DNA of 64,000 nucleotides, from NCBI GenBank assembly GCA_019694575.1, contig JAIBBR010000001.1:1-64000 (forward strand). The letters run 5' to 3'. A program made the translations under genes and the position numbers. Below the pieces are notes generated by a model, which worked only from the letters and a program-made list of their open reading frames with translations, made no database searches and had not been told where the DNA came from. Source of the stretch: Myxococcaceae bacterium (GTDB lineage Bacteria > Myxococcota > Myxococcia > Myxococcales > Myxococcaceae). This document shows positions 1 to 64,000 of the stretch, piece by piece; the first letter of the stretch is position 1; the number at the start of each line of letters is the position of its first letter.

Positions 1-111
1 AATAATGGAGACCCCGGATGGTTGACCCTCTGGCGCGGTTACCGTCGCATCCTCGAGGCCGATGAGCTCGCTGCCCGTCTGCACCCCGTCGTCGACTTTC
101 CAGAGATGTGA
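1..111 (+). CDS. C-terminal end of an IS4-type transposase (partial)
   Basis: An open frame enters from the window edge and stops at 109-111, giving 36 residues. It contains GDPGWLTLWRGYRRIL, which resembles the conserved C-terminal block (G-x-PG-x-x-x-L-W-R-G-x-x-x-L) of IS4-family DDE transposases. The catalytic residues lie outside the window, so activity cannot be judged. The frame ends 61 bases before the stop of the convergent cyclic-nucleotide-binding gene, and two 15-bp direct repeats lie between them. The element end should therefore be here, but I cannot delimit its terminal inverted repeat from one side. Only the C-terminus is visible, so the family call is moderate. Confidence 0.55.
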   Translation, partial: NNGDPGWLTLWRGYRRILEADELAARLHPVVDFPEM

Positions 112-132
112 TCAATCATGAGCTTTGGAAAA

Positions 133-172
133 TCCGGCACCAGTCCGCCCAGTCCGGTCCGGCACCAGTCCG
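133..172. repeat. Two direct copies of a 15-bp sequence
   Basis: TCCGGCACCAGTCCG occurs at 133-147 and exactly again at 158-172, separated by 10 bases that contain a shorter related AGTCCGG. The second copy abuts the stop codon of the cyclic-nucleotide-binding gene. It lies just after the transposase fragment, so it may belong to the insertion-sequence end or be a local duplication. Which of these is undecided. Confidence 0.6.
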
Positions 173-691
173 TCAACCCAGCGTGCGGGTGCGCTTCACC
201 GCGGGGCGAATCAGGGTGCCTTCATCATCAGAAACACTTTCAGTGAGCCGCGAATTGGTGCGGCGCAACCTTCGCGATAGCTCACGGCAGAGATTCTGCA
301 GAATCAGCACGTATGTGGTCGGGCTCTGCTGATAGAGCGTGAAGAGATCGCGGTTGCTCAATGAGAGCAGGGTGGCGGGCTTGTCGACGATCACCGTGGC
401 CGAGCGCTTCTGAATGTCGACCAGCGTCATCTCGCCGAAAAACTCACCCGGCCCCAAGCGCACCATTTTCACCCGACGCCCCGAAGCATTGTCGCGGCAC
501 ACCACGACTTCTCCGCTGCGCACCAGCCACATGTCGCGGCCTGTTTCGCCTTGCTTGCACACCTGCTCGCCTGGCGCGAACTCGCGAAATTTCATCATTT
601 CGATGACCTGTGTCAGCGCTGGCTCTTCGAGCCCCCCGAACAAGGCAATCGACGGCAGAAATTTTTGCAGATCGGCGGCATTTTTGCCCAC
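173..691 (-). CDS. Single-domain cyclic-nucleotide-binding (CRP/PKA-type) protein
   Basis: A protein of about 172 residues made of one cyclic-nucleotide-binding beta-roll. It has the phosphate-binding-cassette-like stretch GPGEFFGEMTLVD followed by RSATVIVDKPATLLSL, then a helical segment and a short basic tail. No helix-turn-helix follows, so unlike CRP it should not bind DNA itself. In this family such stand-alone domains usually sense cAMP/cGMP or act as scaffolds. I chose GTG at 691 because GGAGG lies 9 bases upstream; the TTG at 697 is only 3 bases from it. The gene is last in a leftward set after MoxR and the VWA gene, with the GTG just beyond the VWA stop. Ligand binding is not proven by sequence: the family Arg contacting the phosphate is not clearly in place. 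Confidence 0.8.
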   Translation of the reverse strand: MGKNAADLQKFLPSIALFGGLEEPALTQVIEMMKFREFAPGEQVCKQGETGRDMWLVRSGEVVVCRDNASGRRVKMVRLGPGEFFGEMTLVDIQKRSATVIVDKPATLLSLSNRDLFTLYQQSPTTYVLILQNLCRELSRRLRRTNSRLTESVSDDEGTLIRPAVKRTRTLG

Positions 692-693
692 GG

Positions 694-1863
694 TCAACGG
701 CCTCCTCGCATCAAGTGGTGAACCGATTCGCCCAACCCCTCGAGTGTAAGGGGGAACATGGGAAAAACCTTACCAATGACGTCGATGGTGGTTTGCCACC
801 AGGCTGACGGAGGCTCGGGGTTGAGCCACGCCGAGTGTTGAAAGTGCCCGCGCAGCGCCATCAACCAGCCGATACCCTCGGTGTCGTCGCTTGGCCACCC
901 TGAACGCGACATCAGCTCCCAAGGAGCCATCAGCGCGTCTCCCACCACGATCAATTTGTAGTTTGTGCCGCATTCTAAGAAGAGCTGATGCAGGGTGACG
1001 GGGTCAGACAACCGCGCGTCCTTGAAAACCCGGCCGTAAATGCAGTTGTGAAAGTAGTAGCTGCGCAGCTCTTTAAAGTGCGTCGCTTTCTTGGCGGCGG
1101 TGAACAGGCGAGACATCACGTCGGCGTACGGGTCCATCGAGCCGCCCACGTCCATCAGTAAAATCACACGCGTATTCGACTTGCGTGGAGGCCGCAGCGC
1201 CACCTGCAACTCGCCCAAGTTCTTCGCGGTCTGATCAATCGTCTCGTCGACGTCGACCTCGTCGGCCAAACCATCGCGCGAAAACGCCCGCAGTTTGCGC
1301 AGCGCCAAACCGAGCTGCCGCACATCGAGCACCATGTCGTCGCGGTACTCTTTGAAGTGCCGTTCGGTGGCCACACGAATGGCTCGCCGGTTACCGCCTT
1401 CGCCCCCCACGCGAATGCCGTCACGCGCCGCGCCTGAATGGCCGAAGGGAGAACGGCCCCCCGTGCCCACCCACTTGCTGCCGCCGTCATGCCGCTCTTT
1501 TTGCTCCTTCAACCGTTCTTGCAGCAGCTTCTCGAGCGTCTCGGCATCGAGTTGCTCGAGCAACGCCTGCTCTTCAGGGGTGAGCTGAGCGCCACGCTTT
1601 TTCGCTTCTTTCAACCATTCCAGCAGCTGTTGGTGAATTTCTACCGCTGACGATTCAATGCCTTTGAAGTGCTTGGCAAAGGCCTGATCAAATGCGTCTA
1701 AATGTGCTTCAGAATGCACCAGCAGTGCACGGGCGATGTCATAAAAACCGTCGAGTGAGCTTGCATGCAAGCCTTGGCCAAGGGCCTGAGCGAGCGCAAT
1801 GGCTTCGTGCGTACCGACGGGCACTTTGCGTGAACGCAACTCGTAGAGAAAAGAAACGAACAT
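694..1863 (-). CDS. VWA-domain protein of the CoxE/YeiR-like MoxR-partner type
   Basis: A protein of 389 residues. Its N-terminal half is helical and charged, with an acidic, glutamine-rich run around residues 85-125. The C-terminal half is a von Willebrand A fold with a MIDAS metal site beginning DVGGSMD (D-x-G-x-S) near residue 240. VWA proteins of this kind pair with MoxR AAA+ ATPases to remodel or metallate target proteins. The MoxR gene lies 28 bases upstream on the same strand, which supports that role here. ATG at 1863 is preferred over the adjacent TTG at 1866. The client is unknown: no oxidase or dehydrogenase subunit genes lie next to it. Cytoplasmic; no signal peptide or membrane segment. 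Confidence 0.88.
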   Translation of the reverse strand: MFVSFLYELRSRKVPVGTHEAIALAQALGQGLHASSLDGFYDIARALLVHSEAHLDAFDQAFAKHFKGIESSAVEIHQQLLEWLKEAKKRGAQLTPEEQALLEQLDAETLEKLLQERLKEQKERHDGGSKWVGTGGRSPFGHSGAARDGIRVGGEGGNRRAIRVATERHFKEYRDDMVLDVRQLGLALRKLRAFSRDGLADEVDVDETIDQTAKNLGELQVALRPPRKSNTRVILLMDVGGSMDPYADVMSRLFTAAKKATHFKELRSYYFHNCIYGRVFKDARLSDPVTLHQLFLECGTNYKLIVVGDALMAPWELMSRSGWPSDDTEGIGWLMALRGHFQHSAWLNPEPPSAWWQTTIDVIGKVFPMFPLTLEGLGESVHHLMRGGR

Positions 1864-1891
1864 CAAGCGCCAAACCTTTTACGCCGGCATC

Positions 1892-2716
1892 TTATGCCCG
1901 GCTGCGACGCCCTGAGAATGCCTCGCTGAACGCCGACAAGTCTTGCTCGCGTTTGAGCAGCGCACCCAAGAAGGGCAGATTTTCGTCGAGCTTCACGCTG
2001 GTGATGCCCGAAGCCTTGAGCGCGGCCAGCCAGTCGACCAGCTCACTGGTGCTGGGGCGTTTGCGCAGCCGGGTGAAGTTGCGCAGCTCGTAGAAAATCT
2101 CCATCGCTTGGGTCACCAACTTGTCTGTCAAATCAGGGTGGTGAACCCTGACGATGCGCTTCATCAACGCCTCGTCGGGAAAGTCAATGAAGTGAAAGAC
2201 ACAGCGCCGCAAAAACGCGTCGGGCAGGTCTTTCTCGTTGTTGCTGGTGATGATCACCACGGGGCGGTTCACCGCTGCCACTTCGCGATCAGTCTCGATA
2301 ATGCGAAAGCGCATGCGATCGAGCTCATGGAGCAAGTCGTTGGGGAACTCCAAGTCGGCTTTGTCGATTTCGTCGATCAGCAGCACTTGCCGGCTCGGCG
2401 CGGCGAAAGATTCTCCCAGCGGCCCCAAACGAATGTACTTGTTGATGTCGCGCACGTCGTGATCGTTGAAGCGCGAGTCGTGCAAACGTTGCACCGCGTC
2501 GTACACATACAACCCGTCTTGGGCGCGGCTGGTGCTCTTCACGTGCCAGGTGAGCAGCGGCAGGTTGAGCGCTTTAGAAACAGCTTCAGCGAGCAGCGTC
2601 TTGCCGGTGCCAGGCTCGCCCTTGACAAGCAGAGGGCGTTGTAACGCCAGCGCGCAATCGACGGCCGCACGCAGGCTTTCATTGGTGAGGTACGACTCAG
2701 TTCCCGTAAAGCGCAT
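1892..2716 (-). CDS. MoxR-family AAA+ ATPase
   Basis: A protein of 274 residues with Walker A GEPGTGKT (33-40), Walker B LLIDEID, and a sensor-1/arginine-finger region SNNEKDLPDAFLRRC. All are intact, so it should hydrolyse ATP as a hexamer. MoxR ATPases act as chaperones that insert cofactors or assemble complexes together with a VWA-domain partner. Here the partner gene follows immediately in the same direction, and a cyclic-nucleotide-binding gene closes the set. The three are probably co-transcribed. Upstream lies the 182-bp inverted-repeat element, so the promoter must lie within or beside that element. Confidence 0.93.
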   Translation of the reverse strand: MRFTGTESYLTNESLRAAVDCALALQRPLLVKGEPGTGKTLLAEAVSKALNLPLLTWHVKSTSRAQDGLYVYDAVQRLHDSRFNDHDVRDINKYIRLGPLGESFAAPSRQVLLIDEIDKADLEFPNDLLHELDRMRFRIIETDREVAAVNRPVVIITSNNEKDLPDAFLRRCVFHFIDFPDEALMKRIVRVHHPDLTDKLVTQAMEIFYELRNFTRLRKRPSTSELVDWLAALKASGITSVKLDENLPFLGALLKREQDLSAFSEAFSGRRSRA

Positions 2717-2750
2717 GGGCGAACGTATATGCGTGGTGTGCAGGTTGCGC

Positions 2751-2932
2751 TAGAGCGCCGAACAGGTTACCGGATCGTCACGAGGGTGCTGAGACCGAAG
2801 CGAGGCGGGCGCCCGAGGAAGGAGCCCCGGAGGCGTGCCGTTGGGCACGTCGAGGAGCGGACTGACGAGGCCGCAGGCCGCAGCGAGAGGATCGGCAGCC
2901 GCAGTAGGTCGGGTAACCTGTTCGGTGCTCTA
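2751..2932. repeat. 182-bp element with 21-bp terminal inverted repeats (MITE-like or structured RNA)
   Basis: TAGAGCGCCGAACAGGTTACC (first 20 bases of 2751-2771 plus one) is repeated inverted at 2912-2932 with a single mismatch, which would be a G-U pair in RNA. The interior is GC- and purine-rich and contains a perfect CGGGCGCCCG palindrome near 2806 and a GTGCC/GGCAC stem with a 4-base loop near 2835-2849. It also contains GGCC/GGCC around 2870. It encodes no convincing protein. It sits between the end of the oxygenase gene and the start of the MoxR gene, both leftward. It could be a non-autonomous transposable element, a retron-like or other folded RNA, or a long attenuator. No second copy was seen in this window. 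Confidence 0.65.
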
Positions 2933-2945
2933 GGGCTCTAGCAGT

Positions 2946-3665
2946 TTACGGCTCGAGCGTTTTGCGCAGTGCTTCGCTGTTCGACATGCCACGGCGGGCG
3001 CGGTCTTCGAGAAACGCGGCGAACCCGGCGCGTGATTCGATCTTGAACGAGGGCACAGCCGCCAAGAACCGTGGAGCCAAATGGTACTGCTCGAGCACCA
3101 CGCTCAAACGGAGATTTCCCGAAGGTGGCAACGCTGTAACTTCGTGCTCCAAGTCGCCGCGAAAGTGCAGCAACAAACCGGGTTGGGGCTGAATGCAAGC
3201 CACGGCGCGGTCTTTACGCCACAGCCGAAGCGCGCCGCCTTCTCTCGGCGGCACCGTCAGGTACAGCACGCTCACCCACAATGGTGTGGCGGTCACATCT
3301 CCGCTCGGCCCTCGCAATGTGCCGTCGAGGTGCCGACCCACCGCAGCGTTCTCGTTCAAAACCAACACATTGAGGTACCAAGCGTTGGGCGCAGGTGTCT
3401 TGCCGAGCAACCGGGCTTTCATGCTGCGCAACCGCAAGGTGGCTTTTTCGTGAAGCGCCAAGTCGAGAAAGGGAGTCCACTCGGGAAAACGCTCCTTCAC
3501 CCGCAATAAGCCGTCAGCAGTGAACGTGATGGCAAAGCCCCGGCTGCCCTTAAACGAACCAGCCAAAGTGCTGCGGTCGAGCAGCAAAGACCCCAACGCG
3601 GCGTCACGCAGGCGCGAGAGCGCTTCGCCAGTCAATGCTTCAGGCTGTGCCACCCACGCGGCCAA
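2946..3665 (-). CDS. 2-oxoglutarate/Fe(II)-dependent oxygenase-like protein
   Basis: A protein of about 239 residues with the facial triad of prolyl-4-hydroxylase-type oxygenases: H112-x-D114 in GRHLDGT, a distal H174 in GDLEHEV, and R186 (NLRLSVVLEQY) in the position that holds 2-oxoglutarate. The strand spacing fits a double-stranded beta-helix. It has no signal peptide, so it should be cytoplasmic. The substrate is unknown; relatives hydroxylate proteins or small molecules. The start is uncertain: TTG at 3665 gives the full length, with only a weak GAGAGA upstream, and a GTG four codons later is also possible. It stands alone, divergent from the PilZ-AMIN gene. Confidence 0.75.
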   Translation of the reverse strand: MAAWVAQPEALTGEALSRLRDAALGSLLLDRSTLAGSFKGSRGFAITFTADGLLRVKERFPEWTPFLDLALHEKATLRLRSMKARLLGKTPAPNAWYLNVLVLNENAAVGRHLDGTLRGPSGDVTATPLWVSVLYLTVPPREGGALRLWRKDRAVACIQPQPGLLLHFRGDLEHEVTALPPSGNLRLSVVLEQYHLAPRFLAAVPSFKIESRAGFAAFLEDRARRGMSNSEALRKTLEP

Positions 3666-3724
3666 GGTGCGTAATTCTCTCTCGAAAAAGTTGCTTCGAA
3701 ACGTGACTGCTTCAGACTTGTAGC

Positions 3725-4780
3725 ATGGACACTCAAGCCATCGAGAAGCCGCACCGCTCGCATCGCGTCACCTTTGGGCAACCGGTACGGGTGGTGCCGA
3801 TTGGCGGGCCTCCACGCGCTTACCGGGTATTCGCTGGCAACCTCTCGCGCGACGGCATTTTTTTGAAGATGGCCGAGCCCTTTGAAGCAGGCACACGGCT
3901 GGCGCTGTCGTTAGAGGCCCGTGGCCGCGTGTTGCCCTTTGCCCAAGGTGAAGTGGTGTGGCGCGCCAATGCCGAGCCTGAAAAGCACCGCATCGCCGGG
4001 TTAGGTGTGCGCTTCACCGGCTTTTTGCACCCGCGTGCTGATGAGCTCGTCGATTACTTGGTGGCCAATATCGACACTGGTGAACCGCTCGAGCTGGCGC
4101 CCGAAGTTCCGTATTGGAAGCGACGGCCGGTGCGCGCGGTGGCGATCGCCGCGGGTATCGTCGGTCTGTTAGCGGGTGGTTTGTTCGCGTTGTTGACGCA
4201 CGAGACCGAAGTGGCTGACCCCGCAGCGGCCGAAGAAGTGGTGACGGCACCCACACCGGCGGCTCCAACGCCGGTGGCGCAACAGGCCGCCGTGCCTGTG
4301 CCGGCGGGAACTGCACCAACCGCTGCGATTGAGGCCGCGCCGCCGTTTCAGCCCAAGCCGTTGAAAGCGCCGGTGGCAGCGAAGGTGCCGCGTTTGCCCG
4401 AACTTGATTTGCGTGCCGGTGCGCCGGCGCCTGAAGTGCCCAGTAAGCCAATGGAGGCGCTCGATCGCACCTTGCCAATGCCCACTTCAGCGGTCTCGGC
4501 GATTCGGCTGGTTGAAAAAGGTGAGCGCGTCGACATGACGTTCCGCTTCGAGGGCAACGCGGCTGTAACTGAAGTCTTTCGCATGTCGAAACCTGATCGT
4601 TTGGTCGTCGATCTCTCGGGCCGTGCGCCGTCGAAGAGCCACCGCGTCGAGGTGACCGGTGGAGCGATCAAAGCGGTTCGCATTGGCAAGGGTGAGAAGG
4701 GCACGCGGCTCGTTTTCGATCTCAACGCGCCGTTGAAAGTGACCGAGCGCCAAGGCAACCGCGTTCGCTTGTCGCACTAA
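3725..4780 (+). CDS. PilZ - transmembrane - AMIN fusion protein
   Basis: A protein of 351 residues in three parts. Residues 1-115 form a PilZ-like domain, with an N-terminal HRSHRV arginine patch and NLSRDG (39-44), which fits the (D/N)-x-S-x-x-G signature. The first motif is RxxR rather than RxxxR, so c-di-GMP binding is plausible but not certain. Residues 136-157 are one hydrophobic membrane helix. A Pro/Ala-rich linker leads to residues 261-351, an AMIN-type domain (VDMTFRFEG, RLVVDLSGR, TRLVFDL). AMIN domains occur in PilQ and AmiC and bind peptidoglycan or localise envelope machines. The topology suggests a cytoplasmic sensor joined to a periplasmic wall-binding domain. It stands alone, 50 bases before a TPR-like gene. 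Confidence 0.85.
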   Translation: MDTQAIEKPHRSHRVTFGQPVRVVPIGGPPRAYRVFAGNLSRDGIFLKMAEPFEAGTRLALSLEARGRVLPFAQGEVVWRANAEPEKHRIAGLGVRFTGFLHPRADELVDYLVANIDTGEPLELAPEVPYWKRRPVRAVAIAAGIVGLLAGGLFALLTHETEVADPAAAEEVVTAPTPAAPTPVAQQAAVPVPAGTAPTAAIEAAPPFQPKPLKAPVAAKVPRLPELDLRAGAPAPEVPSKPMEALDRTLPMPTSAVSAIRLVEKGERVDMTFRFEGNAAVTEVFRMSKPDRLVVDLSGRAPSKSHRVEVTGGAIKAVRIGKGEKGTRLVFDLNAPLKVTERQGNRVRLSH

Positions 4781-4830
4781 CGCGTCTGGGAGCTGGGTGC
4801 CGGACTTTCCGTGTTTCCATTCGCACTCTC

Positions 4831-5643
4831 GTGAGCATTTCGCTTCGTCTACGGCTGTGCGATGCACATGGCGCCGTGGCTCTTTCGACGCCTGGGCGCT
4901 TGCGCCCGCTACAACGCATTGTCACTGTCGGCAGCGCCATCGCCCTGGGCTTCGTGGTGGGCATGTCTTGGCCGGGCATTCCGTCGCTCGCGGCGGCTTT
5001 TGCGGTGTACCTGCTGCTCTCGCTCGCGCAGCGCATTTACGTGAACAGCTGGGTAGAACGCGCCGATCGCGCTCGCCATGCGCTCGACGGCCCGGCCCTT
5101 CGTGTCAGCGTACAGAAGCTGTGGCCCTTTGCGCACCCCACAGCGCTCGCTCCCCGGCTGCGGCTGCACCATGCGCTGGGGTGGATGATGGAAGAGCAGT
5201 GGTTCACTGCCCTTGAAGAGCTTTCGACGGGTGATGGCGACGGGCTGCATCTGATTGATAAAGCCGCTTGGCTCGGCAATCGTGCTTTCTGCCGCGCGCG
5301 CACGGGCAATTTCGACTTAGGCATGACCGACGCGTACTTTGCTTTGGAGACCGCGAAGCGTTCTGAAGAGCCCGCTTCTGTCGCTGCTCAGCAAGGCATC
5401 TTGGGGGCGATTCTGGTGATGCATGGAGAAGCGTCGTCGGCGCTCTCGTATTTACAAGCGGCGGTGACTGACGGCTCAGGCCCCGGCGCATTGGTTGGCT
5501 TGCGGCAGTATTTCTTGGGCGAAGCGCACCATGCGCTGGGCCATGCCGAGGCGGCGCAAGTCGCGTGGCGGGCGGCGGTACAGGCTGGTGCGCCGGGCGG
5601 TTTTGGTGCACAGGCCCGCGCACGCTTGGAAAAAACAGCGTGA
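4831..5643 (+). CDS. TPR-like membrane protein of unknown function
   Basis: A protein of 270 residues read from GTG at 4831. Two adjacent hydrophobic segments (about residues 28-65) would anchor it in the inner membrane. The rest is helical and Ala-rich with repeat-like helix pairs such as LIDKAAWLGNRAFCRARTGN and ALVGLRQYFLGEAHHALGHA, typical of tetratricopeptide repeats that bind partners. No enzymatic motif is visible. It follows the PilZ-AMIN gene by 50 bases and its stop overlaps the GTG start of the decayed TauE/SafE gene (GTGA), so the three were probably one transcript. The N-terminal 15 residues are poorly supported, and a later start is possible. Confidence 0.7.
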   Translation: MSISLRLRLCDAHGAVALSTPGRLRPLQRIVTVGSAIALGFVVGMSWPGIPSLAAAFAVYLLLSLAQRIYVNSWVERADRARHALDGPALRVSVQKLWPFAHPTALAPRLRLHHALGWMMEEQWFTALEELSTGDGDGLHLIDKAAWLGNRAFCRARTGNFDLGMTDAYFALETAKRSEEPASVAAQQGILGAILVMHGEASSALSYLQAAVTDGSGPGALVGLRQYFLGEAHHALGHAEAAQVAWRAAVQAGAPGGFGAQARARLEKTA

Positions 5644-5862
5644 ATGACCCGCTGATCATCGGCTCGGCGCTCACGGCGGTGGCCTTCTGCGCCGGCGTGA
5701 TCGACGCCATTGCTGGCGGAGGCGGGTTGCTCACCGTACCCACTGCTCTTCACCGGCATCGACACGCACTCGGTGTTTGGCACCAACAAAGGCCAATCGG
5801 TGTGGGGCTCGCTCGGAGCGCTGGTGCTCAAGCTTGGCTCCGACTTGTGGCAGCAAACGTGA
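5640..5862 (+). pseudogene. Frameshifted, truncated TauE/SafE (TSUP) permease remnant
   Basis: From GTG at 5640 the frame encodes an N-terminal TSUP helix containing CAGVIDAIAGGGGLLTVP, the family signature. At about 5742 the frame shifts (one base gained or two lost). The next family block, FTGIDTHSVFGTNKGQSVWG, continues in the following frame and stops at 5860-5862. Only about 75 of the usual 250 residues remain, and the convergent ATP-grasp gene starts its 3' end 9 bases later. The other helices are gone, so this is a relic of a sulfonate/sulfite or organic-anion exporter, not a functional gene. A sequencing error could explain the frameshift but not the missing two thirds. Confidence 0.85.
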
Positions 5863-5870
5863 ATAACTGC

Positions 5871-6914
5871 TCAGACGCTGGCCACGGGCACTTCGCCCGA
5901 GGCCGTACGCTCTGATTTGCCCTTGATTTGATACCGGCTGCATGCCGATTCAACGATGTGGCCGATCAACTGGGTATATGAGAGCCCTCGTTCTTCAGCG
6001 GCCATGGCCAACTCGCTCTGTTTTTCGAGGTACGGGTTGGGGTTCACCTCGAGCACGAAAGGCTCGTTGGTCTTGTTCGAAATGCGAAAGTCGACACGGG
6101 CGTAGTCGCTGACTTTGAGCGCGCGAAAGGCGAGCAGGGCGGCGCGCTCGATGCGGGCTTTCAAGTCAGGCGCCAAATCTTTCGCCATGATCAACCGAGG
6201 AGACCCTTCGCTCTCGGGCCCGAACTTCACTTCGCGGTCTGACACTTTTGGCTCTTCGTTCTTCCACTTGGCTCCGAAGTCGAGCTCGACGATGGGCAAA
6301 ATTTCGGGGCGCGTGGCGGTGCCGATGACGCCGCAGTACACCTCGCGGCCATCGACGAACTCTTCAGCCAGCGCTTCGTCATTGAACGTCTTGCGAATGT
6401 CGCGCACGCGGCGGGTCAGTTCTTCCCAGTCGTTGACCACTGAATGCTTGCCGATGCCCAGCGAGGCGTCAGAGCGCGCTGGCTTCACGATGAGAGGAAA
6501 AGCCATTCGCCCGTTGGTTTCGAACGTTTCTCCGTCGAAGGTGGCGAAAGCAGGTGTCGGCACTTCGTGGTAACCGAGCAGTTGCTTGGTGAGAATTTTG
6601 TCTTGCGCCAGCAACAGCCCGGCCGTGCCTGACCCGGTGAAGCGAATGCGGGCCATTTCCATCACCGCGGCGACATTGACTTCGAGCCGATAATCGTCGG
6701 CGAACGTCTCGCAGACGTTGAAGACCAAATCGCCCTTGGCCGAATCAATTGCCTTGAGCAGGTCAGAAACGCGGTCATGCACTGCTACGGTGACCGCTTG
6801 GTGACCCAACTCGCTCAGCGCGTCGGTAATGTGTGTCACCACCGGGTCCATCGGCTCGCCCGACGGTTGGTAATGGAGCACGGCGATCTTCAATGACGGG
6901 AGCGGCGGAGGCAT
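5871..6914 (-). CDS. D-Ala-D-Ala-ligase-like ATP-grasp enzyme
   Basis: A protein of 347 residues related to D-alanine-D-alanine ligases (COG1181 type). It has an N-terminal Rossmann-like domain with GDLVFNVCET, a nucleotide-binding lobe with FPLIVKPARSDASLGIG, and the metal-binding end VLEVNPNPYLEK. ATP-grasp enzymes join a carboxylate to an amine through an acyl-phosphate. Divergence from true Ddl and the absence of other wall genes argue against a main peptidoglycan role. It lies 50 bases downstream of a zinc metallopeptidase gene on the same strand. The pair may form and cleave, or modify, a peptide, but the substrate is unknown. No membrane segment. Confidence 0.85.
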   Translation of the reverse strand: MPPPLPSLKIAVLHYQPSGEPMDPVVTHITDALSELGHQAVTVAVHDRVSDLLKAIDSAKGDLVFNVCETFADDYRLEVNVAAVMEMARIRFTGSGTAGLLLAQDKILTKQLLGYHEVPTPAFATFDGETFETNGRMAFPLIVKPARSDASLGIGKHSVVNDWEELTRRVRDIRKTFNDEALAEEFVDGREVYCGVIGTATRPEILPIVELDFGAKWKNEEPKVSDREVKFGPESEGSPRLIMAKDLAPDLKARIERAALLAFRALKVSDYARVDFRISNKTNEPFVLEVNPNPYLEKQSELAMAAEERGLSYTQLIGHIVESACSRYQIKGKSERTASGEVPVASV

Positions 6915-6964
6915 CTGCCCGCCAAGTTACCGCACCCAAACGAATCTGACTCGGTTGATCAGCG

Positions 6965-8035
6965 CTAATCGACTTCGAAGAACTTGTCTGTGTACAGGTA
7001 GTTCATCGCCAAGGCGGTGACGAGAGACGTGAGCTTGGTGGTGTAGTCGCGCGATTTCTCGCGAAACACGGTCAGCCCCAAAGCGGTGGTGCGCTCGAGC
7101 AGGTGATCTAACACCGACGACACCAGACCTTGGCTTACACCGGCATACTGCGTGACGGCGTGAATCACCGCCTGCTTTTCGGCTCGCAACAAAGTGTCAG
7201 CGGGCACCGGCGCGATTTCAGACGGCTCGAAAAGGTTCATCAAGTCTTGATCGAGATGCTCGCCCAACTGCACGTCGATGCGTTCTGACAACCGACGCTG
7301 ACGGTAGTGATCAAGCACCGTCTCTTCCATCTGATCGACGTCAACGTCGCGCTCTTCAAGCACCACTTCAGGCGCCTTACGACCCAGGCGCTCGACAATG
7401 CTCTGCACGTATTGAAGTTTCTTCAGCGCGCCCCAACCCTTGTAACGGCGCTCCCAGTCAAGGCCGGGCGTCATAAACACCGCGAACGTTTCGGCGAAAT
7501 CTTCGTCGGGGTGCTTCTGCGCGTACCAACCTGAAATATGCACCACGTACTTGCGGCTGAAGGGCTGCGGCTTGAAGTCGTCATGGTACGGCGCTGAGTA
7601 GTCGCCAAAGAGCTTTTGCCACTCTTCAGTCTCGTAAAGCCGGTACGCGTAGTTGAAGGTGTGACCTGCTTCGTGACGCAGGTACATCATGATGTCGCGT
7701 TCTGATTCGGCGCCGCCACCCAGCTCGGCTTCGATGGAGTGCAGGTTCGGGTCAGCCAAATAGAAGGGTATGCCGATGACCGGTACGCCTGACGGGCAGC
7801 CCCACTGATCTGACAAGTAGCACTGCGGGCGCAAACTCACGCCCCGCACTTCGAGCTCGCCGTAGAGCTGTTGAATGTGGCGCTCTAGCGGCGTGGCAGA
7901 AAGGTGCAGCTTGAGATCTTTGATGCGGGCTTGCAGCAAGGCCTGGCTCGCATCAGGCAAACCTTCGCCAAAGTGCGGCTCTGACGCCCGCTCTCTGAAT
8001 GCCGTTGCTGTCGTGACCAAATTTACGGGAGCCAT
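6965..8035 (-). CDS. Putative zinc-binding metallopeptidase
   Basis: A protein of 356 residues with a gluzincin-type site: H121-E-A-G-H125 in LRHEAGHTFNYAY and a downstream E182 in HPDEDFAETFAVF as likely third ligand. The layout (HExxH, then PFSRKYVVHISGWYAQKHP, then the ED-x-AE-x-F block) matches the putative zinc-binding metallopeptidase family often seen beside ATP-grasp ligases. The C-terminal 130 residues are helical, of unknown role. It has no signal peptide, so it is likely cytoplasmic. It is the first gene of a two-gene leftward unit with the ATP-grasp enzyme and is divergent from the ABC-F gene. Substrate unknown. Confidence 0.82.
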   Translation of the reverse strand: MAPVNLVTTATAFRERASEPHFGEGLPDASQALLQARIKDLKLHLSATPLERHIQQLYGELEVRGVSLRPQCYLSDQWGCPSGVPVIGIPFYLADPNLHSIEAELGGGAESERDIMMYLRHEAGHTFNYAYRLYETEEWQKLFGDYSAPYHDDFKPQPFSRKYVVHISGWYAQKHPDEDFAETFAVFMTPGLDWERRYKGWGALKKLQYVQSIVERLGRKAPEVVLEERDVDVDQMEETVLDHYRQRRLSERIDVQLGEHLDQDLMNLFEPSEIAPVPADTLLRAEKQAVIHAVTQYAGVSQGLVSSVLDHLLERTTALGLTVFREKSRDYTTKLTSLVTALAMNYLYTDKFFEVD

Positions 8036-8233
8036 GTTTTTGGTGACCTGCGGCGAACCATAACCGGAGAGACCAACGCCCCGTCCAGTGCGTTTATTCG
8101 GATTTTAAAAGCATGAATTTATTGAAGAATTTTGACATTCAGAAACTGCCCATTTTCGGTCGCTGACTGTGAATTCAATGGGTTACATGCGCTCCGGCGG
8201 CGAAAGTGTGCTATCGCCTCCCTACTAACGCCC
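8036..8233. promoter_or_regulatory. Divergent intergenic region with an AT-rich core
   Basis: 198 bases separate the metallopeptidase start (leftward) from the likely GTG start of the ABC-F gene (rightward). Bases 8093-8140 are markedly AT-rich for this genome, with runs such as GATTTTAAAA and GAATTTATTGAAG, and probably hold promoters for both genes. A TTGACA lies at 8132-8137, but I see no good -10 hexamer 16-18 bases downstream, so no specific promoter is called. Confidence 0.35.
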
Positions 8234-10177
8234 GTGAGCTTACTTATCGTTCAAGAGATGTCGCTGTCGTACGGAAAGAAGACACTTTTCGATGGCGCGG
8301 CTTTTACCGTGGGGCCGACTGATCGCATTGGTTTGGTGGGTGCGAATGGCACGGGTAAATCGACTTTGCTGAAGATCTTGGTGGGCCAAGTCAAGCCTGA
8401 CCGCGCGACCGTGACTTTTCGTCGCAAGTCACGGGTTGGTTACTTGCCGCAAGACTTGAGCGCATTGCCTGAAGGTCGCCTGCTCGACACCGTTTTGCGT
8501 GCGGTGCCGGGCCGCGACGAGCTTGAAGAGCGTTTGAAGAGCTCCGAAGCGGCCTTGGCCGAGGCAAAGGGTGAAACTGAACAAATGGAGTGGGCGCAGG
8601 TGATCGCCGACCTCCATGACGAGCGCGAGCACTTCGACGAGCACTTTGGGGCACATCGCGCCGAGTCGATTTTGGCGGGCCTGGGCTTTTCACAACACGA
8701 TTTTCAGCGTGCCACCGACGTGTTTTCGGGCGGCTGGCGAATGCGCGCCGCGTTGGCGGGCCTGCTGCTGCAAGACCCCGACTTGCTCTTGCTCGATGAG
8801 CCGACCAACCACCTCGATTTGCCGACGCTGAGCTGGTTCGACGCGTTTTTGAAGCGTTCGAAGCGGGCGTTGATGTTGATCTCTCACGACCGTGACTTTC
8901 TGAACCGGCAGATCGACAAGGTGATCTCGCTCGAGCTCGAGGGCGTGAAAACGTGGAGCGGCAACTACGACACGTATCAACGGCTACGGGCAGAAGAAGC
9001 CGAGCAGTTGCTCGCACGCGCACAACGGCAAGAAGCGCGTCGGGCTGAGCTCGAGGCATTTATCAACCGGTTTCGCGCCAAGGCTTCGAAAGCGCGGCAG
9101 GTGCAAAGCCGCATCAAACAGCTCGACAAGGAAGAGCGGGTCAGCCTGACCCAAGACCGCGATACGGTTTCTTTTCGTTTCCCTGAGGTGGCGCGTTCAG
9201 GGCGAGAAGTGGTGACGTTCAAAGGCATCGACAAAGCGTTCGGAGCGAACGTGGTGTACCGCGGGTTGGACTCCGCACTTTTGCGCGGGCAACGGGTGGC
9301 GGTGGTGGGCGTGAATGGTGCTGGCAAAACGACGTTGCTCAAAATGTTGGCGGGGGAACTCGAGCCTGACGCGGGGTCTATCTCACTGGGGCACGGGGTG
9401 GTGATGGGTTACTACGCGCAGCATCACGCCGAGACGTTAGACAAGGCGTCGACCATTCTCGAAGAGATGATGGCGTTGGTGCCCGACAAACCGCAGAGCT
9501 TCGTGCGCGGTGTGCTGGGGGCGTTTTTGTTTACCGGAGATGACGTCGAAAAACGCATTGGAGTGTTGTCGGGCGGAGAACGGGCGCGCGTGGCGCTGGC
9601 GAAGTTGCTGCTCAAACCAGCGAATCTGCTGGTGATGGACGAGCCGACCAACCATTTAGATTTGGACTCGTCGGAAGCGCTGATCGACGCGCTCGATGGC
9701 TACGGCGGCACGCTTATTTTCGTTTCACACAACCGCAGTTTTTTGAACCAGCTCGCCACCCACGTGTGGGACGTGCGCGATCAACGCCTCGTCGAGTGGC
9801 CCGGAAACTTAGACGACTACTTGCGGCACTTGGAGCTCGATGCGCAGGCCGCGGTGGCGTCTCCTGCTTCAGGTGGCGATGCGCCCAAGGTGAGCACAGA
9901 CAAAGAGCGCAAGCGCAAAGAGGCGCAGGCGCGCGCTGCGAAGAGCACGGTGGTGGGGCCGCTCAAGAAAGAAATCGCTACAATCGAAGCGCGGGTGGCG
10001 ACGCTTGAAGAAGAGCAGAAGGTGCGTGGCGAGCAGTTGGCCGACCCTGCGTTCTATGGCGACTTTGCCAAGGCGCGGCCGGTGATGGACGCACACCGAG
10101 ACGCAAAAGAAGAGTTGGAACGGCTGTACCAACGTTGGGAAGAAGCGCAGCAGGCGCTGCTAGACGCCCAAGGTTAA
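8234..10177 (+). CDS. ABC-F family ATPase (Uup/YheS-like)
   Basis: A protein of about 647 residues with two ABC ATPase domains and no membrane segments. Domain 1 has GANGTGKST, signature FSGGWRMR and Walker B LLLLDEPTNHLD; domain 2 has GVNGAGKTT, LSGGERAR and LLVMDEPTNHLD. The linker between them is charged and helical (P-site tRNA interaction motif region). The C-terminal 90 residues form a Lys/Arg/Glu coiled coil as in Uup and YheS. ABC-F proteins act on ribosomes, relieving stalls or conferring antibiotic protection, so this is likely a translation factor. GTG at 8234 is chosen because the conserved family start (LLIVQEMSLSYG) begins there; upstream in-frame codons look non-coding. Confidence 0.92.
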   Translation: MSLLIVQEMSLSYGKKTLFDGAAFTVGPTDRIGLVGANGTGKSTLLKILVGQVKPDRATVTFRRKSRVGYLPQDLSALPEGRLLDTVLRAVPGRDELEERLKSSEAALAEAKGETEQMEWAQVIADLHDEREHFDEHFGAHRAESILAGLGFSQHDFQRATDVFSGGWRMRAALAGLLLQDPDLLLLDEPTNHLDLPTLSWFDAFLKRSKRALMLISHDRDFLNRQIDKVISLELEGVKTWSGNYDTYQRLRAEEAEQLLARAQRQEARRAELEAFINRFRAKASKARQVQSRIKQLDKEERVSLTQDRDTVSFRFPEVARSGREVVTFKGIDKAFGANVVYRGLDSALLRGQRVAVVGVNGAGKTTLLKMLAGELEPDAGSISLGHGVVMGYYAQHHAETLDKASTILEEMMALVPDKPQSFVRGVLGAFLFTGDDVEKRIGVLSGGERARVALAKLLLKPANLLVMDEPTNHLDLDSSEALIDALDGYGGTLIFVSHNRSFLNQLATHVWDVRDQRLVEWPGNLDDYLRHLELDAQAAVASPASGGDAPKVSTDKERKRKEAQARAAKSTVVGPLKKEIATIEARVATLEEEQKVRGEQLADPAFYGDFAKARPVMDAHRDAKEELERLYQRWEEAQQALLDAQG

Positions 10178-10259
10178 TGCAGACATTTAAGAGCTGACGG
10201 TGATTGTCGCGGTGGGGGGCTGGTTGACTTGTGACCGTTCAACTGGCGATGTTGCGCGC

Positions 10260-10820
10260 ATGCGTCGTTCTATCGCTGTGGCTCTTGGGGTGCTGTTTTC
10301 GGCTTGTGGTCCCCGCAAGGCAGGCGCGGTACCCCAAGAGACTTATTTTTGGAAAGTCATCGGGTCGACGGTGGAGTTCGGCCAGTGCACCGACGACCCT
10401 GAGTTTCGCAAAGACATTCAGCCCATTGTCTTCGAAGAGAACAGCTACCTGATGTACCAGGTGGCGAAAGACGGTCGCACCGCGAGCACGGTGTCTTGCA
10501 CGCGCTTAGATGCGGCGAGCTGCACCCCGGCGATGAACCCGCTCACTTTCGATGTCGCGGGCACCGAGTTATCGATGTCGACTGAAAGCAAGAACCCTTT
10601 CGGCACCACCGGCTGCCAGTTACAAGACGCCCAGAGCTGGATCTTGACTGACAAAGGTAATTCGCTCGATTGGGCAATGAGCCACGCGCTGTCGCTGGTC
10701 GACAACCCGACCGAGTGCGAAAAGCTTGACCAAAACATCAAAGACACGTCGCCCAACATGCTCGGTGTTCAGGGTTGTGTGGTGACGTTCAAGGTAGAAT
10801 GCGTTACGCCTAAGACATGA
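10260..10820 (+). CDS. Hypothetical lipoprotein
   Basis: A 186-residue protein with a lipoprotein signal: Met-Arg-Arg, a hydrophobic core and the lipobox LFSAC (Cys about residue 17). The mature part has six further cysteines, probably forming disulfides in the periplasm, and no recognisable catalytic motif. ATG at 10260 is chosen because it places the signal peptide at the N-terminus. The stop overlaps the start of the next gene (ATGA at 10817-10820), so it is probably co-transcribed with the proline-catabolic dehydrogenase, although a functional link is unclear. Confidence 0.8.
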   Translation: MRRSIAVALGVLFSACGPRKAGAVPQETYFWKVIGSTVEFGQCTDDPEFRKDIQPIVFEENSYLMYQVAKDGRTASTVSCTRLDAASCTPAMNPLTFDVAGTELSMSTESKNPFGTTGCQLQDAQSWILTDKGNSLDWAMSHALSLVDNPTECEKLDQNIKDTSPNMLGVQGCVVTFKVECVTPKT

Positions 10821-12451
10821 TTCACGCCAACCTTCGTGTCCCCCTGCCTGTCAATGAGCCGATCAAGACCTATGCTCCTGGCACCGTGGAGCGCGTTGAA
10901 GTCAAAACCGCGCTGAACAAACTGTCGGGCGAATGCCCCGAGCTGCCGCTGATCATCGGCGGCAAAGAAGTGACCACCGGCAAGTTCATTGAAGCGCGGT
11001 CTCCGCACCGGCACAGGCAGGTCATCGCCAAGGCGCACGAAGCGACAGCGGCGCACGTCGAGCAGGCTTGCCACGCGGCGATGGCAGCGAAGCCGATGTG
11101 GGAATCGACTCCTTTTCACGAACGGGCAGCGATTTTTCTGCGCGCGGCCGAATTGCTCGCTACCAAGTACCGGCCGCTGGTGAACGCCGCCACCATGCTT
11201 GGGCAGTCAAAGACGGCTCACCAGGCCGAGATCGATTCAGCATGCGAGGCGATCGACTTTTTGCGCTTCAATGTGCACTTTGCGCAAACGTTGATGGACC
11301 AACAGCCGTTGAGCGGCCCCGGCATGTGGAACCAGACTGACTACCGCGCGCTCGACGGGTTTGTGTTCGCGGTGGCTCCGTTCAACTTCACGGCGATTGC
11401 GCTCAATCTGTGCACGGCTCCCGCGATCATGGGTAACACCGTGGTCTTCAAACCGGCCAGTACCGCGCTCTTGTCGGGCTGGTACTTGATGAAGCTGCTC
11501 AAAGAAGCCGGCTTGCCCGACGGGGTGATTAACTTTGTGCCCGGTGGTGGCTCAGTCATCGGCAACACGGTGCTTGGCCATCGAGACCTGGGCGGTATTC
11601 ACTTCACCGGTTCGACCGGCGTCTTCAACGGCATGTGGAAGACCGTCGGCGAGAACATGTCGAAGTACCGCCAGTACCCGCGCTTGGTGGGAGAAACCGG
11701 TGGCAAAGACTTCATCTTCGTGCACCCTTCGGCGATCGACGATGTCGACGCCCTGGCGGTGGCGATTGCGCGTGGCGGCTTCGAATATCAGGGGCAGAAG
11801 TGTTCTGCCTGCTCGCGGGTGTATGTGCCGAAATCGGTGTGGACCAAGCTCGAGCCGCAGCTCACGGCGATGGTGAACGAAATCAAAGTGGGTGACGTGG
11901 CCGATTTTCGCAATTTCATGGGTGCGGTGATCGACGAAAAGTCTTTTGCCAACACGCAGAAATATTTGGAGCTGGCGAAGGGCTCCGACGCCCAGGCGAT
12001 TGCAGGGGGGCAAGCAGACCGCAGCGAAGGCTATTTCGTGCGACCGACGTTGGTGAGTTGTGCCAACCCGCGGCACCCCATCATGACTGAAGAGATTTTC
12101 GCGCCCGTGGTCGGTGTGTACGTGTACCCCGACGACAAGTACGTCGAGACGTTGCGCGAATGTGATCAGGCTGCAAGTTACGCGCTGACCGGCGCTGTTT
12201 TTGCTCGCGATCGTGCCGCCATTGCCACCGCGTCGCGAGAGCTTCGTCACGCTGCGGGCAACTTTTATATCAATGACAAACCCACCGGCGCGGTGGTGGG
12301 GCAGCAGCCCTTTGGTGGCTCGCGCGCCAGTGGCACCAACGACAAAGCGGGTTCGATGTTGAACCTCATGCGGTGGACGAGCCCCCGCACCATCAAAGAG
12401 ACGTTCGTCGCGCCCACCACCTTGGGCTACCCCTTCTTGGCTGCCGAATAG
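10817..12451 (+). CDS. pruA: 1-pyrroline-5-carboxylate (glutamate semialdehyde) dehydrogenase
   Basis: A protein of 544 residues, the length of the single-function P5C dehydrogenases (TIGR01236 type). It has the aldehyde dehydrogenase fold with VAPFNFTAIALNL, VFKPAST, HFTGSTGVF, catalytic Glu in VGETGGKDF and catalytic Cys in GQKCSACSR. The C-terminal GQQPFGGSRASGTNDKAGS is also typical. It oxidises glutamate-gamma-semialdehyde to glutamate with NAD+, the second step of proline degradation, in the cytoplasm. No proline dehydrogenase (putA/prodh) gene is nearby. It overlaps the preceding lipoprotein gene by 4 bases. Confidence 0.95.
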   Translation: MIHANLRVPLPVNEPIKTYAPGTVERVEVKTALNKLSGECPELPLIIGGKEVTTGKFIEARSPHRHRQVIAKAHEATAAHVEQACHAAMAAKPMWESTPFHERAAIFLRAAELLATKYRPLVNAATMLGQSKTAHQAEIDSACEAIDFLRFNVHFAQTLMDQQPLSGPGMWNQTDYRALDGFVFAVAPFNFTAIALNLCTAPAIMGNTVVFKPASTALLSGWYLMKLLKEAGLPDGVINFVPGGGSVIGNTVLGHRDLGGIHFTGSTGVFNGMWKTVGENMSKYRQYPRLVGETGGKDFIFVHPSAIDDVDALAVAIARGGFEYQGQKCSACSRVYVPKSVWTKLEPQLTAMVNEIKVGDVADFRNFMGAVIDEKSFANTQKYLELAKGSDAQAIAGGQADRSEGYFVRPTLVSCANPRHPIMTEEIFAPVVGVYVYPDDKYVETLRECDQAASYALTGAVFARDRAAIATASRELRHAAGNFYINDKPTGAVVGQQPFGGSRASGTNDKAGSMLNLMRWTSPRTIKETFVAPTTLGYPFLAAE

Positions 12452-12495
12452 TTGAGAGGCCCGGCGATGGGCAATTCGAAGGCAAAAGATTTAAG

Positions 12496-12957
12496 ATGCC
12501 CGGCGAGATGAGGTCGAAACGCCAAGAACCGACGCTCGACGAGCTCAAGCTCGCGTTGCGCAATACCGGGCTGAGGAGCACCGCGCCCCGGTTGGCGGTT
12601 TTGCGGCAGCTCTTGCATGCGAAGAACCCGGTGTCTCATGGCGAGCTGGTTGACGCGCTGGCCCACCACGGCATGGACCGCGCGACCGTCTACCGTAACC
12701 TGTTAGACCTGACCGACGTGGGGCTGCTGGCGCGCAATGATTTGGGCGATCACGTGTGGCGTTTCGAGTTGCGGCAAAACCCCATCAACAAAAGCGCAGA
12801 ATCGAAGCACCCCCATTTTACCTGTGTCGATTGCGGCGCGGTGTCATGCCTGCCCGACGTGCAGGTCAAGGTCAGCTCGGGCCGTAGGTCGCCCCGGGCC
12901 GTGACCCAGCGTAAAATCGAAGTGCAGCTTCGCGGCCGTTGCGACAGTTGCGCGTAG
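12496..12957 (+). CDS. Fur-family metalloregulator
   Basis: A protein of 153 residues with a winged helix (TAPRLAVLRQLL, then MDRATVYRNLLDLTDVGLL), the HPHFTCVDCG metal motif and a second CxxC at the C-terminus (GRCDSCA), giving a structural C4 zinc site. These are features of Fur/Zur/PerR/Nur repressors. The regulatory ligands cannot be assigned to one metal from sequence. A DmeF-type cation exporter gene follows by 68 bases on the same strand, so it may sense the metal that exporter handles, or iron; the Fur box at 18.05 kb could also be its target. The start is uncertain: ATG at 12496 or 12508. Confidence 0.9.
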   Translation: MPGEMRSKRQEPTLDELKLALRNTGLRSTAPRLAVLRQLLHAKNPVSHGELVDALAHHGMDRATVYRNLLDLTDVGLLARNDLGDHVWRFELRQNPINKSAESKHPHFTCVDCGAVSCLPDVQVKVSSGRRSPRAVTQRKIEVQLRGRCDSCA

Positions 12958-13025
12958 AGTGCATTTGGCGTTTTACCGGGCATGTTTCAGGCCTTTGGCC
13001 GGTTCTGCTTTAAGATTTCGTCGTC

Positions 13026-13952
13026 ATGAGTGCTCAAGCCCTTACCAGTGTTTGCTCGGTGCATACGTTGCCGGCACACGAGCGCCATGAGTCACGCACG
13101 CGCTGGGTCGTGGGGCTGACCGCGGTGATGATGGTGGCCGAGTTGATCGTCGGTTACGTCACCCACAGCTTGGCATTGACCGCTGACGGTTGGCACATGG
13201 CCACCCATGTCGGTGCGCTAGGCCTTTCGGCGGTGGCTTATTGGTATGCGCGCACCCACGCTGGTGAGCAGCACTTTGCCTTTGGTACCGGCAAGGTTTA
13301 TGCCCTGGCGGGGTACACCAGCGCGGCGCTGCTCCTCGGCGTCGCCTTGTGGATGGCGCTTTCAGGTTTGCAGCGTTTGATGACGCCTGAAGCCGTCGAT
13401 TTCAAAGACGCCTTGCCAGTGGCGGTGATTGGCCTGATTGTGAATTTGGTCAGCGTGAAGCTTTTGTCGGTGGGTGAAGGGCACCACGCACATGATCACA
13501 CGCACGATCATTCGCATGATCATGCCCATGATCACAACTTGCGCGCGGCGTACCTGCATGTGGTGGCCGACGCGCTGACCAGCGTGTTGGCGATTGTGGC
13601 CTTGGTCGCAGGTGAGTGGTTGGGCTGGCGCTGGCTCGACGCTGTCGCCGCGCTCGTGGGCGCAGCGCTGATTGCGGCGTGGTCAGTCGGGTTGATTAAA
13701 GAAAGCGTGCGGCCGCTGCTCGATCTAGACCCTGACCCGAAAAACCGCGATGCGGTGCGCGCGGCGCTCGAGAAGGTAGGCGACACCCGGGTGGCCGACT
13801 TGCATTTGTGGCGGCTGGGCCATGGCCGCCTGGTGTGCGTGGTGAGCGTCGAGAGCCCTCAACCCAATTCGCTCGATGAGTACCAGCAAGCGGTGATGGC
13901 AGCAGCTCCGATCTCGCACCTCACCATCGAGATTCGGCGCGCACATGCATGA
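13026..13952 (+). CDS. dmeF: CDF-family divalent cation exporter, DmeF type
   Basis: A protein of 308 residues with six predicted membrane helices. TM2 carries D54-G-W-H-M-A-T-H61 and TM5 carries HVVADALTSV (H178, D182), the metal-transport residues in DmeF-like proteins. Between TM4 and TM5 is a His/Asp-rich loop (about 153-170), HHAHDHTHDHSHDHAHDH, typical of Co2+/Ni2+ exporters such as DmeF. It exports excess cations across the inner membrane by proton antiport. The upstream Fur-family gene probably regulates it. The stop overlaps the start of the PAP2 gene by 8 bases. Confidence 0.9.
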   Translation: MSAQALTSVCSVHTLPAHERHESRTRWVVGLTAVMMVAELIVGYVTHSLALTADGWHMATHVGALGLSAVAYWYARTHAGEQHFAFGTGKVYALAGYTSAALLLGVALWMALSGLQRLMTPEAVDFKDALPVAVIGLIVNLVSVKLLSVGEGHHAHDHTHDHSHDHAHDHNLRAAYLHVVADALTSVLAIVALVAGEWLGWRWLDAVAALVGAALIAAWSVGLIKESVRPLLDLDPDPKNRDAVRAALEKVGDTRVADLHLWRLGHGRLVCVVSVESPQPNSLDEYQQAVMAAAPISHLTIEIRRAHA

Positions 13953-14514
13953 CTTTCGCTGGGGGTGGGACGAAACCGTCTTCTCGGCCATCAATGGCTT
14001 GGGCATTGGTTGGCTCGACGGGCTTTTTGTTTTGGCGTCGTCGCGCGGTTTCATGCTCACGGTTGGGTTGAGCCTTTTGGCGTGGGTGCTCTACAAGGAA
14101 CGCACCCAGCGCTATGGAGTGGTGGCCCACGTCGCGGTGACTGTCGCCATGACTGATGCGTTTGGTGCGTATGTGCTCAAACCGTTCTTTGGCCGCATGC
14201 GCCCCTGTTACGCGCTGGCTGAAGGCACTTTTCGGTACCTCTCGCCGGCTTCGAATGTCGGTTCATTGCCCAGCCTGCACGCGGCCAATGCCTTCGCGGT
14301 GGCGGCGGCGCTTTCGTTCTGGCGCCCCAAGCTGGCATGGGTGGCGATGCCGCTTGCGGCTTTGATTGCGGTGAGTCGAGTTGGCGTGGGCGTGCACTGG
14401 CCGACTGACGTGCTGGCCGGTGCGCTCTACGGTAGCGCCGTGGGGTCGGCAGTGTACGTTGTCGCGCGCCGCTGGTTATTGGCACCTCGAGCAACGTTAG
14501 AGATCAATTCCTAA
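13945..14514 (+). CDS. PAP2-family membrane phosphatase
   Basis: A protein of 189 residues with several hydrophobic helices and the three PAP2 signature blocks: KPFFGRMRP, SLPSLHAAN, and SRVGVGVHWPTDVLAG, containing the catalytic His pair and Arg. Such enzymes remove phosphate from undecaprenyl pyrophosphate, phosphatidic acid or lipid A on the outer face of the inner membrane. The exact substrate cannot be told. It starts inside the end of dmeF and its last 18 bases overlap the end of the convergent barrel-protein gene, an unusually tight arrangement. Confidence 0.9.
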   Translation: MHDFRWGWDETVFSAINGLGIGWLDGLFVLASSRGFMLTVGLSLLAWVLYKERTQRYGVVAHVAVTVAMTDAFGAYVLKPFFGRMRPCYALAEGTFRYLSPASNVGSLPSLHAANAFAVAAALSFWRPKLAWVAMPLAALIAVSRVGVGVHWPTDVLAGALYGSAVGSAVYVVARRWLLAPRATLEINS

Positions 14515-15276
14515 AACGGTACGCACCCACACCGGGCCATAGTCGTCACCCAGCTGCGGTGCGCGTCGCCAATTGTCGAGCCGCACGTATGGCGCCACGG
14601 TGAACCACAGCTTTTTGAGCTGTACCATCACCGATGGCCCGAGAAAGTGGTGGGGAGCGGCGTTGAAGGTGCCGCTGCCGGGCTCGCCCAGCTCGACGTT
14701 GAACCAGTACTCGAGGCCCACATGCAGCCAGGGTTTGATTTGCACGGTGGCTCCGGCCGACGGGTTGAGTACCCACTCCCGTTCGCCCGAGTAATACATT
14801 TCGTGCTCGGCGCTCAGGTTGGCCATCAACCGCACCGGCCCCAGCGTTCGCTGCAGGTTGATTTTGAATTCCAGCTCGAGCTCGTTCACCATTTCTGCCA
14901 CTTCGGCGTAGAGGCTCAAGTCGATCGGCAGCTCGCCTTGTTCAAGCACGCGGTAGCGCAGCCGTTGTTTGATGCCATCGAAGCGCAATGGAAGGGTGCC
15001 GGTCGAACTGGCGGGGTCATTCGAGAGCTGTAGGTAGAGACCCAGCTCGAGCCTGTCGGTAAGGCCATATTCAAACTCGGTTACCAGCTCGGTGCGTGGG
15101 GCCCACGTCAGCTCGCCCGTGGTATCGATGGAGCGCACAGGCGAGAGATCGACAAATTGCTCAAGCTCTAAGCCGTCTTTGGGCACCGTTTGGTACGGGT
15201 ACGTCATCGCCAGAGGGCGCGGGTTGGCGTAAGCGAATGTCGAGAGCAACAATGTCAACGACAGCCCGAAGCGCAT
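14497..15276 (-). CDS. Secreted protein, probable outer-membrane beta-barrel
   Basis: A protein of 259 residues with a signal peptide (MRFGLSLTLLLSTFAYA). It then has alternating aromatic strands such as LVTEFEYGLTDRLELGLYLQL, WLHVGLEYWFNVELGE and WFTVAPYVRL, the pattern of a transmembrane beta-barrel. ATG at 15276 is chosen from the signal peptide and the AGAGGG upstream. It is the last gene of the Fur-box operon after the P460 cytochrome gene (13-base gap). A role in moving iron, heme or another iron-linked substrate across the outer membrane is inferred from context only. It overlaps the convergent PAP2 gene. Confidence 0.75.
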   Translation of the reverse strand: MRFGLSLTLLLSTFAYANPRPLAMTYPYQTVPKDGLELEQFVDLSPVRSIDTTGELTWAPRTELVTEFEYGLTDRLELGLYLQLSNDPASSTGTLPLRFDGIKQRLRYRVLEQGELPIDLSLYAEVAEMVNELELEFKINLQRTLGPVRLMANLSAEHEMYYSGEREWVLNPSAGATVQIKPWLHVGLEYWFNVELGEPGSGTFNAAPHHFLGPSVMVQLKKLWFTVAPYVRLDNWRRAPQLGDDYGPVWVRTVLGIDL

Positions 15277-15289
15277 GAGACCCTCTTTT

Positions 15290-15799
15290 TTAGAAACGTG
15301 AAAGTTGAAGCGGCTCTGACTGCACGAAGTCATTCGAACGCGCACCTTGATGGCAGTCGTTGCACGCACCGCCCGCCACGCCGTGGTACCGCTCGCCTGC
15401 GGGTGGCGTAATGCCTCGCCATACGATGGCCGGTGTTCCATCGGTTGCGGCCGCGAGCTCGAACCATTCCCACCCTGTGGCGCCACGGCTGTTGTACCCA
15501 CCGCCGCGCTTCACCATCGCGAAGGTCTGGTTCTCTTCTTTCATCACCTTCACCACGATGGTGCCGACGGGGTACTCGCTGCTGCCTTTGGGCGGCGCGT
15601 GGTTCAAGTAGATCGTCCGTTCGCCCGCGGTGTGCGAATCAGCCGGCGCCGACGGAGCGTTCACCGCGAAGCTCTGCCAGCTGGAGTACGACGCGAAGTC
15701 GCGCGGCAACGCGATGAACAATTCGCCGGGAACCGAATCGTCAACGCCGCCGCAGCTGCTGGTGAGGGCAAGTGTCAATGTCAGAAGAAGACGGTTCAT
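15290..15799 (-). CDS. P460-type cytochrome lipoprotein
   Basis: A protein of 169 residues with a lipoprotein signal (LALTSSC) and one C-terminal heme motif CNDCH. The body, with DFASYSSWQ, RTIYLNHAP, YPVGTIVVKV and WEWFELA, matches the cytochrome P460 / cytochrome c'-beta fold. Those proteins carry one heme c and act on hydroxylamine, NO or as electron carriers in the periplasm. The cross-linking Lys of true P460 cannot be confirmed here. The start overlaps the imelysin stop (ATGA at 15796-15799). Context points to iron-regulated periplasmic redox chemistry. Confidence 0.82.
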   Translation of the reverse strand: MNRLLLTLTLALTSSCGGVDDSVPGELFIALPRDFASYSSWQSFAVNAPSAPADSHTAGERTIYLNHAPPKGSSEYPVGTIVVKVMKEENQTFAMVKRGGGYNSRGATGWEWFELAAATDGTPAIVWRGITPPAGERYHGVAGGACNDCHQGARSNDFVQSEPLQLSRF

Positions 15800-16800
15800 T
15801 GGGGCAGCTGGGGAATTTTCAAGAGATCGGCGCAGGCATTCATTTGCGCCACCAGCGAACTGGGGGCGGTGGGGTCGGCTTCGGCCTGCAGCGCGCTGTA
15901 GAGCTTGCCGAAGTCGGTGGCGAGGTCGGCCTGGCTCGGGTGGGCCGAACTCCATGTCGTCGGTACGGGTGGTAACGCTTCACCTGGCAGACGGGCGTAT
16001 GCCGTGTCGACACGGGCGAAGGCTGCCTTCACCGCGTCGCGCTGCGCCGTGCCGCCAGCGTCTTCGAGCCAGGGCACGAAGAGATTAAAGGTGGCCACGC
16101 CCGCCGCCACGTTGGTGCGCATGTCTTCGAGGGTGAATTGCGCGTAGCGAGACTCTTCTTCGCCGGTGGCGCTCTTCTCGAGCTTTTCGATTTGCTCACC
16201 CATTGAGCCAATTACCCCGCGAAACGCGGTGGAGGCATCGAGCGCCAGCGGAGTGAATTGCGAGCGCATCGCATCGATGTCTGCCACCAAGCGGGCGCAG
16301 AGTTTGTTTTTGAAGTCTTGCGCTTGGGTGGTGTCGGCGGGAAAAGCCGCAGCCTGATAGCCCGTCAGCCCCGATTCAAAGTTCACCACCTGCGGGGGAA
16401 TACTGTCGGCGTAAAGAATGCGCTCAATCGCGTGCACACCGGTGACGCCTTCTCCGTCGAAGAGCTCGGGGTCGGCTTTTTCGGCCAGAAACCCGTCGTA
16501 GCGCTCGTCGGTCGACACATCGAGCTCGGGAAAGAGTACGGCGATTGCCCCCTCAATCGACTCGTAGGCAATACGGGCTTTCTTCCATTCGGCTTTCATG
16601 GTGGCAATGGCCGCGGCGTCGCTGCTGGCGCTCCACGCGTGGTCGGGGGCGGCGGTCTTCAATGCCACCGACGCGGCGTGCAACGCGTCGAGACTGCGCT
16701 GAATGTATTGCTTCACCTCGGCCGTGGTTTGCGTCTCGCGGTGAGAGGTTGACCCACAAGCGGCAAGTGCGAGCGTGGCCAAGATGAGCAGGTGCTTCAT
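15796..16800 (-). CDS. Imelysin-family (peptidase M75/ICMP-like) lipoprotein
   Basis: A protein of 334 residues with a lipoprotein signal (LALAAC) and an all-helical body containing GVHAIERILY, the GxHxxE motif of the imelysin/insulin-cleaving-peptidase-like family. Members are periplasmic iron-regulated proteins, probably binding rather than cleaving; EfeO is a relative. It lies 19 bases after the di-heme oxidoreductase gene and overlaps the P460 gene. The imelysin plus di-heme oxidoreductase pairing is known from iron-uptake loci in other proteobacteria. ATG at 16800 is chosen from the signal peptide. Confidence 0.88.
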   Translation of the reverse strand: MKHLLILATLALAACGSTSHRETQTTAEVKQYIQRSLDALHAASVALKTAAPDHAWSASSDAAAIATMKAEWKKARIAYESIEGAIAVLFPELDVSTDERYDGFLAEKADPELFDGEGVTGVHAIERILYADSIPPQVVNFESGLTGYQAAAFPADTTQAQDFKNKLCARLVADIDAMRSQFTPLALDASTAFRGVIGSMGEQIEKLEKSATGEEESRYAQFTLEDMRTNVAAGVATFNLFVPWLEDAGGTAQRDAVKAAFARVDTAYARLPGEALPPVPTTWSSAHPSQADLATDFGKLYSALQAEADPTAPSSLVAQMNACADLLKIPQLPQ

Positions 16801-16819
16801 GGGGCAGTCTCCTTCGACA

Positions 16820-18061
16820 TCACAGCGACTGAACAAACTGCAACAACACGTCGCGGTCTGAATCAGACAGGGCTTTGAAGTGTTGAACCGACATTTGGGC
16901 TTCGCCGCCATGTGCGAGCACCGCTTCTTCAACCGACGTGGCACGGCCGTCGTGCAGGTAATTGCGCATGAAGCGCACCCCAATTAACGGCGCGGTGCGC
17001 CAATCACGCGAACCGGCTTGCTCGTCGACCACCCCGTCGGCCAAGCCTTCGCCCAGGTCATGCAACAGCAAGTCTGAATAAATGAAGGCGTCGATACCGG
17101 CGAGTTGGGCAATGGGGTAGTCAGCGCGTGTACGCAGCGAAGGCACATGGCAGCCGTCGCAACCGGTGCGAGCGAAAAGGGCACTGCCTGTGGCGTTCGG
17201 CACCCGAGCCGGAATCTCGATTAGCCGCATGTAGTCGGCCACCTGGTTCACGGTGAGCAGCGGCAGGTCAACACCTGGCCGCTCGTCGTCGGTCAGCCCG
17301 TCGGGGTTAAGGGGTTCGACCGGCCGCAACAAAGACGTGAGGCCCATGTCGCCCATGAACGCATCAGCGGTGAAGTCGTCGAGTGTCGCGCTGCGGGCCT
17401 TCAACCCGAAACGACCCATCACATTGCGGTCGCCTTTTTTTAGCGTGTGGAACGGCTGGTCGGGGTTGGCTTCTGAGTGGTGCTCCACCCGGTTGATGCG
17501 GCCGCGAATACCGTCGGTGCGCGACGCTTGCTCGGCCTCGACGCGCACAATTTCTTCGTCGGCCACTGCTTCGATGTAGCCGCGGCCGAGCACCGCCGGG
17601 CCGATGCGGTTCGACAGCTTCAGCGATACGCCGGTGGGAGCGGCAATGGGCTGTGTTGCGCCCGCCACGAAGTACGGGCGCTGGGTGTGGCCCCATGGCA
17701 GCGCCGATTGATCAGCAGAAGGCGTGAGGCCGTCACTTTCAACCACCGCCATTTTCGTCACCCGGCCCGGGCCTTTACCGGCTTCTTCATGGCACGCACC
17801 GCAGGCGGTTCGAATGTAGAGCGGCCCCAAACCATCGACCGGGCGAAAGGGCAAACCGAAGAGGCGGTCGCCTTCATTAAACAAGGTGCGCTGCTGCGAC
17901 GTTACGCCCACCAGGGGCAGGTCGAAGGCGTCTTCTGCCACGACGCGAAACGGTGGCGGCACCTCTGAACGTTCACCGCACGACGACGCTCCCGCAACCA
18001 AGCACGCCAGCGTTACTCCCGCCCAATGGGGCCGAACCTGTAAACTGGTATTGATAATCAT
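16820..18061 (-). CDS. Di-heme oxidoreductase (DUF1111/thiol oxidoreductase-like) lipoprotein
   Basis: A protein of 413 residues with a lipoprotein-type signal ending GASSC and two heme c motifs, CGACH near residue 90 and CDGCH near residue 300. The overall layout, with GRINRVEHHS, MGRFGLKA and FMRNYLHDGRA near the end, matches the di-heme oxidoreductase family (COG3488) related to di-heme peroxidases. It should be periplasmic and donate or accept electrons, perhaps for ferric reduction with the imelysin next to it. ATG at 18061 is embedded in the Fur box; a TTG at 18067 is the alternative. It heads a four-gene leftward operon. Confidence 0.87.
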   Translation of the reverse strand: MIINTSLQVRPHWAGVTLACLVAGASSCGERSEVPPPFRVVAEDAFDLPLVGVTSQQRTLFNEGDRLFGLPFRPVDGLGPLYIRTACGACHEEAGKGPGRVTKMAVVESDGLTPSADQSALPWGHTQRPYFVAGATQPIAAPTGVSLKLSNRIGPAVLGRGYIEAVADEEIVRVEAEQASRTDGIRGRINRVEHHSEANPDQPFHTLKKGDRNVMGRFGLKARSATLDDFTADAFMGDMGLTSLLRPVEPLNPDGLTDDERPGVDLPLLTVNQVADYMRLIEIPARVPNATGSALFARTGCDGCHVPSLRTRADYPIAQLAGIDAFIYSDLLLHDLGEGLADGVVDEQAGSRDWRTAPLIGVRFMRNYLHDGRATSVEEAVLAHGGEAQMSVQHFKALSDSDRDVLLQFVQSL

Positions 18062-18065
18062 TTTC
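18047..18065 (-). promoter_or_regulatory. Fur box overlapping the start codon of the di-heme oxidoreductase gene
   Basis: GGTATTGATAATCATTTTC matches the 19-bp Fur consensus GATAATGATAATCATTATC at 16 of 19 positions, including the whole TGATAATCATT core. It covers the ATG at 18059-18061. Bound iron-loaded Fur would block transcription or elongation into the operon, so the cluster should be induced by iron starvation. A Fur-family gene lies at 12.5 kb. No -10/-35 pair was assigned. Confidence 0.85.
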
Positions 18066-18188
18066 AAAATTGAGTCACTTGTAGTTCCACGGGTGGCACC
18101 CTGTCAACGGGCTGTGGCGCGCGGTGGCTCACGCCAAGAAAGTCATGCTTCGACAGGGGGCGCGGCGCTCGAGCGCACAACGTGGGGA

Positions 18189-18208
18189 GCGGTGATCGTC
18201 GTCACCGC
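18189..18208. other. 7-bp perfect hairpin in the 18.07-18.32 kb intergenic region
   Basis: GCGGTGA and TCACCGC flank a 6-base loop. The hairpin lies 114 bases before the start of the rightward gene at 18323 and about 120 bases upstream of the Fur-box operon. No T tract follows on either strand, so it is not a typical terminator; it could be an attenuator or protein site. The rest of this 255-bp region shows nothing recognisable. Confidence 0.3.
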
Positions 18209-18322
18209 GCTATCTGCGCGATTGTTCGAAAAGCGCACCTTGTCGCATGAACACGGGTGTGATCACTGGAGCGCCGGTGCCGTTCTTACATCGTCCAACT
18301 GAGTCGTGAGACAGTTCGGTTC

Positions 18323-19078
18323 ATGGCCACCGTCAAGAGACACAGCGCTTCGATAACTCCCCAACCGCTGCACGGCTTGTTGCTCGGTGACACCGCTCAT
18401 GTGGAAACTGCCGCGAAACAAAAAGCGTCAACCCGGTTGACGGCGAAAATACCTTGGGGTGGCCGCGTGTCAGAAGACCGCCGAGGGCTCACGCCACTGT
18501 CTCTACAGTTCATCGCGCTGTGGGACCCCGTGCATGCCTCGCCTACGCTCGCCGGTTCAGTGCACGAGGTGCTCAACTGGGTCGACAAGGTAACTGCACG
18601 CACCGCGCTCGACGGCGTGTGGCTGATGGCCGCCAACCTGCAGCGAAAGAGTGGCATGGCCGGAGCGATGTCCGAGATAGCGCTCGTGGCTCCCGGAGAC
18701 CGCGTCACGCTCGAAGAATTGAAGCCGATGGTGACGGCATTTCAAAAGCTCCGGGGGTTGGAGCGGGCGGTGGTAGGCGAAGCCATGTTGCGCAATGACA
18801 TTGAAGGGCGGGCCACCCCCCAGGCGCTCAAGCTGCTCAAGGCGGCGGTGTTGCCTGAAGTCACGGGCCGAGCGTGGGAAGAGCGTATTTTGCTGCGCGA
18901 CTTTGCGTTTCGTGTCTACTCGCTGACGCACGAAGTGGCCGGCGAGTTTTCTGACGCTGCGGGCGATTTGCCGGTGAAGACCATCAAAGCGCGCACGTTG
19001 GCGCTGCTCAACGGCTTTCACGAGGTGATGAGCAAAGGCGAAGACCCGCTGGCCCGAAACTGGAACAACCCCCAGTAG
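18323..19078 (+). CDS. Hypothetical protein
   Basis: A 251-residue protein that I do not recognise. It has no signal peptide or membrane segment. Residues 50-90 contain PLSLQFIALWDPVHASPTL. The C-terminal 130 residues are predicted helical with a Leu/Ala/Glu pattern. The frame has the codon and GC3 character of its neighbours and no competing frame, so it is probably real. It is divergent from the Fur-box operon and convergent with nuoB (10-base gap). No function can be inferred from context. Confidence 0.65.
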   Translation: MATVKRHSASITPQPLHGLLLGDTAHVETAAKQKASTRLTAKIPWGGRVSEDRRGLTPLSLQFIALWDPVHASPTLAGSVHEVLNWVDKVTARTALDGVWLMAANLQRKSGMAGAMSEIALVAPGDRVTLEELKPMVTAFQKLRGLERAVVGEAMLRNDIEGRATPQALKLLKAAVLPEVTGRAWEERILLRDFAFRVYSLTHEVAGEFSDAAGDLPVKTIKARTLALLNGFHEVMSKGEDPLARNWNNPQ

Positions 19079-19088
19079 CGCGCTGCCG

Positions 19089-19664
19089 TTACGTGATCTT
19101 CGAATGATCGCGCATCAAATCGTTCGCGCCCGGGCGATGCGTCGGCTTGTTGCCCAACGGGTGCATACCGCGATCGTGCTCGTTCTGAATCTTGTCTTGG
19201 AGCAGCATCAGACCGTCGAGCACCTGCTCGGGCCGAGGTGGGCAACCGGGTATGTAGACGTCGACCGGTAGAATGCGGTCAATGCCCTGGAGCACCGCGT
19301 AGTTGTCGTAAAAGCCGCCCGTTGAAGCGCATACACCGAACGAGACGACCCATTTGGGCTCAGTCATCTGCTCGTAGACGCGCTTCAGAATGGGTGCCTG
19401 CTTCATGTTGATGGTGCCCACCACCATCAGCAGGTCAGCCTGACGCGGCGAAAACCGTGGAAACTCGGCGCCAAAGCGGGCGATGTCATAACGGCTTGCC
19501 GCGACTGACATGTATTCCATACCGCAGCAGGCGGTGGCGAACGGGTAGGTGAAGAGCGAATATTTGCGCGCCCAGCCCAAGCCTTTCGAGACCATCTTTT
19601 GAAAAAAGCCCATCGCCTCGTCACGGCGGGTGGCAATCACCGGAGTCACTTCAAGTTCTGCCAT
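19089..19664 (-). CDS. nuoB: NADH-quinone oxidoreductase subunit B
   Basis: A protein of 191 residues with the four ligands of the N2 iron-sulfur cluster: C46-C47 (TACCGMEY), C112 (FGVCAST) and C141 (IPGCPPRPE). It is the complex I subunit that passes electrons to quinone at the membrane interface. It follows nuoA by 3 bases. Unusually, no other nuo gene follows it: the next gene downstream is convergent and unrelated. The remaining complex I subunits must be elsewhere in the genome if this pair is functional. Length is normal for the family. Confidence 0.95.
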
Positions 19665-19667
19665 GAC

Positions 19668-20042
19668 CTAGCTCTCCCACTCCAAAGCGCCTTTTTTCCA
19701 GACGTACGCGAGCGCGACGATCAACGTCGCGGCGAACAAAGACATGGTGGTGTACCCAAACCAGCCGAGCGCCTTGAAGTTCACCGCCCAAGGGTAAAGA
19801 AAAACCGCTTCTACGTCGAAGACGATAAAGAGCAGTGCCACCACGTAAAATTTCACCGCGAAGCGCTGACGCGCCGAGCCGATGGTGACGTTGCCGCACT
19901 CGAACGTTTCGCTTTTAATCGGGTTGACGCTCTTGGGGCCGAGCATCGACGCGATGAGCGGAATGGCGAAGGCCATGCCACCGGCGACGAGGAAAACGAG
20001 CGCCAGCGGCAGGTACCCGGTGAGGGGGTTGTAAGTTTCCAT
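19668..20042 (-). CDS. nuoA: NADH-quinone oxidoreductase subunit A
   Basis: A protein of 124 residues with three membrane helices and the NuoA signatures KSETFECGN (with the conserved loop Cys), RFAVKFYVVALLFIVFDVEAVFLYPWA. It is a small proton-translocating-arm subunit next to the quinone site of complex I. ATG at 20042 gives the family-typical start. It heads a nuoA-nuoB pair that is separated from the rest of the nuo genes, and it is divergent from the MetE-like gene with 69 bases between starts. Confidence 0.95.
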   Translation of the reverse strand: METYNPLTGYLPLALVFLVAGGMAFAIPLIASMLGPKSVNPIKSETFECGNVTIGSARQRFAVKFYVVALLFIVFDVEAVFLYPWAVNFKALGWFGYTTMSLFAATLIVALAYVWKKGALEWES

Positions 20043-20111
20043 CGAGGGGCACCATACGCCATAAGTTCGGCCGCGCGTCAAAGGGTTTGGGGTACAGTCG
20101 CGGCAACAAAC

Positions 20112-21164
20112 ATGCGTCCTTTTGCCCGAAAGGCGTTGGGGCTCTTGCCGCCCTGCGCAACCACTGGCATCGGCAGTCTGCCGCATACCCAGGCCGAGTT
20201 GGCTCTGCAGTGCTCTCTGCAACACGACGTGCCCTTTCTGCCGCAGTTGCCCACCGGGCACCCGGCCGAGCTGATGATTCCCGCGGCCCTCGAGGGTTTT
20301 CCCGGTGTTTCTTTCGACAACGACGGCACGTGTTTCGTCGACCCACGGGTGTGGGAGCGGCAGAAGGGGCCCTTCGGGCAGCGTTTAGAAGAAGCGCTCA
20401 ATGCCAAGGCATACTCCGCGTTCGAGCCGTCGGCCGACGCTTGCCGCAGCTTTCGCGCCTTCATGGGCGAAATCGAGCAGCGCCAATTGCCGTTCGCCAA
20501 GGTGCAGATTGCTGGCCCCGCCACGGTGCGTTGGGTAGCGCGCACCTCGAGCGGCCGTCTGCTGCAAGACGTACCCGACATGGACCAGCAGGTCTTTCAC
20601 ATGCTGATGGCCAAGTCGCTGGCGCTGGTGAGCGCAGTGCGGCACGCGGGAGCGACCGCGATTTTGTATCTCGACGAACCGGGCCTTTACGCGCTCGACA
20701 AGAGCGACATGAAGCACGTGCTGATGCTGCAAGAGTTGAAAGTGTTGATTGCAGCGGTACAGCAGAGCGGGGCCCTGGTCGGCTTGCATTGCTGCGGCAA
20801 TACCGACTGGGCGGCGATAATGGAGCTTGGCCTCGACATTTTGTCGGTCGATGCGCGGCTTTCTTTCGATGCGGTGGTGAAAGAACGCGCCGCTTTCAGC
20901 CGCTTTGTTGCGTCGGGCGCCACATTGTCGTTGGGCATTGTTCCCACTGACATCGACGCCGCGTACAAGCCTGAAGCGTTGTTCGACGCGGTTGAAGCCT
21001 CGCTGCGCACCACGTTGCCCGCGGGTTTCGGTGGGTCGTCATGGTTGGCAAACATGTTGCTCACGCCGGCATGCGGGCTGGCAATGCGTTCAATGGCCGA
21101 AACCGAACGCATTTTAGAAGCGGTGCAAGCGGCCCAACGGCACTTTCGCCGTGCGGTGGCCTAA
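20112..21164 (+). CDS. MetE C-terminal/uroporphyrinogen-decarboxylase-like methyltransferase
   Basis: A protein of 350 residues forming a single TIM barrel of the MetE/UROD type. GLHCCGNTDW carries the zinc-binding His-x-Cys; SLGIVPTD and a late Cys (TPACGLAMRS) supply the rest of the typical site. It lacks the N-terminal barrel of full-length MetE, as in short archaeal-type or corrinoid methyltransferases. It may transfer methyl groups to a thiol such as homocysteine, but substrate and donor are uncertain. ATG at 20112 is chosen because upstream codons overlap the nuoA promoter region. Its last 4 bases overlap the end of the convergent gene. Confidence 0.8.
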   Translation: MRPFARKALGLLPPCATTGIGSLPHTQAELALQCSLQHDVPFLPQLPTGHPAELMIPAALEGFPGVSFDNDGTCFVDPRVWERQKGPFGQRLEEALNAKAYSAFEPSADACRSFRAFMGEIEQRQLPFAKVQIAGPATVRWVARTSSGRLLQDVPDMDQQVFHMLMAKSLALVSAVRHAGATAILYLDEPGLYALDKSDMKHVLMLQELKVLIAAVQQSGALVGLHCCGNTDWAAIMELGLDILSVDARLSFDAVVKERAAFSRFVASGATLSLGIVPTDIDAAYKPEALFDAVEASLRTTLPAGFGGSSWLANMLLTPACGLAMRSMAETERILEAVQAAQRHFRRAVA

Positions 21165-21808
21165 CGGTATTTGCTCGGAGCCTGAATGTAATGGCGCGCG
21201 AGCAGCTGCAGCGTGTAGTGCTTCGCTTCTTCAGCGTCGGTGATGTGATCTAACACCCAGTCGGTGAGCACTTGGCCCGCCGGCGTTTTCTGGCTCGAAA
21301 TGAGCGCGTCGTACCAGTCGTAGCCAACGTCGAAATGCTCCCGGGTTCCCGTTTCGGGCAAGATCGTCGTCGCCTGTTGCAAAACATTGACGACCGACGA
21401 CTGAATCAGTCGCTCGCCCAATGAATGGAGCTTTGGCAACAGACGAAAAGTAAACACCAAGCCCTGCGCCGGCACGATGCGGTCTCCGTCAGCCAACGCC
21501 GACGCGCGTGCACCGCCCTCGAGCGCACGGTTGTTGTGCATGATGGTGCCGGTGTGGCCCAAATGGTTGATGCGCCAGCCCATGTGCGCGTCAAAGTCGA
21601 CAGTGTGATTGCGGCGGCCGCCCCAACCCAGTTGGAGAAATCGCTCGCCCCCGACTTGAATCGGCCAACCTTGCTCGCGCGCGACGCACAGTGTGAAGTT
21701 GGGTACCAGCGGCAAACGGTCGATGCCGTGGGGTGTCGTTACTTCAACGCCGTCAGGTACGTGGGTCAGCACATATTCCGCGTAAGGAGGGTCAATGGAA
21801 TGGGCCAT
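21161..21808 (-). CDS. Hypothetical protein with a possible FHA-like domain
   Basis: A 215-residue cytoplasmic protein. Residues 25-125 read as short beta strands with RFLQLGWGGRRNHTVDFD, then HTGTIMHNNRAL and ALADGDRIVPAQGLVFTF. That order resembles a forkhead-associated (phosphothreonine-binding) fold but lacks the clear GR-S-x-x-N-D signature. The C-terminal half is helical, with no known motif. It lies downstream of mutY on the same strand with a 24-base gap, so it may be co-transcribed, and overlaps the MetE-like gene end by 4 bases. The FHA call is tentative. Confidence 0.5.
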   Translation of the reverse strand: MAHSIDPPYAEYVLTHVPDGVEVTTPHGIDRLPLVPNFTLCVAREQGWPIQVGGERFLQLGWGGRRNHTVDFDAHMGWRINHLGHTGTIMHNNRALEGGARASALADGDRIVPAQGLVFTFRLLPKLHSLGERLIQSSVVNVLQQATTILPETGTREHFDVGYDWYDALISSQKTPAGQVLTDWVLDHITDAEEAKHYTLQLLARHYIQAPSKYR

Positions 21809-21832
21809 GCGGTAGCGCCAAGCTATAGCAGC

Positions 21833-22897
21833 TTACCGGCGTGCTTTGCCGTGAGCGGGCAGCGCGACCTTCAGCGCCGCCTGCATTGCCGCGCTGATGC
21901 CCAGTGTCGCCAGGGCCTCGACGTTTTGCCATTTCAGCTCGGCATACGGAGCGCTGGGACGCGGTAACTTTTTCGGCGCGGGCAGCGGGTAGAGCTCGAG
22001 CGTCAACTTACGGTGGGTAAGCACCCGCTCCACCGTACCCAGCGAGGCGCCGGGTTTTTTCGTGGTGCCTAATAGCGCGCTCAATTCGGGCAGCACGGGG
22101 GTCGAAGGCAATTCCCACAGGCCCCCGAAGAGGCCTTTGTTTTCGCGGCGGCCCAGCAGCACTGCTCCATTTTTTTGCGTCACCGCACAGTACAGGCGCA
22201 TTTCTTTGGGAGCGGCGCGTCGCCGGGCAGGAGGCAACGCATGTTCGCGGCCTTCTTTTCGTGCCTGGCAATGCGCGCTCACGGGGCACAACAAGCACAG
22301 CGGCGCGTGTTTGACGCAGACCGTGGCGCCCAGCTCCATCACGGCTTGGTTCCAATCGCCTGGCCGCTCGCCTTTGACGCAGGCTTCGGCGTAGCGCCAG
22401 AGCAATTCTTCGCGCGCTTTGTCGCCTGGCGGGCCTTCAATCGCAAACCACCGGCTAAAAACGCGCGCCACATTGCCGTCGACAAGGGGTGCTTCTTCTT
22501 CGAAAGCGATGGAGGCAACCGCGCCCGCTGTATAGCGGCCAAAGCCCGGTAGGGCGCGCAATTCTTCTGCCGTCGGGGGGAAGTGGCCGCCATGCTCCGA
22601 GACGACGGCTTGGGCTGCCCGGTGCAGAAGACGGGCGCGTGAGTAGTAGCCGAGCCCGCGCCACAACCCGAGCACGTCATCGAGTGGCGCCGCGGCCAGG
22701 GCTCGCACGTTGGGAAAACGCTCGAAAAACCGCTCCCAGTAGGGAACCACGGTCGAGACTTGGGTTTGCTGGAGCATGATTTCGCTCAACCAAATCGCGT
22801 ATGGGTCAGACGTGCGCCGCCAAGGCAGGTCACGCTGGTGTCGATCGAACCACTGCAATAGAGCGGGGCGTAAGCGCGGAGAAGGAGCGGGAGCCAT
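21833..22897 (-). CDS. mutY: A/G-specific adenine DNA glycosylase
   Basis: A protein of 354 residues. The helix-hairpin-helix glycosylase domain has catalytic E39 (LSEIMLQQTQVS), GFGRYTAGAVAS and D140 (LVDGNVAR). The 4Fe-4S loop is C194-x6-C201-x2-C204-x5-C210. The C-terminal NUDIX-like domain (GAVLLGRRENKGLFGGLWELP) recognises 8-oxoguanine. It removes adenine mispaired with 8-oxoG, preventing G-to-T changes. All key residues are intact. It is divergent from the Cas4-like nuclease gene. Confidence 0.95.
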   Translation of the reverse strand: MAPAPSPRLRPALLQWFDRHQRDLPWRRTSDPYAIWLSEIMLQQTQVSTVVPYWERFFERFPNVRALAAAPLDDVLGLWRGLGYYSRARLLHRAAQAVVSEHGGHFPPTAEELRALPGFGRYTAGAVASIAFEEEAPLVDGNVARVFSRWFAIEGPPGDKAREELLWRYAEACVKGERPGDWNQAVMELGATVCVKHAPLCLLCPVSAHCQARKEGREHALPPARRRAAPKEMRLYCAVTQKNGAVLLGRRENKGLFGGLWELPSTPVLPELSALLGTTKKPGASLGTVERVLTHRKLTLELYPLPAPKKLPRPSAPYAELKWQNVEALATLGISAAMQAALKVALPAHGKARR

Positions 22898-22967
22898 CGG
22901 GCAGGTCTCTTATCAGCCGATGCCGCACTCGAACCATGGCCGATCATAGTATGGGGGGCGCTTGAGC

Positions 22968-23951
22968 GTGCGTAAGGTACTGGTCAACGGGTTTTCGTGG
23001 TCGAAGACGCGCCATGAGCGCTTCTCGAGCTGTCGTCGCGCGTATTTCTTCACCTATTACCTGTCGTGGGGCGGGTGGGAAGACAACGCCGCCCCCTTTC
23101 GCAAGCAGCTGTACACGTTGAAGAAGCTTTCTAACCGTTACACCTGGTCGGGCAGTGTGGTGCACGCGGCCATTCGCGGTGTGTTGATGGCGGCGCGTCA
23201 TGGCCGCACCTTGGAGCCGGCGCGGGTGATTGAACGGGTGCACCGGGTGATGCAGCAAGACTTCGTGTTCAGCCGTTCGCGCGCTTATTGGCAAACGCGT
23301 GGCCGCAAAGAATTTTCGGGCCTGGTAGAGCACGAGTACGGCGAGCCTGTTGAGCCCAGCCAGTGGAAAGAAAACTGGGAAAGCGTGCGCAAGGCGCTTG
23401 AATGGTTTTTCTCTTCGCGGTGGCTTCCCCTCGCGAAACGTCTGAAGCCGGAGCAATGGCTCGAAGTCGACTTCATGGACTTTGAGCATTCTGTTTTTCT
23501 CATGCACGACGTACGCATTTTCGCCGTGCCCGACTTTGCGTACATCGAAGACGACGGCTCAACGGTGATTGTCGACTGGAAAACAGGGCAGGCGCGTGAG
23601 GGCTATGACGATCAAGTGCTCGGCTATGCGCTCTATCTCGCCAGCCGTTACCAGCGCCCGCTCGAGACGATGAAAGCGTCGCTCGTGTATGTTACCGAGG
23701 GCGTAGAAAAGTCAGTCAGCGTCGACCCTTTGGCGCTTGAAGGCTTCAAAAACCGCTTTGCCGAAAGCGTGCGCGAAATGAAGGGGCTGCTCCTCAACGC
23801 GGCCAACAACGAGCCAATGCCTGAACAGCACTTTCCCATGAGCAGCGATATGGAAGTGTGCGCGCGTTGCGTGTACCGGCGCATCTGCAAGCGAGAGCAC
23901 TTGAAGCCCGGCTTGGTGAAGGTGGTGCCTGAGCCGACCGCTGAGCCTTAA
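22968..23951 (+). CDS. PD-(D/E)XK nuclease with Cas4/AddB-like iron-sulfur cysteines
   Basis: A protein of about 327 residues. The nuclease core has AVPDFAYIED and VIVDWKTGQA (the PD...D-x-K pair) followed by DDQVLGYALYL (the Gln/Tyr motif of RecB/Cas4-type nucleases). One Cys near residue 22 (FSSCRRAYFF) and a C-terminal C-x2-C-x5-C (CARCVYRRIC) would bind a 4Fe-4S cluster as in Cas4 and AddB. It probably acts on single-stranded or broken DNA. No CRISPR or helicase gene lies nearby; its neighbour is mutY, which supports DNA repair. GTG at 22968 is chosen because GGGGGG sits 9 bases upstream; TTG at 22962 is too close. Confidence 0.87.
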   Translation: MRKVLVNGFSWSKTRHERFSSCRRAYFFTYYLSWGGWEDNAAPFRKQLYTLKKLSNRYTWSGSVVHAAIRGVLMAARHGRTLEPARVIERVHRVMQQDFVFSRSRAYWQTRGRKEFSGLVEHEYGEPVEPSQWKENWESVRKALEWFFSSRWLPLAKRLKPEQWLEVDFMDFEHSVFLMHDVRIFAVPDFAYIEDDGSTVIVDWKTGQAREGYDDQVLGYALYLASRYQRPLETMKASLVYVTEGVEKSVSVDPLALEGFKNRFAESVREMKGLLLNAANNEPMPEQHFPMSSDMEVCARCVYRRICKREHLKPGLVKVVPEPTAEP

Positions 23952-23963
23952 AGGGGGCGGGCC

Positions 23964-25082
23964 TTAAGGTTCATTTCCCCTGCGGTAATAGCGCAGCACG
24001 CTGCGAAAGCCGCCATCTGCTGGCCGTTCTGCACCGGCGACGAGCAGGTCGTCAGGGCCGCTGCCGACCACCACGTTGATGTCCATTTTCGCGTTGAGAC
24101 CTTCAGCGGCTACTTCGTTCCACCGGGAGCCGTCGTAGTGCATCAACTGGCCCTTGTCGGCTGCCACCCAGATATCGCTGTTGTCGCGCACCCACACGTC
24201 ACGCACGCTGCCTTCAAAGAAGGGAATTGAGGGGCGAGCTTCCCAAGTGCCTCCGTCGCCGCTGTTGGGCACCCAGCGGGCCACCGCGCCGTTGTCGGCC
24301 AGGGCCCACACGCTGTCGATGTCGGGGCCGGCGAGCGCAGTGAAGGTGGCGTGGTTCGTCGCTGCGAGTGCATGACGGTAGAGCATCGGCTCGCCGGGCG
24401 CTTTCCAGTACAAAAGCCCTCCTTCGTTGGCGCCGAAGAACCGCTCGCCGGTGGGCAGCGACAGCGCCTTGACGAGGTTGAGAAACGCGGGAGTGGCCAC
24501 CAACGACGAGAAGTCGTAGCCGGTGAAGTGAGTGCCCGTGTTTGACCAGGTGCAAACTTCAGAGCTGCCCCGCACCCACACCGCCTCGTCGCGATTGCCC
24601 GAGCTCACGCAATACCAGTCGGGGTCGGTGTGCAGCATGTGGCCGCACTGGGTTGTCTTTTCGAGAACGCCGCCATCGCCGTAGCGCACGGCGCCCGAGC
24701 CCAGGCCGAGAAAGAATTCATCGGTCGAATGGCCGGCGATACCCCAGGCAATGCCACCACTGGTGTCGAGTGGGGTGAGGTCTACCGCGCCGTCACGAAG
24801 AACCGCCAGGTACGAGGGAAAATTGACGCTGTCGGCGAGCACCGCAAAGGCGTGGGAGCCAAGCACCATCGCGTTGCGAAATTCGTCACTCTGGCGAAAG
24901 GGCAGGGTGTACGCGAGACAGAGGGGTGTTTGGCACCCGGCATCGGTGGAGCCACCGTCGGCGCCGGCGTCGTTCTCGCCGTCGAGCTGTTGCAGCCTTT
25001 GGGCGAGCTCGGTGTTCCAATCGTGGCAGGCGGTGAGCGTCACTGTCGCGAGAGCCAGGGTGAATGACTTCCAAAAGTTCAA
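23964..25082 (-). CDS. Lipoprotein, paralogue of the upstream gene (probable beta-propeller)
   Basis: A protein of 372 residues read from TTG at 25082, which has GGAG 7 bases upstream and gives a clean lipoprotein signal ending LTAC. After a DAGADGGSTDAG leader the body has repeated short beta segments (DSVWALADNGAVARW, DVWVRDNSDIWVAADKGQLMHY), suggesting a propeller. It shares WNTEL near the N-terminus, xLCL after a Cys, and an LxYYRR end with the next gene upstream, so the two arose by tandem duplication. It should sit on the outer or inner membrane facing the periplasm or outside. Function unknown. Confidence 0.8.
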   Translation of the reverse strand: MNFWKSFTLALATVTLTACHDWNTELAQRLQQLDGENDAGADGGSTDAGCQTPLCLAYTLPFRQSDEFRNAMVLGSHAFAVLADSVNFPSYLAVLRDGAVDLTPLDTSGGIAWGIAGHSTDEFFLGLGSGAVRYGDGGVLEKTTQCGHMLHTDPDWYCVSSGNRDEAVWVRGSSEVCTWSNTGTHFTGYDFSSLVATPAFLNLVKALSLPTGERFFGANEGGLLYWKAPGEPMLYRHALAATNHATFTALAGPDIDSVWALADNGAVARWVPNSGDGGTWEARPSIPFFEGSVRDVWVRDNSDIWVAADKGQLMHYDGSRWNEVAAEGLNAKMDINVVVGSGPDDLLVAGAERPADGGFRSVLRYYRRGNEP

Positions 25083-25171
25083 CGAAGGGCTCCAGCGGGT
25101 AAGGCGGTTGGGCCAGGGTTTAGAGCAGCCTGCCGACTTCGCTTCTATCGGCCGAAAGACCGATGCTGCGC

Positions 25172-26269
25172 TCAAGGGTTGCGACGGTAGTAAAGCAACA
25201 GCCCGCGTTCTCCGCCGTCGGGCAAATTTCGGGTGCCCGAGACCATGAGATCGCTGGGGCCGCTGCCACGCACGCCTTTGAGATCAACCGTGCTGTCGAC
25301 TTCTTCGACGGTGACGTTGTTCCACGCCGTGCCGTTCCAATGCTTGAAAAGCCCGGCCCCGCCCACCAGCCAAACGTCATCATTGGTGCGCACCCAGAGC
25401 GCGTTGATGTCCGTGGTGATGCCGGGAATCAAGGGCAACTCGAGCCAATGGCCGCCATCGACCGGGTTCCAACGGGCCGCCATGCCGAATTGCCCAACTG
25501 CCCACAGAGCGTCAGGCGAAGGGCCGTCGATGGCTTGCATGTCTCCTTTGTTGGCCGAGTGTTGGTAGACAGAAGCGGTCGCGGGGGGGGCCCAGTACAT
25601 CAGTAAAGCCTGGTCGCCGATGATGAAACGTTCGCCGGTGTCGAACGCGGCCACACCCTTCAGCCACCCGCTCGCCGATGGGTCGGTAATGGTTTGCATG
25701 TCGATACCTTCGAAGCCTCCATCGGCTGTCCAGGTGCAGAGCCTGCCGATGTCGCCCACGAACGTGACTGTCGAGGCGGGGTTTCCGCTCACCCCCCACC
25801 ACGCGGGGCTGGGCATCGGCATGTTGCAGGTTGTGCTGGTTTGAGTTCCGCCATCTCGTACCACCGACACGCCGTTTTCAGCCGCGACGAAATAGTCGTT
25901 CGGTGACTGCGCCAACAGCCCGACGGGCCCTGAAATGGTCGGAGCCAGCGTTGTCAGCGTGAAACCTCCATCGATGAAGACGGCGAGTTGGCTGCGCCTT
26001 ACCGGTGACCGGCCGACCGACATGAACGTCTGATCAACCACGGCGATAGGGCTGAAGCTCAAGCCGGCTTCGAAGGACTGGTTAAGGCAGAGCTGCCTCA
26101 TGCACCCCGCATCGCTCCCCGCGTCGGTACCGGCGTCTGGGCCACCATCGCCGGTCATTTCACCCCCGTCGATACGGTTCAGCACGACACCCAGTTCGGT
26201 GTTCCAATTTTGGCACCCCCAACCGATGAAGAGCATCGCCCCGATCAACCCACCGGCGACGCGCTTCAC
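25172..26269 (-). CDS. Lipoprotein, tandem paralogue of the downstream gene
   Basis: A protein of 365 residues with a lipoprotein signal (MLFIGWGC), a DAGTDAGSDAG leader and a repeated beta-strand body such as DALWAVGQFGMAARW and ALWVRTNDDVWLVGGAGLFKHW. It is colinear with the 23964-25082 protein (WNTEL, RQLCL, the propeller-like strands, LLLYYRR end). Its ATG overlaps the stop of the upstream gene (26266-26269), so three genes run together leftward. Asp-Ala-Gly-rich leaders are common in myxobacterial exported lipoproteins. Function unknown. Confidence 0.82.
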   Translation of the reverse strand: MKRVAGGLIGAMLFIGWGCQNWNTELGVVLNRIDGGEMTGDGGPDAGTDAGSDAGCMRQLCLNQSFEAGLSFSPIAVVDQTFMSVGRSPVRRSQLAVFIDGGFTLTTLAPTISGPVGLLAQSPNDYFVAAENGVSVVRDGGTQTSTTCNMPMPSPAWWGVSGNPASTVTFVGDIGRLCTWTADGGFEGIDMQTITDPSASGWLKGVAAFDTGERFIIGDQALLMYWAPPATASVYQHSANKGDMQAIDGPSPDALWAVGQFGMAARWNPVDGGHWLELPLIPGITTDINALWVRTNDDVWLVGGAGLFKHWNGTAWNNVTVEEVDSTVDLKGVRGSGPSDLMVSGTRNLPDGGERGLLLYYRRNP

Positions 26270-27135
26270 GGTAATGCACCCGAAAAGCCGAGTTGAAAGC
26301 GACCAGGAGCAATGCTCACTTTGGCTGAGGGCGCACTGTCACCCAAGAAAAACATGATCACCCCTCCGATGGCGAGGCCACTTCCCACGCCAATTGCCGT
26401 GTAGCCAAACGTTTCGAAACGCTGGCCGTTGCGGGCATGCGCGGTGGCCTCTTCAGCGCTGGTCGCCTTGCGCAGCGCTTCGAGCTCTTTGTCAGATTGT
26501 AATTTGAGCACCACGCCCGTCGCCACGCCGGCCACGCCCACGCCCATGGCGACGTAGGACCAGGGGCGAATTGCCGAGTGCTTGGGTTCTGGCTCATTGA
26601 TCAGCGGTGGAGGAACGGCCGGAGTCACCAGCGGCGCCACGGCCTCTGGCGGAGCCGGCGTGGGGGCGACGGGAGGAGGGGCGAGCTTCGACTTGAGTTG
26701 CTCGACCAAAGCCGCGGGAGCCCGTTCCACCTCGCGGGTGAGCGCCTTTTGGTTCGGTGCGCGCGCGTTGTGAATGGCCAAGATTGAACCGTCTTTGCTC
26801 GAGAGAATTTTCACGTTGAGCGCGAACTCGTCTCCGAGCTTGCCGATGTCGCCGACGATTAAGCCGTCAGCTCCCATTGCCCCTACCAATTCGGCGGCGC
26901 AGCTTGTTTCGTTGCAAGCCATGAGCTGCTTCTGTCGGTCCCACCCGAGCATGGCGCCGATGTCACGCGAGGTGATGACGCGCACATTGGCTTTGGTGAG
27001 CCCCTGCGCCAGCAGCTCGCTGTACAGCGCACCTTCACCTTTGTTGAGCCGCACCACGGTCAACCCAGGCAACGCCAATGAGAGTTGCTTCGCGGGCGCC
27101 GCGCTGAGCGCGGTTATGAGCACGAGGGAAAGCAT
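26266..27135 (-). CDS. Exported protein with a CsgG/LpoB-like domain and two C-terminal membrane segments
   Basis: A 289-residue protein with a signal peptide (MLSLVLITALSAAPA). The N-terminal domain (LPGLTVVRLN, ELLAQGLTKANVRVITSRDIGAMLG, GADGLIVGDIGKLGDEFALNVKI) resembles the TolB-N/CsgG/LpoB-like fold common in myxobacterial envelope proteins. A Pro-rich linker follows, then two hydrophobic helices near the C-terminus (YVAMGVGVAGVATGVVL and YTAIGVGSGLAIGGVIMFFL). It heads the three-gene unit with the two paralogous lipoproteins. It may be an envelope assembly or sensing factor; no enzyme motif is seen. Confidence 0.72.
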   Translation of the reverse strand: MLSLVLITALSAAPAKQLSLALPGLTVVRLNKGEGALYSELLAQGLTKANVRVITSRDIGAMLGWDRQKQLMACNETSCAAELVGAMGADGLIVGDIGKLGDEFALNVKILSSKDGSILAIHNARAPNQKALTREVERAPAALVEQLKSKLAPPPVAPTPAPPEAVAPLVTPAVPPPLINEPEPKHSAIRPWSYVAMGVGVAGVATGVVLKLQSDKELEALRKATSAEEATAHARNGQRFETFGYTAIGVGSGLAIGGVIMFFLGDSAPSAKVSIAPGRFQLGFSGALP

Positions 27136-27219
27136 GAATGGGAGCGATGATCAGCGGCGAAAGGGCGATTGTCCAAGCTTTGGCGGTGTATTGAAAGCCC
27201 CCATTGCTACAGGTTGTTG

Positions 27220-28098
27220 CTATCGGCCATGGCTCAATCGACGCACCACCACCCCGGCGATGTTCATGCCGAAAACACTGGTGACGAAAGCCACGCTGCC
27301 GTCGATTTGGTTTTTGTGCTCGCAAGAATGAAAGTCGTTTTCACCATGGGGGCAGACGCACATGAACCCTTCGGTGGCGGCGTCGTACGTGAGGGGCACG
27401 GGCTCACGGCGCGGCTCGATGGAGTAGACCGCGGTGATGCCCGTGGGCTGCTGCGTGTCGATGCCGTACTTGCGCTTGAGCAACTTGCGAATGTCTTTGG
27501 CGAACGGGTCCATATGCGTTTCGCACAAGTCTTCAACGCGAATGGCGGTGGGGTCTAAGCGGCCGGCGGCCCCCATGGAGCTCACCACTTTCACCCCGCG
27601 CAAGACGCACTGTGAGAGCAAATGCAGCTTGGCTTTCACGTTGTCGATGGCGTCGACCACGAAGTCGTACGGCCCGTCGAGCAGGTGGGCAGAACCGTCA
27701 GCGCGGTAAAAGTCTTGTACCGCTTCTACGCTCACGTCGGGGTTGATTTGCCTGCAGCGCTGCGCGAGCAATTCGGCTTTGGGTTTGCCCACGCTGCTCA
27801 CCGTGGCCTGCAACTGCCGGTTGGTGTTGGTGACGCACACCACGTCGAAGTCGACCAGCGTCAAGTGGCCCACGCCGCTGCGCACCAGGCCTTCGACTGC
27901 ATAGCTGCCCACGCCACCCAAGCCGAAGACCACCACGCTTGATTTCGACAGGCGCTCCATCGCCCCATCGCCGAGCAAGCGACCAGTGCGGTCGAACCTT
28001 CGGTGCAGCTTGAACGGTTTTTCCGACGGTGCCGGCGAAGGCAACGACGCGTTGTCTGGGGCGGGTGCTAAAGAAGTCACGAGAATGCGGCTGCTCAT
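27220..28098 (-). CDS. tcdA: tRNA threonylcarbamoyladenosine dehydratase
   Basis: A protein of 292 residues of the ThiF/E1-like family. The ATP-binding loop is VFGLGGVGSYAVE, followed by LVDFDVVCVTNTNRQ and the CsdL/TcdA-type VVDAIDNVKAK. It converts t6A37 to cyclic ct6A37 in tRNAs that read ANN codons, with sulfur-relay help from CsdA/CsdE. The N-terminus has about 30 extra residues compared with typical TcdA, so an in-frame later start is possible. It is last in a leftward set after the Trm112-like and tatD genes, 33 bases after tatD. Confidence 0.92.
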   Translation of the reverse strand: MSSRILVTSLAPAPDNASLPSPAPSEKPFKLHRRFDRTGRLLGDGAMERLSKSSVVVFGLGGVGSYAVEGLVRSGVGHLTLVDFDVVCVTNTNRQLQATVSSVGKPKAELLAQRCRQINPDVSVEAVQDFYRADGSAHLLDGPYDFVVDAIDNVKAKLHLLSQCVLRGVKVVSSMGAAGRLDPTAIRVEDLCETHMDPFAKDIRKLLKRKYGIDTQQPTGITAVYSIEPRREPVPLTYDAATEGFMCVCPHGENDFHSCEHKNQIDGSVAFVTSVFGMNIAGVVVRRLSHGR

Positions 28099-28131
28099 AG
28101 CGTAAGTCGCCTGTTGGCTCCAAACCTTAGG

Positions 28132-28932
28132 TCACCGGCGCGAGAAGAAGCGCTGCACGTTGCGGTCGATCGCCGTGCGTACGGTGGCCTCGTCTTCGCC
28201 ACGCGCATGGGCCATGGCGGCTACCACCAATGGCAGGTAGCCAGGTTCGCAACGTTGCCCCCGGTGTGGGTGCGGCGACTGATCAGGCGCGTCGGTCTCG
28301 GCCATCAGCCGCTCCAAGGGCACGGCCCGCAGCGCCTCGAGTGGCCGGCGGGCTTCAAGAAAAGTCACCGGGCCTGCGAAAGAGAAATGGCACCCTTTCG
28401 ACACGTAGAAGCCGGTGATGTCTTTCGAGCCGCTGTAGCTGTGCATCAACACCCCGGCGTCAGGCAGGGCTGATTCTTTGAAGAGCCGCATCAAGTCAGG
28501 GTGCGCGCGCAGGCAGTGCACCAACACGGGGAGCCGATGCTTTTGTGCGAGAGCGAAGTGCGCTTTGAGCACTTTGAGTTGGCGAGACATCGGCGCCGCC
28601 GCGGCGCTGGGGCCATCGAGCCCGCATTCTCCCACCGCGATGGCGACGCCTTTCTCGAGCAGCACGTCGAGCTGCGCCAGGTGTTTGTCATCGTCGGCTT
28701 CGGGCAAGTCTGGCAACGCTTGGGGGTGAATGCCGAGCGCCACTTGCACGCGGGCGTCGTGTTGCGGCCAGCGCGTCAACGGCTCCCAGCGATCAGGGCT
28801 GACCGCGGGTATCACCATGCCAGTGAGGCCTGCTTGCCAGGCGCGCTCGAGCACGGCCGGGCGATCAGCATCGAACGCCGGCATGTCTAAATGACAGTGC
28901 GTGTCGACCAGCCCTGGAGTGAACGAGAACAT
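28132..28932 (-). CDS. tatD: TatD-family metal-dependent hydrolase/DNase
   Basis: A protein of 266 residues forming an amidohydrolase-type TIM barrel. Metal ligands are visible in VDTHCHLD (start), VGECGLD, PVLVHCLRA, MHSYSG and MAETDAPDQSP. TatD proteins are 3'-5' exonucleases or D-Tyr-tRNA deacylase-like hydrolases acting in the cytoplasm, in repair or RNA quality control. The start codon shares one base with the stop of the Trm112-like gene, and tcdA follows. Several TatD paralogues are usual, so the housekeeping copy cannot be distinguished. Confidence 0.9.
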   Translation of the reverse strand: MFSFTPGLVDTHCHLDMPAFDADRPAVLERAWQAGLTGMVIPAVSPDRWEPLTRWPQHDARVQVALGIHPQALPDLPEADDDKHLAQLDVLLEKGVAIAVGECGLDGPSAAAAPMSRQLKVLKAHFALAQKHRLPVLVHCLRAHPDLMRLFKESALPDAGVLMHSYSGSKDITGFYVSKGCHFSFAGPVTFLEARRPLEALRAVPLERLMAETDAPDQSPHPHRGQRCEPGYLPLVVAAMAHARGEDEATVRTAIDRNVQRFFSRR

Positions 28933-29159
28933 CAGAAGTTGGGGGTCAGCCCTTCGCGCTGCGCAAGGTCGAGCAAGCGCTGGTGCTCGTCGTCGCTCAA
29001 CAAGGTGGCTTCACCGGCGATCATCTGTGGAATGCCGTCTTCAATCGCGTATCGGCGTTTGAGGCGTGGGTTGTAAAGAAAGCCCTCTTTCGCGAAATAA
29101 ATGAGCGGGCCGTGATCAGCGGGGCACTGCAATGCCTGAAGCAGCTGAGAGTCGAGCAT
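28932..29159 (-). CDS. Trm112-like protein
   Basis: A protein of 75 residues with the family frame LQCPADHGPLIYF, LYNPRLKRRYAIEDGIPQMI, as in bacterial Trm112/YcaR proteins. Only one of the usual zinc-ligand cysteines remains (CPADHG instead of CPxCxG), which is common in bacterial members. Eukaryotic Trm112 activates methyltransferases; the bacterial role is largely unclear. It is the first gene of a leftward set with tatD and tcdA and overlaps tatD by one base. It is divergent from the TonB-receptor fusion gene. Confidence 0.85.
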   Translation of the reverse strand: MLDSQLLQALQCPADHGPLIYFAKEGFLYNPRLKRRYAIEDGIPQMIAGEATLLSDDEHQRLLDLAQREGLTPNF

Positions 29160-29215
29160 GGCGCGCTAACGCGTAGCACAACAGGTGGCGACCAGATAAA
29201 GAGTCCTCCCTTACG

Positions 29216-31849
29216 GTGCGTTGGCTCTGCGCGATCTTCGGACTGTTGGCCTTTGCTCTCCCGGCCCGGGCTGAGGAGACCGTGCGCCGCCAGCTCGTCG
29301 ATGCCGGCGTGCACGTGCCCGTGCTGACCAAAGAGCCGGCGTTGCTGCAAGGGGTCGAAGCGGTGTACCCGCCGCAAGCCGAGCGCGCTGGGTTAGAAGC
29401 GGTGGTGGTGCTCACGGTGACCCTGGGCGCTGATGGTTCGGTCACCGAAGCTGCGGTAGCGCAGCCGGTGGGCAATGGTTTTGACGAGGCCGCGGTGGAG
29501 GCGATGAAGCAGTACCGCTTTTCTCCTGCCGAAGTCGACGGTGTACCCGCGCCGATTCAGATGCTCTACCAAGTGCGCTTCGTGCTCGCGGTGCCTGATG
29601 CCGGCGTGACTGATGCGGGGAGCGAAATGGCGGTGCCTCGGGCGACGCTGAAGGGCACCTTGGTGGCGCGCGGCAGCCGCACCCGTGTGCCCAACGGCAC
29701 CGTGCAATGTGTCGATCAACCCGATGCGGGTGAAGCGCTGTCAGATGACAAGGGCACCTTCTCGTTGCGCGTCTTTGCCGGTCACTGCAAGAGCGTGGCG
29801 CAGGCTTCTGGCTTCGAGACGTTCAACGCCGAAGAGACGCTGGCCTCCGACGAGACGACCGAAGTCATTTACTACCTGATTCCCAAGGCTTCTGGCTTCG
29901 AGACCGTGGTGCGGGCCAAGCGCGACCGCAAAGAAGTGGTGCGCCGCACGCTCGAGCGCCAAGAACTGCAGAAAGTTCCCGGTAGCTTTGGCGACCCGGT
30001 TCGGGTGATTCAGAATTTTCCCGGCGTGGCGCGGGCTCCGTTTTTGCTCGGCCAGTTGATTGTGCGCGGGGCGTCGCCGGCGCAGACGCTGACCTACATG
30101 GACGGGGTGGAAATTCCGCTCCTCTTCCACTTGGGCGCGGGACCGTCGGTGGTGAACGGTGAGTTTCTCGACAAGGTCGATTTTTTTCCGGGGGGGTTCG
30201 GCTCGCGGTACGGCCGTGCGGTGGGCGGAGTGGTTGATGTCACTACTCGGCAAGGCGCGTCTGACACGTACCACGGAGTGGCCAAGGTCGACGTGCAAGA
30301 TTCTAGCTTGTTCTTCGAAATGCCGATTACTGAAGGTGTTTCCATCGCCGCCGCGGCGCGGCGCAGCTATGTCGACGCGATTTTGCCGTTGGTGCTGCCG
30401 AAAGACCCCGAAGGCGGCACGCTGCTCATCTTGCCCACCTATTGGGACTACCAGGTGCGTCTCGACGCGGGTGGGCCGAAGGGCAAGCCCTCGCGCAACA
30501 ACTATTCGTTGATGGCGTTCGGCTCTGACGACTTGTTGAAGGTGGTGGCCACGGGCGGAGGCCGCAACCGTGATGTCAGCCTCGACGTACACACCCGGTT
30601 TCATCGCCTGGTGGGCAACGGCGTTTTTCGGCGGGGTAAGAGCACCTACAAAATCACGCCTTATTTAGGCTACGACAACGCCACCTTTGCCTTTGGTACG
30701 ACGCAGTTAATCGCTGACACGTATGCGGTGGGTTTGCGCGCCGACTACACCTACGAAGCCAACAAGTGGTTCACCCTGCGCTTGGGTACCGACAGCCGGT
30801 GGGACCACATTGCCGGTAAAGCCGAGCTGCCGGTGTTTTCGGGCACGCAGTACGTCGCTTTTCCCGGCGCGCAGCCGGCGGTTGAGCAGCAGCACCTTGA
30901 GCGGCAGCTGAACGCGGTCGACGCGGCGCTCTATCTCGAGACTGATTTCAAAATCGGCAAGCTGACGGTGACGCCGGGCATTCGTGGCAGCTTCGCCCAC
31001 GTGCATGGGCAGCGGCGTTGGGCGGCAGACCCCCGCTTGTGGGCGCAGCTTGAGATTACCGAATGGACTCAACTGAAGGGCTCGGTGGGCCTCTACACGC
31101 AGCCGCCGGCGGCGGTGAATTTGGAGCCCGCTCCGTTTGGGACGCCGTCACTGGTGCACGAGAAGGCGTTTCAAACGTCACTGGGCGTGGTGCAGAAGCT
31201 GACCGACAACATCAACGTTGATTTGACCGGTTACTACAACCGCCGCTTCGACAACGTGGTGCAGCCGGGGCCGCGCACCGTCAACGAAGACGGCAGCGTC
31301 ACCGTAGAGCGCTATTCAAACGACGGTTTGGGCCGGGCATACGGTTTGGAATTGATGGTGCGCCATGAAGTGACCGAGCACTTCTTTGGCTGGCTCTCGT
31401 ACACCTTCAACCGTTCTGAAGAGCGTCGCGCGGGCACAGACGACCCCTACGTGTTGACCGCGTTTGATCAGACGCACATTTTGACGTTGGTCGGCAGCTA
31501 CCGCATCGGCAAAGGGTGGGAAGTGGGCGCCCGGTTTCGTTACGTCACCGGAAACCCGAAGACGCCGCTTTCGCATGATTACGACTTGTACCAGGCTGAT
31601 TCGAACCGTTTCTCGGCGCAGTTTGGCGATTTCCGCTCGAGTCGGGTGAAGCCCTTTCACCAGCTCGACTTGCGCGTCGACAAGAGCTTCGTCTTCAAGC
31701 TGTGGACACTCACGGTGTTTCTCGACATTCAGAATGTCTACAACGCACACAACGTCGAGGCGTCGATTTTTGACTACCGCTTTCGTCAGGAGTTTGAGGT
31801 GCCGGGCGTGCCCTTCTTGCCGGTGTTGGGCCTGAAAGGTTCGTTCTGA
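29216..31849 (+). CDS. TonB-C-domain / TonB-dependent outer-membrane receptor fusion
   Basis: A protein of 877 residues from GTG at 29216. A signal peptide (about 1-19) is followed by a TonB C-terminal-like domain (about 35-130: GLEAVVVLTVTLGADGSV, FDEAAVEAMKQYRFSPA). A carboxypeptidase-regulatory-like beta domain follows (about 140-225). Then comes a plug (about 245-345: VRVIQNFPGVARAPFL, QTLTYMDGVEIP, FGSRYGRAVGGVVDVTT) and a 22-strand-type barrel ending GLKGSF. Normally the TonB domain sits in an inner-membrane protein; here it is part of the outer-membrane receptor. The substrate is unknown, and no Fur box precedes the gene. It overlaps the following lipoprotein gene by one base, so the two are one transcript. 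Confidence 0.9.
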   Translation: MRWLCAIFGLLAFALPARAEETVRRQLVDAGVHVPVLTKEPALLQGVEAVYPPQAERAGLEAVVVLTVTLGADGSVTEAAVAQPVGNGFDEAAVEAMKQYRFSPAEVDGVPAPIQMLYQVRFVLAVPDAGVTDAGSEMAVPRATLKGTLVARGSRTRVPNGTVQCVDQPDAGEALSDDKGTFSLRVFAGHCKSVAQASGFETFNAEETLASDETTEVIYYLIPKASGFETVVRAKRDRKEVVRRTLERQELQKVPGSFGDPVRVIQNFPGVARAPFLLGQLIVRGASPAQTLTYMDGVEIPLLFHLGAGPSVVNGEFLDKVDFFPGGFGSRYGRAVGGVVDVTTRQGASDTYHGVAKVDVQDSSLFFEMPITEGVSIAAAARRSYVDAILPLVLPKDPEGGTLLILPTYWDYQVRLDAGGPKGKPSRNNYSLMAFGSDDLLKVVATGGGRNRDVSLDVHTRFHRLVGNGVFRRGKSTYKITPYLGYDNATFAFGTTQLIADTYAVGLRADYTYEANKWFTLRLGTDSRWDHIAGKAELPVFSGTQYVAFPGAQPAVEQQHLERQLNAVDAALYLETDFKIGKLTVTPGIRGSFAHVHGQRRWAADPRLWAQLEITEWTQLKGSVGLYTQPPAAVNLEPAPFGTPSLVHEKAFQTSLGVVQKLTDNINVDLTGYYNRRFDNVVQPGPRTVNEDGSVTVERYSNDGLGRAYGLELMVRHEVTEHFFGWLSYTFNRSEERRAGTDDPYVLTAFDQTHILTLVGSYRIGKGWEVGARFRYVTGNPKTPLSHDYDLYQADSNRFSAQFGDFRSSRVKPFHQLDLRVDKSFVFKLWTLTVFLDIQNVYNAHNVEASIFDYRFRQEFEVPGVPFLPVLGLKGSF

Positions 31850-32787
31850 TGCAGCGCTCGCGATTCATCGCCTGGGTAACGGTGGCCTTTCTCACTGGGT
31901 GCGTTGGCAGCCAAGATGACTTGAGCCAGGTCTTCGACTTGCGCGTGCTGGGCATGGCCCTTTCGCCTCCTGAGTCGATGGCGCCCGACTGCAACCCGCG
32001 CAACCCCGCGTCGCTCGTTGCACTCAACGCGTCGATCACGCTGTCGACTTTGATCGCCGACCCCAAAGGCGAGGGCCGGCCGCTCGAGTACACGCTGCGT
32101 ACCTGTGTTCGCCAAGACGATCGCATTTGCGGCAATGAGGGGCAGTTCATCGAGCTTAGTCGCGGCACGCTCGATGCGGGGGTGAGCGTATTGCCCCCTT
32201 TTTCTTTGGGGCCACTGAAATTGCCGGCACCCGTCAGCGATGGAGGAAGCGGCTTTCTCTTGGAAGAAACGCGCGCCGTGAGCACATTTGGAGGGCTCGG
32301 AGGCCTGCGCGTGCCGTTGGTGCTCAACGTTTCAGCGGGAGACGAGCGTATCTATGCGCAGAAATTAATGGTCTTCAATTGCCCAATTGTTCCCGGCATG
32401 AAGCAAAACGAAAATCCGGCGCTGCAGGGCATTCGACTTGACGGTGAGCCGTGGCCTGAAAATGGGTTACGTACGTTGACGGGTAGCAAAGGTATCTTCG
32501 AGTTAGATGATTTTGCGGGCCTTGAAGAACAGTATGTGGTGCCGAGCTTCGAGCTACAGCCCATTGCGCTGAAAGAAGCGTGGAAGGTGGCGTGGCACAC
32601 CACAATGGGCCGGTTTGGACCGACCGAAACAAGCGGAGTCGATCAAGGCGGCCAAGCCAGCCGGCACAAAACCACGTGGACGCCCGGCGCCAACCCCAAA
32701 GAGGGGCCGGTGACATTTTGGTTCGTGGTGCGCGACGGCCGCGGCGGCGAATCGTGGACCAGCCGCAGCGGCTATTACGTGCCGTAA
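31849..32787 (+). CDS. Hypothetical lipoprotein co-transcribed with the TonB-receptor fusion
   Basis: A protein of 312 residues with a lipoprotein signal (VAFLTGC). It has no catalytic motif that I recognise. Its mature part has four cysteines in two clusters and beta-rich stretches (LLEETRAVSTFGGLGG, TFWFVVRDGRGG near the end). TGATG joins it to the receptor gene, so it may be a surface-exposed partner that captures substrate, as SusD-like or other receptor lipoproteins do, though it shows no SusD features. It ends 4 bases before the convergent Hsp70-like gene. Confidence 0.78.
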   Translation: MQRSRFIAWVTVAFLTGCVGSQDDLSQVFDLRVLGMALSPPESMAPDCNPRNPASLVALNASITLSTLIADPKGEGRPLEYTLRTCVRQDDRICGNEGQFIELSRGTLDAGVSVLPPFSLGPLKLPAPVSDGGSGFLLEETRAVSTFGGLGGLRVPLVLNVSAGDERIYAQKLMVFNCPIVPGMKQNENPALQGIRLDGEPWPENGLRTLTGSKGIFELDDFAGLEEQYVVPSFELQPIALKEAWKVAWHTTMGRFGPTETSGVDQGGQASRHKTTWTPGANPKEGPVTFWFVVRDGRGGESWTSRSGYYVP

Positions 32788-32791
32788 GGGG

Positions 32792-34333
32792 TCAGTGCTG
32801 CGTGACGCGTACGGTGGTGCGCATTTCTTTGCCCGTCGCCGGGTCGCGCGCATGCATGGTGAGAATGCCTTCGATGCTGACGTCAAAGGTGACTTCGACC
32901 TCGACTTGGCCGGCTCGGGCAGGGCGAATGCCTGAAAAAGTGAACTCGCCCAGCATTTCGTTGCGCGTCACCATGTCGTTGTCGCCCTGGAAAATGCGCA
33001 TAATCAGTTCGGTCTGATTGTCGGTACTGGTGGTGGCGGTAATCTGCTTGGCGTTGGGAATGGCCGCGTTGCGGGGAAAGACGACGTGAAAGCCGCCTCC
33101 CGCACGTTCGAGGCCAATCGCCATGGGAATCACGTCGAGCAACTGCAAGCGCAGGTTGCTGTCGTCTTGCAGCGAGTGGGCGTAGAGCGCCGCGCCAATG
33201 GCCACGGCTTCGTCGGGGTGCACCGCTTTTGAAGGTACTTTTCCGAAGAACTTGGTGAGGCGCTCTTGCACCACGGGCATGCGGGTTTGGCCACCCACCA
33301 GCATCACTTCGTCGATGTCTTGTGTCGACAGGCCTGAATCGACCAACACGCGGGCTACGATTTTCAACGTGCGATCGACGAGCTCTACGGTGAGTTGCTC
33401 GAGCAGCTTGCGGGTGAACCGCATTTCGATGTTCAGTGGCTGCCCGGCCGGCGTCATGGTGATGAAGGGAATGTTGAAGGGAGCTTCTTCACGGGCCGAG
33501 AGATCGATTTTGGTGCGTTCGGCGAGGTCTTTAATGCGCTGCATCGCCACGGGATCGTTGGAAAGATCGATGCCAGTTTTCTTTTCGAACTCGCCCAAAA
33601 TGTAGTGAATCATCGCGTTGTCGAAGTCGATACCCCCGAGAAAAATGTCGCCTCCGGTGGCTTTCACTTCGAACACTTGCCCGCGAATTTCGATGATCGA
33701 CACGTCGAAAGTGCCGCCGCCGAGATCGTACACTGCGACCTTTTCGTTCAACCCCTTGCCCACGCCGTAAGCGAGTGAAGCGGCAGTAGGCTCGTTGATG
33801 ATGCGCACCACTTCCATGCCAATCAGCTTGCCAGCGTCTTTCACGCTCTGGCGCTGACGGTCGGTGAAGTACGCGGGCACGGTGACGACCGCGCGATGCA
33901 CCGGTACGCGCAGGTGGTTCGAGGCAACGTCACGAATTTTGTTGAGAATACGCGCCGACACTTCTTGCAGCGTGAATTCTTTTTTCGCGACGTCGATCAC
34001 CACCTCTTTGTTGTCGACGGAAGGTTTGACCTGATACCCGACGACCTTCTGCATCGTCTCGACGATGTCGCTGCGAAAGGTGCGGCCCACCAGGCGCTTG
34101 GCGCCATAGACAGTGTTTTTGGGGTTGAGCTGCCACTGACGCTTGGCTTCGTAACCGATCAGCTCGTTGCCTTTGTCGTCGATGGCAAAGATGGAGGGAA
34201 CAGTGAACTCGCCGCCCTTGTAGGGAATCAGCTTCACCTTCGGAACGCCGTTTTGCTCACCGTCGACGAGGGCGGCGCACGAGTTCGTCGTGCCCAGATC
34301 GATACCGATGATCACGTCTTTCTGCCCGGCCAT
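32792..34333 (-). CDS. Hsp70/DnaK-like chaperone lacking the C-terminal lid
   Basis: A protein of 513 residues with an intact ATPase domain: [34 protein letters not shown] and [15 protein letters not shown] beta-sandwich substrate domain follows (about 385-505). The helical lid and disordered tail (about 100 residues in DnaK) are absent, so peptide trapping should differ from DnaK. It is unlikely to be the main DnaK: no grpE or dnaJ lies nearby. In Myxococcus, DnaK-like paralogues such as SglK serve motility and development. It follows the Cys-rich lipoprotein gene by 27 bases on the same strand. Confidence 0.9.
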
Positions 34334-34360
34334 ATTTTGAGTGTCCTTTTCTGGAACCCC

Positions 34361-37102
34361 TCAGCGCTCGACAGAAGCGAATCCATCGATGGCTTCACCC
34401 AAATTCAACAGGTTAATGCCTTGGAAGGAAAGAACTTCGTCGACTGAGAGCCCATCGGCCAGGTCAACCGCTGAAAGCGAGATTCGTGCCGCCGCGTCTT
34501 CGCTGGGGTCTGCGAGGGTACCGGGTGGCACCGGAGGCAGCACCAAGGCCGTCATCTGCCCCGTGTGGGGAAAGTAGTAGCAATGTGTGGTCTGGCTACC
34601 CGTCAACGTAAGGCGCCCCATGTCTGCTCCCGCTGACGCTGCCGCAGCCCAATCGGGTTGGTGGGGTTGCAAGGTACGGTTGGCCGGAGTGTACAAAGGG
34701 GCTTCGAGTGCTGGCAGAAAGGGTTTGAACAATACCTGGGTGGGGAGTGTTGCGCTGGCTGATAGCCGGCCGCTCTGGGTTTGACCGTTGGCCGACTGTG
34801 CGAGCACCAGCACAGCCCGAAAAGCCGTCGCCAAGTCACCATAGGGTGCTCCGCTGCGCACGACGAAGGGCTCGATGATTCGACCGGCTTGCGTATTCGA
34901 GGTTGCCATTTGCGTCGTCAAGCCCACCGGTATCAGGCCGGCAATTTTGTCGGTGATCAACTGGGCGACCACCACCCGATCGAACGGCGCCGGCAAAGGC
35001 GCGACTTTCACTTCGGTGCGCAACAGTTGCTCCCGGCGCGGCGCGAAAGGGCTGGGGGTGAAGCGGGCATAGTTGGGTACGTCTTCGGTGCCTGTGGGGC
35101 AGCGCTGCGCGTTGGTACACAACCCGTCATTGTCGACGTCAGTGGCATCGGGCACCTTGGCGGTACTCTCGAGTTGCCAAGGCGGGCTGACGTCGAAGTC
35201 GAACGCTCCCAAGTAACTGAGCAAGTCGAGTGTTCGCAGCGTTAGCGCCTGTGCTTGTGAAGCCCGGCCGGCAAAAGCCACCGCGCGCCGCGTACCCGCT
35301 TCTCCGGTGCTGAGTGAGCGCGCCTTCACTTCTTGGCCAACGCCGAAGCCGATTGACGTGTAAAGCGTCACGCTGGCGGGAATGGGCAGCCGCTGCGACA
35401 GCGCGGGCACTTGGGTCCAGAAGTTGTCACCCAGCAAGGCGGCCGGTGAAAATTGAAGCGGGTCGGTGAACGAGACGATCGAAAACCCGGTCCAATACGT
35501 GCCGTTTGAATGCACCTGGTTGAACACGATGGTGCCCGAAATGCCAGCGGCGGCATGAACCGGGTTGCGCCGTAGTGGGACGAGCAGGCTGGTTGCCCGC
35601 GTCGACAGTGCAGTGACGCGCTCGTACATCGGCAACCCATCGCCGCTTCGGTTCATCGGGGCAATTACGGTGAAGTCGGCGGGGGTCGTTGCGAGGGAAC
35701 TGAACGCGGCCGCACCGTTGGCGTCGGTGAGCACCGTTTCAGCGCTGTTGCACTCGGTGGAGTCGCACGCACGCACGGTGGCTCCTGCTATTGGCGCGTG
35801 GGTTGCCGCGTCGAGCACGATGACGCGGCGTCCGGTGCTAACGGGTGCATAAATAGTGATGTCCGCGCTTTGCGGCTGTACCGCGGCTTGAGCGACAGAG
35901 CCAACGACGCGAATTTTGCCGGCGCTGTGGGTGATCAGGTGGCCTTGGGCGTCAACGGTGGCGAGTGTCGAAGGTTGCCCTTGCGCGTCGGTGATGGCGA
36001 AGGTGGGCGCGGCCACGGGTACTTGCGAGCCATCGAGCTTGGTCGCCCAGAGGCGCATGTCGAGCGAATCGCCGACTTCAAGCACGGCGCTGGTAGGGGT
36101 CAGCGTCAGCGCATTGACGTCGTTGGCGATAGAAGGGGCGACACACGCTCCGTCGCTGCACGTTGTTCCTCCGTTGCAGCTGGCGGGGCCCCGGCACACC
36201 GAAGGCACGCATTTTTTGGCAATGCAGTCGCTCCCAATGGTGCAATCGGAAGGGAGGGTGCAAGTCGTGGTCGGGTAGCAATGGCGCTCAGTACAAATTT
36301 CAGGTGCGCCGCTAGGCGTGGTGCAATCGGCGTCGATAAAGCAACGAGGTCGTTCTTGACAGGTGCGTACCGAGCAATCAAAGCCAGGAGGACACGCGTT
36401 GCTTTCGAAGGCTCGGCATTCTTCGTGGGCGCTGCAATCGCCCTGGGCTGAGCAGGTTTGAAAAGTAAGGCAGCGGCCATTGTTAACCGACGTACAGTAT
36501 TGGCTTTGGGGGCAATCTGTTTTGGTTTTGCAGTCAGCCATGCCGCACACCCCGCTTTGTTTGCAGATGAATTCGGAGCCTCCGCATGTGGTGTCAGAGA
36601 GGCATCGGCGGGCGCAGGTGCCTTGCACGCAGGCGTAAACAGCCGAGGCGACGATGGAGTCGAGATTGGGGGCGCAATCGTTGGCAAATTGGCAGACGGG
36701 CAAGCACAACCCTTGGCTCACTTCGCAGCGCAGCCTGTGGCTGTCACAGTCGGTATCGGCACGACACTTCTTTTTTGCCTCGCATGAGCCTTGGTTGCAG
36801 GTCTGATTCGCGGCGCAGGCTGAATCGTCACTGCAGCGGCATTGCCGCGTCACGCAATCAAAGCCAGAGGCACAGTCGGAAGAATCGCTGCACTCGGGAC
36901 GCGCCGCGCAAGCGCCTTCGAGGCAAACTTGGGCGCTGCCGCAGTCAGTGTCACTTAAGCAGATGGGGCCACAGGCTCCATGGCGGCAGCGTTGCTCGGA
37001 GTTGCATTGCAGGTCGGTTTCACAAGGCGTCGAATTCTGCGCTGGGCACCCCAACAGGCAGACGGCGCTTATGAGGAGCAGCAACGAGAGGCGAATCTGC
37101 AC
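34361..37102 (-). CDS. Large Cys-rich repeat lipoprotein with Big-like and carboxypeptidase-regulatory-like domains
   Basis: A protein of about 913 residues read from GTG at 37102, which gives a lipoprotein signal ending CLLGC. The first 330 residues hold about ten Cys-rich modules of the type C-x-x-D-x-x-C-x-(6)-C-x-x-G-x-C, as in myxobacterial Cys-rich repeats. A Big-like region follows (SAVLEVGDSLDMRLWATK), then a regulatory-like domain (RRVIVLDAATHAPIAGATV). The long C-terminus shows no known motif. It is likely surface-exposed. Upstream is the 8-bp tandem repeat; downstream, 27 bases on, is the lidless Hsp70 gene. A longer frame starts in the repeat tract but has no signal peptide, so I reject it. 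Confidence 0.78.
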   Translation of the reverse strand: MQIRLSLLLLISAVCLLGCPAQNSTPCETDLQCNSEQRCRHGACGPICLSDTDCGSAQVCLEGACAARPECSDSSDCASGFDCVTRQCRCSDDSACAANQTCNQGSCEAKKKCRADTDCDSHRLRCEVSQGLCLPVCQFANDCAPNLDSIVASAVYACVQGTCARRCLSDTTCGGSEFICKQSGVCGMADCKTKTDCPQSQYCTSVNNGRCLTFQTCSAQGDCSAHEECRAFESNACPPGFDCSVRTCQERPRCFIDADCTTPSGAPEICTERHCYPTTTCTLPSDCTIGSDCIAKKCVPSVCRGPASCNGGTTCSDGACVAPSIANDVNALTLTPTSAVLEVGDSLDMRLWATKLDGSQVPVAAPTFAITDAQGQPSTLATVDAQGHLITHSAGKIRVVGSVAQAAVQPQSADITIYAPVSTGRRVIVLDAATHAPIAGATVRACDSTECNSAETVLTDANGAAAFSSLATTPADFTVIAPMNRSGDGLPMYERVTALSTRATSLLVPLRRNPVHAAAGISGTIVFNQVHSNGTYWTGFSIVSFTDPLQFSPAALLGDNFWTQVPALSQRLPIPASVTLYTSIGFGVGQEVKARSLSTGEAGTRRAVAFAGRASQAQALTLRTLDLLSYLGAFDFDVSPPWQLESTAKVPDATDVDNDGLCTNAQRCPTGTEDVPNYARFTPSPFAPRREQLLRTEVKVAPLPAPFDRVVVAQLITDKIAGLIPVGLTTQMATSNTQAGRIIEPFVVRSGAPYGDLATAFRAVLVLAQSANGQTQSGRLSASATLPTQVLFKPFLPALEAPLYTPANRTLQPHQPDWAAAASAGADMGRLTLTGSQTTHCYYFPHTGQMTALVLPPVPPGTLADPSEDAAARISLSAVDLADGLSVDEVLSFQGINLLNLGEAIDGFASVER

Positions 37103-37236
37103 AGTAAGGACGGTGCCATATTGCGATGGCTGGCACAATCGCTGCAGTGATTTGCGAGTTTCGGCGCAGCCACGCAATCGCAAGATTGGGTGTGTGTTTT
37201 TTCCTTTTCTATTTTCGCGGTCTGGGTTTTTTCTCG

Positions 37237-37308
37237 TCTGAGCGTCTGAGCGTCTGAGCGTCTGAGCGTCTGAGCGTCTGAGCGTCTGAGCGTCTGAGCG
37301 TCTGAGCG
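37237..37308. repeat. Nine tandem copies of an 8-bp unit
   Basis: TCTGAGCG is repeated nine times without interruption, preceded by a CG and followed by CGGG. It lies between the end of lipoprotein B (37337) and the start of the Cys-rich lipoprotein gene (37102). It is thus about 135-205 bases upstream of that start. Pure short tandem repeats of this sort change copy number by slippage, so they could vary promoter spacing or transcript length. The unit is not a multiple of 3 and the tract is not in a supported reading frame. Confidence 0.9.
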
Positions 37309-37336
37309 CGGGTCCCAAGGGGTGGATGGCCCATGC

Positions 37337-38275
37337 TCAGAAGCCGGACACCACTACACAGTCAGCGGAATTTCCAACCTCCATGCCACCCAGCCACGTT
37401 TGTTTGCCCCACACTACGTTGAAGCCTTCATTCCAACACTGTTGCTCGCTGGCACCCTTGAAAGTGCCCTCGACGATTTGTGTTGATGCTCGGCCTGCAC
37501 CATTGGTTGCCCACACGCTGCTCGTCTCAACCAACCTCGCTTCAGGCGCTGACGTTCGAACCTGAAAATGCATCGCTCCGGAATGATCTTCCTTCTCAAA
37601 GTAGACGTAGCCAATCTCTGAGAGGCTGGTGGGTTTGCCCTGGGCAAAAACGAAATGCATGTCAACTCGCAGCGGAAAAATATCGGTGATGTAGCCCACT
37701 TCGATTTCCTCTAACTCGGTTGGAATACCGGGCAGAGGAAAGTGCGCGCGGATTTCCTTCAAGTGAATGGCGAAGGCACCTTGGCCTCTTCGAATACCGG
37801 TATTGGCCTTGAAGTTACCGTTCGCCGCGTCGAAAAAATTGTCACCGCGTTTGCGTGACTGCATCGCCCAGGTGAAATTCTCAGCGTCGACCCGCGACAC
37901 CACGATCTGAAAATCGAAGCCCGGGTGTTGACTGTCAGGATACGGCCCCCACACCCGCACATCAGATTCGCGGCGCGTGGGAGGAATGTTTCGCACAAAC
38001 TCCAAGGTGCTCAGCATCGAGCTGAGAATGCCGTTGAAGTCGCTGGACGCCTTTTTAGTGTCTGCATACAGGCGTGAAGCCTCACCGCTCATCAGTGGGT
38101 CACGCCGTTGTCCACCGGTTGATGACAACCCCTGCGAGCTCGACTCAGCGCCGGGAAGCTTCGAAGTGAGATCGCTGCTGACGGGCAGGGCATTTAAAAA
38201 CTCCAAGTCTTTGTTCGACCAGTTACCGCAACCAATCGCCGTCAACGCCGACATGCAAAGCAGATAACGTTTCAT
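37337..38275 (-). CDS. Lipoprotein B of the sigma/caspase operon
   Basis: A protein of 312 residues with a lipoprotein signal (SALTAIGC). The mature part has RVWGPYPDS, RRGQGAFAIHL, an aromatic beta-rich middle (HFVFAQGKPTSLSEIGYVYF) and a C-terminal EQQCWNEGFNVVWG. It shares architecture with the protein at 41225-42172: R-D-x-L near residue 50, VWGPY, G-x-GAF and an E-C-W block near the end. So the operon begins and ends with paralogues. It follows the caspase gene by 5 bases. No catalytic motif is seen; a binding or partner role is plausible. Confidence 0.82.
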   Translation of the reverse strand: MKRYLLCMSALTAIGCGNWSNKDLEFLNALPVSSDLTSKLPGAESSSQGLSSTGGQRRDPLMSGEASRLYADTKKASSDFNGILSSMLSTLEFVRNIPPTRRESDVRVWGPYPDSQHPGFDFQIVVSRVDAENFTWAMQSRKRGDNFFDAANGNFKANTGIRRGQGAFAIHLKEIRAHFPLPGIPTELEEIEVGYITDIFPLRVDMHFVFAQGKPTSLSEIGYVYFEKEDHSGAMHFQVRTSAPEARLVETSSVWATNGAGRASTQIVEGTFKGASEQQCWNEGFNVVWGKQTWLGGMEVGNSADCVVVSGF

Positions 38276-38280
38276 CGCTG

Positions 38281-39906
38281 TTACTCCCGAAACTCGTAGC
38301 TCAAGCAAGTGGCCAGCTCGAGGAAGCCGAAGTTCTTTGTCTCGTCAATGTTGTAGAGAAGGTAGTGAAGACGCACCCGGGCGCTCAGCGCGAAATTTTG
38401 TGTCAGCCTCACTTTCAACCCCCCCACCAGCCCCGGCGTGAGCACCGAAAATGTCTGTCGCGGCAAAGTGGATACCTCGAAATCACGCGACATCAAGTTG
38501 AGACCCAACCGCGCTCCCACGAATGGACCCCAGCTCCCCTCGGGCCACTCCACCAGAAGCCCTGTTCCCACTGAAAAGAGGGTATAGCGGTAAGCAAGAT
38601 TCTGTAGCGCGCCGGTATTCAGTGTGCCTCCAGTGGTGCCAGCCATGCCGTCGATGGTCCACGAGAAGCCGCGACCGAAAAAATTATGCCATGTTCCCTC
38701 GAGGCCCACGTTGGGCGACGAGGGGAACAACCCTCCTTGGTCAGTCGGCGTATCGAACACGGCTTGCCAGGTGCCTTGCAGGCCAAAGCTCCAGTGTTTC
38801 GAATACAGCAGCGCGCGACCGACGCCTTTCACTGGGTCATCGGAAAACGCGGTGTCTTTAAGAGACCTGTCGTCGAGTTGCGTGATCTGACCTTCGGCGA
38901 CGTTGATCTGCCCTACACGAAGCTTGTCAGCCAGTCGGCGCTTCACGGTGTACGTGCCAGGAGGCAGCGCGATGCGTCGTTCGAGCCCCTCGGTTTTCAT
39001 TACCTCGGCGACGATGAACCCTTTGCTGTCGACCACAAACCAATTGCCAGCTGGAGCTGCCGCCGCGAGCGCAATGCCCTCGCGCCGCGCCGCGACGTCG
39101 GTGAGCACCAAGTCGCCATTGCCCGCCAGGTCGAAGCTGAAAGTAGGGTGCTGCGGCCCAGCGCTGCTCTCTGCGGTGTCGGCCACGGTGCGCTCATAAG
39201 CATAGGCGTAAGCTTCTGAAAGGCTGATGCGGCCGTCGCCGCTCTTGTCGGCGTCGCCCAAGAGCCCGCTGGCGAGGTGGTGCGAGAAGTAGCTGCCGCC
39301 GATGGTGTCAGATTCTTGCGAGTCTTCGTCAGCCGCGCTCGACGTCAAAATCACCAGGCCCTTCGCCGCGCGAGTGGCGTCTGATTCGACTTCAAAAGCC
39401 GGTGCCCGTCGCACGCCTTTGGCTCGGGTCAGTGCACCCGAACGGCACGCGTCGAAAATGGCGATGCGAATATCGGCCGGAGCTTGTGCCAAACGCGCCT
39501 TCAACGACTCGAGTGCCAGACGACTGCCTCCCAGGCGCAATGCGCCGTCGCGTGCATGACCTGAGTAATAAAAAAAGATACCCGTTTGCTCACCTTGACG
39601 TTGCGCATCTCTTGATCGCCGCTCCAACTCGCCGAGCGCTGTCAGCACGTCGTCAGCGCTTTCATTTAAAAGCAGCATCGCATCAGCGGGTTGAATGCCT
39701 CCCAGCCGCACCATGATGTCGTAAAGCTTTCTCGCGTCGTCGCGCGCGTACAGCAACGGGCGCGTATTTTCTCCGCCCAGGTCGTTGCCCACCACCAAGG
39801 CGAAACGTCGCACCGGCCCACTGGCACCCCACGCGGGCAGTGCCAGCAGTGCCGTGAGCAGCCACCTCAAGGCAGCGCCAGGCTTCTGGTGAGCGTTCAA
39901 CGTCAT
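38281..39906 (-). CDS. Secreted caspase-like (C14) protease with EF-hand and barrel-like tail
   Basis: A protein of 541 residues. A signal peptide (1-29) precedes a caspase/metacaspase domain with catalytic H117 (FYYSGHARDG) and C154 (FDACRSGAL). A calcium-type EF-hand loop spans 220-231 (DKSGDGRISLSE). From about 375 the protein becomes aromatic beta strands (SFGLQGTWQAVFD, GPFVGARLGLNLM, SARVRLHYLLYNI) ending in LSYEFRE. This resembles an outer-membrane barrel of about eight strands. Location outside the cytoplasm is unlike most bacterial caspases. Both catalytic residues are present. It overlaps the anti-sigma gene by 4 bases (ATGA) and lies in the sigma operon, so it is likely a target or effector of that signal. 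Confidence 0.88.
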   Translation of the reverse strand: MTLNAHQKPGAALRWLLTALLALPAWGASGPVRRFALVVGNDLGGENTRPLLYARDDARKLYDIMVRLGGIQPADAMLLLNESADDVLTALGELERRSRDAQRQGEQTGIFFYYSGHARDGALRLGGSRLALESLKARLAQAPADIRIAIFDACRSGALTRAKGVRRAPAFEVESDATRAAKGLVILTSSAADEDSQESDTIGGSYFSHHLASGLLGDADKSGDGRISLSEAYAYAYERTVADTAESSAGPQHPTFSFDLAGNGDLVLTDVAARREGIALAAAAPAGNWFVVDSKGFIVAEVMKTEGLERRIALPPGTYTVKRRLADKLRVGQINVAEGQITQLDDRSLKDTAFSDDPVKGVGRALLYSKHWSFGLQGTWQAVFDTPTDQGGLFPSSPNVGLEGTWHNFFGRGFSWTIDGMAGTTGGTLNTGALQNLAYRYTLFSVGTGLLVEWPEGSWGPFVGARLGLNLMSRDFEVSTLPRQTFSVLTPGLVGGLKVRLTQNFALSARVRLHYLLYNIDETKNFGFLELATCLSYEFRE

Positions 39907-40679
39907 GGTTTTAAGAACGTACGCTGAAATTGTTCGCCCGGTACGGCGAGAAGAGACAGCCGCGACAGATCATTTCCCGCTGCGCGATAGGCTTCTTGCG
40001 CGGCGCGCGAAAGCACATCGAGTGGCAGCGGCTCGCTCGACAGCACAACGAATACCCGCTCAAGCCCGTGGCCGGTGAACTCCAAACTGTCGGGCAAGTA
40101 CACCAACGCATCACCGCCTTTGGCGAGCGCGCTTTGGCCCGCTTCTGGGTAAATCATCGTCACTGCCCCGTACGCGTCGATGCTCAAGGCCGCCACGTAG
40201 CGAAAGTCACCCGTACGGTAGCCAATGCGCACCTGTTCGCCTTCTGCCAGAGGCTCGGGAGCCGCCAGCCCCGCCGCCACCGTTCGCTGAAGCCCCGCGC
40301 CCACCCCGCGAACGACGACTTCGACTTCCGCACCGCTCTTGATGCGGTTGGGGCCGCCATCAGAAGTCTCAAACAAGCCGCCGCGTGCGCCGATCACCAC
40401 CAAGACCAAAGACGCCGCCAACGCTACCGACCATCGCAGCCAAGTGTTTGGCGAAGAGCGAGGGCGCTTCTGCTCTCGAACTGCACGGTCCACGCCGCCC
40501 GCGAAACGCTCGAAAGAAAATTCAGCCTCGAATTGCCGCTGCTCTTCGCGCAAATTTTCGAGCCGGGCACGGCACTCGCCGCACTGCTCCAAATGCTGCC
40601 GTTCAACAGCCAGCACCTCTTCAGACGCGAAGAGTTGCCGCAGACTGAGCTCACGCAAATGAGATGGCGCGGTGTTCAT
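39903..40679 (-). CDS. Membrane anti-sigma factor with a periplasmic DUF4384-like domain
   Basis: A protein of 258 residues. The N-terminal zinc-binding anti-sigma motif is H29-x3-C33-x2-C36. A single membrane helix spans about 83-98. The periplasmic part (about 115-230) has LAEGEQVRIGYRTGDFRYVAAL, TMIYPEAGQS and LPDSLEFTGHG. These fit the DUF4384 pattern, a domain often linked to bacterial caspases. It should hold the ECF sigma factor at the membrane until a periplasmic signal or cleavage releases it. It overlaps the sigma gene upstream and the caspase gene downstream, by ATGA in both cases, so the three are translationally coupled. Confidence 0.88.
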   Translation of the reverse strand: MNTAPSHLRELSLRQLFASEEVLAVERQHLEQCGECRARLENLREEQRQFEAEFSFERFAGGVDRAVREQKRPRSSPNTWLRWSVALAASLVLVVIGARGGLFETSDGGPNRIKSGAEVEVVVRGVGAGLQRTVAAGLAAPEPLAEGEQVRIGYRTGDFRYVAALSIDAYGAVTMIYPEAGQSALAKGGDALVYLPDSLEFTGHGLERVFVVLSSEPLPLDVLSRAAQEAYRAAGNDLSRLSLLAVPGEQFQRTFLKP

Positions 40680-41206
40680 GTTTCGCTCCAGGTTTGCCCA
40701 GTCGCCAGCGCGAACTGTCGAATGCGTTTTCGTATTGTCGGCACCGAACGCTCGAGCAGCGTGGCCACTTCTTCGAGCGTCATTTCGTCGACGTAATAGT
40801 GAACGACTGCGGCCTGGGTTTCAGCGTCGAAGCGGCCGAGCGCGCGTCGTACCCAGTCGCGGGCCTCAGCGCGCTCGGTGCCCCCGTGGCCATCGAGGGC
40901 AGCGCGCGCGTCGCGGGCGTACTGCGCGGTCCAGGCCGCCTTGCGCGAGCGCATTAAGTTAAGGCAGTGGTGCGTGCTGATCTTTAGCAACCAGGTGAGC
41001 TGCGACGACTCGCCGCGAAAGCCTGCCTCATTTAGCATCGCGCGGGCGAAGACGTCTTGCATCGCGTCTTCAGCGGCGGCCCGTTCTTTCAAAAGAAAAA
41101 GGCAACGCCGGTACACGGCGCTGCCATATTTTTCATAAAGCTCTCGCAGCCACGTCTGCTCGACGTTCTTACCTCCTTGAAGAACCTCGAGCGCCGGGCG
41201 GGCCAC
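40676..41206 (-). CDS. ECF-type RNA polymerase sigma factor
   Basis: A protein of about 176 residues with sigma region 2 (AAAEDAMQDVFARAML, STHHCLNLMRSRK) and region 4 (MTLEEVATLLERSVPTIRKRIRQF), and no regions 1.1 or 3, as in extracytoplasmic-function sigma factors. It would direct RNA polymerase to stress promoters and probably autoregulates its own operon. GTG at 41206 is the most N-terminal usable start; no in-frame ATG precedes the conserved region. Its stop overlaps the anti-sigma start by 4 bases. It follows lipoprotein A by 18 bases. Confidence 0.92.
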   Translation of the reverse strand: MARPALEVLQGGKNVEQTWLRELYEKYGSAVYRRCLFLLKERAAAEDAMQDVFARAMLNEAGFRGESSQLTWLLKISTHHCLNLMRSRKAAWTAQYARDARAALDGHGGTERAEARDWVRRALGRFDAETQAAVVHYYVDEMTLEEVATLLERSVPTIRKRIRQFALATGQTWSET

Positions 41207-41224
41207 GTGGCGAAGGCTCGTAGC

Positions 41225-42172
41225 TTACAGCGAGAGCGTCGAATATTCGGCCGCGCTAAATGCACAGGCTGATTCAGCCCCCCAGCCGGCGTTGGGCGCG
41301 AATGAGGCGACGAAAAAGCGCGAGGCAAAGCTGCTGTCCCAACACTCGTTCAACGTCGCGCCCTGCGGCACGTGGGTGCCCGACACCGCGACGTCAGAAC
41401 GGCCGGCTCCTGACTGCTGCCAGCGGCTGCGCACGGTGGCCTCGTTCACGTCTTGGCCGTGCACCATTTGCTTGCGCAACTGAAAATCAAAGGTGCCGCC
41501 TTGCCCCGGCGTCGCCACATATTGGTAAAGCGCGTCGGTCAGCTCGCCGGTGGCGTCTTTCACTTTCGAGAATGCAGCGTTGACGGTGACCGGCGCGCTC
41601 ACCGTGGGTCGTGAATAGGCGTACTGCGCGGTGCCTACTTGCTGCCCGTGCTCTGGCAACTTCGCCGCTGCATCAAAGTCGACGACGAATGCGCCTTGGC
41701 CCAAGTCATGGCCCGTAACCCCATGCGTGCCCACCAAAACCGAGACGAATGCGGAATCGGCCTCATTTTTACCCTTACCCGCGAGCACATAGCTGTATTC
41801 GCCAGAAGGGTTACGCGTCACGGTGAGCTTGTAAGCGTTGGGAGACAACGGTTCTGAATAAGGCCCCCACACCGCTTCGTTCGCGCTCAACGACGTGGGC
41901 GGGTTGTCGACGATGTCTTGCACCAACGCCAGCACCAGCCAGCCGGCGCCGTTCACTGCGAGCGTCACGCCGCGGGTGATGGCGTACATGCCCGAGGGGT
42001 CGCCTTCGAGCGCATCACGGCGGGTGCCTTCGCCACTCAGCGCCTTGCCGGTTTGCGCGGGCATATCGATTTTCACAGCATCGGCCTTGGGAACGCCCTG
42101 GCGAAAGGCGTCGGCGCGATCAGTGCCGCATGCCGCCAGAAAAACCAGCGAAGCCGTCAATAGGTGTCTCAT
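41225..42172 (-). CDS. Lipoprotein A heading the sigma/caspase operon
   Basis: A protein of 315 residues with a lipoprotein signal (LVFLAAC). It shares RRDALEGDPSGMYAITRG, AVWGPYSEP, LGQGAFVVDF and a C-terminal TLNECWDSSF with lipoprotein B at 37337-38275. The shared order of blocks across the whole length shows common ancestry. ATG at 42172 has GGAG about 9 bases upstream. It is the first gene of the unit, just before the sigma gene. It may be the envelope sensor or client that couples to the anti-sigma factor; this is inferred from position. Upstream, GGCAAC 72-77 bases before the ATG could be part of an ECF promoter, unproven. Confidence 0.82.
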   Translation of the reverse strand: MRHLLTASLVFLAACGTDRADAFRQGVPKADAVKIDMPAQTGKALSGEGTRRDALEGDPSGMYAITRGVTLAVNGAGWLVLALVQDIVDNPPTSLSANEAVWGPYSEPLSPNAYKLTVTRNPSGEYSYVLAGKGKNEADSAFVSVLVGTHGVTGHDLGQGAFVVDFDAAAKLPEHGQQVGTAQYAYSRPTVSAPVTVNAAFSKVKDATGELTDALYQYVATPGQGGTFDFQLRKQMVHGQDVNEATVRSRWQQSGAGRSDVAVSGTHVPQGATLNECWDSSFASRFFVASFAPNAGWGAESACAFSAAEYSTLSL

Positions 42173-42262
42173 GTGTGTGTTCTCCGTGTTCGAGTGACAC
42201 ACCATGGACACAGCGGCCCGAAAAAACAGAAAAACGGCGGCTAACCGGCGGTAACTGTTGCC

Positions 42263-43762
42263 TTAAATGCCGGCATCGGAGGCACGTGGGAGGCCGGCAT
42301 CAAGCGGGGGTGGTACGTCGAGCAAGTCTTCTACTTGCGTTGGCAATTCGCTCAATCGCGAGGTGTCGATTTCTACCACTTGGTTACGTGAGCCGCGCGC
42401 GTAGAGAAGGTTGGCTTGGCCTGGCACCGGTTTGCCGAGGGTCAACGTGGCGAGCACCTTACCCTGCGCGTCACTGACCGAGGCGGTACGCGATTTGGCT
42501 TCGATGCCGTACTTGCCCCAGTCTTTCGGGTTCTCTGTGCCCAGCGTGCTGGCCTTGAGCGCGCTGAGGGCCCACATCACTGAAGTGATCTTCACTGTCC
42601 TGGCGGCACCTGTTTGCGGTGCGGTGACCTGCCATACGCTCGAGCCGCCATCGGCGGTCGTTTTCTCGGCGACAAGCTCCACGCCGCTGGCGAGCCGCAT
42701 TGAAATGCGTGCCACGTCTTCGTTCTTAAACGTCAGCACCGTCTTGTCACGCAGGTCGAGTGGGTTGCGATCGAGGTGGGCAAGCGCTCCGGCACCCACT
42801 TCAGCCAGCACCGAGGCCCCGTCACCTTCTTTGAGGAGATAGGTTTTGGCGCCGGCGTCGGTGCCGGGGCTGCCCAGTAAGACGTGCACTTTTTGTGTAC
42901 CTTCGAGCCCGAACACGGCGTCGACGCGCGGCGGCGAAAGCCCCCATTGCTTACGTGCTTCGGGCGTGTCTTCGAGAAACGCGATCGCCCGCTCGGCCTT
43001 CAAGCCACCCAACATCGAGCCCAGCGCCGCCGGGTCAGCCGGAAAAGCAAAGGGCTTGACGATCTGCCAACTTTTGTCAGCCGCGCGCTCGAGTCGGTAC
43101 TGGTTGTTTTGGGTCTTCACTTCGATGCTGTTGAGCTTCGGCTCTTCGTACGAAAAGAGCTCTTTCTGACGGAGATCGAAAGTTGTTTTTTCGAGCGCCC
43201 AGCGAGCGCCCCCTTCGGCAGCGAAGACTGTTTTTTCACCATCGCGGCGCATGAAGACAGTGCCGTTGTACGTGTTCTCGATGCCACCCTCGAGCTTGAC
43301 GGTGCGCGAACTCTTGCTGTCTCCTACCAGCGCGGTGGCGGTGACCAAAAACGTGGGTGGGTTCAACCCGTACTCCGTGAGCTCTGTCTCGCTGGGAAAC
43401 TCGTGCACCACGTTTTTAAATTTCGAAGTCTGCAGCTGCGACACCAAGGCATCGACCGCGACTTTGTCGACGGCCGCGTCGAGGGGGGTGGTAATGCGCC
43501 AGTCGTGACCGGGCTGCCGCTCGAGCACTGTGGTTTCACCCTTCGCGGTGACAGCGATTTTCACGAACTCAGAAGAGGGCACGCCCCCGTCGCTCGTTTT
43601 TTCTCCCAGCTGCTCGGCGGCGAAGAGGCGGTTGTCATGGTCTTTCTTTTCGGCCTCAGCTTCGTCTTTTTTGTACACGCCGCTGTACGCGAACCAGCCC
43701 AAGCCCGCGGTGACACCCATGAGCAAGAGCAGCGTGACGACTGTCTTTTTCGCCTGACTCAC
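42263..43762 (-). CDS. DUF4340 domain protein of the gldAFG-type operon
   Basis: A protein of 499 residues read from GTG at 43762, with one N-terminal membrane helix (VVTLLLLMGVTAGLGWFAYSG) and a long periplasmic part. It contains repeated beta modules such as TVLERQPGHDWRITTPLDAAVDK and WQIVKPFAFPADPAAL (W-x-I-x-x-P-x-x-x-x-D), the hallmark of DUF4340. Proteins of this kind regularly follow GldG. The GTG overlaps the gldG stop (GTGA, 43759-43762). The complex may connect to gliding, export or envelope function, but no activity is known for DUF4340. Confidence 0.87.
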   Translation of the reverse strand: MSQAKKTVVTLLLLMGVTAGLGWFAYSGVYKKDEAEAEKKDHDNRLFAAEQLGEKTSDGGVPSSEFVKIAVTAKGETTVLERQPGHDWRITTPLDAAVDKVAVDALVSQLQTSKFKNVVHEFPSETELTEYGLNPPTFLVTATALVGDSKSSRTVKLEGGIENTYNGTVFMRRDGEKTVFAAEGGARWALEKTTFDLRQKELFSYEEPKLNSIEVKTQNNQYRLERAADKSWQIVKPFAFPADPAALGSMLGGLKAERAIAFLEDTPEARKQWGLSPPRVDAVFGLEGTQKVHVLLGSPGTDAGAKTYLLKEGDGASVLAEVGAGALAHLDRNPLDLRDKTVLTFKNEDVARISMRLASGVELVAEKTTADGGSSVWQVTAPQTGAARTVKITSVMWALSALKASTLGTENPKDWGKYGIEAKSRTASVSDAQGKVLATLTLGKPVPGQANLLYARGSRNQVVEIDTSRLSELPTQVEDLLDVPPPLDAGLPRASDAGI

Positions 43763-45351
43763 TTGTTGCGCCTCGAGACCCAAATTGCCAAGCCGAAGCC
43801 GATGAGCAGCACCGGCCACGCGTCGGCCGAGAGAAAGCGAATTTTGTTCATCAGGTCGGTATTCATGTCGATGGTCGAGATGTCGCGGTCGGGCGGCCGA
43901 ATGGTGATTTTATCGACCTGGGTGCTCGCCCACCCCATGGCATTGAGCACCAAATTTCGGTTCGCCTCGTGGCCCCAGTTGGCGTCGACGATCAACCGTG
44001 ATGAGCCAAAGGCCACCACGCGGGCTTCGTCAAAGCGCTTGTTGGTAGCCCCCTTGGTGTCTCGGCTGGCGATGATTGCTACCGGCACCGAACCGGCTTT
44101 TTCTCCAGCATCAAGTGCCGCTCCATCGGTGGGGTTGGTTTCGACCCATGCAGTGGGCAGGGTCAGCACCAGCGGAGTCGTCGTCACCCCGCTCAACGTG
44201 CCTTGTTTGAGCACGCCGAACGCGCGCGTGGCGGGAAACTGCACCATCGCCCGCATTTTCTTCAGCTGCGCGGTGATCTCGTGATCGCCGAATACGGGCG
44301 TCGCCACGACGAATGGGCTCTGGGGGTTGGTCTGAGGGTCCACCACCATGCCTGCTTCAACCGTAATGCCGTACTTGGCGAGCAGCGGCCCCAAACCCGG
44401 GTCGGCGCTTTGGTCGGCCAAGTAAACCAGACGACCACCTTCTTCGAGGTACGCATCGAGTAGCGACAATTCTTTCTCGGCAAATGGAGTCTTCGCGCCG
44501 GCAATCACCACCGCGGCGGCGTCTTTGGGCAACTCGCCTTTCTGCAGCAAGTTGATTGCCTCGGGCGCGTAGCCGTCTTGCACCAAGCTCGACTTGAACT
44601 CGCTGGCAACACTGACCGCCTGCTCGTCGGCATTCATGCCGCCAGTGTCTTCGAGTGGCCACTCTCCGTGGCCCACCAGGTAATAAACCTTTTGCTGCCC
44701 GACCTTGGTGAGCTTGGTCAGGCCGTTGGTCAGCTCCTGTTCAGTGGGAGCCGAAATGGTGGTGTGCGTTTCGTTCGGTTCGGTGCCTTTCACCAACACC
44801 ACCGTGGTCTGCCCCTCTTTGAGTGCAAACTTCGCGGCCAACTTGGGGTTGGCCTCGGGGTTCTTGAACTCGTACTGAAACTTGTCGCTCTCGGCGGTGT
44901 AACGCTTGAAGAGCCGCTCGGTGTACTCGTAGATCGGGTTGTCGGCTTTGATGAAGGCGATCGCTTTGATCGGCTCCTTGAGCGTGCTCAAGGTGTTCAT
45001 CGTCTGAGGTGAGAGCGAATAAATCTTTTTCTTGGTTAGGTCCCAGGTTGGGCCGCGGCGAGCGACGATGAAGTTGACCGCGCTGAGCACCACCAGGAGC
45101 AGTAACCCCATCACAATCGACGAGCTGTAGAAGAAGCCCGAGCGGCCGCCTTCGGTCATATTGCCGGCCTTCTTTTCTTGGCCGGTCAGCTTCTTCCAAT
45201 GAGTGGCGACGTAGAAAGCAATCAACCCCAGGCCGAGGCCGGCTTTGATCAACGTCGCTTCTTTCGAGCCCGAGGTGAACAAGAAGGTGAAGGGGCTGGT
45301 GAGCAGCATCACCAACCCAATGCCGCCGGCGATTTTTGCGTAAGTGTTCAT
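43759..45351 (-). CDS. gldG: GldG-like ABC transporter-associated membrane protein
   Basis: A protein of 530 residues with N-terminal membrane helices (AGGIGLVMLLTSPF, LIKAGLGLGLIAFY, SIVMGLLLLVVLSAVNF). A periplasmic GldG-type domain begins WDLTKKKIYSLSPQT and continues with VVLVKGTEPNETHTTIS, VYYLVGHGE and DAYLEEGGRLVYLAD. A C-terminal helix (WPVLLIGFGLAIWVSRR) closes it. GldG is the accessory subunit of the GldA-GldF ABC complex, known from gliding Bacteroidota and widespread elsewhere. ATG at 45351 follows gldF by 17 bases. The role in this bacterium (motility, secretion or cell-surface transport) is inferred. Confidence 0.9.
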   Translation of the reverse strand: MNTYAKIAGGIGLVMLLTSPFTFLFTSGSKEATLIKAGLGLGLIAFYVATHWKKLTGQEKKAGNMTEGGRSGFFYSSSIVMGLLLLVVLSAVNFIVARRGPTWDLTKKKIYSLSPQTMNTLSTLKEPIKAIAFIKADNPIYEYTERLFKRYTAESDKFQYEFKNPEANPKLAAKFALKEGQTTVVLVKGTEPNETHTTISAPTEQELTNGLTKLTKVGQQKVYYLVGHGEWPLEDTGGMNADEQAVSVASEFKSSLVQDGYAPEAINLLQKGELPKDAAAVVIAGAKTPFAEKELSLLDAYLEEGGRLVYLADQSADPGLGPLLAKYGITVEAGMVVDPQTNPQSPFVVATPVFGDHEITAQLKKMRAMVQFPATRAFGVLKQGTLSGVTTTPLVLTLPTAWVETNPTDGAALDAGEKAGSVPVAIIASRDTKGATNKRFDEARVVAFGSSRLIVDANWGHEANRNLVLNAMGWASTQVDKITIRPPDRDISTIDMNTDLMNKIRFLSADAWPVLLIGFGLAIWVSRRNK

Positions 45352-45368
45352 GGGGGCGGTTTTCCTTT

Positions 45369-46181
45369 TCAAGTCCAGCGTTGGCTTTCGACCGCTCGGT
45401 GCGTGGCGAAGAGCGCGAAGATGATGATCGTGGCGAAGAAGACGATCGCCTTGAGGTCGAGCACCCCCTTCATCATGTTTTCGAGCTGGGTAGAGAAGCT
45501 GATGTAGTTGATCGCGCTGCGGTACGGCTCTTCGGCGCGCATGCCCACCGACTGCAAGAAGAGCCAGGGCAAGAGCACCGCGAAGGTGAGCACCGCCGCG
45601 AGCATTTGCGACTCGGTGAGCGACGACATCAACATGCCAATGCCGATACAGGTGGCGCCAAATAGCCAAAGCGCGCCGTAGCCGAGCAACACGGTTGACC
45701 ATTCCAACGCGGTGCCAGATTCAGAGGCACCGAAGATCGCCAGAATCACCGGGTAAATCATGGTCACCAGCAGGGTGGCGGTGACCACTCCCAAGCCACC
45801 CAAGTACTTGCCGATCACCACTTCAGAAGTGCGAACCGGGGTGGTGAGCAATAGCTCCATGGTGCGCTGCTTCTTCTCTTCAGCGAACAAGCGCATTGAA
45901 AGAAACGGCGCCATGAAGAGCATAATCACCAACAGCACGTTCACCAGCGGCACCAACACCCCATCGGTGAGGTTCTTGAAGGCTTCGGCCTGCGGGTACA
46001 TTTGCATCACCCGGCCCCAGGTCATTGCCTTCGCCATTTCTTGCACCTGAGCGAACTGCCCCAAGTTTTGAATGAAGAAAAACGACGAGAGCACGGCCAT
46101 GGCGGTGAAGACGACCCAGGCCCACGGCGTGGTGAAATAGATACTCAACTCTTTTCGAGCGATAGCGAGTGCATTGCGCAT
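45369..46181 (-). CDS. gldF: GldF-like ABC transporter permease
   Basis: A protein of 270 residues with six membrane helices (for example AWVVFTAMAVLSSFFF, VLLVIMLFMAPFLSM, AAVLTFAVLLPWLFL). It has the ABC-2 permease motif LFAEEKKQRTMELLLTTPV (a coupling region). It forms the channel that GldA powers. ATG at 46181 has AAAGGA about 10 bases upstream, which selects it over upstream codons. It lies between gldA and gldG in a compact leftward operon. Confidence 0.92.
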   Translation of the reverse strand: MRNALAIARKELSIYFTTPWAWVVFTAMAVLSSFFFIQNLGQFAQVQEMAKAMTWGRVMQMYPQAEAFKNLTDGVLVPLVNVLLVIMLFMAPFLSMRLFAEEKKQRTMELLLTTPVRTSEVVIGKYLGGLGVVTATLLVTMIYPVILAIFGASESGTALEWSTVLLGYGALWLFGATCIGIGMLMSSLTESQMLAAVLTFAVLLPWLFLQSVGMRAEEPYRSAINYISFSTQLENMMKGVLDLKAIVFFATIIIFALFATHRAVESQRWT

Positions 46182-46194
46182 AAGAAATTTTCCT

Positions 46195-46947
46195 TTAAGC
46201 GGCCGAAGCGGCGGCGACGGCAGACTCCACCTCGTCGCTGGTGGCTTCGAGAAACACGTCTTCCAACGACTTCTGGCCACCTTGGGTCAAGTTGTCGATA
46301 GAATCGTGCACGCGAATTTTGCCGCGGTGAATGATCAGCGCCGACTGACAGGTCGCTTTCACGTCGGCCAGAATGTGAGTCGAAAGCACCACGGTGTGCT
46401 TGCCGGCGAGGCCTTTAATCAGCTCCAAAATGTCGCGGCGCTGACGGGGGTCTAGCCCTTCGGTGGGCTCGTCGAGAATGAGCAACGCCGGGTCATTGAG
46501 CAACGCCTGCGCCAACCCAACGCGCTGCCGGTAGCCCTTCGAGAGCTGTGCAATCAAACGTGGCAATTGATCGGTGATCGCAGTGGCAGCCGCCACGCGC
46601 TCTACTTCGTTCTTAAGCTTCGCGCTGGTGACGCCCTTTATTCGCGCCACGAAGGCCAAATAGCCACGCACGGTCATTTCTAAATAGAGCGGCGGCATTT
46701 CGGGCAAGTAACCGATGCGGCGCTTGCTCTCGAGTGGCTTTTCGAACACGTCAAACCCGGCAATTTTCGCGGTGCCAGCGCTGGGCGGCAGAAAACCGGT
46801 CAGCATCTTCATGGTGGTCGATTTGCCGGCGCCGTTTGGGCCTAGAAAGCCAAGAATTTCACCCTCTTGAACTGTGAAGCTGATTCCCTCGACGGCTACC
46901 CTGTCGTGGTAGCTCTTGGTCAGGTTTTGCACCTCAATCATCGGCAT
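46195..46947 (-). CDS. gldA: GldA-like ABC transporter ATP-binding protein
   Basis: A protein of 250 residues with Walker [11 protein letters not shown]-loop region YLPEMPPLY, signature [16 protein letters not shown] and Walker [13 protein letters not shown], then a switch His in LSTHIL. The sequence and gene order fit GldA. It supplies energy to the GldF permease. ATG at 46947 has GGGGAAG just upstream. It is the first gene of the gldA-gldF-gldG-DUF4340 operon and is divergent from lysC with a 144-base gap, which probably holds both promoters. Confidence 0.93.
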
Positions 46948-47091
46948 CTTCTTCCCCTCCACAACAAAAATAGGGCCCGTTTCGCGGCGCACTTAGCGAG
47001 GCCCGGTCGGGCCTGTCAACGCATAGCCGCCAAAATGCTTCCCGTTGGCCTTCATTTCGCAGTGGGGTATCAGACGTGGCCAGGAGAACAC

Positions 47092-48261
47092 ATGCCGTCG
47101 ATTGTGGTGCAGAAGTACGGCGGCAGCTCAGTCGCCGATGTCGAAAAAATTCGCCGCGTCGCCGAGAAAGTCAAAGCGCGCCGCGAGCAGGGCGCGTCGT
47201 TGGTGGTGGTGGTCTCGGCAATGGGCGACACCACCGACGAGCTGCTCACGTTGGCGAAAAAAATTTCGGCTGATCCTCCGCGCCGAGAGCTCGACATGTT
47301 GCTCACCTGCGGAGAGCGCATCTCGATGGCGTTGCTTTCGATGGCGTTGCATGAGCTCAACGTGCCGGCGATCAGCTTTACCGGCAGCCAGAGCGGCATC
47401 ATCACCGATACGACCCATTCACAAGCGCGCATCGTTGAGGTGAAGCCTTCGCGCATCGAAGAAGCGTTGGCGAAAGACAAAGTGGTGATTGTCGCCGGCT
47501 ACCAAGGCGTTTCACGGCAGCGCGAGGTGACCACCTTGGGCCGGGGCGGTTCAGACACCACCGCGGTGGCCTTGGCGGCGGCGCTGGGCGCCGACTGCGA
47601 AATTTACTCAGACGTCGACGGCATTTTTAGCGCCGACCCACGCGTGGTGCCCGACGCGAAGAGGCTCGAGGCGCTCTCGTTCGAAGAGATGCAGGAGCTG
47701 GCCGCCGCGGGGGCCAAAGTGCTCAACACCCAGGCGGTGGAGTTTGCGCGCGCCAAAAATATTGTGATTCACGCCCGGTCGACGCAAGGCAACGGCACGG
47801 GTACCCGGGTGGAGGCGGGGCGAGCAACCGACGGGCGAGTGAAAGGAGTGACCTGCGAAGCCGACGTGTGGGTCGTCTCGTTTTCGGGCACGCCGGCGCC
47901 GCTGCTCGAGCTCTTTGATGCTCGCGATGTAAAAGGCCGCACCATGCTGTTCGATGCCGTGGCAGGGCAGGGCGGCTACGTGGTGGTGCCACTGCACGAC
48001 GTGCATGGGCCTGAAGCGTTAGAAAAAGAGCTGACCCAAACTTCAGCGACCGTGCAGCGCGAATTGGGCACCGTGACGTGCGTGGGCGCGGGCATCAATG
48101 CCGACTGGAACACGGTTCGGCGGGTATTGGCGGTGGCGCAGGCAATGGGGGCGGTGGTGCGGGGAGTGTATTCCTCCGCGATTCAGCTGACGTTGCTCGT
48201 CGATCGCAACCACTTGAAGGCTCTGACCCGCGCGCTGCACCAAGAGCTGGTCAGTGGCTAA
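47092..48261 (+). CDS. lysC: Aspartate kinase
   Basis: A protein of 389 residues with the catalytic domain ([58 protein letters not shown] cut into its blocks) and two C-terminal ACT-type regulatory regions (about 260-389). It phosphorylates aspartate at the first step toward lysine, threonine and methionine. ACT domains usually give feedback inhibition by lysine or threonine. ATG at 47092 has AGGAG 8 bases upstream. It ends 50 bases before the NarL-like gene, and no other lysine genes are adjacent. Confidence 0.95.
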
Positions 48262-48310
48262 ACGTGCAACACGCCTTGCGAAGTGACCGCGGCGCCTTAT
48301 CTATAGGAGC

Positions 48311-48979
48311 ATGCGAGGACTCCCACTCACTACCTCGACTCTGCGGGTATTGGTCGACGGCGGAGACTGGGTCGACGCGCTCGCAGGGCGGCATGAGCGT
48401 TTGCGCGTGTCTGCTGCGGGCAGCTCGCTCGACGCGGCGGTGCGTATAACGCAAGCCGACGTGGTGTTGATTGACACTGGCCGCGATGTGACGCGCTTGG
48501 TGCAGCGCATCAGCAGCTTGTCGACGCCGATTCCCGTGTTGGCGCTGGCTCCGGCGGAGTCGTTGCTGCAAGTGATGGCCGCGGGTGCGAGCGGCATGTT
48601 GGCGTCGAACGCGAGTGAAGATGAAGTGGTGGCGGCATTGTGGGCATTGCGCGAAGGGCTGGCGGTTTTTGCTCGTTCTTTCGTGCGCAGTGTACTGCCG
48701 GCCAATGGTACAGAGAGTGGGGGGCCCGGGCCAGCCGCTGCCGACGTGAGCGCCGAAGCGGGAACCCGCGTTGAAAAGCACGAGCCGTTCACTGCCCGCG
48801 AACGCGAAGTGTTGACGTTGTTGGTCGAAGGCCTGTCGAACCGCGACATCGGCCAACGGCTCAAAATCAGCGAGCACACCGCGAAGTTTCACGTGAACTC
48901 CATATTGCAAAAGATGGGTGCGCAGAAACGGGTTGAAGCGGTGGTACGTGCCGCCCGCCTTGGTTTCATTGAGATCTAA
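48311..48979 (+). CDS. NarL/LuxR-type regulator with a degenerate receiver domain
   Basis: A protein of 222 residues. The C-terminal LuxR HTH is intact (FTAREREVLTLLVEGLSNRDIGQRLKISEHTAKFHV). The receiver-like N-terminus keeps VLIDTGRD near the phospho-acceptor position. It lacks the conserved Asp pair at the start (LRVLVDGGDW instead of DDxx) and the conserved Lys (LASNASEDEV instead of LKD). It is thus probably an unphosphorylated pseudo-receiver, acting as a constitutive or ligand-controlled DNA-binding protein. It follows lysC on the same strand by 49 bases. No histidine kinase is near. Confidence 0.85.
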   Translation: MRGLPLTTSTLRVLVDGGDWVDALAGRHERLRVSAAGSSLDAAVRITQADVVLIDTGRDVTRLVQRISSLSTPIPVLALAPAESLLQVMAAGASGMLASNASEDEVVAALWALREGLAVFARSFVRSVLPANGTESGGPGPAAADVSAEAGTRVEKHEPFTAREREVLTLLVEGLSNRDIGQRLKISEHTAKFHVNSILQKMGAQKRVEAVVRAARLGFIEI

Positions 48980-49087
48980 CCGTTGCGTGGGGTGTGCGCG
49001 CGTTGCACCTGCCTGATCAGGCGATGGCCGCGTGCGGCTGAATGCCTAATCTTGTGAAGAAAATCGACCCCACCTTAAGGAGCTTTC

Positions 49088-49978
49088 ATGGCCAGCCACG
49101 CCCAAGAATTCAGTGAAACGTTTGCGCATGTCGTTGAGACCGCGGGAAAAAGCGTGGTGCGCGTCGACGGCCGGCGCCGAGCCGCGAGCGGCATCGCGTA
49201 CTCTGACAAGCTGGTGATCGCGGCCGATCATGCGGTGCAGCGTGACGAGTCGGTGACTGTTTACGACGGCCAGAAAGAGCACACAGCGAAAGTGCGGGGG
49301 CGTGATTCTTCGACTGACTTGGTGCTGCTCGAGATCGAGGGCGGGCTTACCCCGGCGCAGTGGCACGACGGGCAGGGCGTGAAAGTAGGGCACTGGGTGC
49401 TCAGCTTGGCAAGGCCGGGCGAAACGGTGCGCGCGCATTCAGGCATCATCAGCGCGTTGGGGCACAAGCCGTTTCGAGCAGGGCGCGGTGGCGGCGAAAT
49501 TGATCGCTACCTGGAGTCAGACGCTGCGCACGCTCCCGGTTTCTCAGGTGGACCCCTGGTGGGCCTCGATGGGCGGGTGCTTGGGCTCAATACGAGTGGC
49601 TTGTTGCGTGGCCAGAGCGTGACGATTCCCTCGGCGACGGTACAGCGCGTAGTGAAGCAGCTCGAGGCACACGGCAAAATTCGCCGCAGTTACCTGGGCC
49701 TCACCATGCAGCCGCTGGGTTTGCCGGAGGAAGTGCGCAAGGCAACGGGTGAAGAGGTGGGGTTGATGGTGGTCGCGGTAGAGCCGGGCGGTCCGTCAGA
49801 GCAAGCCGGCCTGCGCTTCGGAGACACGGTGCTTCACTTGGGTGACGACACAGTGAAGACGGTCGATGACGTGTTCGCCTACCTGCGAAAAGATCATGTC
49901 GGCGAGAAAATTTCGGTGCGGTTTTTTCGCCAGGGCAAAGTCGACACGGTGCACGTCACACTCGGGGCGCGGCCGTAG
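49088..49978 (+). CDS. HtrA/DegP-like serine protease with PDZ, apparently cytoplasmic
   Basis: A protein of 296 residues. The protease domain has the triad H48 (IAADHAVQRD), D77 (SSTDLVLLE) and S153 (APGFSGGPL). The usual GNSGGP is GFSGGP here. A PDZ domain follows (about 205-290: GLMVVAVEPGGPSEQAGLRFGD). There is no signal peptide or membrane helix, unlike periplasmic DegP or membrane HtrA. It may thus be a cytoplasmic or moonlighting chaperone-protease. TAAGGAGC just upstream of ATG at 49088 fixes the start. It stands alone and faces the GGDEF gene. Confidence 0.87.
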   Translation: MASHAQEFSETFAHVVETAGKSVVRVDGRRRAASGIAYSDKLVIAADHAVQRDESVTVYDGQKEHTAKVRGRDSSTDLVLLEIEGGLTPAQWHDGQGVKVGHWVLSLARPGETVRAHSGIISALGHKPFRAGRGGGEIDRYLESDAAHAPGFSGGPLVGLDGRVLGLNTSGLLRGQSVTIPSATVQRVVKQLEAHGKIRRSYLGLTMQPLGLPEEVRKATGEEVGLMVVAVEPGGPSEQAGLRFGDTVLHLGDDTVKTVDDVFAYLRKDHVGEKISVRFFRQGKVDTVHVTLGARP

Positions 49979-49987
49979 TTTCGTTTT

Positions 49988-50084
49988 GCTCAAAAGGGAC
50001 GAGCCGAAAGTCGAAGTGCGGCGCTGAGCACGTCGGCACCCAGGCGCTGACGAGACATTCACCCCGCTTGGGTCCCATTTGAGC
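49988..50084. repeat. Imperfect 12-bp inverted repeat between convergent genes
   Basis: GCTCAAAAGGGA at 49988-49999 pairs with TCCCATTTGAGC at 50073-50084 with one mismatch, 73 bases apart. It fills the gap between the convergent HtrA-like and GGDEF genes. The interior has two 4-bp hairpins (GTGC/GCAC and ACCC/GGGT). It may act as a two-way terminator or a small mobile remnant. No T-run follows the stem, so terminator function is weak. Confidence 0.4.
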
Positions 50085-50087
50085 CAA

Positions 50088-51482
50088 CTACTCTTTCGGT
50101 GGAGTCGTCCCGTGTCGCGCTTCAGGCGTCGCTTCTAACCCATTCGCCGCGAGATAAATGATGTTCCGCGTGGTCTTCTTGCCGCGGTACATCGCGCGAT
50201 CGGCGAAATCGAGCAGGGTGTCTTTGTCTTGCGCGTGCTCGGGGTACGTGGCGATGCCGATGCACGTCGTGATCTGCAAGCTGAAACCTTCGCGCGCCAA
50301 AAAGTGATGCGTTTCAATCGAACGCCGCATTCTCTCGGCCACTTTCAACGCGCCGCCAGAATCGGTGCCCCGCAGCAGCACCACATATTCATCACCGCCG
50401 TAGCGGCAGACGACGTCGTGATCACGCACACAACCCTTGATGATACGCGCTACCTCGAGCAACAACTTCGAGCCGACCACGTGCCCGTGGGCGTCATTCA
50501 CGCTCTTGAAATAATCAAGGTCGCAAAACAGCAACGAGAACGGCTTGTCGCCGGGCGTCGCGTTCTTCACCTCTTTGTCCAACACCAGGTCTAAATAGCG
50601 GCTGTTGAAGAGGTGGGTGAGGTCGTCCAAATAGGCGAGATCTTCGACCTCGGCGAACCGCCCCAAATTACGCAGCGCCAGCGAAAGGTGACGCGACAAG
50701 AACGGAGTTGCCTCGACCCAGTGCTCGTTGAGCGGTTGCTTGTAAAGCAGCACCACCGCGCCCAAGGGCTTCGAGCCGTCGATCGCTGGCGAAACGAACG
50801 CCGATTGAAAGGGCTCAATCGCGACACCCTTCGGCAGCGATTGACCAAGCGGAGACACGTTGCTCAACGCCACGCGCACCTTTTCGAGCATGGCGGTAGA
50901 AACCAGCTGCAGCTCGTCTTGGCTCAAGCCCAAGGCGCCTTCGACATGAAACGCGTTGTCTTCGTTCATCACCAAGAAGGCGGCGTCGGCGGCGCACATT
51001 TGCATGAACGCGGCGCAGGTGGTTTGCGGCAGCTTCTCGCGATCGAGCGTGGTTGAAATGCGCTGGCCAGTCTCTAACATTTCAACGTGGCGGCGCAGGC
51101 TCTCGTTTTCTTTGAGCAGCGCACGGGTGGTGAGGGCGCGCGTCACCGCATGCGCCAGCACCTCGGGGTTCACTGGCTTCACCAAATAGTCGCCGGCGCC
51201 GCTTTTGATCGCACGTACCGCCGGGTCGACTTTGTCGAGCGCGGTAATCACCAGCACTTCGGTGTTGGCGTGGTGCAGCTTCACGTACTGCAAAAGGTCC
51301 ATGCCGTCGCTACCGGGGAGCAACAGGTCTGTCACCACCACGTCGAAGCGGTGCTTGGCGAGGCGGGTCTTGGCCTCGCTGTTCGACTCCACCGCCACCA
51401 CCTGGTGCCCAGCGCCGGTCAAAAAATCACCGTAGATGGCCCGCGCTACCTTGTCGTCGTCGACCAACAGAATGTGTGCCAT
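50088..51482 (-). CDS. Response regulator with REC, GAF-like and GGDEF domains (diguanylate cyclase)
   Basis: A protein of 464 residues. The receiver (1-120) has the acidic start LLVDDDKVA and phospho-acceptor D52 (VVTDLLLPG). A GAF-like middle follows (about 140-275). The GGDEF domain (about 285-440) has active site Y-GGDEY (362-366) and an inhibitory-site R353-D-H-D356 five residues before it. It should make c-di-GMP when phosphorylated and be subject to product inhibition. GGDEY is a functional variant of GGDEF in many enzymes. It is soluble and single-gene; a CheW-like gene lies divergent with an 87-base gap. The PilZ-AMIN protein at 3.7 kb could be one receptor, inferred only. Confidence 0.92.
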   Translation of the reverse strand: MAHILLVDDDKVARAIYGDFLTGAGHQVVAVESNSEAKTRLAKHRFDVVVTDLLLPGSDGMDLLQYVKLHHANTEVLVITALDKVDPAVRAIKSGAGDYLVKPVNPEVLAHAVTRALTTRALLKENESLRRHVEMLETGQRISTTLDREKLPQTTCAAFMQMCAADAAFLVMNEDNAFHVEGALGLSQDELQLVSTAMLEKVRVALSNVSPLGQSLPKGVAIEPFQSAFVSPAIDGSKPLGAVVLLYKQPLNEHWVEATPFLSRHLSLALRNLGRFAEVEDLAYLDDLTHLFNSRYLDLVLDKEVKNATPGDKPFSLLFCDLDYFKSVNDAHGHVVGSKLLLEVARIIKGCVRDHDVVCRYGGDEYVVLLRGTDSGGALKVAERMRRSIETHHFLAREGFSLQITTCIGIATYPEHAQDKDTLLDFADRAMYRGKKTTRNIIYLAANGLEATPEARHGTTPPKE

Positions 51483-51569
51483 CGCTCGTCACCGCGCTTA
51501 ACAGGCGGTGCGTTCTCTGTCATCAGCCCGCAGCTGTTGCTTCGGCAGGTCTGCTAACCTTTGCGCGTC

Positions 51570-52328
51570 GTGAGCAAAGAACCCGGTCGGCGATTGTGCG
51601 TTTTGTTCGAAGCGGGCGGTTGCCGCTGCGCACTGCAAGCCACTTCGGTGCTCGAAGTCGCTCCACCTGATGCCAACGGCGACACCATTCACGGTAATCT
51701 GCAGCTCAAAGATTTGTCAGTGCTGATGGGCGGCGCTCCCGAGACACGCCCTGGCATGGCGGTGGTGCTCGACGCCAGCCCCACCTTGGCCATTCGCGTG
51801 GCCAAAGTGCGCGAGGTGCAAGACACCGCGGCTGCTCCCTGGTTGCAGTTGCCGCGCAAGCTCTTGCCGCTCACCACGCCCATGGTGCGTGGAGCGCTGC
51901 TTCACCAGGGTGAGCTCTTCTTGGAGCTCGACGCCGACCACATTGGCCGAGGCCTCGCCGCGCCGCGCCCGCTCAACACCTTCGAGCTGCGGGCTGACCT
52001 GCCTGACAAGGCGCTGACTTTCGAATCGCACGGCAAGGAATGGGGCGTGCCTTTGGCTGCGGTGTCGCAGGTGGTGCCGCACGGCAAAAACCTGTGCCGG
52101 TTGCCTCGCTCAGACTCGGCGCTGCTCGGTGTTTTGGCGCATGCCGGGCACCTGCTGCCGGTGTATCGGGTCGAAGAAGGCCCTGCGCTGCCGTTGGAGC
52201 CGCTTTTGGTGTTGTTAGAAGTCAATGGCGAAGGCATGGCGGTGACCGCGCAACGTGCCATCGGTGTGCGCGATCGTGTGCAGCTGGCAGCGCACCCAGT
52301 GCTCGATCTGCTGCACATGTTTTCTTGA
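51570..52328 (+). CDS. CheW-like protein
   Basis: A protein of 252 residues with two CheW-like beta-barrel halves: LCVLFEAGGCRCALQATSVLEV, MVRGALLHQGELFLELDADHI, then ALTFESHGKEWGVPLAAVSQVV and LGVLAHAGHLLPVYRVEEG. CheW couples receptors to CheA kinases; a tandem arrangement suggests a scaffold in a specialised chemosensory or polarity system. GTG at 51570 is chosen; TTG at 51561 also keeps the frame. It is 65 bases upstream of the RomR-like regulator, and the two are probably functionally linked. No CheA or receptor gene is present here. Confidence 0.75.
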   Translation: MSKEPGRRLCVLFEAGGCRCALQATSVLEVAPPDANGDTIHGNLQLKDLSVLMGGAPETRPGMAVVLDASPTLAIRVAKVREVQDTAAAPWLQLPRKLLPLTTPMVRGALLHQGELFLELDADHIGRGLAAPRPLNTFELRADLPDKALTFESHGKEWGVPLAAVSQVVPHGKNLCRLPRSDSALLGVLAHAGHLLPVYRVEEGPALPLEPLLVLLEVNGEGMAVTAQRAIGVRDRVQLAAHPVLDLLHMFS

Positions 52329-52393
52329 TTGAACGCGCACCGCGCTTCTAGAGTCAGGGCACCTTTTTATCTTCGCCAAGAAGAGGAACCTCG

Positions 52394-53620
52394 ATGCCGA
52401 AAAGTATTCTGGTGGCTGACGACTCTCACACCATGCGCAAGATTATCGGCATGGTCTTGGCTGGCGAAGACATGACGCTCACCATGGTCGACAACGGCAT
52501 CGACGCGCTCCACCGCGCCAAAGAAATGCGGCCCGACGCGATCGTCATCGACTACATGATGCCGGGTAAGAACGGCTACGAAGTATGTGAAGTGCTCAAG
52601 TCTGACCCGCAGACCTCGGGCATACCCGTGCTGTTGCTCGCCGGTGGTGCTGGCGCGGTTGAACCCTTCGACGAAGGCCGCGCCAAGAGCGTGCGTGCCG
52701 ACAGCCACATGCCGAAGCCCTTCGAGAGCCAGCAATTTATCGACCGGGTGCGCGGCATGGTGGGCATGGCGCCATCGGCTCCCGTGACCATGGGTTACGG
52801 CACCGTTTCGCAAGGCGCTGCGGCCAAGCCCGCAGCTCCGATGGCTGGCATGCCTGCGCCCGCGCCTTCACAACCACGCCCGATGCCAGGGCCTGCGGGA
52901 GTTCCTCCCCCGACGGGCATGCGTGGTCCCACCGGGTTGCCGGGGGGGCCAGGGCCCGGTATGCCACGGCCGCCGATGGCGGGTATGCCGCCGCAAAATG
53001 CTCCGATGGGCCGCCCGCCGATGCAGGGCGGCATTCCACAAGGTACGCAGCCGGGCATGCCGCCGATGCAGGGCCGCCCCGGTATGCCGCCGGGGCCGGG
53101 CATGGGTCAGCCGGGCATGGCAATGCAAGGCCGGCCGGGCATGCCGCCCGGTATGGGTCAACCGGGCATGCCAATGCAGGGCCGACCGGGTATGCCTGGG
53201 GGGCCGGGCATGGGCCAACCGGGCATGCCGATGCAGGGTCGGCCCGGTATGCCGGGCATGCCAGGCATGGTGCCTCCGGGCAGCGCCCCGATGGGCAGAC
53301 CGCCGATGCAAGGCGGCATTCCAATGGGCTCTCAAGCGGGTTTTCCCCGCCCTCCCGGGGTGGCCGGGTTGCCGGGAGCGGGCATGCCGGGGCAGCCCAT
53401 GCCTGGGCAGGTGCGTCGCGATCCCTTCGGTATGCCTCCCGCGGGTCAGCCGATGGCGAGGCCCGCTGATGGCGGCGAAGCGATGTTGCGTGATGCGCTC
53501 TCGAAGGCCTCAAAAGAAGTCATCGAAAAGATCGCTTGGGAAGTCGTGCCCCAGCTGGCCGAGACAATCATTCGCGAACAGATCGATCGGTTGATCAAAG
53601 ATCGCGAAGCAAAGAACTAG
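52394..53620 (+). CDS. RomR-like response regulator with a long Pro/Gly/Met linker
   Basis: A protein of 408 residues. The receiver (1-125) has DDSHTMRK with the acidic pair, phospho-acceptor D53 (VIDYMMPG) and the conserved Lys in MPKPF. The usual Thr/Ser in strand 4 is Ala (LLLAGG). Residues about 127-360 are a low-complexity linker of repeated GMPMQGRPGMP-type units. The last 45 residues (364-408), with EVIEKIAWEVVPQLAETIIRE, match the C-terminal output domain of deltaproteobacterial regulators such as Myxococcus RomR, which sets the leading pole in motility. The length, linker and tail all fit RomR, but the call rests on architecture and not on alignment. Confidence 0.78.
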   Translation: MPKSILVADDSHTMRKIIGMVLAGEDMTLTMVDNGIDALHRAKEMRPDAIVIDYMMPGKNGYEVCEVLKSDPQTSGIPVLLLAGGAGAVEPFDEGRAKSVRADSHMPKPFESQQFIDRVRGMVGMAPSAPVTMGYGTVSQGAAAKPAAPMAGMPAPAPSQPRPMPGPAGVPPPTGMRGPTGLPGGPGPGMPRPPMAGMPPQNAPMGRPPMQGGIPQGTQPGMPPMQGRPGMPPGPGMGQPGMAMQGRPGMPPGMGQPGMPMQGRPGMPGGPGMGQPGMPMQGRPGMPGMPGMVPPGSAPMGRPPMQGGIPMGSQAGFPRPPGVAGLPGAGMPGQPMPGQVRRDPFGMPPAGQPMARPADGGEAMLRDALSKASKEVIEKIAWEVVPQLAETIIREQIDRLIKDREAKN

Positions 53621-53636
53621 CGATTTTTCGCAGTTC
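53614..53636 (+). other. Hairpin over the stop codon of the RomR-like gene
   Basis: GAACTAGCGA and TCGCAGTTC pair with one bulged A around a TTTT loop, overlapping the stop at 53618-53620 and lying before the valS start at 53657. There is no following T-run, so it is not a classical terminator. It could limit read-through or ribosome passage into valS. Weak support. Confidence 0.3.
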
Positions 53637-53656
53637 CGGGCAGTTACCTCTTCGCT

Positions 53657-56600
53657 ATGAGCGAAGACGAACTTTCGAAGGCGTACGATCCGTCGCAGGT
53701 CGAGAAGCGCTGGTACCCGCATTGGCTTGAGCGGGGCTATTTCAAGGCGCAGGCCTCGTCGTCGAAACCGCCGTACTGCATTGTGCTGCCTCCGCCCAAC
53801 GTGACGGGGTCGCTGCACTTGGGCCACGCGCTCACCGCCACCATTCAAGACATTTTAATTCGCTGGAAACGCATGAGCGGTTTCAACTGCTTGTGGGTAC
53901 CGGGCACCGATCACGCCGGCATTGCCACGCAAATGGTGGTGGAGCGTGAGTTACAGAAAGAGAAGATCACCCGTCACGACTTGGGCCGCGAGAAGTTCTT
54001 GGAGCGCGTCTGGGCGTGGAAGATGAAGTACGGCGAGCGCATCGGCGAGCAGCACAAGGTACTTGGCGCGTCGCTCGATTGGAGCCGCGAACGCTTCACG
54101 ATGGACGAAGGCCTTTCGCACGCGGTGAAAGAAGTCTTCGTGCGGTTGTACGAGCAGGGGCTGATGTACCGCTCACACCGGCTGATCAACTGGGACCCGG
54201 TGCTCAAGACCGCGCTCTCTGATTTAGAGGTTGATCACGAAGAAATCGACGGTTCGCTCTGGCACATCAGCTACCCGGTGAAGGGGTCTGATCGTCGCCT
54301 CACCGTGGCCACCACCCGCCCCGAGACGATGCTCGGCGACACCGCCGTCGCGGTGCACCCCGATGACCTGCGCTACCAAGATCTCATCGGCAAGACAGTG
54401 GTGCTGCCGCTGGTAAATCGCGAAATACCCATCATCGCTGACGCGCAATTGGTGAACATGGAGTTCGGCACCGGCGTGGTGAAAGTCACCCCCGCGCACG
54501 ATCACAACGACTACGCCACCGGCTTGCGTCACCAGCTCCCGATGATCTCAGTGCTCGACGACGCCGCGCGTACCAACGAAAACGCCGGCGCGTATGCGGG
54601 GCTCGATCGCTTCGAAGCGCGTAAACGGGTGGTGGCTGACCTCGAGCAGCAAGGCTTTCTCGTCAAAATCGAACCGCACAAGCTCTCACTGGCGGTGAGC
54701 CAGCGCAGCCACGTGCCGGTAGAGCCGATGCTCTCGCCACAGTGGTACGTCAAGACGCAGCCTCTGGCGCAGAAGGCAATTGAAGCGGTCGAAGCAGGCC
54801 GTACCCGCTTCGTGCCCGAGCCGTGGACGAACACTTTCTATTCGTGGATGCATAACATTCAAGACTGGTGCGTCAGCCGCCAGCTCTGGTGGGGCCATCA
54901 AATTCCCGCGTGGTACCCGGTCGATACCAGCCCCAAGCGCTCAGACGGCACCATCGACTTTGCCAAGGCCACACCGACGGTGGCGCGCTCGAAGCCGGGC
55001 AAGACAGCTGAAAACCCGAGCGGCGAATGGGTGCAAGACCCTGACGTGCTCGACACCTGGTTCTCTTCGGGCTTGTGGCCGTTCTCGACTCTCGGCTGGC
55101 CGGAGCAGACCGAGGATCTCAAAACTTTCTACCCGAACTCGGTGATGGAGACCGGGCACGACATCATCTTCTTCTGGGTGGCCCGCATGATGATGATGGG
55201 CCTGCACCTGTTGGGAGACGTGCCGTTTCGCACTGTCTACCTGCACGCAATGGTGCGTGACGAGAAGGGCGAGAAGATGTCGAAGACCAAGGGCAACGTG
55301 ATTGATCCCTTGGACATCGTGAATGGGCAGGTGGCGGCGAACCTGCCCGCCGCGGTGCGCAACAAGTTTCCCCAGGGCATGCCGGCGATGGGCGCTGATG
55401 CCATGCGCTTCACCCTCGCTGCGTTCACCCAGCAGGGCCGCGACATCAAGCTCTCGCTCGAGCGCATTAGCGGGTACAAGGCGTTCTGCAACAAGATCTG
55501 GAACGCTTCGCGCTTCGCCTTGATGAACTTGGGCGATTACCGCGCTGACGAAACCTTCATCAAAGATCGCCAGCTGTCATTGGCCGACCGGTGGATTCTG
55601 GCGCGGCTCAACAAAGCGATCAGCGGCACGCAGAGTGCGCTGACGCAGTTTCAGTTTTCTGACGCGGCGTCGACGCTGTATCAATTTCTCTGGGGCGAGT
55701 TCTGCGACTGGTACATCGAGCTCTCGAAGGGCTCGCTCTACGGCGCGGACGAAGAAGCGAAGCAGTCGACGCGCGCGGTGCTGGTGTACTGCCTTGATCA
55801 CATTCTTCGCTTGTTGCACCCGTTCATGCCGTTCATCACCGAAGAGATTTGGCAGAAGTTGCCCATCGCCCGTTCTGTAGAAACCATTTGCCTTGCCCCG
55901 TACCCCGAAGTGAACCGCCGGTTAGACGACCCTTCGGCGGAAGCCGAGATGAAGCCGCTGATCGAAGCCATCGACGGCTTGCGCGCGATTCGCGGCGAGA
56001 GCAATTTATCGCCGGGTCTCAAGTTGGCGGCCCACATTCAGACCCACAACGCGCAGAACCGGGCCACGCTCGAGAAGTGGCGCGGCTATTTGATGCCGCT
56101 GGCCGGTTTATCGTCGGTGCAGATCACCGCGCCGGGCGTGAAGCCTTTGCAGGCAGCGGCTGAAGTACGGGGCGATTTGGAAATTTACGTGCCACTCGCG
56201 GGCATCGTCGATTTGGCCGAAGAGCGCACGCGCATTCAGAAAGAAATCACCAAGGCTGAAAACGAGCTGGTGGGGTTGAAGAAGCGGCTCGACAACGAGA
56301 GCTTCGTGAAGCGCGCTCCGCCCGAGGTAGTAGAAAAAGACCGGGCGCGCATAGACGAGCTGACCGGCCGGGTGACCAAGCTGCATGACAACTTGGGTCG
56401 CATTCAGCCGGTGCAGGTGAAGATCGCGCCGCCCGCTGAGGGCGCGATCGATCTTGGCGAAGAATTGAAAGAAGAGTTGGCCCAAGTCACCGTGGCAGCG
56501 CCTGATGCGCAGGTAAAAGAGGCGCTCGACAAGCTGCGTGAAGGCACCAAAGAAGGCCTGTCGTCGAAAGATCATTACGATCTCGGCGTGGCGTACATGG

Positions 56601-56830
56601 GCATGGGCTTGGTCGACGACGCGGTGCGCGAGTTCACCGTGGCGAAGAAGGGCGACGAGGTGCCGGCGGCCAAAAAGTCGGCCCCTGGAGCCGCTCCCAA
56701 AGCCGCAGTGGCCGTGAAAAAAGGCAAGGCGCCTGCCAAGCCGGCCGCGAAGAAAGCGGCTCCTAAGGCCAAGGCGAGCCCCAAGAAGGCCGTGGCGAAG
56801 AAGCTGACTGCGAAAGGTAAGCGCAAGTGA
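53657..56830 (+). CDS. valS: Valyl-tRNA synthetase with an extra C-terminal extension
   Basis: A protein of 1057 residues; usual ValS is about 880-950. The class I signatures are present: HLGH (54-57) in NVTGSLHLGHAL and KMSKT (540-544). The editing and anticodon domains are also recognisable, and the usual C-terminal coiled coil ends near 925. It attaches valine to tRNA-Val. Residues about 928-1057 are additional. They comprise a helical repeat-like segment (YDLGVAYMGMGLVDDAVREF, TPR-like) and a Lys/Ala/Pro-rich basic tail resembling histone H1 or nucleic-acid-binding tails. The frame runs unbroken to the GTGA overlap with nadC. Confidence 0.95.
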   Translation: MSEDELSKAYDPSQVEKRWYPHWLERGYFKAQASSSKPPYCIVLPPPNVTGSLHLGHALTATIQDILIRWKRMSGFNCLWVPGTDHAGIATQMVVERELQKEKITRHDLGREKFLERVWAWKMKYGERIGEQHKVLGASLDWSRERFTMDEGLSHAVKEVFVRLYEQGLMYRSHRLINWDPVLKTALSDLEVDHEEIDGSLWHISYPVKGSDRRLTVATTRPETMLGDTAVAVHPDDLRYQDLIGKTVVLPLVNREIPIIADAQLVNMEFGTGVVKVTPAHDHNDYATGLRHQLPMISVLDDAARTNENAGAYAGLDRFEARKRVVADLEQQGFLVKIEPHKLSLAVSQRSHVPVEPMLSPQWYVKTQPLAQKAIEAVEAGRTRFVPEPWTNTFYSWMHNIQDWCVSRQLWWGHQIPAWYPVDTSPKRSDGTIDFAKATPTVARSKPGKTAENPSGEWVQDPDVLDTWFSSGLWPFSTLGWPEQTEDLKTFYPNSVMETGHDIIFFWVARMMMMGLHLLGDVPFRTVYLHAMVRDEKGEKMSKTKGNVIDPLDIVNGQVAANLPAAVRNKFPQGMPAMGADAMRFTLAAFTQQGRDIKLSLERISGYKAFCNKIWNASRFALMNLGDYRADETFIKDRQLSLADRWILARLNKAISGTQSALTQFQFSDAASTLYQFLWGEFCDWYIELSKGSLYGADEEAKQSTRAVLVYCLDHILRLLHPFMPFITEEIWQKLPIARSVETICLAPYPEVNRRLDDPSAEAEMKPLIEAIDGLRAIRGESNLSPGLKLAAHIQTHNAQNRATLEKWRGYLMPLAGLSSVQITAPGVKPLQAAAEVRGDLEIYVPLAGIVDLAEERTRIQKEITKAENELVGLKKRLDNESFVKRAPPEVVEKDRARIDELTGRVTKLHDNLGRIQPVQVKIAPPAEGAIDLGEELKEELAQVTVAAPDAQVKEALDKLREGTKEGLSSKDHYDLGVAYMGMGLVDDAVREFTVAKKGDEVPAAKKSAPGAAPKAAVAVKKGKAPAKPAAKKAAPKAKASPKKAVAKKLTAKGKRK

Positions 56831-57699
56831 TCGGCGATGCATATTTAGACCGGCTGATTGATCTGGCGCTCGACGAAGACCTGGGCTCAGCAGGAGACGT
56901 GACGAGCCAAGCGCTGGTCAAAGGTGATGTGAAAGGCACCGCCGAGCTGTGGGCCAAAGAACGCATGGTGCTCTCGGGCTGTGCGGCATTCGCCCGGGTG
57001 TTTCAACGTGTCGATGCGACCGTGACATTGAAATGGCTGGCGACCGATGGCGATCGCACCTCGGCCAAGCAGTGCGTGGCGACGCTGGCCGGCCCGCTCC
57101 AGTCGTTGCTGATTGCCGAGCGCACCGCGCTGAACCTCATTCAACGCACGTCAGGCATTGCCACCGTGACAGCCGAAGCGATGAAAGCGCTCAAAGGCGT
57201 GAAGGGCACCCAATTGAAGTTGCTCGACACCCGCAAGACGCCTTTGGGCATGCGCGGGTTGGCGAAGGCCGCGGTGCGGCATGGCGGAGCACACAACCAC
57301 CGCTTCGGCCTTTTCGACGGTGTTTTGATCAAAGACAACCATATCGCCGCGGTGGGTGGCTCGGTGAGCTTGGCGTTGGAGCGGGCGAGGGCCTGCGCGC
57401 CGCGCCTTTTGAAGATTGAAATCGAGATCACCTCGCTCGCGCAGCTCGAAGAAGCCATTGCCGGTGGCGCGCATGTGGTGATGCTCGACAACATGACCGA
57501 TGCGCAGGTGGCGAAGGCGGTGAAGCTGGCCGCGGGGCGCGTGCAGCTCGAGGTCTCGGGTGGCATTACCCTGCCGCGTTTGCCCAAGCTCGCCAAGCTT
57601 GGGGTTGACTTCGTGTCGATGGGCGCGTTGACGCATTCAGCCCGCGCGGTAGACCTGTCGCTCGAAATTGCCCAACACGGCGTGCCACCAAAACGCTGA
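56827..57699 (+). CDS. nadC: Nicotinate-nucleotide pyrophosphorylase (carboxylating)
   Basis: A protein of 290 residues with the quinolinate phosphoribosyltransferase motifs: ERTALNLIQRTSGIAT, DTRKTPLGMR, KAAVRHGGAHNHRFGL, KDNHI and the phosphate loop EVSGGITLPRL. It converts quinolinate and PRPP to nicotinate mononucleotide in de novo NAD synthesis. GTG at 56827 overlaps the valS stop (GTGA), so the genes are translationally coupled. The nadA and nadB genes are not in the window. Confidence 0.95.
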   Translation: MIGDAYLDRLIDLALDEDLGSAGDVTSQALVKGDVKGTAELWAKERMVLSGCAAFARVFQRVDATVTLKWLATDGDRTSAKQCVATLAGPLQSLLIAERTALNLIQRTSGIATVTAEAMKALKGVKGTQLKLLDTRKTPLGMRGLAKAAVRHGGAHNHRFGLFDGVLIKDNHIAAVGGSVSLALERARACAPRLLKIEIEITSLAQLEEAIAGGAHVVMLDNMTDAQVAKAVKLAAGRVQLEVSGGITLPRLPKLAKLGVDFVSMGALTHSARAVDLSLEIAQHGVPPKR

Positions 57700-57736
57700 C
57701 GCCGTTTGTGATCACTGCAGTACGCTGCGGTCGGCG

Positions 57737-59398
57737 ATGAGCACTCCTTCGTCTATTTTCGCGGCCCGTGTTCGCGCGTTTGTAAGGCCGCCTGCCGACG
57801 CGCTGGGCCGCTTTCGGTGGGTACTTTTTTTCTTCGGTGCGCTCAACGTGCTCGCCTTCGTCGGGCTGATGGCCCCGAGCAAGCGGCCGGCTGACTTTAA
57901 AGCGCTCGCCGCGGCTTCGTTGTTGCTGACGTTGTGCATCTGGGCGTGGGCGTACCGCAAACAGCACCAAACACTCTGGGTCGACCTCAGCACCGTGCTC
58001 GGGCTGAGCGCCGCCGGTGGTGGTTTCGACAAGCCACAGTTCAACCAGGGCCTGGTCTTCGCGTGGATAACCTGGGCCCAGCTCTATGGTTCTGGTTGGC
58101 GCGCGGTGTTGCGTGGGTTGTTGGCGCTCGGCGTGCTGATGCTGACGTCGCTGATGTGGGACGCCCAGCCGAGCCCGCTGGCCGCGGTGGGAGGCACCGC
58201 CATTGGTGTCGGCATGGCGAGCTTGTTCGCCTTTTCACTCGGCGCCAGCTTGGCCAAGGTGCAGGCCAGCGAAGCTCGCTTTCGTTCGCTGATTCAGAAC
58301 GCCACCGACATGGTGCTGGTGATCGACGCTGACACGCGGCTTCGCTACTTGAGCCCGCAGGCAGCGGCCGGTTTGGGCATTGCAGATGACGGCAAAGGCC
58401 ACTTGTTGGGCGAGCGGTTGCCCGCGGCTGATCTGACGAAGTTGACAGAACGCTTGAAGGGCTTCGCGCCGTCTTCAGAAGAAGTAGAGCGTATCGAGTT
58501 TCAGGTGGTGCGCCCCAACGGCGGGCGAATCGACTGCGAAGCGATGATCTCTGATCAGCGCCAGAACCCCGACGTGAATGGGTTCATTTTGAACGTGCGC
58601 GACATCAGCGAGCGCAAAGAGGCCGATGCGCTTTTGCGTGCCCAAGAAACGCAGCTGGTGCGCGCCGCTCAAGAATTCGCGGTGGCCAGCCAAATTCAGA
58701 CGTCGCTGCTGCCCAAGCCCCAGCCGGTGCCTGGTTACGACATTGGCAGCGCGATGCAGCCAGCCGCTGAGGTGGGCGGTGACTACTTCGACATCATCGA
58801 GACGCCTGGGGCGTTGTTCATCGCGATTGGAGATGTGTCTGGCCATGGCTTGAGCTCGGGCCTGGTGATGTTGATGGCGCAGTCGGTGGTGCTGTCGTTG
58901 GTGCGCAATGAGCCCGACGCGCCGCTGCCGGTGATTCTCAACAAGCTCAACGGAGTGCTCCACGCCAACGTGCGCGAGCGTCTGGGCACTCACCACCACA
59001 TGACGTTTTGCCTGCTCAAGCTCTCGCCGAACGGTGAAGTGCGCTACGCGGGCGCGCATGAGAGCCTCTTGGTGCTGCGCCAAGCGGGGAGCGTGGAGCA
59101 CCACGACACGAAAGGCACTTGGTTGGCCGCGGTGGCTGATGTCTCGGCCGCGACCAGCGAGAGCCGACTGCAACTGGGGCCCGGTGACACGTTGGTGCTG
59201 CACACCGATGGAGTGACGGAGGCCCGCCGGCCCGATGGGGGCGAGTTCGGGCTCGACGGGTTGAAGGCGTCAGTCGCCCGTCACGCGGCGTTGGCTGCTG
59301 GGCCGTTGGTGGTGGCGGTGCTGCAAGACGTGGCGCAGTTCACCGCTGAGCAGAAAGACGATCGCTCGCTGGTGGTGGCGCGGCGGAAGCTGCTTTAA
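57737..59398 (+). CDS. Membrane PAS-SpoIIE (PP2C-type) phosphatase
   Basis: A protein of 553 residues. Several hydrophobic segments (about 35-165) form a membrane domain. A PAS domain follows (about 195-315: RFRSLIQNATDMVLVIDADTR, NVRDISERK). The SpoIIE/RsbU PP2C domain (about 330-553) has AEVGGDYFDII, AIGDVSGHGLSSGLVM and VLHTDGVTEARR, with metal-binding aspartates intact. It dephosphorylates STAS anti-sigma antagonists. A STAS gene and an anti-sigma-type kinase gene lie convergently next to it, so the three probably form one partner-switching circuit. ATG at 57737 is chosen; nadC ends 37 bases before. Confidence 0.92.
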   Translation: MSTPSSIFAARVRAFVRPPADALGRFRWVLFFFGALNVLAFVGLMAPSKRPADFKALAAASLLLTLCIWAWAYRKQHQTLWVDLSTVLGLSAAGGGFDKPQFNQGLVFAWITWAQLYGSGWRAVLRGLLALGVLMLTSLMWDAQPSPLAAVGGTAIGVGMASLFAFSLGASLAKVQASEARFRSLIQNATDMVLVIDADTRLRYLSPQAAAGLGIADDGKGHLLGERLPAADLTKLTERLKGFAPSSEEVERIEFQVVRPNGGRIDCEAMISDQRQNPDVNGFILNVRDISERKEADALLRAQETQLVRAAQEFAVASQIQTSLLPKPQPVPGYDIGSAMQPAAEVGGDYFDIIETPGALFIAIGDVSGHGLSSGLVMLMAQSVVLSLVRNEPDAPLPVILNKLNGVLHANVRERLGTHHHMTFCLLKLSPNGEVRYAGAHESLLVLRQAGSVEHHDTKGTWLAAVADVSAATSESRLQLGPGDTLVLHTDGVTEARRPDGGEFGLDGLKASVARHAALAAGPLVVAVLQDVAQFTAEQKDDRSLVVARRKLL

Positions 59399-59757
59399 GC
59401 CTCGCGAAAATGCACCGACACATCGAGCGGGCCGAACGCCGCCAGCGAGTGCAAGCTGCTGCGCTGCCAGCGCCGGCCTGAAGAGCCGTGCAGCTCGATT
59501 TTGTAGCGCTCCGCCGTCGCGACTTTTTGCAGCTCGGCGATCCAGCTCACGAAGGCGCCCAGGCCCGTGGAGTTCATGAATTCAACATCGGCCAGGTTCA
59601 CCCGCACCACCCGTGCGTGTTGCGACAGCGCCGACGCGTGAATGTCGAGCAGTTGCTTGCGCAGCGCGGTGACATCTTGCACGTCGCCTTGGCCCGTGAG
59701 CGAAAACACCATTTCTTGGCAAGCGACTGCGAGTCCAACGGGTTGGGCAGTGTTCAT
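59395..59757 (-). CDS. STAS-domain antagonist protein
   Basis: A protein of 120 residues with a STAS fold. The phosphorylatable block is VEFMNSTGLGAFVSWI, where Ser/Thr in MNSTGLG would be the target of the kinase encoded by the overlapping upstream gene. The unphosphorylated form would bind that kinase. The N-terminus is slightly divergent from SpoIIAA. Its stop overlaps the 3' end of the convergent phosphatase gene by 4 bases, and its start overlaps the kinase stop (ATGA). No sigma factor gene is close by, so the output may be non-transcriptional. Confidence 0.83.
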   Translation of the reverse strand: MNTAQPVGLAVACQEMVFSLTGQGDVQDVTALRKQLLDIHASALSQHARVVRVNLADVEFMNSTGLGAFVSWIAELQKVATAERYKIELHGSSGRRWQRSSLHSLAAFGPLDVSVHFREA

Positions 59758-60215
59758 GAAAGGCTCCGGGTGGCGGCCACGCAGGTGCGGGTGCCGTTGT
59801 CGACGACTGAAATTGAAAAGCCCCCTTCAGCGGCAATGCGATAGAGGCCCAGCTGCGTTTGCCGCGACTGGCGCTGCGCGCTGATGCGCATGTGCTCGAG
59901 GTACAGCTCGTGAATGTCGGGAGCGACGCGAATTTCGTCGACGGTTTTCTTCAGCTCGTCGAGGCGCGAAATGGCGCCTGACCTGGAGCACACCTGCACG
60001 CGCAAGTCGGCCCCCTCGATTTTTACCTGCAGGGTGTTGTCGCCTTTGCCCGACGTGCCGTACTTGATGGCGTTCTCGACCAATTCAGAAGCGGCCATGA
60101 CCGCGGCGTCTGACACGTCTTCGGGGGTGCTTTGCAGAAACTGAGCGACTTTGGCGCGCACATCAACCAATGCCGACCAGAGAGAAGGGAGCTCGACAAC
60201 CAACGTGTCAGTCAC
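59754..60215 (-). CDS. HATPase-type kinase of the anti-sigma (RsbW/SpoIIAB) kind
   Basis: A protein of 153 residues from GTG at 60215. The N-box AASELVENAIKYG and a later region (LQVKIEGADLRVQV) with a divergent G-box fit a GHKL ATPase of the RsbW type. The G1 box is not standard, so kinase activity is likely but not certain. It would phosphorylate the STAS protein encoded by the overlapping downstream gene and be opposed by the SpoIIE-like phosphatase. GGGG lies about 7 bases upstream of the GTG. Confidence 0.83.
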   Translation of the reverse strand: MTDTLVVELPSLWSALVDVRAKVAQFLQSTPEDVSDAAVMAASELVENAIKYGTSGKGDNTLQVKIEGADLRVQVCSRSGAISRLDELKKTVDEIRVAPDIHELYLEHMRISAQRQSRQTQLGLYRIAAEGGFSISVVDNGTRTCVAATRSLS

Positions 60216-60275
60216 GATGAAAACCCCGCCTTAATAAATTGGGTGATGAAGCAAAAACATCACATCACATTCACG

Positions 60276-60722
60276 TCACCGAAGGGTGACGGGAACACGG
60301 TTCACGCCGGCGCCGACGAAAATTTTGCAGTCATCGAAACGCGGTGGACCAAAGCTTCGTGGGTTACGTGACACCCCGACAGGCTCAGAGGGAATACCGA
60401 ACCAGCCGGTGTCGATTTTTCCATTGCCGTTAGAATCTTGAGCGACGCCCACTGCGTACCAGCCGGGCTTCAAACCCGTAAATACGATGCGCTGTGGGTT
60501 ACTGCTCACCGGTACCCACCTTTGCATGACGGCTTGCTCTCCCTTGGTGGGGAACGTCTCTTTCTGGTTATGCACTGTGACGAAAAATTGACCCGCCAGG
60601 GTGTTCACTTCAGAAATGTCGACTTCGATGGTGCCGGTGCCGTCAGGGGTGGGTGAGCCACCGTCAGTCAATTGCCCGGCAGCCAGGGTGCTCAGAAGAC
60701 TGACCAGTGCGAACAGTTTCAT
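60276..60722 (-). CDS. Secreted DUF2141 protein
   Basis: A protein of 148 residues with a signal peptide (MKLFALVSLLSTLAAG). The body has LAGQFFVTVHNQ, GLKPGWYAVGVAQDSNGNGKIDTGWFGIPSEPVGVS, which is the core block of DUF2141 (seen split: HNQ..., DSNGNGKIDT, GIPSEPVG). Family members are small exported beta-sandwich proteins of unknown role. GAGGAG 7 bases upstream of the ATG supports the start. It stands alone between the kinase gene and an unrelated hypothetical gene. Confidence 0.82.
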   Translation of the reverse strand: MKLFALVSLLSTLAAGQLTDGGSPTPDGTGTIEVDISEVNTLAGQFFVTVHNQKETFPTKGEQAVMQRWVPVSSNPQRIVFTGLKPGWYAVGVAQDSNGNGKIDTGWFGIPSEPVGVSRNPRSFGPPRFDDCKIFVGAGVNRVPVTLR

Positions 60723-60782
60723 GGCGAGCTCCTCGAGACCGACCTTGGGGCGAAAACGCTCGCCTTGGCGTGCACGTACTGG

Positions 60783-61205
60783 CTACTTCGACAGAACAAT
60801 ATGTTTCTCGATGAGCTCGCTCGGTATCGCCGTCAGGCGGTTGCGTTCTTCGGCGTTGAGCCGCGCATGGTGTTTCGCCACCAGCCCCGAAACGATTTGA
60901 ATCATCTGCTCGCGGCCGATACGAAACTGCCCGAGGGAGTTCTCGCTCGCGGCATCGAGCACGCGCTGCTTCAAGTCAGCGTTGAAAATGTGATCGACCC
61001 AAATGGGCCCGATCGCGTCGCCGAACGCTTGAAACTCGTCGATCAGCCGGTTGCCGAGATCAGAAATCTCGGCCTTGGTGATTAACGCACCGAAAGCGGC
61101 GATCGATTCTTCAATCAAGGTCGCCATTTCTTGCGGGGTGAGCTGCCCATCGTCTTGAACACCGGTGCTCAATGATGCTTTGACTCGGCCGGTTCGGTGG
61201 TTCAT
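60783..61205 (-). CDS. Hypothetical helical protein
   Basis: A protein of 140 residues with no recognised motif. It is predicted mostly helical with charged segments (EEMATL-like, [32 protein letters not shown]). No signal peptide or membrane segment. It lies 93 bases downstream of the thiolase gene on the same strand. It keeps the codon pattern of the region, so it is probably a gene. No function is inferred. Confidence 0.6.
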
Positions 61206-61298
61206 TTCGAAAGCGAGGTTATCGCCCGCTGGTCAATGCCCGCAAGTTCAACGCTTCGCCCCTGGCATTGGCCGAAAGCGCCTCGAAAAATCGAGGCG

Positions 61299-62498
61299 TC
61301 AGGGTGCTTCAAAGGTGGCGGCGATGCCTTGGCCCACGCCGATACACATGCTCGCCAAGCCGCGTTTGGCGCCGCGCGCCTTCATGGCATGGAGCAGGGT
61401 GGTGACAATGCGTGCGCCGCTCATGCCCAAGGGGTGCCCGAGCGCAATCGCGCCGCCGTTCACGTTCACCTTCGCGGTGTCCAGCTCCAGGTCTTTGATG
61501 CAGGCCAGAGACTGCGCGGCGAAGGCTTCGTTGAGCTCCACCAGATCGACCTCCGAGGTTTTCCACCCCGCGCGCGCGAGCGCCTTCTTCGACGCCGGCA
61601 CCGGGCCCACGCCCATGAACCGCGGGCTGACGCCGGCTGTTCCACTCGAAACGTAACGGGCGAGCGGGGTGGCTTTCAGCTCCTTCGCCAAGCGTTCGCT
61701 CATCAACAACACCGCGCTCGCGCCGTCGTTCAAGGTAGAAGAGTTGCCCGCGGTCACCGTACCTCCTTCGCGGAAGGCTGCTTTCAACGTCGCCAATTTT
61801 TCGAGGGTGCTGTCGGCGCGCGGCCCTTCGTCTTGCGATACCACGACGGGTGGGCCCTTTTTCTGCGGCAGCTCGACTGACACCAACTCGCTCGCGAAAC
61901 GTCTTTCAGTCTGCGCGGCCACTGCCCGTCGATGCGACTCGAGCGCGAAGGCGTCTTGCGCTTCACGTGAAATCTGCCACTGCTCGGCCACGTTCTCAGC
62001 GGTCTCTCCCATTTGCTCGAGTGGAAACAGCGCCACAAGCTTCGGGTTGGGAAAGCGCCACCCGAGTGAAGTGTCGAACATTTCCCACTTGCCGTTGGGG
62101 AAACCCTCGGCCGGCTTGGGCATCGACCACGGTGCGCGGGTCATCGACTCGACACCGCCGGCGATCACCATGTCGGCTTCGCCCACCTCAATCATGCGGG
62201 CCGCGGCCACCACTGCCTCTAACCCGCTGCCGCACAACCGGTTCACGGTCGCGGCCGGGACCGACTCGGGAAAACCCGCCAGCAGCACGCCCATGCGCGC
62301 CACGTTGCGGTTGTCTTCACCGGCCTGGTTCGCGCAGCCGAAATACACCTCGTCGATACGCGCGACATCAACCGCGGTGCGCTTGACCAACGCCTTCAAC
62401 ACCAAGGCCGCCAAGTCGTCGGGGCGAATGTCTTTGAGTGCTCCGCGGTATTTGCCAATCGGCGTGCGCACCGCGTCGATGATCAATGCTTGGCTCAT
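61299..62498 (-). CDS. Acetyl-CoA acyltransferase (thiolase)
   Basis: A protein of 399 residues, the normal thiolase size. Catalytic residues are visible: C89 in [11 protein letters not shown] (acyl-enzyme), H355 in [11 protein letters not shown] and C385 in SMCIGVGQG (base). It cleaves 3-ketoacyl-CoA in beta-oxidation or makes acetoacetyl-CoA; which direction cannot be told. It follows the dehydrogenase gene by 10 bases on the same strand. The dehydrogenase could process a related acyl or quinone-linked substrate. Confidence 0.93.
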
Positions 62499-62508
62499 GG
62501 GGCTCCCT

Positions 62509-63537
62509 TCAAACTGTCAGCACCACATTGCCGAAGGTTTTGCGGTCTTCGAGCAGTTGGTGGGCTTGCGCTGCTTGCGTGAGTGGCAACGTGCAGTTGA
62601 GCACCGGCTTCAACCGGCCCTCGTCGACCAACTTCAAAATGCGAAACAAGTCGCCCTTGCTACCCATGGTGCTGCCGAGCAGCGAAATGCGTTTGTAAAA
62701 AAGCACGCGCAAATCGAGTGATACCGCGTGGCCGGTGGTGGCGCCGCAGGTCACTAAGCGGCCCCCGTAGGGCAGACACGCCACGCTCTTTTCGAAAGTA
62801 CTGGCGCCGACATGTTCGAAGACCACGTCGACCATGCGGCGTTGGGTGCGCTGCTTCACCTCGTCGACGAAGTCGTGCGTGGTGTAATTGATCAGCTCAT
62901 CGGCTCCGAGCGCTTTGGCTTTTTGCAACTTGGCGTCGGTCGACGCGGTGGCGAACACCGTCGCACCGAGCAGCTTGGCGATTTGTACCCCGGCGCTGCC
63001 TACGCCTGAGCCGGCGGCATGCACCAGCACTGTCTCGCCCGCTTGAAGTTGCGCACGGCGAACCAGCATGGTCCACGCGGTCAAAAACGTGAGTGGCAGG
63101 CAGGCGGCTTCGGCGAACGAGAGCGCTTGGGGTTTCGGCAGCACATTTTGTCGCGGCACGCAGAGGTATTCAGCGTAACCGCCGGCCAAGTGCTCGCCGA
63201 TGATGCGGTAGCCCTTGCAGAGATTGTCTTCGCCTTTGAGGCAGCGTTCGCACGCGCCGCACGACAGGCCAGGGTTCACCACCACTTCGGTACCGACGGG
63301 CAGATCGTCGACTTCAGCGCCCGCCGCGTCGATCACCCCCGCCACGTCACTGCCCAGCACGTGGGGGAACGAGAGCTTCAACCCCGGCCAGCCCTTGCGG
63401 GTCCACACGTCTAAGTGGTTCAGCGCCACCGCTTTGACCTTCACCCGCACTTCGCGGGCCTTCGGCTGAGGAATCGGCAAGTCCATGACTTCAAGGGCTT
63501 GCGGCCCGCCGTGTTGTCTAAAGGCGACTGCTCTCAT
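62509..63537 (-). CDS. Zinc-type medium-chain dehydrogenase/quinone oxidoreductase
   Basis: A protein of 342 residues of the MDR superfamily. The structural zinc lobe C-G-A-C-E-R-C and later C ([14 protein letters not shown]) is present, but the catalytic-zinc Cys near residue 40 is replaced ([10 protein letters not shown]). The Rossmann part has [14 protein letters not shown]. The absence of the catalytic ligand fits a quinone oxidoreductase or zinc-lacking enoyl reductase. The substrate is unknown. ATG at 63537 is chosen for the family-typical start. It is the first gene of a pair with the thiolase. Confidence 0.88.
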
Positions 63538-63611
63538 GGGCGATGCTCCGTGTCCTTGCCGTGTGTGAAGCCGGGTGGTTATAAGCCTGCGCGTTCGAAA
63601 AGCCATCGGAG

Positions 63612-64000
63612 ATGAAACAAGTGAACCGTGTATTTGCCAGTTGTGTCGCTGTCATTGCAGTGAGCCTTTTCGCGTGTGGCCCTGCGCGCCCCAAAAGTGA
63701 CGCAGGCACAGGAGGCGGCACCGGCACCGGCGGTGGCGGAGCCTGCGTCGGCAATTGCGGCACCGGCGGTGGTTCAGGGGGCGGTGGCGGCGGCACGGGC
63801 GGTGGCACGGGCGGTGGCAGCTCTGGTGTCGACGGCGGCGGCCTGCGCGACGTGACGGTGGCGCAAGCGCGGCAGGCCACGTTCTGCACTGACAACGTGA
63901 AGCTCACCGGAGTCGTGGTGACGGCGCTCGACAACGTCTTTCAAGGTGGCCAAGGCGATTACACCGCGCAGTTCTGGGTGGCTGACCCGAACAACCCGGG
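63612..64000 (+). CDS. Lipoprotein with a Gly-rich linker (partial, runs off the window)
   Basis: An open frame from ATG at 63612 to the end of the window (130 codons, no stop). It has a lipoprotein signal (SLFACG, Cys about residue 22), then a linker of about 45 residues dominated by Gly with GGGTGTGGGG-type runs, then the beginning of a folded region (QARQATFCTDNVKLTGVVVTAL). Gly-rich spacers of this kind after the lipid anchor are common in myxobacterial surface lipoproteins. It is divergent from the zinc dehydrogenase gene. The folded part resembles the start of an OB- or nuclease-type exported domain in outline only; no family is claimed. Confidence 0.8.
   Translation, partial: MKQVNRVFASCVAVIAVSLFACGPARPKSDAGTGGGTGTGGGGACVGNCGTGGGSGGGGGGTGGGTGGGSSGVDGGGLRDVTVAQARQATFCTDNVKLTGVVVTALDNVFQGGQGDYTAQFWVADPNNP

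Follow-up and report, generated by a model that had tools for sequence, protein, structure and literature searches.

The stretch of DNA analysed here (the window) comprises 64,000 nucleotides from a Myxococcaceae genome. Between a MoxR-type AAA ATPase gene and a predicted 2OG-Fe(II) oxygenase-like gene lies a 182-bp element at 2751-2932, which an earlier note on this DNA had picked out for its inverted ends. The features of the locus are listed below.

1892..2716, minus strand: MoxR-type AAA ATPase (Pfam AAA/AAA_5), a neighbour outside the element, which lies 34 bp upstream of its ATG
2750..2753, no strand: left copy of the 4-bp target CTAG, which stands at both ends here
2751..2771, plus strand: left terminal inverted repeat (TIR), 20/21 complementary to the right end and common to about 40 other ends in the same genome and to IS1182-family ends
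2754..2929, plus strand: MITE proper, the 176 bp between the CTAG copies, repeated in the genome at 90-100% identity in complete and contig-end copies
2777..2908, plus strand: conserved structured core, supported by covariance model R1 (118 bits, E 6e-27 in the window) and by covariation counts
2912..2932, minus strand: right TIR, pairing with the left end at 20/21
2930..2933, no strand: right copy of the 4-bp target CTAG
2946..3665, minus strand: predicted 2OG-Fe(II) oxygenase-like gene (Pfam 2OG-FeII_Oxy_3, E 2.4e-5, just under the curated cut-off), a neighbour whose 3' end faces the element

The two ends (left, TAGAGCGCCGAACAGGTTACC; right, reverse complement TAGAGCACCGAACAGGTTACC) agree at 20 of 21 positions, and their single mismatch is a G-T pair (G-U in RNA), both as the earlier note had described. 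In an unbiased inverted-repeat scan of the 64 kb, with spacing within 400 bp, the arms extended to 28 nt at 89% (2747-2774/2909-2936) and outranked every other long pair of the window, where all longer arms are 73-77% complementary. The strong internal folding that had been claimed was also recovered: as RNA, the 182 nt fold at -107.5 kcal/mol, compared with -74.6 +/- 3.95 kcal/mol for 200 dinucleotide shuffles (z = -8.33). This fold depends on the strand, with -107.5 kcal/mol for the plus strand and -84.2 kcal/mol for the minus strand, and the DNA fold is likewise strand-biased (-52.8 vs -43.1). The distance to the MoxR ATG is indeed 34 bases, and the description of the element as neither a gene nor a normal promoter region holds as well. 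No promoter or terminator pattern was found at the element, and its core has no common reading frame; apical loops of 9-12 nt shift the frame between relatives, which rules out a coding core. Rfam gave no match on the whole window, on the element (gathering or E-value mode for these two) or on seven related loci; a single chance-level match, in L261, fell outside the element.

Copies, target sites and shared ends

The source genome (5.28 Mb in 220 contigs) contains at least 15 complete copies of the element that are 90-100% identical, together with 9 further copies cut at contig ends and a number of decayed fragments. The earlier note had stated that the element would be a private sequence if it had no other copy and did not covary; the genome search rules this out on the first count, and the covariation described below does so on the second. 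Nine contigs (C191, C123, C97, C214, C32, C211, C111, C4 and C188) end within the element, mostly at about 127 bp, a length that suggests an assembly k-mer. Such repeats break metagenome assemblies and hide copies. Viral contigs gave no match to the element, nor did a plasmid collection at blastn sensitivity.

Most copies start with CTAG followed by AGC and finish with GCT followed by CTAG. With the CTAG at 2750-2753 and 2930-2933 as the duplicated target, the element proper spans 2754-2929. Considering that CTAG is palindromic, and that the copy at L011 has unequal 4-mers on its two sides, a true duplication for this end type is shown only by the copy at L004, the informative non-palindromic case, in which TTAG is duplicated on both sides. 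Empty sites all come from sister elements, in which the same core is carried by other ends; none is shown at the window locus, because synteny beside moxR is not conserved. The sister elements make clean 3-bp duplications of TCA or TGA in relatives. In genome G045, the filled site L237 reads GAGGTC TGA CAGCGCC...GGCGCTA TGA GCCGG, and the empty site at L325 reads GAGGTG TGA GCCGG. Four further insertions (L233, L234, L240 and L243) are flanked by duplicated TCA, and two other Anaeromyxobacter genomes, which lack the insert, have contiguous homologues of the empty sites that the joined flanks of the G045 insertions match.

The TIR of the element, TAGAGCGCCGAACAGGTT, also bounds a complete IS1182-family insertion sequence in the relative G013 (L105:760-2484; TIRs TAGAGCGCCGATCAGGTTT/TAGAGCGCCGAACAGGTTT), which has CTAG at both flanks and encodes a transposase recognised by NF033551 (286.6 bits against a cut-off of 270). 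Over 18 bp the element TIR is identical to the right end of this IS, and the identity between the element and IS ends stops after about 18 bp. IS1182-like ends with the same TIR also occur at two contig ends of the source genome (C10 and C135), where the encoded C-terminus matches the G013 transposase at 75% identity over 28 aa; among the assembled contigs of this genome, no complete transposase gene with this TIR was found beyond these IS ends. A pattern search with the TIR returned three interiors behind the same end, namely this element, a second palindromic element, and IS1182-family ISs.

In short, the feature is 182 bp long, non-coding and bounded by 20/21 TIRs, it is dispersed in copies, and duplications and empty sites accompany it and its sister elements. 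It is therefore a MITE, that is, a non-autonomous transposable element, of IS1182 type and new as a family, which bears out one of the readings that the earlier note had offered. Its mobility is well supported. It is probably moved by a transposase encoded separately; from the shared ends, we infer that this is an IS1182-type enzyme.

The second palindromic element, of about 162 bp, was seen in G018 and G001 (L104:1722-1883, L071:1358-1519 and L087:1359-1519). It combines the same ends as the window element (TAGAGCGCCGAACAGGTTA) with a different core, which again has GA-rich loops on one strand and which R1 matches at 26.7 bits (E 5e-5), better than it matches ERIC; G018 has 23 matches to the TIR. 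This second core also occurs with other arms (GAGCGCGTGAATCCATCCCC) in G070 (L337, L339, L341 and L343) and in G045 (L239:41-245), where it adjoins a copy of the first element. Separately, G045 carries nine near-identical IS1182-family copies (L108, L112 and L114-L120) with ends GCTGAGAGAGCGTGAAGGAATCGG. These ends bear no relation to the TIRs that the core elements of G045 carry, which rules out this IS as the mover of those elements. For the Anaeromyxobacter ends, a pattern search for an autonomous IS gave only core elements, truncated core copies (L361 and L364) and background.

For the genomic context, we used 80 non-redundant insertions with usable flanks, picking open reading frames by third-position GC. 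With respect to the neighbouring genes, 32 insertions were tandem antisense, 20 convergent, 16 tandem sense and 9 divergent, with one flank unassigned in 3. Tandem antisense thus exceeded tandem sense (p = 0.03, uncorrected) and convergent exceeded divergent (20 vs 9, p = 0.06, uncorrected), and the excess at gene 3' ends was not significant alone (88 vs 69, p = 0.15). At the window locus, too, the neighbouring genes transcribe the minus strand. These orientation data speak against a simple requirement for sense co-transcription. The ends of the element often contain the stop codon (TAG or TGA) of the neighbouring gene. This supports a mode of insertion that falls on or close to stop codons and leaves the host gene intact. 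Insertions of this kind give genes new 3' ends.

A conserved core under exchangeable ends

When relatives were searched, the inner part of the element proved to be conserved in other families and the ends did not. This core (2777-2908) consists of 2-3-bp helices alternating with GA-rich internal loops, closed by an 8-bp hairpin cap. The covariance modelling that the earlier note had called for was carried out on two alignments. In the first (A1; 13 sequences, MAFFT), which was made independently of the structure, 24 of the 40 pairs show compensatory change. The second comprises 99 distinct sequences and was fitted to the structure, with A1 giving the same picture; here, 94.5% of the cells are paired, changes on both sides occur in 34 of the 40 pairs, and the covariation score reaches 0.486, compared with 0.151 when shuffled and at most 0.077 when slid. 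The internal loops are more conserved than the stems, with mean top frequencies of 0.889 and 0.759, respectively (p = 1.5e-4). The loops read CGAG/CGAG or CGAG/CGCAG, and the words CGAG, GAGC, CGCAG and GACGAG are invariant. In the loops, 80% of the bases are purines, compared with 51% in the stems, and the purines lie on one strand only. Many GGA motifs had suggested a CsrA sponge, a candidate that was dropped because GGA is not the conserved feature.

The combinations CGAG/CGAG and CGAG/CGCAG are the setting in which tandem sheared G.A pairs classically occur, and we predict that the GA/GA and GA/GCA internal loops adopt this form. At helix positions read on the plus strand, G.T outnumbers A.C by 182 to 55, or by 118 to 55 without one conserved wobble. 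This excess points to the plus strand as the folded strand, with the proviso that it partly reflects shared ancestry and that related sequences inflate the counts. The loops stay nearly constant from family to family, over different GC contents and whatever end type surrounds the core; in the lower-GC genome G188, the stems have been rewritten to A-T and the loops kept. Through these comparisons, we show at the sequence level that selection keeps the inner 132 bp able to fold as a hairpin on one strand. Of the suggestion in the earlier note that the element might be some other structured RNA, a covarying, strand-specific hairpin core has been borne out, and the RNA state itself is a prediction. 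While the interior of a bacterial MITE is usually treated as leftover filler, here it is the most constrained part.

With R1, the core turns up in 37 of the 145 genomes from the order and in 41 of the 195 from the phylum; core counts per genome are to be read as "at least". The named matches are mostly Anaeromyxobacter and Myxococcaceae MAGs. The shape of the core is kept across many myxobacteria, though its exact sequence is not. A covariance model of this kind finds such elements where they are unannotated. In addition, a Deltaproteobacteria MAG (SJ496) contains diverged relatives of the core at 49-56 bits (L179, L183, L187, L190 and L218), four of which (L179, L183, L190 and L218) have no clear paired arms; these relatives may form a lineage of the element in their own right. 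We make no claim for the matches in one MAG of Planctomycetota (L169 and L173) and one of Burkholderiales (L212), which are incomplete and score close to chance.

At least five end types carry the core, and in a tree of the cores those with the same end type mostly, though not always, group together. In G045, the cores of L235 and L233 are identical at 130 of 132 positions (98.5%), and their arms are unrelated to each other, each being self-complementary. Either gene conversion acting on the cores of two MITE families or transfer of the core as a module would explain this. The same pattern of a near-identical core with unrelated, self-complementary arms was seen for L236 against L233. Another arrangement was observed at L320 (G057:C1:691715-692170), where four cores lie head-to-tail in units of about 108 bp, with no ends between them.

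Function of the core and likeness to known repeats

Taken together, we favour, with a probability of about 0.8, the reading of the element as a MITE with a probable IS1182-type mover and a conserved, strand-specific hairpin core. In this model, an IS1182-type transposase encoded elsewhere would recognise the 18-21-bp ends and insert the element at CTAG or TTAG sites. Considering that such sites often overlap a TAG stop, the host gene would stay intact and gain a hairpin in its 3' untranslated region. The hairpin would act when the plus strand is single-stranded, most likely as RNA, and the rod, similar to that of ERIC, might alter the processing or decay of transcripts that run through it, which could make insertions tolerable. 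The last two steps are the more tentative ones, and the effect of the hairpin would be exerted either on mRNA or through single-stranded DNA. A hairpin function of the ERIC type can be tested directly with stem-swap and loop-swap mutants.

The second of these options is the main competitor of the RNA reading, with a minor yet appreciable share of the probability. It holds that the core works as single-stranded DNA, the exposed plus strand folding into the GA-rod and aiding excision, copying or targeting, with RNA being irrelevant. The same core is found under ends that fit different transposases, as expected for a general aid to transposition, and antisense copies outnumber sense copies. The strand bias of the DNA fold agrees with this as well, and the CGAG context favours sheared G.A pairs in both DNA and RNA. 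However, DDE transposases act on double-stranded DNA, and a hand count in the complete genomes G045 and G057, with the origin assumed at coordinate 1, gave no orientation bias. On the same count, we rejected single-strand transposition with a replication-fork bias.

An ordinary MITE with a functionless core, conserved through youth or gene conversion and with a palindrome inherited from its origin, appears improbable. The copies within the source genome are 90-100% identical, and homogenisation would plausibly explain the identical cores under different ends in G045. Between families, however, the stems compensate (34 of the 40 pairs) and the loops stay fixed, and the rewriting of the G188 stems around retained loops is not expected of neutral decay.

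A regulatory leader of the moxR operon, which the earlier note had proposed from the position of the element upstream of the ATG, is very unlikely and was not borne out: no core was found within the fetched flanks of the moxR orthologues of 11 relatives, copies adjoin unrelated genes, there is no promoter-like site, and the minus strand, which is the one transcribed into moxR, is the less strongly folded of the two. A retron msr-msd or similar reverse-transcribed RNA, another proposal of that note, would suit a long structured RNA from the myxobacteria, in which retrons are well known, and is nevertheless the least credible of all, since the adjacent genes encode cNMP-binding, VWA/CoxE-like, MoxR, 2OG oxygenase-like and AMIN proteins, with no reverse transcriptase among the six flanking genes, Rfam gave no match, and the target duplications indicate cut-and-paste insertion.

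Among known systems, the element is like the IS1182-family ISs and their MITEs in having the TIR of the G013 IS and a 4-bp target, as the 4-bp duplications reported for the IS1182 member ISPse1 (PMC3281130). Unlike the ISs, it lacks a transposase gene and its interior is unrelated to theirs; moreover, its core also occurs with ends and TCA/TGA duplications that do not fit IS1182. REP/REPIN sequences with RAYT transposases are likewise mobile palindromic repeats between genes. Their hairpins are much shorter and tagged GTAG or CGTC (PMC3733652), whereas the present element has ends that fit a DDE transposase family and lies between duplicated targets. The Correia/NEMIS, RUP and CIR MITEs are short and palindromic, and their transcripts form long stem-loops (PMC2229807, PMC10969869). 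They differ in sequence, hosts and ends, TA termini being described for them (PMC2229807), and in the literature searched a covarying core under different ends is not described for them. Nor did that literature, drawn largely from outside the subscription journals, describe this element, or a covariation analysis or end exchange for bacterial MITEs; earlier work had already remarked on A-G mispairs within bacterial MITE stems (PMC2229807).

The closest likeness is to ERIC, which is likewise an imperfectly palindromic sequence that has short TIRs, encodes no protein, occurs between genes in multiple copies and has been reported at the 3' ends of genes. Unlike the present element, ERIC has TA-type ends and target (here CTAG/TTAG, and TCA/TGA in the Anaeromyxobacter elements), lives in enterobacterial hosts, and is shorter and AT-richer. 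An ERIC query matches 339 records in the plasmid collection in which the window element matches none, and the recognisable 127-bp ERIC sequence is absent from the element. The covariance model links the two weakly: R1 matches three of seven real ERIC copies, taken from plasmid records, over the full length of the model on the plus strand (E at most 0.012), the best at 15.8 bits (E 0.003 in 1.7 kb). Since 15.5 bits are also reached by chance in the 64-kb window, we read this likeness as "works like" and not as membership.

The shared architecture is a nearly full-length hairpin with purine-rich loops on one strand only. In the seven ERIC copies the internal loops are 79% purine (80% in the core here) and the stems 51% (as here), and the strand with the purine loops is the more stable one in every copy. 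A broader idea, which we consider unlikely, is that the GA-rod hairpin is a self-standing module with its own function, passed across phyla between transposons with different ends and transposases, and that this hairpin, the second core (G018, G001, G045 and G070) and ERIC belong, by descent or by convergence, to one widespread class of structured mobile elements bound by a host or transposon factor. By analogy, the nearest precedent for the function of the core may be found in Yersinia, where ERIC copies at the 3' ends of genes alter mRNA decay via RNase E in an orientation-dependent manner (PMC2229807, PMC10969869). In its organisation, the element is a new variant in an ERIC-like architecture, with a conserved, strand-specific hairpin core that is independent of the ends that carry it.
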